Assembly (NCBI GenBank): GCA_937904325.1
Contig: CALGTK010000251.1
Coordinates: 1 to 33,982, forward strand
Length of the DNA: 33,982 nucleotides
Direction of reading: 5' to 3'
Source: an uncultured Planctomyces sp.
Lineage (GTDB): Bacteria > Planctomycetota > Planctomycetia > Planctomycetales > Planctomycetaceae
Of the stretch, positions 1-33,982 are shown piece after piece. Position numbers and translations under genes: made by a program. Position 1 is the first letter of the stretch, and each line of letters opens with the position of its first letter. The notes under the pieces are model-generated. The model worked only from the letters and a program-made list of their open reading frames with translations. It was not told the DNA's origin and did not search any database.

Positions 1-102
1 GTGCCGATCAGGTTTCTGCTGAATCGCTTTTTTGATCAGCGGTATCTGTTGGCGCTGGATGCGAGCGAGATTCCAGAAGATGAGGAAACTCAGTGGTCGT
101 AG
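1..102 (+). CDS. C-terminal end of an unidentified protein (partial)
   Basis: The first reading frame is open from the window edge and ends in TAG at 100-102, giving 33 residues that end in an acidic tail (SEIPEDEETQWS). The stretch before it is rich in aromatic and hydrophobic residues (RFLLNRFFDQRYLLALD). The window opens on GTG, but this is probably the edge cutting through a longer gene and not a true start. I do not recognise the family. The kinase gene follows in the same direction about 120 bases downstream. Confidence 0.4.
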   Translation: MPIRFLLNRFFDQRYLLALDASEIPEDEETQWS

Positions 103-225
103 AATTGAGTCTTTGTTGATTTTGATAAGTTCTTGACGCGAAGGCTGGTCGGTCTTTTCGTTATCTGATTCGTTCCGCAGTGATTCGAATCCGCTTTCCG
201 TGTGCCAGGTACACTGATTTTCTGC

Positions 226-1485
226 ATGAATGAACCAAGCGAAGACGACGCTTTCGAGCCTGAACTTGATGGATTCCCGACGGAAATCGATCCGCGGCGG
301 GTTCGGTCGCGCGTGCAGATCGAGGTGTTGGCCAGTGAGTACGCCGATAACGCTCGGCAGGGAAAAACTCCGTCGATCGAAAGCTACATTGAGCGGTATC
401 CGGATATGGCCACTGAGATTCGAGAGTTGTTTCCAATGGTCGCAGCTCTGGAACAATGGAAGTCAGACCGCGAGAACGAAGTGCTACGCAATCAACTTCC
501 GGATCAATTCAAACTTAAACAGCTGGGTGATTGTCGGCTGGTTCGAGAAATTGGTCGCGGCGGAATGGGCGTCGTCTTCGAGGCTCTCGAAGGGAGTATC
601 GAGCGTCGTGTGGCCGTGAAGTTGTTGCCCTGGCGGATTTCGATGGTGCCACACCGGCAGGAAAGGTTTGAACGTGAAGCACAGACGATTGCGAAACTTC
701 GTCATTCCAACATCGTGCCGATTTTCCGTTTCGGCAGGCATGAAGACTACGCCTACTACGTGATGCAATACGTCGAGAGCGTGAATCTTGGCCACATAAT
801 CGGGGCGTTAAGCGAACGTCAGCAGGTTTCTCCGGCGCAGGAGATCCGAGACGAAGTCGGCGAATCGTCCAGCGGTGAATCATGGACACCTGAAGCTGCT
901 GACCGAAAAAAACTTAAGCAGGACTCATGGAAAGCATTTGCGAGAATTGGTTTGCAGGTTGCTCAGGCTCTTCGGCATGCTCACCGCATGGGAGTGTTGC
1001 ACAATGATGTAAAGCCCGGAAATCTTCTAATCGACGCTTCCGGAAAAGTCTTTGTCACCGACTTTGGTCTCGCCGAACCACTGAATCCGGACTCATCCGA
1101 AGTGGACGAATCGGTCAACGGGACGTTGCGCTACATGGCACCAGAGCGATTTGAAGGCGTCTTTGACGAAACCAGCGACGTCTATTCGTTGGGGATTACG
1201 CTTTTCGAACTGGTGGCTCAGCAATCGGCATTTGAAACGGACAGCCAAGTTGGTCTGATTACCGCAATCGCGGCCGGCGAAGTCCGCTCAGTTGTCGAAG
1301 CACGCAATGACCTGCCGCCAGATCTGGCCGCGGTTATTGCTAAGGCGATTTCACGAGAGCCGAACGATCGCTATCAGTCCGCTGGAGAATTCGCGTCTGA
1401 TCTGCTGCGTTTCATCAACGGAGAACGAGTTTCCGCAAAGTCAGCAAAGGGGATTTTTCGATGGCTTCGGCGTCAGGAGAAATAA
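226..1485 (+). CDS. Serine/threonine protein kinase, planctomycete type, without membrane segment
   Basis: This is a Hanks-type protein kinase of 419 residues if it starts at ATG 226; an in-frame GTG at 202 would add eight residues. Visible landmarks are the glycine loop GRGGMGVV (110-117), the ATP-binding lysine in VAVKLL (K132), the catalytic loop HNDVKPGN (259-266), DFG (279-281) and APE (305-307). The catalytic loop has HND where RD kinases have HRD, so it is a non-RD kinase. A hydrophilic insert of about 40 residues (195-235) sits after the hinge region. Residues 1-95 form a helical N-terminal region like the one that precedes many planctomycete kinase domains (ESYIERYPD). The protein ends at FRWLRRQEK. 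In many planctomycete kinases a similar RWxRRNP stretch leads directly into a membrane helix and a WD40 or TPR sensor region. The substrate is unknown. Confidence 0.93.
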   Translation: MNEPSEDDAFEPELDGFPTEIDPRRVRSRVQIEVLASEYADNARQGKTPSIESYIERYPDMATEIRELFPMVAALEQWKSDRENEVLRNQLPDQFKLKQLGDCRLVREIGRGGMGVVFEALEGSIERRVAVKLLPWRISMVPHRQERFEREAQTIAKLRHSNIVPIFRFGRHEDYAYYVMQYVESVNLGHIIGALSERQQVSPAQEIRDEVGESSSGESWTPEAADRKKLKQDSWKAFARIGLQVAQALRHAHRMGVLHNDVKPGNLLIDASGKVFVTDFGLAEPLNPDSSEVDESVNGTLRYMAPERFEGVFDETSDVYSLGITLFELVAQQSAFETDSQVGLITAIAAGEVRSVVEARNDLPPDLAAVIAKAISREPNDRYQSAGEFASDLLRFINGERVSAKSAKGIFRWLRRQEK

Positions 1486-1500
1486 TTCGGCGGTTGCCAC

Positions 1501-1531
1501 CGGGGCTGTGTTTCACGGCCAGGTAGCCCCG
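1501..1531. terminator. Inverted repeat downstream of the kinase gene
   Basis: CGGGGCT at 1501-1507 is matched by AGCCCCG at 1525-1531, a perfect 7-bp G+C-rich stem with a 17-base loop. It lies 15 bases after the kinase stop and before the convergent gene at 1557. A second, weaker inverted repeat (TGACTGAG / CTCAATCA, one mismatch) follows at about 1538-1559. Neither has a clear T tract, so termination is an inference from position between convergent genes. Confidence 0.35.
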
Positions 1532-1556
1532 TACTTCTGACTGAGAAATTGCTCAA

Positions 1557-1775
1557 TCAGGCCAGTTTTCTCACTGAAATGCTGGCCATCAGCGCTTCGT
1601 ACAGATCCGAGGGTATCCGGATTTCATCCTGAGCGAAGTCTTCGATAAACGCCCGCTGCGAATGATAGGCGTCAGCGAGGGGCTCGAGAACTTCGCCCAA
1701 CTTCAGTGTAACTGTGGTGGGTTCATGGCTTTGAACAGACTCATCAACCGGGAAAATTCGAAGACGATTTCGCAT
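1557..1775 (-). CDS. Small hypothetical protein, 72 aa
   Basis: This short minus-strand gene starts at ATG 1775, preceded by GGAAGG about eight bases upstream, a good ribosome binding site. An in-frame ATG at 1832 is less well placed. The protein begins MRNRLRIFPVDES and is acidic, with a predicted helical C-terminal half (IEDFAQDEIRIPSDLYEAL). There is no signal peptide, membrane segment or cysteine. I do not recognise a named family. It is convergent with the kinase gene. The second small minus-strand gene lies about 200 bases upstream of it. Confidence 0.55.
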   Translation of the reverse strand: MRNRLRIFPVDESVQSHEPTTVTLKLGEVLEPLADAYHSQRAFIEDFAQDEIRIPSDLYEALMASISVRKLA

Positions 1776-1972
1776 CCTGAAGTCCTTCCATGGAATTACT
1801 GACTGAGTCGTCAGTGAAATCTCAAAGTGCATCGTTTACGCAATTTAAGATCGGCTGGAAGGGTGTGCGGTCTTCACTGGAAATGCTGGAGTTTTTGAGT
1901 TTGTATGCCGAGGTCTGCGTGCGGCTGATCCGGGCCTTGGGGTTGGCGGATCGTGGCGAAACGCGAAATGGC

Positions 1973-2221
1973 TCAGGCTTGCGTCAGGCGGGACTGGTAA
2001 AGCCGTTGGATATCTTCGACTGTGATGGTGATTTCACGTGTGAATCCAGTGTGACTCCGCTGATATTCAATTTTTGTGGCTAGTTCCGGGGCGTTGTGAA
2101 TCGCCTTTGACAGCCACTTTCGGTCAGCGTCTTCGAGTTTTCCGACAGTCGGATCCCACGTTGTTCGAGTTTCGATCACCAATTGTTCAAGACGTTCGTC
2201 GTATTTTTTGAGTGCAGCCAT
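1973..2221 (-). CDS. Small hypothetical protein, possibly 5'-truncated
   Basis: The minus-strand frame encodes 82 residues from ATG 2221, with AAAGG roughly ten bases upstream. It is hydrophilic and probably helical (MAALKKYDERLEQLVIETR, then WLSKAIHNAPELATKIEY), with no signal peptide or metal-binding motif. The same frame stays open for another 40 codons, to position 2341. That extension also reads like protein (SRWLAELKTLSLQGADSYTHGRQTDEYLLEK, read in pieces) but contains no ATG, GTG or TTG. The gene may therefore have lost its original 5' end. I do not recognise the family. Confidence 0.5.
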   Translation of the reverse strand: MAALKKYDERLEQLVIETRTTWDPTVGKLEDADRKWLSKAIHNAPELATKIEYQRSHTGFTREITITVEDIQRLYQSRLTQA

Positions 2222-2344
2222 CCAGCCATCCGCCTTTTCGAGAAGATATTCGTCTGTTTGCCGCCCATGAGTGTACGAATCTGCACCCTGTAGAGACAGA
2301 GTTTTCAGTTCGGCCAGCCAGCGTGAAGGGCTTATCGAATACTA

Positions 2345-2372
2345 TAGCGGCAGCTAGCGGTAGCGGTAGCGC
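2345..2372. repeat. Short TAGCGG tandem repeat
   Basis: TAGCGG occurs at 2345-2350, 2355-2360 and 2361-2366, and is followed by the variant TAGCGC at 2367-2372. The last three units are directly adjacent. This lies just upstream of the open minus-strand frame that ends at 1973. It may mark a replication-slippage site or a remnant of a dispersed repeat; nothing here shows a function. Confidence 0.45.
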
Positions 2373-2399
2373 TCCGTGATCTTATTCAAGGGTCCGGTG

Positions 2400-2428
2400 A
2401 GCGTGGAAGGGGACTGTTTTTCCACGCT
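2400..2428. terminator. Hairpin downstream of the DUF1501 gene
   Basis: AGCGTGGAA (2400-2408) pairs perfectly with TTCCACGCT (2420-2428), giving a 9-bp stem and an 11-base loop. It lies about 125 bases beyond the minus-strand DUF1501 stop. There is no T tract on either side in the right position, so it could be a weak terminator, a transcript-stabilising 3' end or a protein site. The rest of 2429-2551 shows no reading frame or motif I can support. Confidence 0.35.
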
Positions 2429-2551
2429 GTAAACCGCCTCACGACCTGCTTCTGAGATCTCATGCGAAGGCACGTTCTATCACGGGCGTATCGGATTCCG
2501 GCGGACTGGGTGAACCGGGAAGATGGCTCGCATTTGTAAGCGACGTGCGGG

Positions 2552-3970
2552 TCAGGTCAGCAAGTCGTTGATGACCTCGCCGTGGACGTCGGTGAGGCGG
2601 CGTTGGATCCCGTTGTGGTAGTAGCTGAGGCGTTCGTGGTTCAGACCGAGCAAGTGCAACACGGTAGCGTGCAGGTCATAGCTGTAGGTGGGGTGTTCGA
2701 CTGCTTTGAACCCCAGGTCGTCGGTTGCCCCGAATCCAACTCCGCCTTTGATGCCGCCACCGGCGAGCCATGCGGTGAAAGCGCCGCCGTTGTGATCTCG
2801 CCCGGTAGCCCTGTTTCCCTGCGCGGCAGGCTGACGGCCAAATTCTGTTGTGCACATGACGAGCGTTTCGTCGAGCAGGCCTCTTGATTTTAAGTCTTTG
2901 ATTAATGCCGACGCTCCCGTGTCGAGTACACGTCCCCAGTACCCGTGGTCGCGTGGCAGGTCTTCGTGCGAGTCCCAGTTCGGTCGGATTTTTTGCGCGG
3001 TCGTGTTTTCCGCTCCGCAGTAAATCTGCACGAATCGGACACCTCGCTCAGTCAATCGGCGAGCGAGTAGACATTGCCGCCCGAATGGCCCAACGTCGGG
3101 ATCGTCGACCTCAAATTCACGTTGCGTTGTCAGAGACTCGCTGGTCATGTCTGCGACTTCGGGAGCACTGAGTTGTAGTCGTGCGGCGAGTTCGTAGGCG
3201 GTGATGCGTGCTTCGAGGTCAGTGTTGCCACCGCGTTTGGCCAGGTGACGACGGTTAAGCTGCTGAAGAAAATTGAGCTCGCCGGTTCCCGACGTGTTCT
3301 GGAGAGCTGGACTTTCTCTGGATGGAAACAGATCGACGATCGGATTTTGTGGATCGGTGGCGTCGAGGGTTGTTGCCTGATGTACGGCTGGCAAAAATCC
3401 CGATCCCCAGTTGATGATTCCGCCCGGTGGAAGCCCTCGCGGATCAGGCAATACAACAAACGATGGTAAGTCACGATTCTCGCTGCCCAGGCCGTACGTG
3501 ACCCATGCGCCCATGCTGGGAAATCCAGGCAGTGTGAATCCGGTATTCATCATGAAGCACGCGGGACCATGCAGAGCCGATTTGCTGTGCATCGAATAGA
3601 CAAATGCCATGTCGTCGATGCACGTAGCCAGTTTCGGAAAAAGGTCAGATATCCACAGTCCTGACTCGCCGTGCCGCCGAAACTTCCAGAACCCAGGCTG
3701 ACAATTACCAGGCTTCGACGCAAAAAACTGAAGCTTGCCGTCGGGGTCGAACGGCTTTCCTGCTCGCTTCGCCAGTTCCGGTTTATGGTCGAACGTGTCG
3801 ACCTGGCTCATCCCTCCGGGGCAAAAAATCTGAATAACCGACTTTGCTTTCGGAGTGTGGTGAGCTGGTTGTTCGGCCTGCAGCATTGCTGACAGCGCGA
3901 GGCTGCCAAAACCGCCACCTGCCATTTTCAAAGCTGACCGGCGACTGATGACTGGCTGTGTCGAATTCAT
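2552..3970 (-). CDS. DUF1501 family protein (sulfatase-like fold), Tat-exported
   Basis: The protein has 472 residues from ATG 3970; an ATG at 3985 would add five. The N-terminus has a twin-arginine motif (SRRSALKM) followed by a hydrophobic stretch (GGGFGSLALSAML), so it is probably exported folded. DUF1501 features follow: IQIFCPGGMSQVDTFDHKP near the N-terminus, ESGLWISDLFP, a MHSKSALHGPACF segment and a C-terminal AWLAGGGIKGG with HATVLHLLGL. The family is related to alkaline phosphatase/sulfatase folds, but its reaction is not established. It is the last gene of a minus-strand operon behind the PSD1 gene, with only about 30 bases between them. That pairing is the classic planctomycete arrangement and suggests they act together on an exported substrate. 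Confidence 0.95.
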   Translation of the reverse strand: MNSTQPVISRRSALKMAGGGFGSLALSAMLQAEQPAHHTPKAKSVIQIFCPGGMSQVDTFDHKPELAKRAGKPFDPDGKLQFFASKPGNCQPGFWKFRRHGESGLWISDLFPKLATCIDDMAFVYSMHSKSALHGPACFMMNTGFTLPGFPSMGAWVTYGLGSENRDLPSFVVLPDPRGLPPGGIINWGSGFLPAVHQATTLDATDPQNPIVDLFPSRESPALQNTSGTGELNFLQQLNRRHLAKRGGNTDLEARITAYELAARLQLSAPEVADMTSESLTTQREFEVDDPDVGPFGRQCLLARRLTERGVRFVQIYCGAENTTAQKIRPNWDSHEDLPRDHGYWGRVLDTGASALIKDLKSRGLLDETLVMCTTEFGRQPAAQGNRATGRDHNGGAFTAWLAGGGIKGGVGFGATDDLGFKAVEHPTYSYDLHATVLHLLGLNHERLSYYHNGIQRRLTDVHGEVINDLLT

Positions 3971-4000
3971 GGGCTGCTGATACATGGAATTTCTGTAATC

Positions 4001-7000
4001 TCAGTCGATGTAAATAAACTCGTTGGCGCTGAATATAGCTCTGCAGAATTGCCACAATCCATATTGATTAATCGCCTCTTGTGCCAGTTCTATTTCCACC
4101 GAATCGGGAGATCGTGCAAACGCCAGTTGGAACGCGAGATTGATTTGCTTGTCGATGTTCGGGCCGCATTTCTGCCGTAGCCTTTCGACAAAGTATTTAG
4201 ACTGCTTGAGCATGAACTCGTTGTTGTACATCGCGAGCGATTGCTGGGCTGTGGTGGTGATGTTTCGTTGCGGAGTGAGATTGGCCGGGTCCGGACAGTC
4301 CAGGGCGGTCATGAATTGCTGCGGCGTTGTTCGCACGATGAATCGGTAAACGCTGCGTCGCCAAAGTTGCGGACTGTCGGCAGTGCGGTAGGTGTAGATC
4401 GGTGCGTAGGCTTCTTTGTATTCGAAGTCACGATACCCCGGACCAAACATCGCGTCGTTCAGTTTCCCAGTCACTGCCAAAACGGAATCCCGGACTGCTT
4501 CAGCTTCCAGACGATGCGGATTCATTCTCCAGAGTAGTCGGTTGTCTGAGTCCACTTCCGTTTCGTTCAAAGATTGATCGATTTCGGTTGCTGTGCTTTG
4601 TCGCTGATATGCCTGCGAGGTCACGATTAATCGGTGAATGTGTTTCAGGCTCCAATCAGACTGCAGCAGTTCGTCGGCCAACCAGTCCAGCAGTTTGGGA
4701 TGTGATGGTTTGCCACCTCCATAGCCGAAATCGCTGGGGGTATCGACGAGTCCAACTCCGAAGTGCCAGTGCCATAGTCGGTTGACGATGACTCGGCGAG
4801 TTAAAGGATTGTTCGGTGCAGTGATCCATCTGGCGAGAGCGAGCCGTCGGTCGCGATCTGCCAGTTTCGGAGAACCGAATCTAACGTCGGATCGCCCGAA
4901 GCCAAGACTGCCTGGTACAACAGTGCCCTCGGGAGCTTCTGGGTTGCCTCGCGTCAGGATGTGTACTGCGGGTGGAGTTTCGCTAACGACTCCAAAGAAC
5001 TCAGGCGGCTCCCCAAGCGACTTGAAATCAGCTTCAAGGGACATCTTCGTTCGTTTAAGTTCAGCGAGTTGTTCGGCCTGTTCATCAGTGAGTACGACTT
5101 TTGTCGCGACCGCCAAACGTGGGTCGCCGAAGCAGATTTGGTCGTGGCTGTATCCATTCCCGCCATCGGTTGAGATCAGCGTCAGGAACCGGGCATTCGC
5201 GGGAACCTTCATCGTAATTCGCGCGGTGTCGTTGCGTCCAAGTCTGTCGGTGGCCTTAAGTTTACCATCCAGGTAGATGCGATACTCAGCGCTCGGTTCA
5301 GTGGTTCTGCCGCCGTAACCGGCGACAGTGGAGAACTGGTACTCGATGAGTGAGGTGTCTTCGACGTTCGGGCGTCCGGCATCACGGATGGCGGCCAGAT
5401 CGAATGTGATGCCAGCGTTGGCGTGGAGTCCGATCATCGAGTGTCCGGCGGAGTGGTAATCGACATTGTCCAGCTTTGTTGAGTACTGACTCGAAACAGG
5501 ACCGTTGCGAATCATGTCCCAGGCTTTGCCACCGTTTACTGGCAGACCGTCAGCCACCAATCCCGTTGAGCTGATTTTTGTCTGGCTGTTGGCAGGTACA
5601 AATACACCATCGATAAATGGTGAATCTGGAGAAGCATAGTTACCGGGTTTCACATTCCCGAGATCTCCAAACGGTCTCTCCTGGATTTTTCCTGTGCGAG
5701 TGTCGATTCCCAAACCCCTGGTGCCCGTTCCTAATCCGTTTCCGCCACCAACGATGTCCGCCAGGTCGATTCCTTTGTGCTCAAACCGTCCGATCTGCGC
5801 TGAAATCTGTGTGATCAGATTTGCAAGTGCAGTTTTGTTGTCGTTGTACTCTTTTCGTCGTGCCGGATTGATGTCTCGATTGTTTCGACGAGCACCGGCG
5901 AACACTGCGGCAAGCTGGTAGTACTCGCGCTGCGTAATCGGGTCGAGCTTGTGATCGTGACAGCGAGCGCAGTTAACTGTCATGGCGACGGTCGACGCCA
6001 TGACCTGTGTGAGCATGTCGTCGAGATCGAGTGCGCGGGCGGAGCGGCGAAGGATCGGGCTTTTTGTCTCGACTTGCCCGACAAAGTCCCACGGTCCGGC
6101 CGCCAGAAAACCGGTTGCAATTGTGGACTCGTCCGTCGTCGCGTCGAGTGCGTCCCCGGCAATCTGCTCAAGCAGAAACTGATCGTAAGGTTTGTCGTTG
6201 TTAAAAGACCGGATGACGTAATCTCGGTATCGCCATGCGTTATCGCGACGTTTGTCACGTTCGAAGCCGTGAGTGTCGGCGTAATGGGCAATGTCAAGCC
6301 AGTGTCGCGCCCAGCGTTCACCGAAGTGTTGCGATGCCAGTAGCTCGTGTACAAGCTGTTCATACGCCATTGGGTTGGAACTCTCTTCGAAGTCTGCAAC
6401 CGCCGTGGGCGATGGTGGAAGGCCGAGCAGATCGAAATAGAGCCGCCGAATGAGTGTTAGACGATTGGCCTTCGGAGAGGGACGCAAACCTTTCTCCTTA
6501 AGGTTCGCGAGGATAAAGTGGTCGATCGCGTTTTTGCTGGTTGAGTCAGTCTTCGGCGGCGTTTGAGTCTTGATCGGCTGAAGAGACCACCATGTCGAGT
6601 CTGCCTTCGCCCTTGTTTTAAGAGTGAATGCTTCCGGCCAGTTGGCGCCGGCTTCGATCCACCGCCGAAGCACGTCAACTTCCGCGGTAGTTAATGGCTG
6701 GCCTTCTTTCGGCATCGCAGGTCGCTGATCACCATCAGGTTGGATGATGGTCAGCAGATGACTTTCTTTCGGCTTGCCGGGTACGACGATGCCAGCCTCA
6801 CGCAATCCGGTTGCATTGTTTAATGAGACGTCTCCCTCCGGAGAGTCCGGCCCGTGACACCGCAGGCAGTTGGCTTCGAGGATCGGCGCAATGTCGCGCT
6901 GGAAGCTGATTTGCTCTGAAGTCTCGTCGGCAACGGCCGCGGTCAGGTGTATTGCAGCAAACACAAGCACCGTCGCCGCAACTGCGACAAGTCGGCCGTT

Positions 7001-7045
7001 TGTGCTGCGTTGAGCAGGTGCGTGGCGATGGGCGACGTCTACCAT
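4001..7045 (-). CDS. PSD1 protein: planctomycete cytochrome C, DUF1549, NPCBM-like insert and DUF1553
   Basis: This 1014-residue exported protein has a hydrophobic N-terminal segment (about 19-39) ending near AVADE. A planctomycete cytochrome C domain follows, with a CLRCH haem motif at residues 60-64 and a WIEAGANWP end near 130-137. DUF1549 runs from about 172 to 385 and contains a second CARCH motif (359-363) in the usual NCARCHDHKxDPI context. Residues about 425-645 form a beta-rich insert (GITFDLAAIR, YLDGKLKATDR, QICFGDPRL) that resembles an NPCBM carbohydrate-binding module. DUF1553 follows from about 728 to the end (RVIVNRLWHWHFG). Its start overlaps the enolase-type gene upstream by seven bases, so translation is probably coupled. 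The family is thought to act in the periplasm in polysaccharide use, but its chemistry is unproven. Confidence 0.95.
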   Translation of the reverse strand: MVDVAHRHAPAQRSTNGRLVAVAATVLVFAAIHLTAAVADETSEQISFQRDIAPILEANCLRCHGPDSPEGDVSLNNATGLREAGIVVPGKPKESHLLTIIQPDGDQRPAMPKEGQPLTTAEVDVLRRWIEAGANWPEAFTLKTRAKADSTWWSLQPIKTQTPPKTDSTSKNAIDHFILANLKEKGLRPSPKANRLTLIRRLYFDLLGLPPSPTAVADFEESSNPMAYEQLVHELLASQHFGERWARHWLDIAHYADTHGFERDKRRDNAWRYRDYVIRSFNNDKPYDQFLLEQIAGDALDATTDESTIATGFLAAGPWDFVGQVETKSPILRRSARALDLDDMLTQVMASTVAMTVNCARCHDHKLDPITQREYYQLAAVFAGARRNNRDINPARRKEYNDNKTALANLITQISAQIGRFEHKGIDLADIVGGGNGLGTGTRGLGIDTRTGKIQERPFGDLGNVKPGNYASPDSPFIDGVFVPANSQTKISSTGLVADGLPVNGGKAWDMIRNGPVSSQYSTKLDNVDYHSAGHSMIGLHANAGITFDLAAIRDAGRPNVEDTSLIEYQFSTVAGYGGRTTEPSAEYRIYLDGKLKATDRLGRNDTARITMKVPANARFLTLISTDGGNGYSHDQICFGDPRLAVATKVVLTDEQAEQLAELKRTKMSLEADFKSLGEPPEFFGVVSETPPAVHILTRGNPEAPEGTVVPGSLGFGRSDVRFGSPKLADRDRRLALARWITAPNNPLTRRVIVNRLWHWHFGVGLVDTPSDFGYGGGKPSHPKLLDWLADELLQSDWSLKHIHRLIVTSQAYQRQSTATEIDQSLNETEVDSDNRLLWRMNPHRLEAEAVRDSVLAVTGKLNDAMFGPGYRDFEYKEAYAPIYTYRTADSPQLWRRSVYRFIVRTTPQQFMTALDCPDPANLTPQRNITTTAQQSLAMYNNEFMLKQSKYFVERLRQKCGPNIDKQINLAFQLAFARSPDSVEIELAQEAINQYGLWQFCRAIFSANEFIYID

Positions 7046-8496
7046 TTCACGTCCCAGTCTTTGAGTGGTGTCAGATTATTGAAGTCAGGCTCGAAGACGA
7101 CGCCAAAGGCTGCCTTTTGCAAAGAGCCGCAGCGAACCTGTCCATTTTGAATGTTGAGGAACAGGTTGCCGTGTCTTTCGACGTACAGATCCGGATGATG
7201 TCGCTTTGTGAGTTGTTTTTCGGTATCTGTCAGGTGCTGCAGGCCGAAACTGTAGTGGTGGCCGTTTCTTTCGCAGTGGTCAATGCCGAGAATACCAAGC
7301 GCGGCGAAGTCCTGATGCAGCGGGACGAGCGGCATGTTTGAGAGATCCTCGCCTGTTTGAAATGCGGCTCGGCCGTGTTTAGTTTCGAAATCCCGCGTCA
7401 GGCAGAAGTTTAGCAGTGACTTGAAGAAGCCTTTGCAGTTTTTGTGTGACGTTCCGGAATAGCCGATCTGAAATGCGTCGCGAAAAGAGTGCAATGTTCC
7501 GTCGGCTTCATCGATGACCAGCAGTTTCTTTTTCGAAATCGTCGCGACGGTTTTTGCCGTGGCTGATTCATGGGTTAACGTTCGAGTCAGAGGTTGTTCA
7601 ATAAACGCGGTATGCTGAAAGAGGCCGAGTTGCTTTTCTTCGAAGGTTTCGACGAAACGGGCAAACGCGTCGATGTCCTGAAAACTTTCGTTGCCGTCCA
7701 GTGTGATGACTGGTTGATTGGTTCGTGCGATGACGTTCCAGACCTTTCCCAACCGTGCGAGATCAGCATCGGGGTCGCCGGAAATCTTGACCTTCAGATA
7801 TCTCAGTCCGTCTCTCGCTACGTATTCCTCAAGCGTCTCGGGTTCTCCGTCGTTGAGGCGTTCGGATTCTGGAAGGTCGGACCTGGTGAGAGGATCGGCG
7901 AGTCCCACTGTATGGCGTATATTGAAGGTCGTAAGTGGACGCTGCGGAAGGAAGTGCTGCAGTCGAAAATTTCGCAGTTCAGGGAAAGCGGATTGAGGAG
8001 TGAAATCGAGCTTGTTCTGTCGGACCGCTTCGAAAATCGACAGCTTTTGGATTCGGCACACGGCGTCGAGCATCGCCCGTTCAAGCAGTGCCGATGCGAA
8101 GCTACAGGATAGGTCCTCATGATCAGTACCTCGGCCGATTCCTGCGACTTCTGCAGCGTTGACCAATACTTGCTGAAACGGCGACACGAAACGAGAATGA
8201 TTCAAGTAGACGTTTCGTGCTGAGCCGACGAGTGTCAGCAGTCTTTGAAGTTTCTGTTCGGGTGGATACCCGGGGCGTTTGTCGAGCCAGCCGAACGACG
8301 GACGGTCGCCAGATACGCCCCACGACCGGTTGCCTTTGTCGTCCGCCAGTTCAAGTCGAACGACCAGGAAGCCACGCGGTCGCCGTTTTCTGGGTGGTGC
8401 AGGGGAAGTCCCTGACTTCTGTCGACCGATGACGAATGAGCCGCGGTCGGGCGGTAACTCGCGAACGAAGACGTCGATTGATTCAATATGCCACAC
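7039..8496 (-). CDS. Enolase superfamily enzyme (mandelate racemase / muconate lactonising type)
   Basis: The 485-residue protein starts at GTG 8496, with GAAGG about ten bases upstream. Enolase-superfamily landmarks are KVK in LKVKISG (K235, K237), the metal-ligand aspartate in ITLDGNES (D267), the glutamate in FIEQPL (E300), and IDEAD (D329, E330). Lysines in SHKNCKG (352, 355) lie where the second general base is expected. The first about 165 residues are the capping domain. There is no signal peptide, so it is cytoplasmic. It would abstract a proton alpha to a carboxylate; the substrate is unknown, possibly a sugar acid given the downstream NPCBM-containing gene. It is the first gene of an operon and overlaps PSD1 by seven bases. 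At 485 residues it is longer than the roughly 350-400 typical of the superfamily. Confidence 0.88.
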   Translation of the reverse strand: MWHIESIDVFVRELPPDRGSFVIGRQKSGTSPAPPRKRRPRGFLVVRLELADDKGNRSWGVSGDRPSFGWLDKRPGYPPEQKLQRLLTLVGSARNVYLNHSRFVSPFQQVLVNAAEVAGIGRGTDHEDLSCSFASALLERAMLDAVCRIQKLSIFEAVRQNKLDFTPQSAFPELRNFRLQHFLPQRPLTTFNIRHTVGLADPLTRSDLPESERLNDGEPETLEEYVARDGLRYLKVKISGDPDADLARLGKVWNVIARTNQPVITLDGNESFQDIDAFARFVETFEEKQLGLFQHTAFIEQPLTRTLTHESATAKTVATISKKKLLVIDEADGTLHSFRDAFQIGYSGTSHKNCKGFFKSLLNFCLTRDFETKHGRAAFQTGEDLSNMPLVPLHQDFAALGILGIDHCERNGHHYSFGLQHLTDTEKQLTKRHHPDLYVERHGNLFLNIQNGQVRCGSLQKAAFGVVFEPDFNNLTPLKDWDVKW

Positions 8497-8577
8497 AATG
8501 ATGATGCCTTCGTCCGGTGACGCTTGTTTGGTCGCGGGCTGATTTCGTCAAGAATTACTCGATATCGAATCAGGTCT

Positions 8578-9021
8578 ATGTCGCAGACGCAACTTCACAT
8601 CCGACAAATGACGCTCGGCGATGTTAATCTTGCCATGAACCTGAAGGATCAGGTTGGCTGGAATCAGACTCCCGACGACATTCGGCGATTGATTGAGTAC
8701 GAACCCGACGGGTGTTTCATCGCCGAGTTTGACGGCGTTCCGGTGGGGACAGTGTCGACCACTTCGTACGGAACGAAGCTGGCGTGGATCGGTATGATGC
8801 TCGTTCTGCCGGAATATCGCCGCCGCGGTATTGCAAGCCAGTTAATCCAGAAGAGCATCGATTATTTATGTGAACGAGGAGTGACGTGCGTCAAACTTGA
8901 CGCGACTCCCAGTGGTCAGCCGTTGTACGAGCAGCTTGGATTTCTTGCGGAGTGGGGCTTTCAGCGGTGGGAACGCGAGGGCGAGAACGTCCCGACTTTT
9001 CTGCTGGATGGCGATCTGTAG
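8578..9021 (+). CDS. GNAT N-acetyltransferase domain (N-terminal half of split gene)
   Basis: This is the part upstream of the TAG, 147 residues long. It contains the complete GNAT fold: beta strands around GCFIAEFDGVPVGTVS, the conserved MLVLPEYRRRGIAS acetyl-CoA-binding segment, and the C-terminal LYEQLGF motif. It could therefore be active alone. ATG 8578 is preferred over a TTG at 8524 because the family homology begins right after it. It is divergent from the enolase-type operon, with 81 bases between the starts. The substrate is unknown. Confidence 0.8.
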   Translation: MSQTQLHIRQMTLGDVNLAMNLKDQVGWNQTPDDIRRLIEYEPDGCFIAEFDGVPVGTVSTTSYGTKLAWIGMMLVLPEYRRRGIASQLIQKSIDYLCERGVTCVKLDATPSGQPLYEQLGFLAEWGFQRWEREGENVPTFLLDGDL

Positions 9022-9399
9022 GCGCAGTTGGTGGCGATGGATGAGGTGGCTTTTGGTGCTGACCGTTCTTGCTGGTTGATCAGTGTGGCCTCAGATTGTC
9101 GCGTCTTCACCTCGCAGTCGACATTCGGGATGCTGAGACCCGGCAGCGGGGCTACCTATCTAGGGCCGGTGGTTTCGGAAGAACCTTCGCAAGTTGCATC
9201 AATAGTTCGCGAGATGTTATCGATCGCTGAGGGGCGAGTCTTCTGGGACATTCCGACAGGCCATGAACTCTCTGAGCAGTTGGCCGCGAAGCACGGTTTC
9301 CGGCCGGTTCGCCAGTTGTTGCGTATGTGGAGAGGCGATGCGAATGTGGCGGGACGACCGGAATTACAGTTCGGACTGCTGGATCCGACGACGGGATGA
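8578..9399 (+). pseudogene. Two-domain GNAT acetyltransferase (YitH-like) split by an in-frame TAG
   Basis: One continuous frame encodes two recognisable halves separated only by TAG at 9019-9021. The first half (147 residues from ATG 8578) is a GNAT domain, with the acetyl-CoA loop in VLPEYRRRGIASQL at about residues 76-90. The part after TAG (AQLVAMDEVAFGADRS, then ATYLGPVV and FWDIPTG) matches the C-terminal domain of YitH-like acetyltransferases (Acetyltransf_18 type). Together they give about 273 residues, the usual length for that family. TAG serves as a normal stop for other genes here, so recoding is unlikely. Either the gene is broken by a nonsense mutation, or the halves are translated separately, the second from TTG 9028 or ATG 9037. 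Confidence 0.75.
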
Positions 9400-9536
9400 G
9401 CGAAGTAAAATCGTCTTTCGCTTCGAATTGTAACGATAATGTTTTACTGTCCTCCTGACAGTTGATTAAGTCGTTCGCGGACGAGAATGCTCCGCGTGAT
9501 ATTTCAGACACCGCATGAATTACAGGCCGGTTTACC

Positions 9537-10994
9537 ATGAAGAACACACCGATGTCGAGAATTTTGATGCTGCTTACGATGTCCACATTGCTGACCTCGC
9601 TGGTTAACGCTCAGGACGCGAAACCCGACTCCAACATGGAAGCGGCGAAGTCGACCCTGGCGATTCTGGAGCAGACCGCAAATTGGAGCGATTTATTTAA
9701 TGGCAAAGATCTGACCGGTTGGACGGGTGATACCAAGGGATATGTTGCGCAGGGCGGAAATCTCGTCTGCAAGGCCGGCGGAAAGAACCTGTTTACTGAG
9801 AAGGAATACAGCGACTTTGCTTTTCGCTTCGAGTTCAAACTGCAGGAAAGCGGTAACAACGGGGTTGGTATCCGCGTACCGGAAGGCGGTCATGCTTCGG
9901 GATCCGGGATGGAGATTCAGGTTCTCGATCACAACGGGTCGAAGTATTCTGGTGCAGCTGACATGGGCGGTGGCAAGACAAGAAAGCTAAGCTGGCTCAA
10001 GCCCTGGCAGTATCACGGCTCAATTTACGGCATCGTTCCTTCGAAAACGGGGTATCTGAAGCCCGTTGGCGAGTGGAACTCCGAAACGATCATTGCTATC
10101 GAAGACCATATTATGGTCATTCTGAATGGAGCCGTGATTGTTGATGCGCATCTGGATGACGTGACACCGGTTGATGGGCATGCCCATCCCGGTATGAAGA
10201 ATAAGAAGGGGCACATTTCACTGGCCGGTCACAGCGATCATGTCGAGTTTCGAAATCTGTCTGTGGCCGATTATGCAGCTTCTCCGACGTCCCCGGATTC
10301 AAGTGTCGACAATACGCCGCCATCAGGGTTCGCCACCATGTTTAACGGCAAAGACCTGACTGGGTGGAAAGGTCTTGCTCACAAGAATGCCAACAGTCGT
10401 CGAGCACTTGCTGGTGACGATCTGGTGGCGGCACAAGAAACGGCTGACGGCGTAATGAACGAGCACTGGAGTGTGGTAGAGGGAATTCTGACCTACGATG
10501 GAAAAGGTCAGAGTCTTTGCACTGCTAAGGATTTTGGCGACTTCGAGTTCTATTGCGATTGGAAAATTCCCCCGGGAGCTGATTCCGGGATCTACTTGCG
10601 GGGGACTCCGCAGGTGCAGATTTGGGACCCGTGGGATCCTCGCGTCAAGGCCGGTGCTGATCCCCCAGCAACTGCCGATGAATGGGTTGCACAATATCGC
10701 AACGGCCGCAACCTTGGTTCAGGTGGTCTCTGGAATAACAGACGCTGGAGAAATGCACCGACGACGCTTGCTGACAAGAAACCGGGAGAGTGGAACACAT
10801 TCCTCATCCGAATGGTCGGTGACAAGGTCACGATCTGGCTCAACGGTAAGCTGATCGTCAATCGGGTCGCTTTGGAAAACTACTGGGACAAGACCGGGAC
10901 CATTCCGCTGGTTCGTGCTGACCAGATCGAACTGCAGCATCACGGTAGCGAGCTGTTCTTCAAGAACCTCTACATCCGCGAGTTGCCATATTGA
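9537..10994 (+). CDS. Secreted protein with two DUF1080 (3-keto-disaccharide hydrolase-like) domains
   Basis: The 485-residue protein has a signal peptide (about 1-25, MLLTMSTLLTSLVNA, cut near AQDA) and two copies of the DUF1080 lectin-like beta-sandwich. The first starts at SDLFNGKDLTGW (51-62) and runs to about 244. The second starts at ATMFNGKDLTGW (266-277) and runs to the C-terminus. Copy one has the usual GVGIRVPEGG and GMEIQVLDH features, and copy two has SGIYLRGTPQVQIWD. A linker of roughly 20 residues rich in Pro, Ser and Thr joins them. Some members of the family hydrolyse 3-keto-glycosides, so a periplasmic role in sugar use is likely but not proven. A hairpin terminator lies 70 bases downstream. 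Confidence 0.93.
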   Translation: MKNTPMSRILMLLTMSTLLTSLVNAQDAKPDSNMEAAKSTLAILEQTANWSDLFNGKDLTGWTGDTKGYVAQGGNLVCKAGGKNLFTEKEYSDFAFRFEFKLQESGNNGVGIRVPEGGHASGSGMEIQVLDHNGSKYSGAADMGGGKTRKLSWLKPWQYHGSIYGIVPSKTGYLKPVGEWNSETIIAIEDHIMVILNGAVIVDAHLDDVTPVDGHAHPGMKNKKGHISLAGHSDHVEFRNLSVADYAASPTSPDSSVDNTPPSGFATMFNGKDLTGWKGLAHKNANSRRALAGDDLVAAQETADGVMNEHWSVVEGILTYDGKGQSLCTAKDFGDFEFYCDWKIPPGADSGIYLRGTPQVQIWDPWDPRVKAGADPPATADEWVAQYRNGRNLGSGGLWNNRRWRNAPTTLADKKPGEWNTFLIRMVGDKVTIWLNGKLIVNRVALENYWDKTGTIPLVRADQIELQHHGSELFFKNLYIRELPY

Positions 10995-11064
10995 TCGCTT
11001 TTGGCCTGGGTTGCAGTTTCATTCGGTGAGCGGGTCTGTCTGATCTGGAATGATTCACTACTGG

Positions 11065-11094
11065 AGTACGCTTCGAGAATTCTCGGAGCGTACT
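11065..11094 (+). terminator. Strong hairpin terminator after the DUF1080 gene
   Basis: AGTACGCT (11065-11072) pairs with AGCGTACT (11087-11094). The bases between them continue the stem through a T-G wobble and a CGAG/CTCG arm, leaving an AATT loop. This gives a near-perfect 13-bp stem with a 4-base loop, followed by TTTGCT. It lies 70 bases after the DUF1080 stop and well before the GTG at 11209, so it probably ends the DUF1080 transcript. Confidence 0.7.
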
Positions 11095-11208
11095 TTGCTA
11101 ACCGGCGAGCAAGATGCGTGCGATTAATAGTTAATGTCGAAGCAACCAGATTGTTGAGTAGTCGAACTCGACGAGGTAGCGGTAGTCAGTACTCTGGAGA
11201 TTCTCGTC

Positions 11209-12102
11209 GTGAAGCTCAATTTGTTTTCGATCAGTTATGCCGGGCTGTGGGGGCAGGATTCTCTGCCGATCGATGATTTCATTGGAAAGGCGGCGGCTCT
11301 TGGATACGACGGAGTGATGCTCGCAGGGAAACGACCTCACCTTTCGGTGTTGGATACGGATGATCATCGTATCGAAGAAGTGCGTACTCAGTTGGAACGG
11401 CATAAAGTCAGTTGCGACGTCATTGGTGCGTACACTGATTTTTCAATGGCAAGTTCGGAGTTGCCATCGACTGAACTGCAGATTCATTATCTGGAAGAGC
11501 TGGCGAAGATTGCTCAGCAGTTGGGGGCCGGTGTGATTCGAGTTTTCACCGCGTACCAAAGGGCAGGGGAGGCTCCGCTGGCTTCTTGGCGACGACTGAC
11601 TGGAATCTTTCAGGAATGCTGTGATCGCGTCGGCGAGTTTGGCATCACACTGGCAATTCAGAATCATCATGATATCGCGATTGCGACGCCGGCGCTGATC
11701 GAATTCCTGGCGGACATTGATCGACAGAATTGCAAGCTCGGATTTGATGCCTGGTCGCCAGCACTGCGAGGCGAAGACCTGTACGAAGCAGCTCGAATGG
11801 CTGCTCCTTATACCGTTATCACGACAAATGCAGACTACGTCAGGTTTCCGCAGTTTCAGTATCAGCCGGAACTGGTCAACTACTCGCGGAACGACGTCGA
11901 TATGGTGCGAGCGGTGGCGTTTGGCGAAGGATTTATTGACTTTAAGGCGTACTTTTCCGGACTGGTCGAGGGGGGGTTCGACGGAATCTCGACGTACGAA
12001 ATGTGTTCGCCATTACGGGGTGGCGGGAGCATCGAGAATCTGGATCGATGCGCGGCTCAGTTCCTGAGTTGGATGAGTGAGCACGGAATCACCCGGCCGT
12101 AG
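11209..12102 (+). CDS. Sugar phosphate isomerase/epimerase-like TIM barrel protein
   Basis: The 297-residue protein starts at GTG 11209, with GGAG nine bases upstream. It has the xylose-isomerase-like (AP endonuclease 2 family) barrel pattern: KLNLFSISYAG at the first strand, AAALGYDGVMLAG, VSCDVIGAYTDFS, VIRVFTAYQ, LAIQNHHDI, LGFDAWSP and STYEMCSPL near the end. The last glutamate (in YEM), the aspartate in FDAW and the histidines in NHHD are probable metal ligands. The usual glutamate of ENH appears as glutamine (IQNHH). There is no signal peptide, so it is cytoplasmic. The substrate is unknown, probably a sugar or sugar acid. The next gene begins 54 bases downstream on the same strand. Confidence 0.88.
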   Translation: MKLNLFSISYAGLWGQDSLPIDDFIGKAAALGYDGVMLAGKRPHLSVLDTDDHRIEEVRTQLERHKVSCDVIGAYTDFSMASSELPSTELQIHYLEELAKIAQQLGAGVIRVFTAYQRAGEAPLASWRRLTGIFQECCDRVGEFGITLAIQNHHDIAIATPALIEFLADIDRQNCKLGFDAWSPALRGEDLYEAARMAAPYTVITTNADYVRFPQFQYQPELVNYSRNDVDMVRAVAFGEGFIDFKAYFSGLVEGGFDGISTYEMCSPLRGGGSIENLDRCAAQFLSWMSEHGITRP

Positions 12103-12156
12103 TCAGTGCTTTCGGATGTTTGCAATCGTGATAGAGGTGGTGAAAGGTAGGCTCTC

Positions 12157-13212
12157 GTGAAGTATCAGAAGGTTGAGACATCCCTGCCACTCAACTCGGT
12201 TGTGATTGTTGTTATTGTGATCGCTGGAACCAGGCTTGCAGTTGCGGAAGACGATACGCCGAGAATGGATCGTGTTTCCGCCGCCATTCATAAAACCATT
12301 CCTCTACTGGAGTCGGCCGCTGCGGGGTCGGCAAAGGAAAAGCGGTGTTTCACGTGCCATAGTCAGGCGTTACCCGTTCTTGCTCTAACGGAAGCACAGA
12401 ACCGAGGATTCCGGATTGATAAGGGGATTCTGGCGTCGCAGGTGAAGCACACAGTGGCCCACTTGAAACGCGGCCTCAAGGGTTATCGTGAAGGGCGAGG
12501 TCAGGGGGGGCGGGTAATGACTGCTGGCTACGCGTTGTGGACGCTCGAAGCTGGCGACTGGGATCCGGATGAAACGACGGCTGCCGTGTCCCACTATCTG
12601 CTGGAGTTCCAGAAGGACGACAAACGCTGGCACCAGGGAAGCTCGCGACCGCCGTCGGCGGGAAGTGACTTTGCAAATACTTATCTGGCATTGCGGGCGC
12701 TGCAACATTTCGCCACCGAAGATCAGCAGAGGGCAAAGGAAGCCAGGATTGCAGAGGTGGGTGAGTGGCTATTGGCTAATCAGGCAAATGGAACGGAAGA
12801 TCGCGTGTTTCGTTTTCGCGCGTTGCCATATTTCGATTCGGGTCAGAATCAAATTGCGGCTGAACGCAAAGAGTTAATCTCTCAGCAGCATGAAGATGGC
12901 GGCTGGTCGCAAAAATTGGAGATGACCAGTGATGCCTATGCGACGGGCAGCGTGCTTGCTGCTTTATTACGCGGTGGTTCGAATAGTACGGATATGGTTA
13001 TCGAACGCGGCGTTGATTATTTGCTCGATGGCCAGCTGGATGATGGATCGTGGCACGTTGTCACGCGAGCGAAACCGTTTCAGCCGTACTTCGAGACTGG
13101 ATTTCCACATGAGAAAGATCAGTTTATTTCGACGGCCGCGACAGGCTGGGCGATGATGGCGTTGGCGTTGACTCTCCCGGAAGTAGACCTGGAGACGTCG
13201 AGCGTCGATTAA
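12157..13212 (+). CDS. Exported prenyltransferase/squalene-cyclase-like repeat protein with a CxxCH haem motif
   Basis: The 351-residue protein starts at GTG 12157, with GAAAGG about nine bases upstream. A hydrophobic N-terminal segment (about 13-30, VVIVVIVIAGTRLAVA) indicates export. A single CFTCH motif (64-68) is a classic covalent haem-c attachment site. The rest is an alpha/alpha barrel of QW-like repeats: TAGYALWTLEAG, WLLANQANG, EDGGWSQ, YLLDGQLDDGSWHV and AATGWAMMALAL. This resembles the squalene-hopene cyclase/prenyltransferase fold, but the DxDD catalytic motif of the cyclases is not visible, so it is probably not a cyclase. It may be a c-type cytochrome on a terpenoid-cyclase scaffold, with an unknown redox role. 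The downstream amidohydrolase gene is convergent. Confidence 0.8.
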   Translation: MKYQKVETSLPLNSVVIVVIVIAGTRLAVAEDDTPRMDRVSAAIHKTIPLLESAAAGSAKEKRCFTCHSQALPVLALTEAQNRGFRIDKGILASQVKHTVAHLKRGLKGYREGRGQGGRVMTAGYALWTLEAGDWDPDETTAAVSHYLLEFQKDDKRWHQGSSRPPSAGSDFANTYLALRALQHFATEDQQRAKEARIAEVGEWLLANQANGTEDRVFRFRALPYFDSGQNQIAAERKELISQQHEDGGWSQKLEMTSDAYATGSVLAALLRGGSNSTDMVIERGVDYLLDGQLDDGSWHVVTRAKPFQPYFETGFPHEKDQFISTAATGWAMMALALTLPEVDLETSSVD

Positions 13213-13250
13213 AGGATCATCGGGCTCGAGGGCCGTGCTGCCGCAGTTGG

Positions 13251-14282
13251 TCAGCGGTCGCCGTGGATTAACGACACTGCGTTATCGTTAAACAGTGCTT
13301 CGATCTGCGGTTCTGTCAGGCCTGCGGCCAGGGATGCGCGTTTCATGGCTCGCAATTGTTCGAATCTTGTAAATGTCATCCGGCCATCGCAGTGACTGAG
13401 GTTAAGGTTGTGATTCTGCTCGGATAGATATGCCCAGCCATAGCCGAATGAAACGTATTTTCCACGCAGTACACCGACTGGAACATCGTCGCTCCCATAC
13501 ATAACCCGCTGAATACCGACGGTGCGAATCAGGGCTTCGATCGCGTCGGACTCGCAGACGGACGATGTGTCAAACCAGGTATTTGGCATTTTCCGCAATC
13601 GATTCCCTGCACGTTCGATTGGCCATGCCGAGTAAGCACGGGCGCAGTGGGCAAGAATCCAACGGGCACGCGGGTACTGCGTGGTTAGAAATTCGAGGTC
13701 GTCCAGATTCTGGGGATCACTGATGCCATCTGGTTTAGACAGATGCATCATGATCAGCAGGCCGAGCCGATCAGCAACCGCAATTTGATGCTCTGGAAGA
13801 AAGTCCGTGATGCGGCAGTGTACATAGTCGCCTGTCGCTGAGAAGAAGCGGTAGGGTTTGAGTCCGAGAAAACCATGTTGCTCAACGGCGGCTTCGATGT
13901 CATCGGCGGTCATTTCGGGATGCACGAGCATCAATGCGCCGGACGCAGAGTGGCTCTTTACTTCGCCCGCGATGAATTCGTTGGAGCCTTCAAAGTCGCA
14001 GCCGTTTGAATACGGAAAGGGAAACGACAGTCGCTCTACGTGCCGGCCCGGCATCAGAAGTTCGTCGCACTTATCAAGCAACTCCCAACCTGCGTTCTCA
14101 AATGCCGGTTGTACAAAACTGCGGAGCGGGCCGGAGTCTTTATCCGGATCTGTGTTGTAAGCCCAACGAAAAATGTGAGTGTGTGCGTCAAATATCTTAT
14201 CGGGGACGAAGCCGTCCAATTCTTCATCCCAAATTCGCCTGTCGAGATCGTTCAATTCAAGTACGGACATTCTCTGGCTCAT
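13251..14282 (-). CDS. Amidohydrolase family protein (amidohydrolase 2 type)
   Basis: The 343-residue protein shows metal-dependent amidohydrolase landmarks: FDAHTHIF (H34 and H36), GLKPYRFFS in mid-chain, LLIMMHLSKPDG, WILAHCARAY, and VMYGSDDVP near the end. These supply the histidines and aspartate expected for the metal site. There is no signal peptide, so it is cytoplasmic. The family includes hydrolases and non-oxidative decarboxylases of the ACMSD type, and the reaction cannot be told from sequence. ATG 14282 was taken; ATG 14270 is equally possible, as neither has a clear ribosome binding site. It is the last of three minus-strand genes with short gaps, after the aminotransferase (32 bases) and the CocE-type hydrolase. 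Confidence 0.88.
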   Translation of the reverse strand: MSQRMSVLELNDLDRRIWDEELDGFVPDKIFDAHTHIFRWAYNTDPDKDSGPLRSFVQPAFENAGWELLDKCDELLMPGRHVERLSFPFPYSNGCDFEGSNEFIAGEVKSHSASGALMLVHPEMTADDIEAAVEQHGFLGLKPYRFFSATGDYVHCRITDFLPEHQIAVADRLGLLIMMHLSKPDGISDPQNLDDLEFLTTQYPRARWILAHCARAYSAWPIERAGNRLRKMPNTWFDTSSVCESDAIEALIRTVGIQRVMYGSDDVPVGVLRGKYVSFGYGWAYLSEQNHNLNLSHCDGRMTFTRFEQLRAMKRASLAAGLTEPQIEALFNDNAVSLIHGDR

Positions 14283-14314
14283 TTAGAATAGGGATTAGTG
14301 GTGGCCGACGGGCG

Positions 14315-15655
14315 TCACTTAACCAGTCGGTGGAAGAGATCTTCCTGCTGGCTCGCCTCAACAAATTGATCAACGTTTCCTTTATCCAACGCTTGAACAA
14401 TGAGTGAGAATGTTTTGCGAGCAGCATTTGCAGTTTGTTCGACTTCGGTGTCGCCTTGAGCAGCGTTGAGGTAGTAGGACGTGTAGCCGTGGCAGCCTTG
14501 CTTTGCCATTTCCTGAATGTAGAGCGTTGTCACCTGGGCAGTGAGCGACGCATCGATGTCAAATTCGAGCCTTGGATGAGTATCGATGCCGACGCACGAA
14601 ACCGGACAACCAGTTTCGGCTGCGACCTCATTGAGGGTTGTCTTTAGATGGCGACCGAGTTGCTGCAGTTTTGTGGGAACATCTCGGCGCCGGATTTCGC
14701 GAAGTGTGGTCAGAGCGGCACGCAAACCAATAGTATCGCTCCAATAAGTGCTCGAGACGAACATTCTGGCAGCAGGTTTCATGACGTCGCGTTTTCCCAC
14801 GACTGCTCCCATCGCGTATCCGTTAGAGATTGACTTAGCAAAGACGGCCATGTCCGGGATGGTCCCGACTACGGTCTGAACGCCGGCTGCAGAAGCACGA
14901 AATCCGGTTGATACCTCGTCAAAGATCAGCACAACGTTGTGTTTTGTCGCCAGGCGACGGACTTGTTCGAGGTACCCTTCGGGGGGCATTTCCGACCGGA
15001 GTGGCTCCATCATAATTGCCGCAACTTCACCGGAATGGAGATCGAGCAGTTGTTCCAGTGCGGCAGTATCTCCATAGGGAAATGGGATTGCAGAGCCTGC
15101 GAGACACTGCGGAACTCCAGTCGGATCGATCTGTGGAAACAGATGTGAATCCAGACTGCCGGGTGAGAGGTTTGCTGCCAGATACCAGTCGTGCCAGCCG
15201 TGATACCCACAAAACAGAATTTTATCACGGTCGGTTGCACCTCGAGCAATGCGAACTGCGATGGCACATGCGTCACCGCCTCCTTTTGCATATCGCACCA
15301 TTTCTGCACAGGGAATTGTGGCGACGAGCTCTTCAGCCAGTTCGACTTCCAGTTCGTGATTGATCGAGTAAATCGTGCCCGAATCGATTTGTTTCTTGAC
15401 GGCGGCGTCCACTACCGGGTCACAGTAACCGAGAATGATGGCGCCGATTCCGCTGACCCAGTCGATGTAGGTATTACCGTCGAGATCGGTGATGTACGCA
15501 CCTTGAGCACTGGTCGCGTAGACGGGTGATATGCCAGCAGCAAATCGTGACGGCCGACGGCTGATGAGCTGCGTGCCGCCTGGAATAAGTTCGCAGGCCC
15601 GCTTGTACAGCTTCATTTGCTGATCGACGTTGTGCTGTCTGGAGTGTGCCGGCAT
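14315..15655 (-). CDS. Class-III PLP aminotransferase, glutamate-1-semialdehyde aminomutase-like
   Basis: The protein has 446 residues from ATG 15655, with AGGTG about 12 bases upstream; in-frame ATG 15715 and TTG 15724 would extend it. Landmarks are ACELIPGGTQ near the N-terminus, TDLDGNTYIDWVSGIGA, KGGGDACAIAVRIAR (phosphate-binding region), FCGYHGWHDWYL, IFDEVSTGFR (PLP-contacting aspartate 246) and FAKSISNGY (Schiff-base lysine K274). The pattern is closest to HemL-like enzymes. Its place between a CocE-type hydrolase and an amidohydrolase argues for catabolic transamination or an aminomutase reaction, not haem synthesis. The gene starts shortly after the hydrolase stop at 15728, so they are probably co-transcribed. 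The amino donor and substrate are unknown. Confidence 0.92.
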   Translation of the reverse strand: MPAHSRQHNVDQQMKLYKRACELIPGGTQLISRRPSRFAAGISPVYATSAQGAYITDLDGNTYIDWVSGIGAIILGYCDPVVDAAVKKQIDSGTIYSINHELEVELAEELVATIPCAEMVRYAKGGGDACAIAVRIARGATDRDKILFCGYHGWHDWYLAANLSPGSLDSHLFPQIDPTGVPQCLAGSAIPFPYGDTAALEQLLDLHSGEVAAIMMEPLRSEMPPEGYLEQVRRLATKHNVVLIFDEVSTGFRASAAGVQTVVGTIPDMAVFAKSISNGYAMGAVVGKRDVMKPAARMFVSSTYWSDTIGLRAALTTLREIRRRDVPTKLQQLGRHLKTTLNEVAAETGCPVSCVGIDTHPRLEFDIDASLTAQVTTLYIQEMAKQGCHGYTSYYLNAAQGDTEVEQTANAARKTFSLIVQALDKGNVDQFVEASQQEDLFHRLVK

Positions 15656-15727
15656 GTCTTTGTTGCACCTGAATGTGGGTGGAAGCGGACGTAATTCTGC
15701 AGCAATGCGAGCCATCACGGGCAAGTG

Positions 15728-17389
15728 CTAGTCGTTGGAATTGAGAACTGGAGCGATGACTCGCGAGGCGTGTTGGCTGTTGTGGTGGATTGTGTTTGTT
15801 GCTTTCTGAGCATCTCCCGGGAACTCGATCGTCAGGGGTTTCCCGTTTTGTGGATTCGGTTCATAGAGTGGGGCTCCGGTACTGGCGACTGTGACTCGGA
15901 TTTGGTGTCCTTTGTTAAAACTCTGGCTGATCCAACCGACCGGGAACGCCACTTTGTGGACTTTGCCTGGTGTCATGAGGACCTCTTTGTCGAAACCTTC
16001 GCGATAACGGGCACGCAGCGGGTAGTCGATGATCAATATTGATCGCCCGTCGGGGTAGACATCGCTCACCCGTACGATGAAGTCTGTGTCGAGTGCCGTA
16101 GAGGACACATAAAGCTCGGCATGAACTCGGCCGGTCCACTCGACAGCTGTTTCAAGTGGCGCTGTTGTAAACGTACGAACGTCAGGCTGCTGCTCGAAGG
16201 TGCGAGCGTCTCGGGCTCCAGGGAATGATCTACCGGGAATCTGCATTGGGTGTAGTGGATCACTGACGTAACTTGTCGAACTACTTTCGGATGCCTGTTT
16301 GAGCGTGGAGAGACCACCGCCGCTGTGAAGGTACATCGACGTTTCCGTCGCTTCAGGCGGAAAGTTTTCGGCAGTTCGCCAGACGTTTCCGGGGGCACCG
16401 GGCTCGTCGACGGCCCCCATCACGTAGTACCGCACGTTGGCGTCGCGATTGACTCCATTGTTTTTGCCTTTGAGGTGGTGATCGAACCAGCGAATCATGT
16501 GCGAACTTACGTCGAAGGCGGCGTTCTCGGGATAGATCATCTCGCCAATGCGGTTGCTCTTGTTACGACCGCCGTGCAGCCACGGACCGATGATCAACTG
16601 TTGCTGATCTTTTGACTGCTCACCTCCGTAATGCTGCCGACCCTGAAAGCTGGCAACGGATCCCTGATTCATAAAGTCGTACCAGCTTCCGATGGTGAAG
16701 CATGGGACATTCATTTTGTCGAAGTGCAGCGTACAGTCTTCGGCTTTCCAATAGTCGTCATAAGTTGGATGCCTGAACCACTCTGCGACCAGACGCTGGT
16801 TGTCTTCCGGGTTCCGGGCGACAGCGTCCATCCCTTTGAAACGATTTGGTCGAGTCGTTCCACCGATTCGATAGCCTTCCTGAAAAAGACTCAATCCCGT
16901 GTCCCGCATGTACTGACACACGAGATGCGGAGGCTTCGTCACTGCCAGATAGTTCTGAGCGTAACCTCCCTGTGATCCGCCGAATGTTGCGATCTTGCCG
17001 GTACACCACGACTGTTTTGCGAGCCATTCGCACGTGTCATAGCCGTCGGACAGTTCACCCCACTGCAACGCCCGATAACCAACCCACGTTCCCTCAGATT
17101 TCTGAGCACCGCGGAAGTTGACAAGAACGACGACATAGCCGGCCTTTGAAACTGCGGCCGCTGCACGACGCGTGGAAGCGGCTCGCAGGCTGGCATAGCG
17201 TTGTTCAAAAACGGCAGGCCAGGGTCCATCGCCAGAGGGTACATAGAGATACGCCGACAGGCGGACGCCGTCTCGCATCGAAATCATCTGGTGTCGTTCC
17301 GTCACGTCTTCAAACTCAAGATCGTCCTCGCCGACGGCGGGGATCGCGAATGTAGAGAAAACAGCGGCCGCAATGAGCAGGCGTGGCAT
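15728..17389 (-). CDS. Secreted CocE/NonD family hydrolase (X-Pro dipeptidyl-peptidase S15 type)
   Basis: The protein has 553 residues from ATG 17389, chosen because a clear signal peptide begins there (MPRLLIAAAVFSTFAIPAVG). The open frame extends further upstream, but that part has no homology-like sequence. Landmarks are ISMRDGVRLSAYLYVP, VLVNFRGAQKSEG, the nucleophile elbow FGGSQGGY (S139), IGSWYDF, LIIGPWLHG, and a C-terminal jelly-roll domain with FIVRVSDVYPDG and HQIRVTVASTGAP. Family members cleave esters, beta-lactam acyl groups or N-terminal dipeptides. An exported form would release an acyl or amino fragment outside the cytoplasm. It heads the minus-strand operon, and its start faces the divergent triple-RidA gene across about 150 bases. 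Confidence 0.92.
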   Translation of the reverse strand: MPRLLIAAAVFSTFAIPAVGEDDLEFEDVTERHQMISMRDGVRLSAYLYVPSGDGPWPAVFEQRYASLRAASTRRAAAAVSKAGYVVVLVNFRGAQKSEGTWVGYRALQWGELSDGYDTCEWLAKQSWCTGKIATFGGSQGGYAQNYLAVTKPPHLVCQYMRDTGLSLFQEGYRIGGTTRPNRFKGMDAVARNPEDNQRLVAEWFRHPTYDDYWKAEDCTLHFDKMNVPCFTIGSWYDFMNQGSVASFQGRQHYGGEQSKDQQQLIIGPWLHGGRNKSNRIGEMIYPENAAFDVSSHMIRWFDHHLKGKNNGVNRDANVRYYVMGAVDEPGAPGNVWRTAENFPPEATETSMYLHSGGGLSTLKQASESSSTSYVSDPLHPMQIPGRSFPGARDARTFEQQPDVRTFTTAPLETAVEWTGRVHAELYVSSTALDTDFIVRVSDVYPDGRSILIIDYPLRARYREGFDKEVLMTPGKVHKVAFPVGWISQSFNKGHQIRVTVASTGAPLYEPNPQNGKPLTIEFPGDAQKATNTIHHNSQHASRVIAPVLNSND

Positions 17390-17542
17390 GGCGGGGTCTC
17401 TTGAGAGGTGAGGGGAACCGGTCGTGGATCGACGACACACGATAGAGATGTGCGTGTCTCTCCGGCTACCATCCGAGACGAACTTGCTCGGCGAATCGAA
17501 CCGTAGGTTTGTCGAATCCTTCAAATATGAATTGGAGTGGTC
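17390..17542. promoter_or_regulatory. Divergent intergenic control region between the two catabolic operons
   Basis: These 153 bases separate the starts of the leftward hydrolase operon and the rightward triple-RidA operon, so both promoters should lie here. An imperfect inverted repeat around CGAACC-GTA-GGTTTG (about 17497-17513) is a possible operator. I could not identify convincing -35/-10 boxes, and no regulator gene lies next to it. The assignment rests on gene layout. Confidence 0.4.
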
Positions 17543-20383
17543 ATGAATGCACGCAACTCGCATGCAGAGGATGGGGCCAGAACCTGCCGTCAATACCTGC
17601 ACGGATTCTTCGCAGGAAGGGTGGCCGCCGCGGTGCGGTTGATCACTTTTGTATTGATGACTTTTTCCGCGTCTGAGTTTTGCACTGCCGTACAGGGTGC
17701 GGATAGAGCCAGCGGAGTTGCTATCGAACGATTTCCTTCTACGACTGTTGATGGCACATCAATCGCAGTCCGAGTGCGGAATGCGGCGCTCGCTCATACG
17801 ACTCAGATTTTTCCTGAGTCGACCGATACCAATGATGCGGCAACTCAAGTGACGTCGCTCTTCGCCCGACTGCAGACCGTTCTGCAGAAAGGCGGCGCGA
17901 CCCCGAGCGATATCGTAAAGCTGAACGTCTATGTTCGAGACTCCAGCGTGCGAACTATCATTTTGAAAGAGTTGTCGCGTTTGACGGCTGATGTTCAGCC
18001 CGCCATTGCCTTCGTTACGACACCGCTTCCAGACATGAACGTCGTGGTCGCACTGGATGCTGTTTTCGTAATGCCGCATATATCGGAGAGGGGACAGCCG
18101 TATTTCATTGTTCGTGAGGAACGAGCAGGCACCGACTATTCCGCAAGGGTCCGCGTTCTTCCACCGGGAGATGTCGTTTACGTTTCGGGCCAGGCGGCGG
18201 CGGGCGAGTTAGCCAAAGCAACGACAGATACGCTGGACGGGCTGCTGAAAACAATCGAAGCACTTGGTCTCGATCGGTCGCACATCGTCCAGATCAAGAC
18301 TTTCATGAGGCCAATGTCGGAAGCCGACGTCGTGAACCGTCAGATCGAAGCGTTCTTCGAAGAGATTCGAGTTCCACCGGTCTCGCATGTTCAGTGGCTG
18401 TCCGGCTCACGCCCAATAGAGATGGAACTGGTTGCGTGGGCACCACTGAAAGCGTCGGTCGAGACGGTCAGTTATTTCACACCGGACTGGATGAAGTCGT
18501 CACCAGTGTTCAGCCGGGTCGCACGGATCCATGGAAATGATCGTGTCTATGTTTCCGGCCTTGAAGCCCTGTCGCCTGGCGATGGCGAGAGTCAGGTGCG
18601 TTCGGTCTTCCAGTCGCTTGCGGGGGCACTCACGGCTGCTGGATCGGATCTTCGTCACTTGGCAAAAGCGACATACTACGTGTCCGATGCCGATGCGAGT
18701 GGCCAGCTCAACGCTTTACGGCCTTTCTATTACGATACCGCACGGCCTCCGGCTGCTTCGAAAGCAATGGTTGCTGACGTTGGAACTGCAGAGCGAACGA
18801 TTTCCGTTGACATGATCGCAGCCCCGGCAAGTTTGTTACGTAAGATGCCAAAACGCTCCGTTGAAGACAAACAGCCGAACGCGCACAAGACACAAACGGA
18901 GCTGAGAATTTCAACGGAAGTAGATTTCGGTACCGATCGTGGCCAGAGCTTCGGATCGCTATTCGAAATCCGAAATGGTGAGGGGCGTGTTGTCGCGGGG
19001 GCTGGCTTTGCCGATGTATACAACACTCGCTTTCGCACAGGCCGGCGGACGTTGCAGTTTTTTGTTCGCCCGGAGCGTGATGAGGCGAGTTTTGAAGTTG
19101 AGCGTTTGCCACATCCGGATCTCGACTGTGGCGTTTATCTGTGCGAATTTGACCATCAGATTTATGCCTGGTCGTCGGTCCGGGGGAACTCAGTTCGCAA
19201 GTGGGATGCGAAGTCTCGAACGTGGATCAAAGAGTTGCCGCCCGGTATGAAGGCTCTGAGATCGGGCGATGGCCTGATGCGTCTAGGGGAGGGGCGTCTC
19301 GTATTTTCTGAAAACGAAGCCTGGTTCAACGATCGGCAGATTCTGTCTGCCCCGGAAGTTGGCGGTTATTTTAACTTCTACTACGCCGATGGTCATCTCT
19401 TTTTCTACCATCGGAATAACGCTGATGCCGCGTCTTTTACTCGTATTATGGCTTGCCCCTGGACGTCGGATTCCGACGGCGCGATCGATCTGTCGTCGGC
19501 CATCGTCCTGAAGACGAAGTACGAGCTGGAGACGCCATTTGCCTGGGGGCAGTTCGGAAGGCAGGTGCTGACGGTTTCGAATCGCGGCGGGATCTATGTC
19601 TTTGAGAAAGGAAAGTGGCGGACAACACTCGCCGCGGACAACCGTTTCAGCTACCAGGTATATTCGTCCTTACGCTTGCACGATCGTCTGCTATTAGCTC
19701 AGTATCCGACTGGAAATGTCTTCGGATATCGGGGACAGCAAGCCGTTCAGCTTAAAGACTGGCCTCCCGTGATGGCTGGGGTGTCTTCCAGCGCCCGAGA
19801 GTGCCAGACGCTTGGCGTCTACAGAGGCGACCTGTTGGCGGGAGTCTGGCCGTGGGCCGAACTGTGGCGTCGCGATCGGGACGCCAGGAAGTGGCATTTT
19901 GCAGCAAGAATGTTTTCTCATCCACTGCTGACAGACATGAAGACTCATCCCTACGAAGCCAAGGCAGATCAATTCAAACTGGTGAGGAATCACTGGGGGC
20001 AGCGAGTGACCAGTCTGATTCCCTATCAGGATTCGTTGCTCCTTTCGACTTCATCCAAAGGGACTTACGAGTGGGACGATCGCTATGGATTTCTGACGGA
20101 ATCTCAGCGGCGTGAATACGGAGCCGTACTTCGGCTCCGCATGCCAGGAAATCTCGCGGTCCAGCCAGCGTGGAAGAATGGCCCGACGAAGCTTGCCTTT
20201 GACTTTGACGGCAGAAAGCTGGCAGTCACTCAGGACGGTCGGCAGTTGGGAGAAACTCACGTTGATCGATCATTCACTGTCGACCTGTCAGAAGTGAATG
20301 TGAACTGGTCGCGCGGGGTGTTTGGTCCTCTACGCGGGCAACTGACTCGCGGCGACTTCCAGAAATCAGGAACGCCCCGATGA
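17543..20383 (+). CDS. Exported protein with three RidA-like domains fused to a propeller-like region
   Basis: The 946-residue protein starts at ATG 17543, with TTGGAG just upstream; a GTG at 17537 is also in frame. A hydrophobic segment (about 30-50) suggests export or anchoring. Three YjgF/RidA-like domains follow at about 75-178, 200-302 and 325-428. They share the pattern VYVSGQ/VYVSGL, a helix, and then VKLNVYVRD, VQIKTFMRP or AKATYYVSD. The PxR position that carries the catalytic arginine in E. coli RidA reads PAIA, PPVS and PPAA, so by eye all three lack it. From about 430 to the end the protein is beta-rich with repeated blades (YAWSSVRGNSVRKWD, YVFEKGKW, LLLSTSSKGTYEWD), like a beta-propeller, ending in a possible concanavalin-like piece (LAFDFDGRKLAVTQDG). 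Its stop overlaps the next start (ATGA). Confidence 0.85.
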   Translation: MNARNSHAEDGARTCRQYLHGFFAGRVAAAVRLITFVLMTFSASEFCTAVQGADRASGVAIERFPSTTVDGTSIAVRVRNAALAHTTQIFPESTDTNDAATQVTSLFARLQTVLQKGGATPSDIVKLNVYVRDSSVRTIILKELSRLTADVQPAIAFVTTPLPDMNVVVALDAVFVMPHISERGQPYFIVREERAGTDYSARVRVLPPGDVVYVSGQAAAGELAKATTDTLDGLLKTIEALGLDRSHIVQIKTFMRPMSEADVVNRQIEAFFEEIRVPPVSHVQWLSGSRPIEMELVAWAPLKASVETVSYFTPDWMKSSPVFSRVARIHGNDRVYVSGLEALSPGDGESQVRSVFQSLAGALTAAGSDLRHLAKATYYVSDADASGQLNALRPFYYDTARPPAASKAMVADVGTAERTISVDMIAAPASLLRKMPKRSVEDKQPNAHKTQTELRISTEVDFGTDRGQSFGSLFEIRNGEGRVVAGAGFADVYNTRFRTGRRTLQFFVRPERDEASFEVERLPHPDLDCGVYLCEFDHQIYAWSSVRGNSVRKWDAKSRTWIKELPPGMKALRSGDGLMRLGEGRLVFSENEAWFNDRQILSAPEVGGYFNFYYADGHLFFYHRNNADAASFTRIMACPWTSDSDGAIDLSSAIVLKTKYELETPFAWGQFGRQVLTVSNRGGIYVFEKGKWRTTLAADNRFSYQVYSSLRLHDRLLLAQYPTGNVFGYRGQQAVQLKDWPPVMAGVSSSARECQTLGVYRGDLLAGVWPWAELWRRDRDARKWHFAARMFSHPLLTDMKTHPYEAKADQFKLVRNHWGQRVTSLIPYQDSLLLSTSSKGTYEWDDRYGFLTESQRREYGAVLRLRMPGNLAVQPAWKNGPTKLAFDFDGRKLAVTQDGRQLGETHVDRSFTVDLSEVNVNWSRGVFGPLRGQLTRGDFQKSGTPR

Positions 20384-21159
20384 AGTTCACAGATTTTTCC
20401 GCGTCTTTTTTATCGTTCCGAATTGATACGGACAGAAAGCCGCCGGCGACTGTCAGTCACGAACCTCCGTACAGTCTTAACAACGCAAGGATTCAGCTTG
20501 AATGTTGCTGCGAAGTCACTGAGAAGTCGAGTGGCTGGTCCGACAAGTTCGTGCTGGGGGCGAGTTGCAAGACGGAACGGGTTGGGGTGGAGAATGATAT
20601 CTGGACGAAGCCAAATGCCGACTTTACTCCAATTTTTTCGAGTACTGGATTCTTGAATCTTAAAACGTATGCCCGAGCGGGGGATGATGTTGACCTTTAC
20701 CCGCCCGGCTCCGGTAAGCAGACAGATCGTCAGACAGGGACGCAAGCAGACGTTTTCGACTCCGCTAAGATCGACATCGTTGAACGCCCTGGAGTGATTC
20801 TCGAATCCGCGAGGGACATCGTCGAAGCGACACTGATGAACGCTCCGTTGATTGCTCGGACACGAATAGAGTCGGATCGATACGTCGCCGTCATTGAGCA
20901 CCCGATCAAGACAATGAATGCCAACGAGCGAGATGATATTTTTCAAACGGATACCGGACCAGTTCTGTATCCGGACTTAACCGCTGAGCCACAGGATATG
21001 CTCAATCGACTCGAACTCGCGTTCAGTGCGTTTAATTGTTTCAAGTCGCTGGAGTTTCTGGTCCGCTGTGAAACAGAAATCAATGATGGTATCTGCGTCT
21101 ACCACTACTCAAGATCTGTGCGGCACGCATCACATAACGAGATTATCCGGTTTCTGTGA
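20380..21159 (+). CDS. Hypothetical protein of 259 aa, coupled to the triple-RidA gene
   Basis: The gene starts at ATG 20380, whose bases overlap the preceding stop as ATGA, a standard sign of translational coupling. The protein is soluble, with no signal peptide or membrane segment. It contains a cysteine cluster (LECCCEV, about 41-47), FVLGASCKTERVGVE, a DIWTKPNADFTPIFS segment, and a mid-region rich in Asp, Gln and Thr. The C-terminal half has HPIKTMNANERDDIF. I recognise no domain. Its position between the triple-RidA protein and the transporter suggests a cytoplasmic enzyme or binding protein of the same pathway. The opposite-strand frame in this interval is a shadow. Confidence 0.8.
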   Translation: MKFTDFSASFLSFRIDTDRKPPATVSHEPPYSLNNARIQLECCCEVTEKSSGWSDKFVLGASCKTERVGVENDIWTKPNADFTPIFSSTGFLNLKTYARAGDDVDLYPPGSGKQTDRQTGTQADVFDSAKIDIVERPGVILESARDIVEATLMNAPLIARTRIESDRYVAVIEHPIKTMNANERDDIFQTDTGPVLYPDLTAEPQDMLNRLELAFSAFNCFKSLEFLVRCETEINDGICVYHYSRSVRHASHNEIIRFL

Positions 21160-21272
21160 TCGCGTCAGAATTGCATCGCTGGTTAACCGGCCATCGATCG
21201 GCATCATTTTCCAAAGAAGTCAGTCGCCAGCGCACCAGCCAGAATTACGGCGTCCATCAATCAGGAGACGAT

Positions 21273-22589
21273 GTGTCAGACGAACTTTCCCCACCAAGAC
21301 CTCGCGTAGGCCGAGTTGTGCTGGCAAGTTTCGTCGGCACGATGATCGAGTGGTACGACTTTTTCCTCTACGGCACGGCGGCAGCCCTGGTGTTTGATCG
21401 GCTGTTCTTTCCATCGGATGACGAGTTTGTCAGCCGTATGGCTGCCTTTGGGTCTTTCGCTCTGGGCTTCTTTATGCGGCCTCTTGGTGGAGTTGTGTTT
21501 GGGCACTTTGGTGACCGAATCGGTCGCAAGGCGATGCTCATAACGACGCTATTGATGATGGGAATGGCGACGTTTCTAATCGGAGTTTTGCCGACCTACA
21601 ACACAATCGGTGTCGCGGCTCCATGCATCTTGATTCTTCTGCGGCTCGTGCAGGGACTGGGAGTTGGTGGTGAGTGGGGCGGAGCAGTTCTGATGGCCGT
21701 CGAGCACGGGCACGCTGGCAAACGAGGCTTCTATGGAAGCTGTGTTCAGATGGGAGTTCCGGCGGGGCTGCTACTCGCAACAGGTGTGTTTTCGATTTCC
21801 TTGTCGCTCCCTGAGGAACAGTTTCTCCGTTGGGGCTGGAGAGTTCCTTTTCTACTGGGAATCGTTCTGTTGGCCGTCGGGATGTTTATTCGGTTTCAGG
21901 TTTTTGAAAGCCCGCTCTTCGCGGAATCGCAAAAGAAGAATGACGTCAGTCCGATGCCAATTCTTGAAGTATTCAGCAAGTATCGCCGCAGCGTATTTCT
22001 CGCAATCGGTGCTCGTTTTGCCGAGAACGTTTGCTTTTACATTTTCACCGTTTTCGTACTCACGTACGCAACGGACTATTTGCAATTGCCGAAACAGACA
22101 ATTCTTAACGGTATCTGGATAGCGGCCGCCGTGCAGATTGTCGTCATTCCGCTGTCAGGCATTCTCTCGGACCGTGTCGGCCGCCGCCCTGTCTATCTGG
22201 CGGGAGCCGTCTTTATGTTCGTGTTTGCGTTTCCATTTTTCTGGTTGATCGAGACTCAACAGACATTGCTCATCTGGTTGTCGATCGTTCTGGCTCTTGT
22301 CGGCCACTCGCTGATGTACGGTCCGCAGGCGGCGTTCCTTTCCGAACTTTTCGGAACGAGAGTCCGCTACAGCGGAGCGTCCGTCGGCTATCAACTGGCC
22401 TCGCCGCTGGCGGGAGGTATTGCCCCAATGATCGCCGCAGCGCTTGTTGAGTGGTCAGGCGGAGCATCCTGGCCTGTATCCGTTTACATGATGATAGCTG
22501 CGATTGTTACTTTGCTATCGATCATTCTTGCGACGGAAACTGCTCACTCAGACATCTCAGACCTGGACCACACCAGCCGCCGACGTTGA
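21273..22589 (+). CDS. MFS transporter, metabolite:H+ symporter (MHS) family
   Basis: The protein has 438 residues from GTG 21273, which has AGGAGA four to five bases upstream. A GTG at 21156, overlapping the previous stop as GTGA, would add 39 residues that do not look like the family. MHS-type landmarks are VLASFVGTMIEWYDFFLYGTA at the N-terminus (shown here at family length), the motif GHFGDRIGRK in loop 2-3, GLGVGGEWGGAVLM in helix 4, RWGWRVPFLLG after helix 6, and SDRVGRRP in loop 8-9. Twelve membrane helices are expected. Relatives import organic acids, shikimate, alpha-ketoglutarate, proline or betaine. As the last gene of the rightward operon, it probably imports the compound or fragment handled by the neighbouring enzymes. 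Confidence 0.93.
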   Translation: MSDELSPPRPRVGRVVLASFVGTMIEWYDFFLYGTAAALVFDRLFFPSDDEFVSRMAAFGSFALGFFMRPLGGVVFGHFGDRIGRKAMLITTLLMMGMATFLIGVLPTYNTIGVAAPCILILLRLVQGLGVGGEWGGAVLMAVEHGHAGKRGFYGSCVQMGVPAGLLLATGVFSISLSLPEEQFLRWGWRVPFLLGIVLLAVGMFIRFQVFESPLFAESQKKNDVSPMPILEVFSKYRRSVFLAIGARFAENVCFYIFTVFVLTYATDYLQLPKQTILNGIWIAAAVQIVVIPLSGILSDRVGRRPVYLAGAVFMFVFAFPFFWLIETQQTLLIWLSIVLALVGHSLMYGPQAAFLSELFGTRVRYSGASVGYQLASPLAGGIAPMIAAALVEWSGGASWPVSVYMMIAAIVTLLSIILATETAHSDISDLDHTSRRR

Positions 22590-22617
22590 GAACGCAATTT
22601 GCCCTCTCAGGGACGTG

Positions 22618-23472
22618 TCAACTGTGGCTGCCTGGTTCGTCCGGCTTCTTGTAGAACTGCTCCAGGTCTATTCCACCTTTCAGCTCCTGCTCCATGACGG
22701 AAAGTCGCTTTTCGATCAGGTCGAAGCGTTGTTGGACCAGCGGATGGAAGACTTTGTCTTTGTCTTTGGGCGTCGGCTTGGGAATCTGCGGGTAGCCGAG
22801 TTGGCGTTCCAATGCCGCGAACATGTACAGCGGGTCTTTGCCGCGGTTCGCTTTGGCGATGCGGCCTTCCCGGACTCCGAACAGCATCGGCTTGGGCGGT
22901 TGCCAGTCAGGGTCGCCTAGAGATCGACGTTTCTCTTCCACCGCAAAGTCGGAGCGGAGATAAAGAAACTCGCAGAACTCGGATGCGCCGAGCTGGTTTC
23001 GCAGCCACATGATCCAGTTATGCCATGTGTCGTCAAAGTACGGATCGTTAGCGATTGCCTGCATGCCGAAGTCGTAGCCCAGCTGGTTTCGGGCGATGCA
23101 CTCAAATTGAAAAATAAAGAGGCCCTGTGGCGATAATCGATCGTCCGCTCGGTATTTGGCTTCAGATTTCAAAATTGCCAGAGCGATGAGCAGATCGAAT
23201 CTTGTCTTTTCGTCTTCCGCCTTCGACATAATGAAGGCTTGAAACGGCGAGAAGTAGTGACTCATCTGCGACATACCGTCACTGATTCGTCCTCGATGTC
23301 GGATTTCTCCGACCAGAAAATGCAGAGCCATTGGCAGCTTGGTTGTGGCGAGAATTTCGTCCTGGACCTGAAGAATGATTTCCTGTGCGGGGACTCCGTC
23401 GCCCATTCGCTCCAGGAATATTTCCCAGAAATAAGCCTGCTCGATGTATTCTTCGCGGTCGAGTTGTGGCAT
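22618..23472 (-). CDS. Conserved planctomycete hypothetical protein, 284 aa
   Basis: The start at ATG 23472 was chosen because the protein beginning MPQLDREEYIEQAYFW matches what I recall of a family found across Planctomycetes; the open frame upstream overlaps the permease gene and does not look like protein. The sequence is soluble and mostly helical, with ATTKLPMALHFLVGEIRH, MSHYFSPFQAFIM, GLFIFQFECIARNQLGYDFG, LFGVREGRIAKANRGKDPLY and a C-terminal helix (FDLIEKRLSVMEQELK). No catalytic motif is recognisable and no function is known. It lies 59 bases downstream of the large permease gene on the same strand and may be co-transcribed with it. It is convergent with the MFS gene, 28 bases away. 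Confidence 0.85.
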   Translation of the reverse strand: MPQLDREEYIEQAYFWEIFLERMGDGVPAQEIILQVQDEILATTKLPMALHFLVGEIRHRGRISDGMSQMSHYFSPFQAFIMSKAEDEKTRFDLLIALAILKSEAKYRADDRLSPQGLFIFQFECIARNQLGYDFGMQAIANDPYFDDTWHNWIMWLRNQLGASEFCEFLYLRSDFAVEEKRRSLGDPDWQPPKPMLFGVREGRIAKANRGKDPLYMFAALERQLGYPQIPKPTPKDKDKVFHPLVQQRFDLIEKRLSVMEQELKGGIDLEQFYKKPDEPGSHS

Positions 23473-23531
23473 TTGTGTGGTTGATGATTCGTGGTAAGTG
23501 GCCGAAGGACGATGCCGGGAATGGAGAAAGG

Positions 23532-26500
23532 TTAGTCGCTGCGTAGCGAGCTTACGATCTGGGTTCGCGATGCCTCTCGCACGGCGAACAGAGACGACAG
23601 CATCCCGACTACGAAAACCGTCAGAAGGAGAGCTGCACCGTTGCTCCACGGCGTGTCTGCACCTGTACTCAGCAAATGCGGAAGCATGGCCAGCAGTGCG
23701 CTGACTGTTCCGGAAGCGAGGCCCCAGACAAGCAGCATCGCGTTTTCCGCAAGCACCATCACAGACAAGTTGCCTTGCCGGAAACCGACTGCTCGCAACA
23801 GCGCGAGTTCAGACCGACGTTCAGCAACGTTTCGCAACATGACAGTGGCCAGGCCAAGAGTACCCAGTAGCAAACCGAGTCCGCCGAGCGACTGGAACGT
23901 AGAGAGGTAAGTGTTCTGAACAACCAGGTAAGCTGCGATGCGGTCGGACACCCGTTCGGCATCGAAACCGTACGGTGTCAGCGATCCCTCCAGCAGAGTT
24001 GCCAGTTGACGAACTTCTTCATCAGTAAAGTGCCCGGAACTGGCAACGCGTTCCTCGTTAGCGCCGATCAGGAAGTACCGAAAGCCCGTCTGCTTCGGAA
24101 ACAGCCTGCGGAAGTTTGCGTCTGACATAAGCAACACGCCCTGCAGTACACTACCGTCGAGCATCCCTGAAACGACAAGTTCCGAACTTGAGTCAGGGAT
24201 TGGAATCGACGCGCCCGGCGATTTATGCAGACTGAACATAAGAGTGTTCATATCACCCAGCACGGGAATGCGGCCGTCGTCTCGAGAAGTTGTCAGGAGT
24301 TTCCAGTAGTCCGCTTTTCGTTGATCGACAAAACGAAATCCTCCTCGTTCAAGTAGATCATCCGGGACGCCAAGGATGGTAGGGAGAGTCGTTTGGTAAA
24401 GGTTCAGGCAACTTGCATTCTCGCCCGGTCTGACGCGGAATGAATAAGTCAGCATGTCGTTCAGCAGGCGAGCGTCGGTAGAATCAGTCTTCGGGGAAAT
24501 CTCCAGTTTGATCCGGCCCTCTCTAGTTTGAAGAGAGTCGAGGATCGGGGCGGTTGCTTCGGCAACGAGAGAAAAGCCACCGTTACCTGAATTGAAATCC
24601 GGCGTCTCGACAGCAGGATCCCGTTGTCCGGCAGCGACAGCCACGATCACAAATGTGGCTGAGGCAATCAGCCCTGTGGAAAGGACGCTCCGAGCTCGAT
24701 GTCTTGCGGCGTTACGCAACCCGAGTCGCGATGCTCCACCGAGACCACTGCCGCGAACAGCCGTTTGACGATCGCCTGCGAGCCACGCGGAAAACTGAAA
24801 CATCGCGGACGTCAGGCTAACGATTCCGACAACGAAGAACGCGACCATTGGCCACGTAAGACCAGAAAATGCTTCGCTCGACGGCACGATCCCCAATAGG
24901 CCTGCGGCAAGTGTGACGAGAGAAAAGATCGCTCCGTTTCTCGCCCATTTGGACCTGCGATCGGCGATTGATTGTTGAGTGGCGTTAGTCATCGCTGCGT
25001 CTGTATCGCCGGCAAGGAGTTGCCTTGTGGAGATGTCTCGTAGACCTCGCAGCGCGAAATAAAGCGCGAGCAACGCGACGATGATCGAGATCACAAAGCC
25101 GGCGGCGATGCTGACAGGTTTTGGATAGACAAAAAGAAACTGAGTTCCGATCGCCCCACCCCACCAGTCAGGATCTTTCAGGGCGACGATCATGAGCTTT
25201 GCATATCCGACCGCACATACTGAGCCGACGACGCCAGCGAGGCATGCAACAATGAGCCCTTCTTTAAGGATAATTTTGCGGACCATGTGACGGTCGAAAC
25301 CGATAGCCTGAAGCAGCCCGATACTGGGGGTTCGTCGTTCGACGCCCAGCCGGAACAGTAAGCTGATCAGGATCATTGCCGATGCGATGACGAAGAAGCT
25401 GAAGCCAACGAAGAGGCCGGTGAAGTCCGTCGTTCCGCTGGCCGCCTTGATCCCATTGTATTTAACCGGCTGAAATGTCAGGCCGGTTTCCTGTGGCTTC
25501 AATTGTCTGAGAAAATTTCTGCTGAATTGTGTTTTTGCTTCTTCGAGTTGTTCAGCATCGCCGGCTGTTGCAGAAGTGGCGATTCGAATGGACGTCAGGC
25601 TTCCGTAGCGACTGGTCCAAAGTGACTTAGCGAGGTCGAGTGAAACAAAAGCCTTCGGGAGAGCTTTGTAGATTTCCCAATAGTCTTCGTCGCGATCGCT
25701 TGGACGGTCCAGGTCCATCGGAAATGGCTGCTTCCAGTTGTTGAAGGTTTTTGCGTCGGTAATCCCTTTGACCTCTGGAGTGAGACCGCGATCACTGGCT
25801 GTGACCGACCGTGCAAGCTGAACGATGGCTCGTACTTTCAGCGTGAGGACCTCTTCCGGCAGTTCACCGTGCGACCCCACCGAGTGATACTTGATATGAA
25901 TAGAGTCACCTGACGAAACTTTCAGGTCGGTCGCGAGCCAGTCTGCAAGGATGATCTCGTCGTCGTTCAGCGTCTCGATATCTTCACCAATCACCAGCGG
26001 ACCAAATGGAGCGTGGCTGACTTCGGCGAGGTTGACACCGGCGATCGTCGAATACGCTGAGTAGGCGTCCGGGTTGCTGGCGTTGCTCAGTTCGTTGACC
26101 AGGTAGATCATGTTTCGAGCTACGGTCTGTCCAGACGCTCCGGCTACCTTCTGGGCGGCGGAAGCAAATGCGTCTTCCAGAATCATTTGTTTGCTCTCAA
26201 GAGCCAGGTAGCCTCGGTCGTTTGAAACGATTCGCAGACTGAGGTCTTCAAGAGAGATGGAGTCGCCTAAAGACTGGGTTATCCGGGTGGCTGTGTCAGT
26301 AGCTTCAGGTGACGCGGCCAGTTCACGCGAATTCAGGTTTACAAACATGGCATTGACTCGTGCGGGCTTGCCATTCGGAAAATTACGCGAACGTCGGACG
26401 GCGTTCAGGCCGACTGACTTCTGCAGGTTTTCAAGTGAAACGAAAACGGTGAGTGGCATCTGCTGTGCTGGGCTGAGGTCGAACCGGCCAGTCCCGGACA

Positions 26501-27086
26501 TCTCCGGAAGGATGGCGGACACGGTGAGCGGGACGCTTTGCGTATCCTGATCCTCGATGCCGCCGAGCTGACTTTCTCGAGGGATAGTGGCGGGCATCTC
26601 AATCCACAGTGTCAGTTTGTCACCGACTTTGGCGTTGAGTTGTCGGGCGACGCGGTCGCTGAGAATGAGTTCGTCGCCATCGGGGAGCGACTCATCGTCG
26701 AATTCGCTCATGCTGACAAATCGGTCGTCGATTCCGAAGACCCGTATTCTCCCGGCTCGATCAGTGACGGTGCCATCGTCACTTTCCTGAACTAACGCAC
26801 CGTCCATGATCAGTGCCGGTGCGATGCTGCTGATCACATCCTGCAGTTCAGAATTTTCAGCCAGGATATCTGCGGTTTCTTCCCGAATGAAACGTGGCGA
26901 GTGGAGAGCGAGGTCGACGCCACCCAGACGAGCAAGGCTCATCGCCTTGAGGCTTTCCCGCACTGAGTCGCCCACAATGAGTGCACCGCTGATTACTGCA
27001 GTTCCAGCGACGACGCCAAGAAACACAGCGACATGAATTCGCCAGTAATGCATCAGGCTGCGCAGGATCAGCGTAGATGTCTTCAT
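23532..27086 (-). CDS. Large ABC transporter permease, FtsX/MacB/LolC-like
   Basis: The 1184-residue membrane protein starts at ATG 27086 (MKTSTLILRSLMHYWRIHVAVFLGVVAGTAVISGAL). This is the usual N-terminal helix that runs into a large periplasmic MacB-PCD-like domain (about 40-540). A first FtsX core lies at about 545-690 (FTGLFVGFSFFVIASAMILISLL, then RTPSIGLLQAIGFDR). A second helix group and periplasmic domain follow, and a final FtsX core lies at about 1060-1180 (LGLLLGTLGLATVMLRNV, RRSELALLRAVGFRQ). The two-fold repeat is typical of lipoprotein-release and macrolide/lipid transport permeases. Such proteins need an ATPase subunit, but none lies next to it here. Confidence 0.92.
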   Translation of the reverse strand: MKTSTLILRSLMHYWRIHVAVFLGVVAGTAVISGALIVGDSVRESLKAMSLARLGGVDLALHSPRFIREETADILAENSELQDVISSIAPALIMDGALVQESDDGTVTDRAGRIRVFGIDDRFVSMSEFDDESLPDGDELILSDRVARQLNAKVGDKLTLWIEMPATIPRESQLGGIEDQDTQSVPLTVSAILPEMSGTGRFDLSPAQQMPLTVFVSLENLQKSVGLNAVRRSRNFPNGKPARVNAMFVNLNSRELAASPEATDTATRITQSLGDSISLEDLSLRIVSNDRGYLALESKQMILEDAFASAAQKVAGASGQTVARNMIYLVNELSNASNPDAYSAYSTIAGVNLAEVSHAPFGPLVIGEDIETLNDDEIILADWLATDLKVSSGDSIHIKYHSVGSHGELPEEVLTLKVRAIVQLARSVTASDRGLTPEVKGITDAKTFNNWKQPFPMDLDRPSDRDEDYWEIYKALPKAFVSLDLAKSLWTSRYGSLTSIRIATSATAGDAEQLEEAKTQFSRNFLRQLKPQETGLTFQPVKYNGIKAASGTTDFTGLFVGFSFFVIASAMILISLLFRLGVERRTPSIGLLQAIGFDRHMVRKIILKEGLIVACLAGVVGSVCAVGYAKLMIVALKDPDWWGGAIGTQFLFVYPKPVSIAAGFVISIIVALLALYFALRGLRDISTRQLLAGDTDAAMTNATQQSIADRRSKWARNGAIFSLVTLAAGLLGIVPSSEAFSGLTWPMVAFFVVGIVSLTSAMFQFSAWLAGDRQTAVRGSGLGGASRLGLRNAARHRARSVLSTGLIASATFVIVAVAAGQRDPAVETPDFNSGNGGFSLVAEATAPILDSLQTREGRIKLEISPKTDSTDARLLNDMLTYSFRVRPGENASCLNLYQTTLPTILGVPDDLLERGGFRFVDQRKADYWKLLTTSRDDGRIPVLGDMNTLMFSLHKSPGASIPIPDSSSELVVSGMLDGSVLQGVLLMSDANFRRLFPKQTGFRYFLIGANEERVASSGHFTDEEVRQLATLLEGSLTPYGFDAERVSDRIAAYLVVQNTYLSTFQSLGGLGLLLGTLGLATVMLRNVAERRSELALLRAVGFRQGNLSVMVLAENAMLLVWGLASGTVSALLAMLPHLLSTGADTPWSNGAALLLTVFVVGMLSSLFAVREASRTQIVSSLRSD

Positions 27087-27236
27087 GATGGACGCGTCCC
27101 AGAGGGCATTGGCCTGTAATTCGTCAACTCTTCTTCCGACCAGCGATTGTGCTGCAAGTCTTAGTGGAGAGCCCGAATAGTACGCTCAATCAGACGTTTG
27201 AGAAGTGACTGCGGCTGATCAAAGTGGTTGTCGGGA

Positions 27237-27578
27237 TCATGGCTCAACGACTTCGGAAAACTGATTGGCGTCCGGGTCGACTGACGTTGGCGGTAACAGG
27301 TCACCGGGATCCAGCAGATGAACTCCGCGAAGATCTGCCGCTCGTCTGGCTTCGGCTCTCTGCCGTTTGAATCCGAGCGGCCGACTGCCCGTGCTGGGGC
27401 CAATTGACTCGTCAGGATATGGGTCGTGGTATTCAGCGGCGCGGTGTTCGGTCGCTGGGTGGCGAGGCATTAGCTGCGGCATCTGAACAAATCGTGTGTC
27501 GAGCAGGCAGCCAGAGCCAGTACTGGCCAGAATCAGCGCAATGGAGAGTGTCCTGATGACGTCCTGAAGTGTGACCAT
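27237..27578 (-). CDS. Small exported lipoprotein-like planctomycete protein
   Basis: The 113-residue protein starts at ATG 27578. It has a hydrophobic signal segment (RTLSIALILASTGSGC) with a plausible lipobox ending at C24, so it is probably lipid-modified and membrane-anchored. The mature part is short and rich in Pro, His, Asp and Arg (MPRHPATEHRAAEYHDPYPDESIGP, read in two pieces, then RPLGFKRQRAEARRAADLRG). This pattern is familiar from planctomycete hypothetical proteins, but its function is unknown. The permease gene starts about 150 bases downstream on the same strand. The hydrate dehydratase gene is divergent. Confidence 0.7.
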   Translation of the reverse strand: MVTLQDVIRTLSIALILASTGSGCLLDTRFVQMPQLMPRHPATEHRAAEYHDPYPDESIGPSTGSRPLGFKRQRAEARRAADLRGVHLLDPGDLLPPTSVDPDANQFSEVVEP

Positions 27579-27602
27579 TTAATTACCGAGAAAATCTACG
27601 AG

Positions 27603-27635
27603 ATTCAGAACTCAGTCGTTGTGTAGAGTCTGAAT
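27603..27635. promoter_or_regulatory. Inverted repeat in a divergent intergenic region
   Basis: ATTCAGA (27603-27609) is matched by TCTGAAT (27629-27635). The match continues inward as CTC/GAG after one unpaired A, giving about ten paired bases around a 12-base centre. It lies between the divergent lipoprotein and hydrate dehydratase genes, where an operator would sit. No regulator is encoded next to it, so this is only a candidate. Confidence 0.3.
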
Positions 27636-27730
27636 ATGAAACTGTCCGGTGCCTTTTGCCGAACAAAGTGCCACCTGAGCGACACCGTGATTATATTGCA
27701 CAGTGGAATTTGCCCCTAGATCGGTTTGAA

Positions 27731-28630
27731 ATGGATCAAATGCCTGAGAATTCGGATTTTGCACTGCCGGAATCACCTCCCCGACGGCCGGATGGTCACA
27801 AAGGTACGTTTGGCAGTACGCTCATCCTGGCGGGAAGTCGTGGGATGAGCGGCGCAGCCTGCCTGGCAGGTATGGCGGCGCTACGTGGTGGCGCCGGACT
27901 TGTTTCCGTCGCGTGTCCGGAAGGAATTCAGGCTATTGTCGCGGGATATGAACCAGGCTACATGACGATTGGTTTGCCGGAAGACGCCGATGGGAAACTT
28001 TCCATCGCCACGCTAAACGACGTGGCTCGCATGGTTGACGGACAGGATTCGATTGGAATTGGCCCCGGACTTGGAATATCAACCGATCTGCCAGAGGTCG
28101 TTCGCCATCTTTGTACAGTCGCGGCCTGTCCGGTCGTCCTGGATGCAGATGGGTTGAACTCGTTAGCAGCGACTATTCGAAGCGGCGATTGGGAAGGAGT
28201 CGAGCACGCGGGACCACGAGTGTTGACCCCTCATCCCGGTGAGTTCGCACGTCTGTCGGGTTTGTCCGTGTCAGAAATCGAAGATGAACGGTCCGGAGCG
28301 GCAAGCGATTTCGCGAGGCGAAACAACGTGATTCTGGTCCTGAAGGGATCTGGAACGGTTGTGACTGACGGCGAACGGGTTTCGATTAACCCTACGGGCA
28401 ATTCGGGCATGGCAACTGGAGGCTCAGGTGACGTGCTGACAGGTCTGACGGCAGCACTGCTGGCGAGCGGTGGAGTTCCGTTCGAGATGGCCAGACTGGC
28501 CGTTTATCTCCACGGACTCGCTGGCGATCTGGCCGCTGAGGCGGTTTCGCAGCCAGCACTGATTGCATCGGATATTCCGCGATTTTTAGCAGATGCGTGG
28601 AAGCGTCTGTTTACACTTGGTGAGTCATGA
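27731..28630 (+). CDS. nnrD: ADP/ATP-dependent NAD(P)H-hydrate dehydratase
   Basis: The enzyme repairs hydrated NAD(P)H (NADHX/NADPHX) in the cytoplasm, using ADP or ATP. With ATG 27731 it is 299 residues; an in-frame TTG at 27656 and an ATG at 27740 are alternatives, and none has a clear ribosome binding site. Landmarks of the YjeF C-terminal/carbohydrate kinase domain are HKGTFGSTLILAGSRGMSGA (23-42), LRGGAGLVSV (51-60), IGIGPGLG, VVLDADGLN (135-143), TPHPGEFARL (166-175), LKGSGTVV and the nucleotide-site GNSGMATGGSGDVLTG (223-238). The YjeF N-terminal epimerase domain found in fused versions is absent, so this is the stand-alone dehydratase. It stands alone in its direction, with about 260 bases to the next gene. 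Confidence 0.92.
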   Translation: MDQMPENSDFALPESPPRRPDGHKGTFGSTLILAGSRGMSGAACLAGMAALRGGAGLVSVACPEGIQAIVAGYEPGYMTIGLPEDADGKLSIATLNDVARMVDGQDSIGIGPGLGISTDLPEVVRHLCTVAACPVVLDADGLNSLAATIRSGDWEGVEHAGPRVLTPHPGEFARLSGLSVSEIEDERSGAASDFARRNNVILVLKGSGTVVTDGERVSINPTGNSGMATGGSGDVLTGLTAALLASGGVPFEMARLAVYLHGLAGDLAAEAVSQPALIASDIPRFLADAWKRLFTLGES

Positions 28631-28888
28631 ATGTCTACTCGCTGCTTCCGCTCAGGGTACATCTGTGATACTGCCGGTTGCTCAGTTCTGAACAGCATTG
28701 GCATAGAAAATTCTCTGCGAAGTCGAACGTGAAATCTTGCGAGATATCCGATCTGGACGTAGATCTGAATTGAGCGATTCACGTAGTGTCTGTGTGATGT
28801 TGACTCTGTTGCTTGATTTCTTCAGTCGCGTCGTGACTTAAGTTTTGGAAATCGCAGATACGCAATTCTGAAACATTTAAGGGTGTAA

Positions 28889-29578
28889 ATGATGTGGTTC
28901 TTTGATCCGATGTACCTGCTGTTTGTTTCGCCAGCTCTGCTGTTGATGCTGTGGGCTCAGGCTAAGGTCAAGTCCAGCTACGGTCAGGGGATGAGGGTTG
29001 ATGCCAGATTGACGGGGGCCGCTGCCGCTCGTTACGTGCTTGACCGATCCGGTCTCAACGACGTCGGGATCGAGGAAGCACGCGGCTTTCTGAGCGACCA
29101 TTACGACCCTGCGCATCGCGTATTGCGCTTAAGTCATGAGGTCTATCACACGCGAACGGCAACGGCCGTCGGCATTGCCACTCACGAAGCGGGACATGCG
29201 ATTCAACATGCCAGCGGGTACATGCCCCTGGTCGTTCGAAACGCTGCCGTACCCGCTGCGCGTTTTGGGCCAACACTGTTTTTTGCACTGTTTATTGCCG
29301 GTGCGATCTTTAGTTCCATGCCGTTGATGGTTCTTGGGCTTGCAGCGTTTGGCGGAGTCCTGTTTTTTCAAGTTGTGAACTTGCCAGTTGAATTCGACGC
29401 GAGCAATCGAGCGAAGGCACTCTTGACGGAGTACAACATCGTGGACGGGGAAGGCGCGATTGCCGTTCGACGAGTTTTGAACGCGGCTGGCTGGACTTAT
29501 GTCGCCGCCACTTTGCAGACACTGCTCCAGTTTCTGTATTACGCAATGCAGATTTTCGGAGTCAGCAGTGACGATTGA
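28889..29578 (+). CDS. Membrane zinc metallopeptidase, YugP-like
   Basis: The 229-residue protein starts at ATG 28889, with AAGGG six bases upstream; an adjacent ATG at 28892 is possible. The zinc site is visible in ATHEAGHAIQH (H99, E100, H103), with EFDAS (E168/D170) in the position of the third ligand. The N-terminal helix (about 8-24), a hydrophobic pair around 128-162 and a C-terminal hydrophobic stretch make it a membrane protein of the neutral zinc metallopeptidase (Zn_peptidase_2) family. MRVDARLTGAAAARYVLD and HVYDP-like segments also fit. Its substrate is unknown, and quality control of membrane proteins is a guess. It is convergent with the redoxin-like gene. Confidence 0.9.
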   Translation: MMWFFDPMYLLFVSPALLLMLWAQAKVKSSYGQGMRVDARLTGAAAARYVLDRSGLNDVGIEEARGFLSDHYDPAHRVLRLSHEVYHTRTATAVGIATHEAGHAIQHASGYMPLVVRNAAVPAARFGPTLFFALFIAGAIFSSMPLMVLGLAAFGGVLFFQVVNLPVEFDASNRAKALLTEYNIVDGEGAIAVRRVLNAAGWTYVAATLQTLLQFLYYAMQIFGVSSDD

Positions 29579-29620
29579 CATCTGCCGAACGAAGCTTGGA
29601 CGCTCTGGTTTCGCCGCGAA

Positions 29621-30190
29621 TTACTCTTCAATGTGCGATAAGCCAAGCAACTCGTCTATCTGTTGATCGGGATTGGCGAGTGGCGTTGGCTCCGAGGTGC
29701 CAGTGACGTTGCCAGCTCGGTCGATGTGGAAAACGGCTTGTCGAGGCGAGCCTGCTTTTTCATCGAAACAACCTGAGCCCCAATTCCGGTGGACCTTCCA
29801 GACCGGGGCAGGGTCAGTCAGCAGGTGGAACAGAGGCGGAAAATCGGTCTTGCGATTTTGTTGGGGAAGAGCAGAGCTGACTGCAATAACGTGGTAATCT
29901 GCTGCTTTCAGTTCGGCCGAGTGTTGCTTCAGATGGTTTAGCGTTTTGTCGGCGTCGGCTCCCGTTTGGCCGTCGAAAAAAACAACGAGCAGGCTGTGTC
30001 GCCCGAGAAACGACTTCAACCGAGTGATCGAGTTTTCCGCGTCGATGGCCTCGATGGGTGGCGCTTGGATTCGTGCGATTTTCCCATTTGCCGTGGCGGG
30101 TTGGCGTCTATGAACCTGATTATGCTTATGCCAGACTAAGCCTGCAATAACTGCAGCGGCAAGGGGAAGTACGAGTATCCGCAATCGCAT
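29621..30190 (-). CDS. Membrane-anchored thioredoxin-fold (redoxin-like) protein lacking the peroxidatic cysteine
   Basis: The 189-residue protein has an N-terminal hydrophobic anchor or signal (about 4-20, RILVLPLAAAVIAGLVW) and then a redoxin-like domain: IQAPPIEAIDAENSITRLKSF, SLLVVFFDGQTGADADKTLN, DYHVIAVSS, HLLTDPAPVW and a late QAVFHIDRAGNV strand. Where AhpC/TSA proteins carry the peroxidatic cysteine after the FF strand, this one reads FFDGQTGAD. The only cysteine (C141, in GSGCFD) is elsewhere. It is therefore unlikely to be a normal peroxiredoxin or thioredoxin reductant. Its start lies about 110 bases downstream of the sigma factor stop on the same strand. Confidence 0.7.
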   Translation of the reverse strand: MRLRILVLPLAAAVIAGLVWHKHNQVHRRQPATANGKIARIQAPPIEAIDAENSITRLKSFLGRHSLLVVFFDGQTGADADKTLNHLKQHSAELKAADYHVIAVSSALPQQNRKTDFPPLFHLLTDPAPVWKVHRNWGSGCFDEKAGSPRQAVFHIDRAGNVTGTSEPTPLANPDQQIDELLGLSHIEE

Positions 30191-30303
30191 CGCTGTTCTT
30201 TCAGATTCGATGAAGCTGCATAGAAATGGTTAACGTGGCCTCTGGCTTTGTCTGATGCCGTTTTCAGAGTAGCGGAACTCTAAGTGTTTGCTCGTATTGA
30301 TCA

Positions 30304-30924
30304 CTATGAGTTGGTATCAAGGTGCATCTGAGCCTGGAGTTTTTTGAGAGCCCTCATCCAGAGCATTTGAGTCGCCGGGCGGGAGCGTCCCATCCGTTCA
30401 GCAACTTCGTCAAACGGCAGCCTCTGGAGATTTCGCAGGGCGATGACTTGTTGGTAAGAATCAGGCAACGTCGCGAGGGCCTCCGATATCTGAATTTCCT
30501 GTTCACGTCTAACCATGACCTGGCTGGGAGATTCGCCACCCGAGGACAGTTCAGGTGCAGCTCGAAAGTAAGTCGAATCGTTGCCGTTCGAAATGGCGAT
30601 CTCTAATGTAGCTCGGCGTTTGGCGGCTCCGAATCGTCTGACAAAATCTGTCGCGTTGTGTTTGAGAATCTGCTTCAGCCAGGCGACCCACTCACCCTCA
30701 GTTTGACCATTGAATTTCGGGAATGCCTGGTGAGCTTCCATCAGCGTTTGCTGAATGAGATCGGATGAATCTACCTTTGCCTGGATCCAGCTGTCTACAT
30801 GGGAGCGAGCCAGGAAGCCGACGTACGCTCGGCAGGTAGCGAACAGTTCGTTCGTTGCTTCGAGATCTCCGTCGCGTGCTCGCAGCAATAATGACTCAAG
30901 GCCCTTACGTGACGGTTCTGACAT
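30304..30924 (-). CDS. RNA polymerase sigma factor, ECF-like planctomycete type
   Basis: The protein has 206 residues from ATG 30924 (MSEPSRKGLESLLLRARDGD). The frame is open for 51 codons further upstream, but this stretch is not sigma-like. Region 2 spans about 20-95, with VDSSDLIQQTLMEAHQAFPKF and EWVAWLKQILKHNATDFVR. Region 4 spans about 145-200, with LPDSYQQVIALRNLQRLPFDEVAERMGRSRPATQMLW, the helix-turn-helix that reads the -35 element. The DLIQQTLMEAH form of region 2 is typical of the sigma factors expanded in Planctomycetes, many of which work with Ser/Thr kinases. No anti-sigma factor or kinase is adjacent. It is divergent from folC. Confidence 0.9.
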   Translation of the reverse strand: MSEPSRKGLESLLLRARDGDLEATNELFATCRAYVGFLARSHVDSWIQAKVDSSDLIQQTLMEAHQAFPKFNGQTEGEWVAWLKQILKHNATDFVRRFGAAKRRATLEIAISNGNDSTYFRAAPELSSGGESPSQVMVRREQEIQISEALATLPDSYQQVIALRNLQRLPFDEVAERMGRSRPATQMLWMRALKKLQAQMHLDTNS

Positions 30925-31079
30925 GATTATTCTGCGGATCAATTTCAGGAAAACAGAGTCATCGAATCCGAGGGCATACCGTTGCCCGAGCATTGTGACT
31001 TTAGAATAACACACCAGGCCGTCCACCGGACCATGTCCGCCGTTGGAATGTCGCCCTGCAATCATTTCTACTAACAATT

Positions 31080-32390
31080 ATGTCTGAATTTATGTTGTTT
31101 TCGTCGCGGGAGGAAGCAATCGCCTGGCTTTATGGTCGAATCGACTTTGAAAAGATGTCGCCTTCATTGACTGCGTCGGACTTTAAGCTCGACAGGATGC
31201 TGAATCTGCTAGAGCATCTTGGAAATCCGCAGGACAAAGTTCCTGTCGTTCACATAGCTGGAACAAAAGGAAAAGGTTCGACTGCCGCAGTCGTCGCGTC
31301 GATCCTAAGGGCTTCGGATTACCATGTTGGACTTTTTACTTCGCCGCATATTGATCAGTTTGAAGAGAGGATTCAGGTTTCAGGAAAACTGATTTCGGAA
31401 ACTGGCCTAACGCGTGTTGTCGGTCGACTGGCGGACGTTGCTCAACTAATCGATTCGACCGGGCAGGGCATGAACCCTACGTTTTTTGAGCTGACCACGG
31501 CATTGGCCTGGCTTTGGTTCTTCGAATGCAAAGTTGATATCGCAGTAGTGGAAGTCGGACTCGGGGGGCGTCTGGACTCGACGAATATCTGCAATCCGGA
31601 AGTTTCCATCATCACGACTATCAGTCGGGACCACACCCGCATTCTCGGGACACGTCTGAGTGAGATTGCTAGAGAAAAGGCAGGGATCATTAAGGTTGGC
31701 ATTCCGGTTGTGACTGGTGTCTCCAACTCCGAAGCCCTGTCAGAGATCGCTAAGGTCGCGACCCAGAACCATTCGCCTTTGGTGACAGTCGCTGTTCCTT
31801 TCGCGACAGGAAGAACTGATGTATTGAGGCAGGACGTTTGGCGAGACCTGAGCAATCATCAACAGCACAATGTGGATGTCGCCCAGGCTGCCGTGGGTCA
31901 GCTCCAGCATCGAGGGTGGACGATTTCGTCGACGGCTATCAATCAGCTACACCACTCATCCAATCCTGTCCGTATCGAGCGGGTGAGTGAGAACCCGATG
32001 GTGATCGTGGACGCGGCTCATAACTGGATCTCAGCCGGAGCATTGGTCGACACAATTCAAAAACTGCCAGTTCGCGGCAAACGAGTGCTGATCTTTGGGA
32101 CCAGTCTGGACAAAGATGTGGCCGGGCTATGCCGACGAATTTTTCCGCATTTCGATGTTGTGATTGTGACAAGATACTCGAAAAATCAACGTGGAATTTC
32201 AGTAGACGCCTTGACTGCTCTCGCTATGCGAGTTTCGACACACCGGGTGCATATAGCAAAAGAACCGGCTGACGCATGGCAGGCTGCTCTTGAGGTTTGC
32301 CCAAAAGATGGCCTTGTATGCGTCGCCGGGTCATTTTTTCTTGCAGCGGAGATTCGCCGAATCGCTGTCAGCCGTAGACGAAGTGTTTGA
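31080..32390 (+). CDS. folC: Folylpolyglutamate synthase / dihydrofolate synthase
   Basis: This cytoplasmic Mur-ligase-family enzyme adds glutamate to dihydropteroate or folates with ATP. The 436 residues match the usual FolC length. Landmarks are the P-loop HIAGTKGKGSTA (58-69), GLFTSPHIDQFEERIQV, NPTFFELTTALAW, VVEVGLGGRLDSTN, TTISRDHTRILG (the H often preceded by GLD, here SRD), EKAGIIK and the C-terminal VDAAHNWISAGAL. ATG 31080 was taken, and ATG 31092 is possible. The promoter must lie in the 155 bases shared with the divergent sigma factor gene. Confidence 0.95.
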   Translation: MSEFMLFSSREEAIAWLYGRIDFEKMSPSLTASDFKLDRMLNLLEHLGNPQDKVPVVHIAGTKGKGSTAAVVASILRASDYHVGLFTSPHIDQFEERIQVSGKLISETGLTRVVGRLADVAQLIDSTGQGMNPTFFELTTALAWLWFFECKVDIAVVEVGLGGRLDSTNICNPEVSIITTISRDHTRILGTRLSEIAREKAGIIKVGIPVVTGVSNSEALSEIAKVATQNHSPLVTVAVPFATGRTDVLRQDVWRDLSNHQQHNVDVAQAAVGQLQHRGWTISSTAINQLHHSSNPVRIERVSENPMVIVDAAHNWISAGALVDTIQKLPVRGKRVLIFGTSLDKDVAGLCRRIFPHFDVVIVTRYSKNQRGISVDALTALAMRVSTHRVHIAKEPADAWQAALEVCPKDGLVCVAGSFFLAAEIRRIAVSRRRSV

Positions 32391-32421
32391 AGAGCAATCG
32401 AACATCCATTTGATGAGTGCT

Positions 32422-33982
32422 CTAGTTCTCGCCCTCTCCGGAACCGCCGTACATCATCATTTGTGTATTCCGCTTCGTAGAACTACGACGTTTCGGGTTT
32501 GACGGCATGCCACCACTCATCTCCTGCATGTAATTTTCATCCATGCCCCCCTCTGCTTCAGACATTAGTTCTTCAATTCCACCTTCACCAAAGGGGCTTG
32601 CAGAACGCTTCAAATGCGCCCACAGGTCACCCTGCTGGACCATACGGCTTTTGGCGCTTTCGTGAGCGGCAGCGCTTCCGACAGTGTCCACGCGGATCAA
32701 ATCGCCGAAGCGGTTCACGATAACAATTTCCTGGAAGGTATTTGGAAGCTTCTTTGTAGCTAGTTCCAAATCAGGATGCTCGGTCGGATCCAGAAGCGTG
32801 TCACGGTTGTAATCGACTAAAGTATTCGGAGTCACAAAATCAATTTGTTCTTTCATAAACGTGTTTGCTGAGGGCCGAAGAACTTCTGTTGTGACCCCGC
32901 CCAGGGTCTCAGATTCGGCACCACGCCTTCTGCTTTTTACTTCGCGGGTCCAACTGGCGATCCGATCTCCGCGTTGGAGCCCTTCAAACGGGCCGTGAAC
33001 GTAAGTGCCTGTTTCACTCATCCACTGGTATGCATCAACCGAAACTCCACGGCGATCATCGACCTTTGCCACGTAGACTTCATTTTCATCCCTGATCAGT
33101 GCCGGTGTGCTGACTTCAGACCAGGGTGTGAATCTATATTTTCCTTCGCGTGATGCGAAGTCCTGAAGTTCACCGGGGTCACGATCGAAGTTTGGATTTC
33201 TCAGCTTTAAGCGTACGCGGTAGCGATAAGCGTTTCCGGGAACGACGCTGAAATCCAGAAAACGGAAGAGCATCAGTTCTGGAGTTGCAAAAACATCCAT
33301 TCGGCCCATCGCTCCACCAGAATATTGGCCGGAATAATCTGACTGCTCACTTTCGTACTCAGAATCTGATTCCATGGCCAACTCGTTATAGGAGTCGGTG
33401 TAGGCGCTCATCGCTTCAGAATTACCCATCATGCTACCACGCATGCTGCGAGTATTTACTTGTACCCGCTGAAACCCTCGTCCGCTGGACTCCTTAATTT
33501 TCTCTTCTCGCTCGGCGACTTTAAGCAGAGCTTTGGCTCGATTTTCCTGCTCAAGTTGTTCCTTCTCACTAAGCAGTCGTTTGATTTGAGGATGCGATGC
33601 CAGAATTCCGTTTGGCCCTCTTGCTGTCAACCAGCTACCGGTAACACGGTAGGGGAGAGGCATTGTAAAGACTGCAGCACGGTATTGTTCGTCGACAACG
33701 TCTACGTCAAATTCAATTCTTTCAAGCAGTTTGACGGCTACGTCAATATCCACGTCTTCCCAGTCGTTACCCCAGGGGTCCGCACCGGCAACAGCGGTCT
33801 GTCGTTGCAATTCAAAATCCCAGAACCTGACCTGAGTGTAGGCTTCCTGTGCAGTATCAAGACGCAATGCTCGTTTTACCTTCTCAACCTGTTGTTTCAT
33901 TTTGAAGATGCCACGAATGGCAGCGAACCTTGTGCCACGCGACTCCACGTTCCTCTTCGTACCACCACCGTATTCACCACCG
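32422..33982 (-). CDS. Large acidic hypothetical protein, N-terminus beyond the window (partial)
   Basis: The frame remains open to the right edge, so the start lies outside; a GTG at 33948 is internal to a glycine-rich stretch (GGEYGGGTKRN) and need not be the start. About 520 residues are visible. They include AYTQVRFWDFELQRQTA, a helical ASHPQIKRLLSEKEQLEQENRAKALLK coiled-coil candidate, and a low-complexity segment rich in Ser, Met, Tyr, Glu and Gly. A conserved-looking beta domain follows (LLFRFLDFSVVPGNAYRYRVRLKLRNPN), and the tail is Met/Gly/Ser-rich and ends near RNTQMMMYGGSG. I recognise no named domain. It resembles planctomycete hypotheticals I cannot name. It is convergent with folC. 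Confidence 0.8.
   Translation of the reverse strand, partial: GGEYGGGTKRNVESRGTRFAAIRGIFKMKQQVEKVKRALRLDTAQEAYTQVRFWDFELQRQTAVAGADPWGNDWEDVDIDVAVKLLERIEFDVDVVDEQYRAAVFTMPLPYRVTGSWLTARGPNGILASHPQIKRLLSEKEQLEQENRAKALLKVAEREEKIKESSGRGFQRVQVNTRSMRGSMMGNSEAMSAYTDSYNELAMESDSEYESEQSDYSGQYSGGAMGRMDVFATPELMLFRFLDFSVVPGNAYRYRVRLKLRNPNFDRDPGELQDFASREGKYRFTPWSEVSTPALIRDENEVYVAKVDDRRGVSVDAYQWMSETGTYVHGPFEGLQRGDRIASWTREVKSRRRGAESETLGGVTTEVLRPSANTFMKEQIDFVTPNTLVDYNRDTLLDPTEHPDLELATKKLPNTFQEIVIVNRFGDLIRVDTVGSAAAHESAKSRMVQQGDLWAHLKRSASPFGEGGIEELMSEAEGGMDENYMQEMSGGMPSNPKRRSSTKRNTQMMMYGGSGEGEN

Follow-up and report, generated by a model that had tools for sequence, protein, structure and literature searches.

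Rid proteins, among them the detoxifying RidA, are generally regarded as small housekeeping proteins of the cytosol. Seven residues have been reported as invariant in the RidA family, and in TdcF Arg105 binds the carboxylate of the ligand and Glu120 contacts the carbonyl of residue 107 across the subunit interface (PMC1884159). Replacement of the arginine (Arg105Ala) nearly abolishes the activity of known RidA proteins, mutation of Tyr17 or Glu120 in the Salmonella protein has little effect, and RidA genes classically cluster with those of PLP enzymes (PMC4433059). The subunits of Arabidopsis RidA are joined by the inter-subunit salt bridge K136-E182, and Ser166 makes a hydrogen bond at the interface. 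The Rid4-Rid7 proteins lack the catalytic arginine and are no imine hydrolases as far as tested, and the roles of such arginine-free proteins are a stated question in the literature (PMC4433059). Two described systems carry several units in one chain: the 3x-RidA proteins, for instance EF_0115 of Enterococcus faecalis, have three tandem RidA domains (Niehaus et al. 2015, PMC4433059), and AtzD consists of three concatenated YjgF units with Ser-Lys dyads, an arrangement called the Toblerone fold (PMC3758960). Since 3x-RidA was named in 2015, concatenation as such is not new.

The window considered here, the whole stretch of 33,982 nucleotides from an uncultured Planctomyces sp., encodes a triple-Rid protein whose ORF has a GTG start codon at 17537 and an in-frame ATG at 17543 (Table 1). 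That three RidA-like units lie in one chain, as a first-pass annotation of this DNA had claimed, is secure, because PF01042 (Ribonuc_L-PSP) matches three times in a Pfam scan (whole-protein E 1.9e-26, 92.9 bits against a cut-off of 27.3), an AlphaFold2 model of residues 59-434 built with 82 sequences is confident (mean pLDDT 94.1, pTM 0.94), and single RidA chains retrieved in a PDB search match this model at Z 12-14 with an rmsd of about 1.7-2.3 Å. The three segments thus fold as RidA in a prediction slightly wider than the one that had been proposed (residues 70-430). Each of the units also scores above the curated PF01042 cut-off in the whole-genome scan, and the NCBIfam RidA model TIGR00004 reaches 55.4 bits, below its curated cut-off of 106.25. 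The same annotation had called the chain exported, in agreement with a hydrophobic segment of the signal-peptide type at the N-terminus (residues about 29-55 of the sequence), and had raised the possibility of an intramolecular pseudo-trimer. The latter is now well supported, both by the confident one-chain model and by the trimer salt bridge, whose lysine has the equivalents K128, K254 and K377 and whose acidic partner has the equivalents D174, E297 and D425 in copies 1, 2 and 3, respectively, with K/R and D/E being kept in 80 to 82 of 82 rows at every position in all three copies. A domain-swapped N-terminal strand is hinted at by the model (VIA-align ranges 1..376, ~119 residues aligned).

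Table 1. Parts of the triple-Rid gene in the window, and the Bacteroidota loci that hold the gene cluster discussed in the text
Feature	Position	Strand	Basis or remark
Whole gene, triple-Rid protein with C-terminal partner domain	17537..20383	+	948 aa; a genome of the same genus has a full-length copy with 82% identity
Putative signal peptide / hydrophobic N-terminus, residues about 29-55	17621..17701	+	Sequence itself
Rid copy 1, residues ~60-183	17714..18085	+	Pfam, genome scan, model, profile alignment
Arg105 position of copy 1 (I157)	18005-18007	+	Profile alignment
Rid copy 2, residues ~190-308	18104..18460	+	Pfam, model, profile alignment
Arg105 position of copy 2 (V282)	18380-18382	+	Profile alignment
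Glu120 position of copy 2 (E295)	18419-18421	+	Profile alignment
Rid copy 3, residues ~309-434, most conserved	18461..18838	+	Pfam, model, profile alignment
Arg105 position of copy 3 (A407)	18755-18757	+	Profile alignment
Cys107 position of copy 3 (K409)	18761-18763	+	Profile alignment
C-terminal partner domain, residues ~456-940, separate unnamed family	18902..20356	+	Stands alone in other genomes
Bacteroidota cluster loci			L057, L061, L062, L063, L066, L069, L072, L075, L081, L097

The catalytic arginine is missing from all three copies. When each copy is aligned by profile with E. coli RidA (reference sequence identical to PDB 1qu9), I157, V282 and A407 fall on the Arg105 positions, exactly the I, V and A that had been read there by the first-pass annotation, so that the alignment it had proposed as a check leaves no copy with an intact arginine. 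Among 82 relatives, Verrucomicrobiota and Bacteroidota members included, none has R or K at any of the three positions, and the loss is therefore common to the whole sampled family and no local accident. Misalignment by a few residues was considered as an explanation and rejected, the flanking two columns on each side being likewise without R or K, K409 excepted. The remaining cleft residues are conserved unevenly: Glu120 is kept in copy 2 only (E295, 82/82), Gly31 in copies 2 and 3 (G218 in copy 2, 82/82) and Tyr17, as Phe/Tyr, in copy 3 only (F325), where in addition Asn88 aligns with N392 (71/82), Cys107 is replaced by lysine (K409, 78/82), S408 is found in 82/82 and R395 is invariant (82/82). 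Copy 3 also has the largest number of columns conserved at ≥90% (31, versus 24 and 13 in the other copies). Judged from the sequences, the persistence of E295, G218, S408 and K409 looks more like an active site that was retained and altered than like one that decayed, although the conservation of Glu120 alone is no proof of catalysis, given the mild effect of the Salmonella Tyr17 and Glu120 mutations.

An alignment-based search of genome contigs yielded 187 relatives, 80 loci of which were fetched, whereas the full protein as query found none in the same contig search. The fetched relatives come from Planctomycetota, Verrucomicrobiota, Bacteroidota, Acidobacteriota and a candidate Hydrogenedentota MAG. 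Of 150 genomes sampled from the window's family, which is probably Pirellulaceae judging by the named relatives, 78 encode a triple Rid (37 of 58 genera), nearly always in one copy per genome; across the phylum it occurs in 8 of 199 genomes, and a plasmid search found none on plasmids. Copies 1, 2 and 3 each form one clade in a tree of single units (SH-aLRT 95, 98 and 98), so that the triplication preceded the radiation. The domain stands alone in 56 of 81 ORFs, with C-terminal extensions in 16 and N-terminal ones in 11, and a simple heuristic, used in place of a trained predictor, finds a hydrophobic stretch ahead of the domain in 51 of the 56 standalone relatives. On these comparisons, the triple-Rid domain is an old, mostly exported family. 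Some members are organized differently: a same-genus genome encodes a second triple-Rid protein of 1119 aa (L058:6528-9884, the same place as L034) with a long N-terminal extension and an alpha/beta-hydrolase-like C-terminus, and L083 carries a tandem pair of triple-Rid ORFs (4741-6021 and 5883-7604) on a single contig. The window's genome also contains a Rid-like fragment with an in-frame TAA (G000:C316:4019-4270, L003), possibly a pseudogene.

The C-terminal half had been described as a propeller by the first-pass annotation, a fold that is not confirmed: no family of Pfam or NCBIfam scores above its cut-off in residues 456-940, a PDB profile search with them returns kelch chains alone and weakly (E 0.6), and the model of this half, made from two sequences, has a pLDDT of 31.7, too low to use. 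The HMM search that it had suggested for this region thus gave no named family, but the region does represent a genuine separate protein family, whose members in other genomes are mostly standalone proteins of about 510-610 residues. Its fusion to a triple Rid was seen in the window and one same-genus genome only (82% identical). Both families are present in 43 of the 150 sampled genomes, a single one in 35 and 12, and neither in 60, which amounts to an odds ratio of 6.1 (p 1.4e-6; by genus 7.9, p 0.002) in a test that ignores shared ancestry and genome size. This co-occurrence, together with the fusion, suggests a functional link between the two. The neighbourhoods of the standalone C-terminal family hold no recurrent neighbour. 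One relative of the domain (L017:1429-4023) carries an extra ~350 residues that by eye have the look of a TIM-barrel glycoside hydrolase.

Elsewhere, triple-Rid domains are fused to BNR repeats, a BD-FAE esterase, HEAT repeats, a DUF7133-HEAT-cytochrome c combination, a 3-keto-disaccharide hydrolase, DUF2920, a phosphatase-like domain or Sel1 repeats. A DUF7133/TIGR02604 (PVC-type heme-binding) gene adjoins the triple Rid or is fused to it in 16 of 80 loci from four phyla. In ten Bacteroidota loci (Table 1), the genes for a TIGR02604 protein, a HiPIP electron carrier and the triple Rid are consecutive, followed in most of them by a DegT sugar aminotransferase with a twin-arginine-like start; several loci also have a heparinase-like protein, SusC and SusD, an unnamed protein likewise belongs to the cluster, and the gene set is incomplete in some loci. 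Planctomycetes are rich in sulfatase and DUF1501 genes, and DUF7133, with 39 matches in the 8 Mb of the window's genome, is abundant as well, so that the context is in part background. For this reason, neighbouring DUF1501 and sulfatase genes were not counted as evidence, and since DUF7133 occurs within 8 kb of a triple Rid about as often as its density predicts in planctomycetes, the argument was confined to genes that directly adjoin a triple Rid, to fusions and to the conserved cluster of the Bacteroidota. What remains, namely TIGR02604, cytochrome c or HiPIP, the 3-keto-disaccharide hydrolase and the SusCD context, points to an extracytoplasmic oxidation of glycans or of products derived from them.

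Enzymes of the PLP type form another part of the surroundings. DegT genes lie near the triple Rid in 11 loci, and class-III aminotransferases are found in the window and four fetched loci, including the syntenic sister L038. In L041, the ORF of a PALP pyridoxal-phosphate enzyme (L041:9097-10170) lies directly downstream and overlaps the end of the triple-Rid ORF; PALP (threonine-dehydratase-type) was rejected as a partner, being present in this one locus only. In the window itself, a divergent run of three genes (13251-17602, minus strand), syntenic in L038, encodes an amidohydrolase, a glutamate-1-semialdehyde-aminomutase-like aminotransferase that lacks a signal peptide and an exported CocE/NonD hydrolase. 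On the other side, an ORF of 259 aa (20380-21159, plus strand) begins on the triple-Rid stop codon (ATGA overlap) and has no Pfam match; in L082 (L082:2227-4008), and also in L038, the triple-Rid gene is immediately followed by a relative of this ORF, which possibly encodes a conserved partner.

The reading that we favour, tentatively and at somewhat less than an even chance, is that of a Rid enzyme put to new use, in which a single composite cleft has survived and handles carbonyl, enol or imine intermediates that carry no carboxylate. An exported covalent pseudo-trimer would have been repurposed and, in the window's lineage, fused to a second exported protein that is encoded separately elsewhere; one of the three inter-copy clefts would be kept as the working site, and the other two would be structural. 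Because Glu120 of TdcF reaches residue 107 of the next subunit, the cleft between copies 2 and 3 is a possible meeting place for E295 (Glu120) and G218 (Gly31) of copy 2 and K409 (Cys107), N392 (Asn88) and F325 (Tyr17) of copy 3; that these residues share one cleft we infer from their conservation. The putative substrate would be a reactive carbonyl, enol or imine without the alpha-carboxylate that is normally held by Arg105; the likeliest candidate is an intermediate of sugar oxidation that is formed in the extracytoplasmic space. The wider proposition, that a widespread family of exported enzymes, covalent Rid trimers grown asymmetric, uses one retained arginine-free composite active site for keto-/imino-sugar intermediates of extracytoplasmic glycan oxidation, is one that we hold to be rather doubtful.

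Against a one-cleft enzyme it can be argued that the very diverse fusion partners also fit a general-purpose binding module. The first-pass annotation had opted for binding or sensing and not deamination; that the protein would be no ordinary imino-acid deaminase fits the role of the arginine in RidA (PMC4433059), and binding or sensing is only one of two live options. A non-catalytic binding, sensing or scaffold module, in which the pseudo-trimer would recognise a small ligand or partner protein and so give the attached exported domain its target, is a serious rival, if on the unlikely side, in our estimation. It would agree with the missing arginine in every copy of 82 relatives and with the varied partners (BNR, HEAT, Sel1, phosphatase-like, esterase, cytochrome c) typical of a recruited module, as well as with the extensions at either end of the domain, and is harder to reconcile with the many standalone, nearly always single-copy relatives and with the invariance of Glu, Lys, Arg and Gly residues that correspond in position to the Rid active site.

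Catalysis of a more conventional kind seems to us quite unlikely: an enzyme that still deaminates imine or enamine intermediates arising from PLP enzymes or oxidases, its carboxylate being bound by K409, R395 or R403 in place of Arg105, would make sense of the conserved basic residues in copy 3 and of the nearby DegT, class-III aminotransferase and PALP genes, which recall the classic clustering of RidA with PLP enzymes (PMC4433059), yet several of these enzymes, the window's aminotransferase among them in lacking a signal peptide, look cytoplasmic whereas the Rid protein is exported, PALP is confined to a single locus, and known RidA activity hardly survives the loss of Arg105 (PMC4433059). 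We also consider it improbable that the concatenated Rid fold serves another kind of chemistry, for which the cyclic amide hydrolases of the Toblerone fold or the chorismatases would be the models, with S408 and K409 as nucleophile and base. Chorismatase chains (5a3k, 5ag3) are the best Foldseek hit in the PDB (E 5e-11) and Toblerone-fold chains are among the best (E 2e-8, TM 0.24, rmsd about 21), and the Ser-Lys dyads of AtzD (PMC3758960) offer a precedent; however, TM-scores are low (0.2-0.3), the AtzD/TrzD families have no match in the Pfam scan at E 0.1, adjacent residues of one strand normally point opposite ways, and the S408-K409 pair is present in copy 3 only.

With the homotrimers RidA, TdcF and UK114 (PMC1884159, PMC4960622), the protein shares the fold, the trimer salt bridge and, in part, the cleft residues Gly31, Glu120, Asn88 and Tyr17 (as Phe/Tyr), whereas these proteins are single-domain and have Arg105. 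AtzD and barbiturase likewise probably consist of three concatenated, repurposed YjgF-type units, but their Ser-Lys pairs occur in all three units round a threefold-symmetric active site. Chorismatase has a Rid-like fold (191-193 residues aligned, Z about 12.9), with only 11-14% identity, an rmsd of 3.3-3.5 over the aligned part only and no match of its family by sequence. The 3x-RidA proteins have the same three Rid domains in one chain, a presumed covalent trimer unit, but were classed in 2015 in the RidA subfamily, which mostly keeps Arg105, and were described without export, loss of the arginine from all copies or partner domains, so that the distinction made here follows that description. 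No description of the exported arginine-free triple-Rid branch was found in the literature searched, and this branch, its uneven copy conservation and its fusion partners appear to be undescribed as far as an incomplete search can tell. The exported arginine-free Rid family spans several phyla, is conserved strongly and asymmetrically and has neighbours that are informative; it offers a natural experiment on the fate of a symmetric trimer turned into one gene, and a tractable single-chain test case for the role of arginine-free Rid proteins. The Rid4-Rid7 proteins share the absence of the catalytic arginine, but they are single-domain, replace it by tryptophan (Rid4, Rid7) or variable residues (Rid5, Rid6) and keep the glutamate, whereas the triple Rid has mostly aliphatic residues or alanine at this position and retains Glu120 in one of its three copies.
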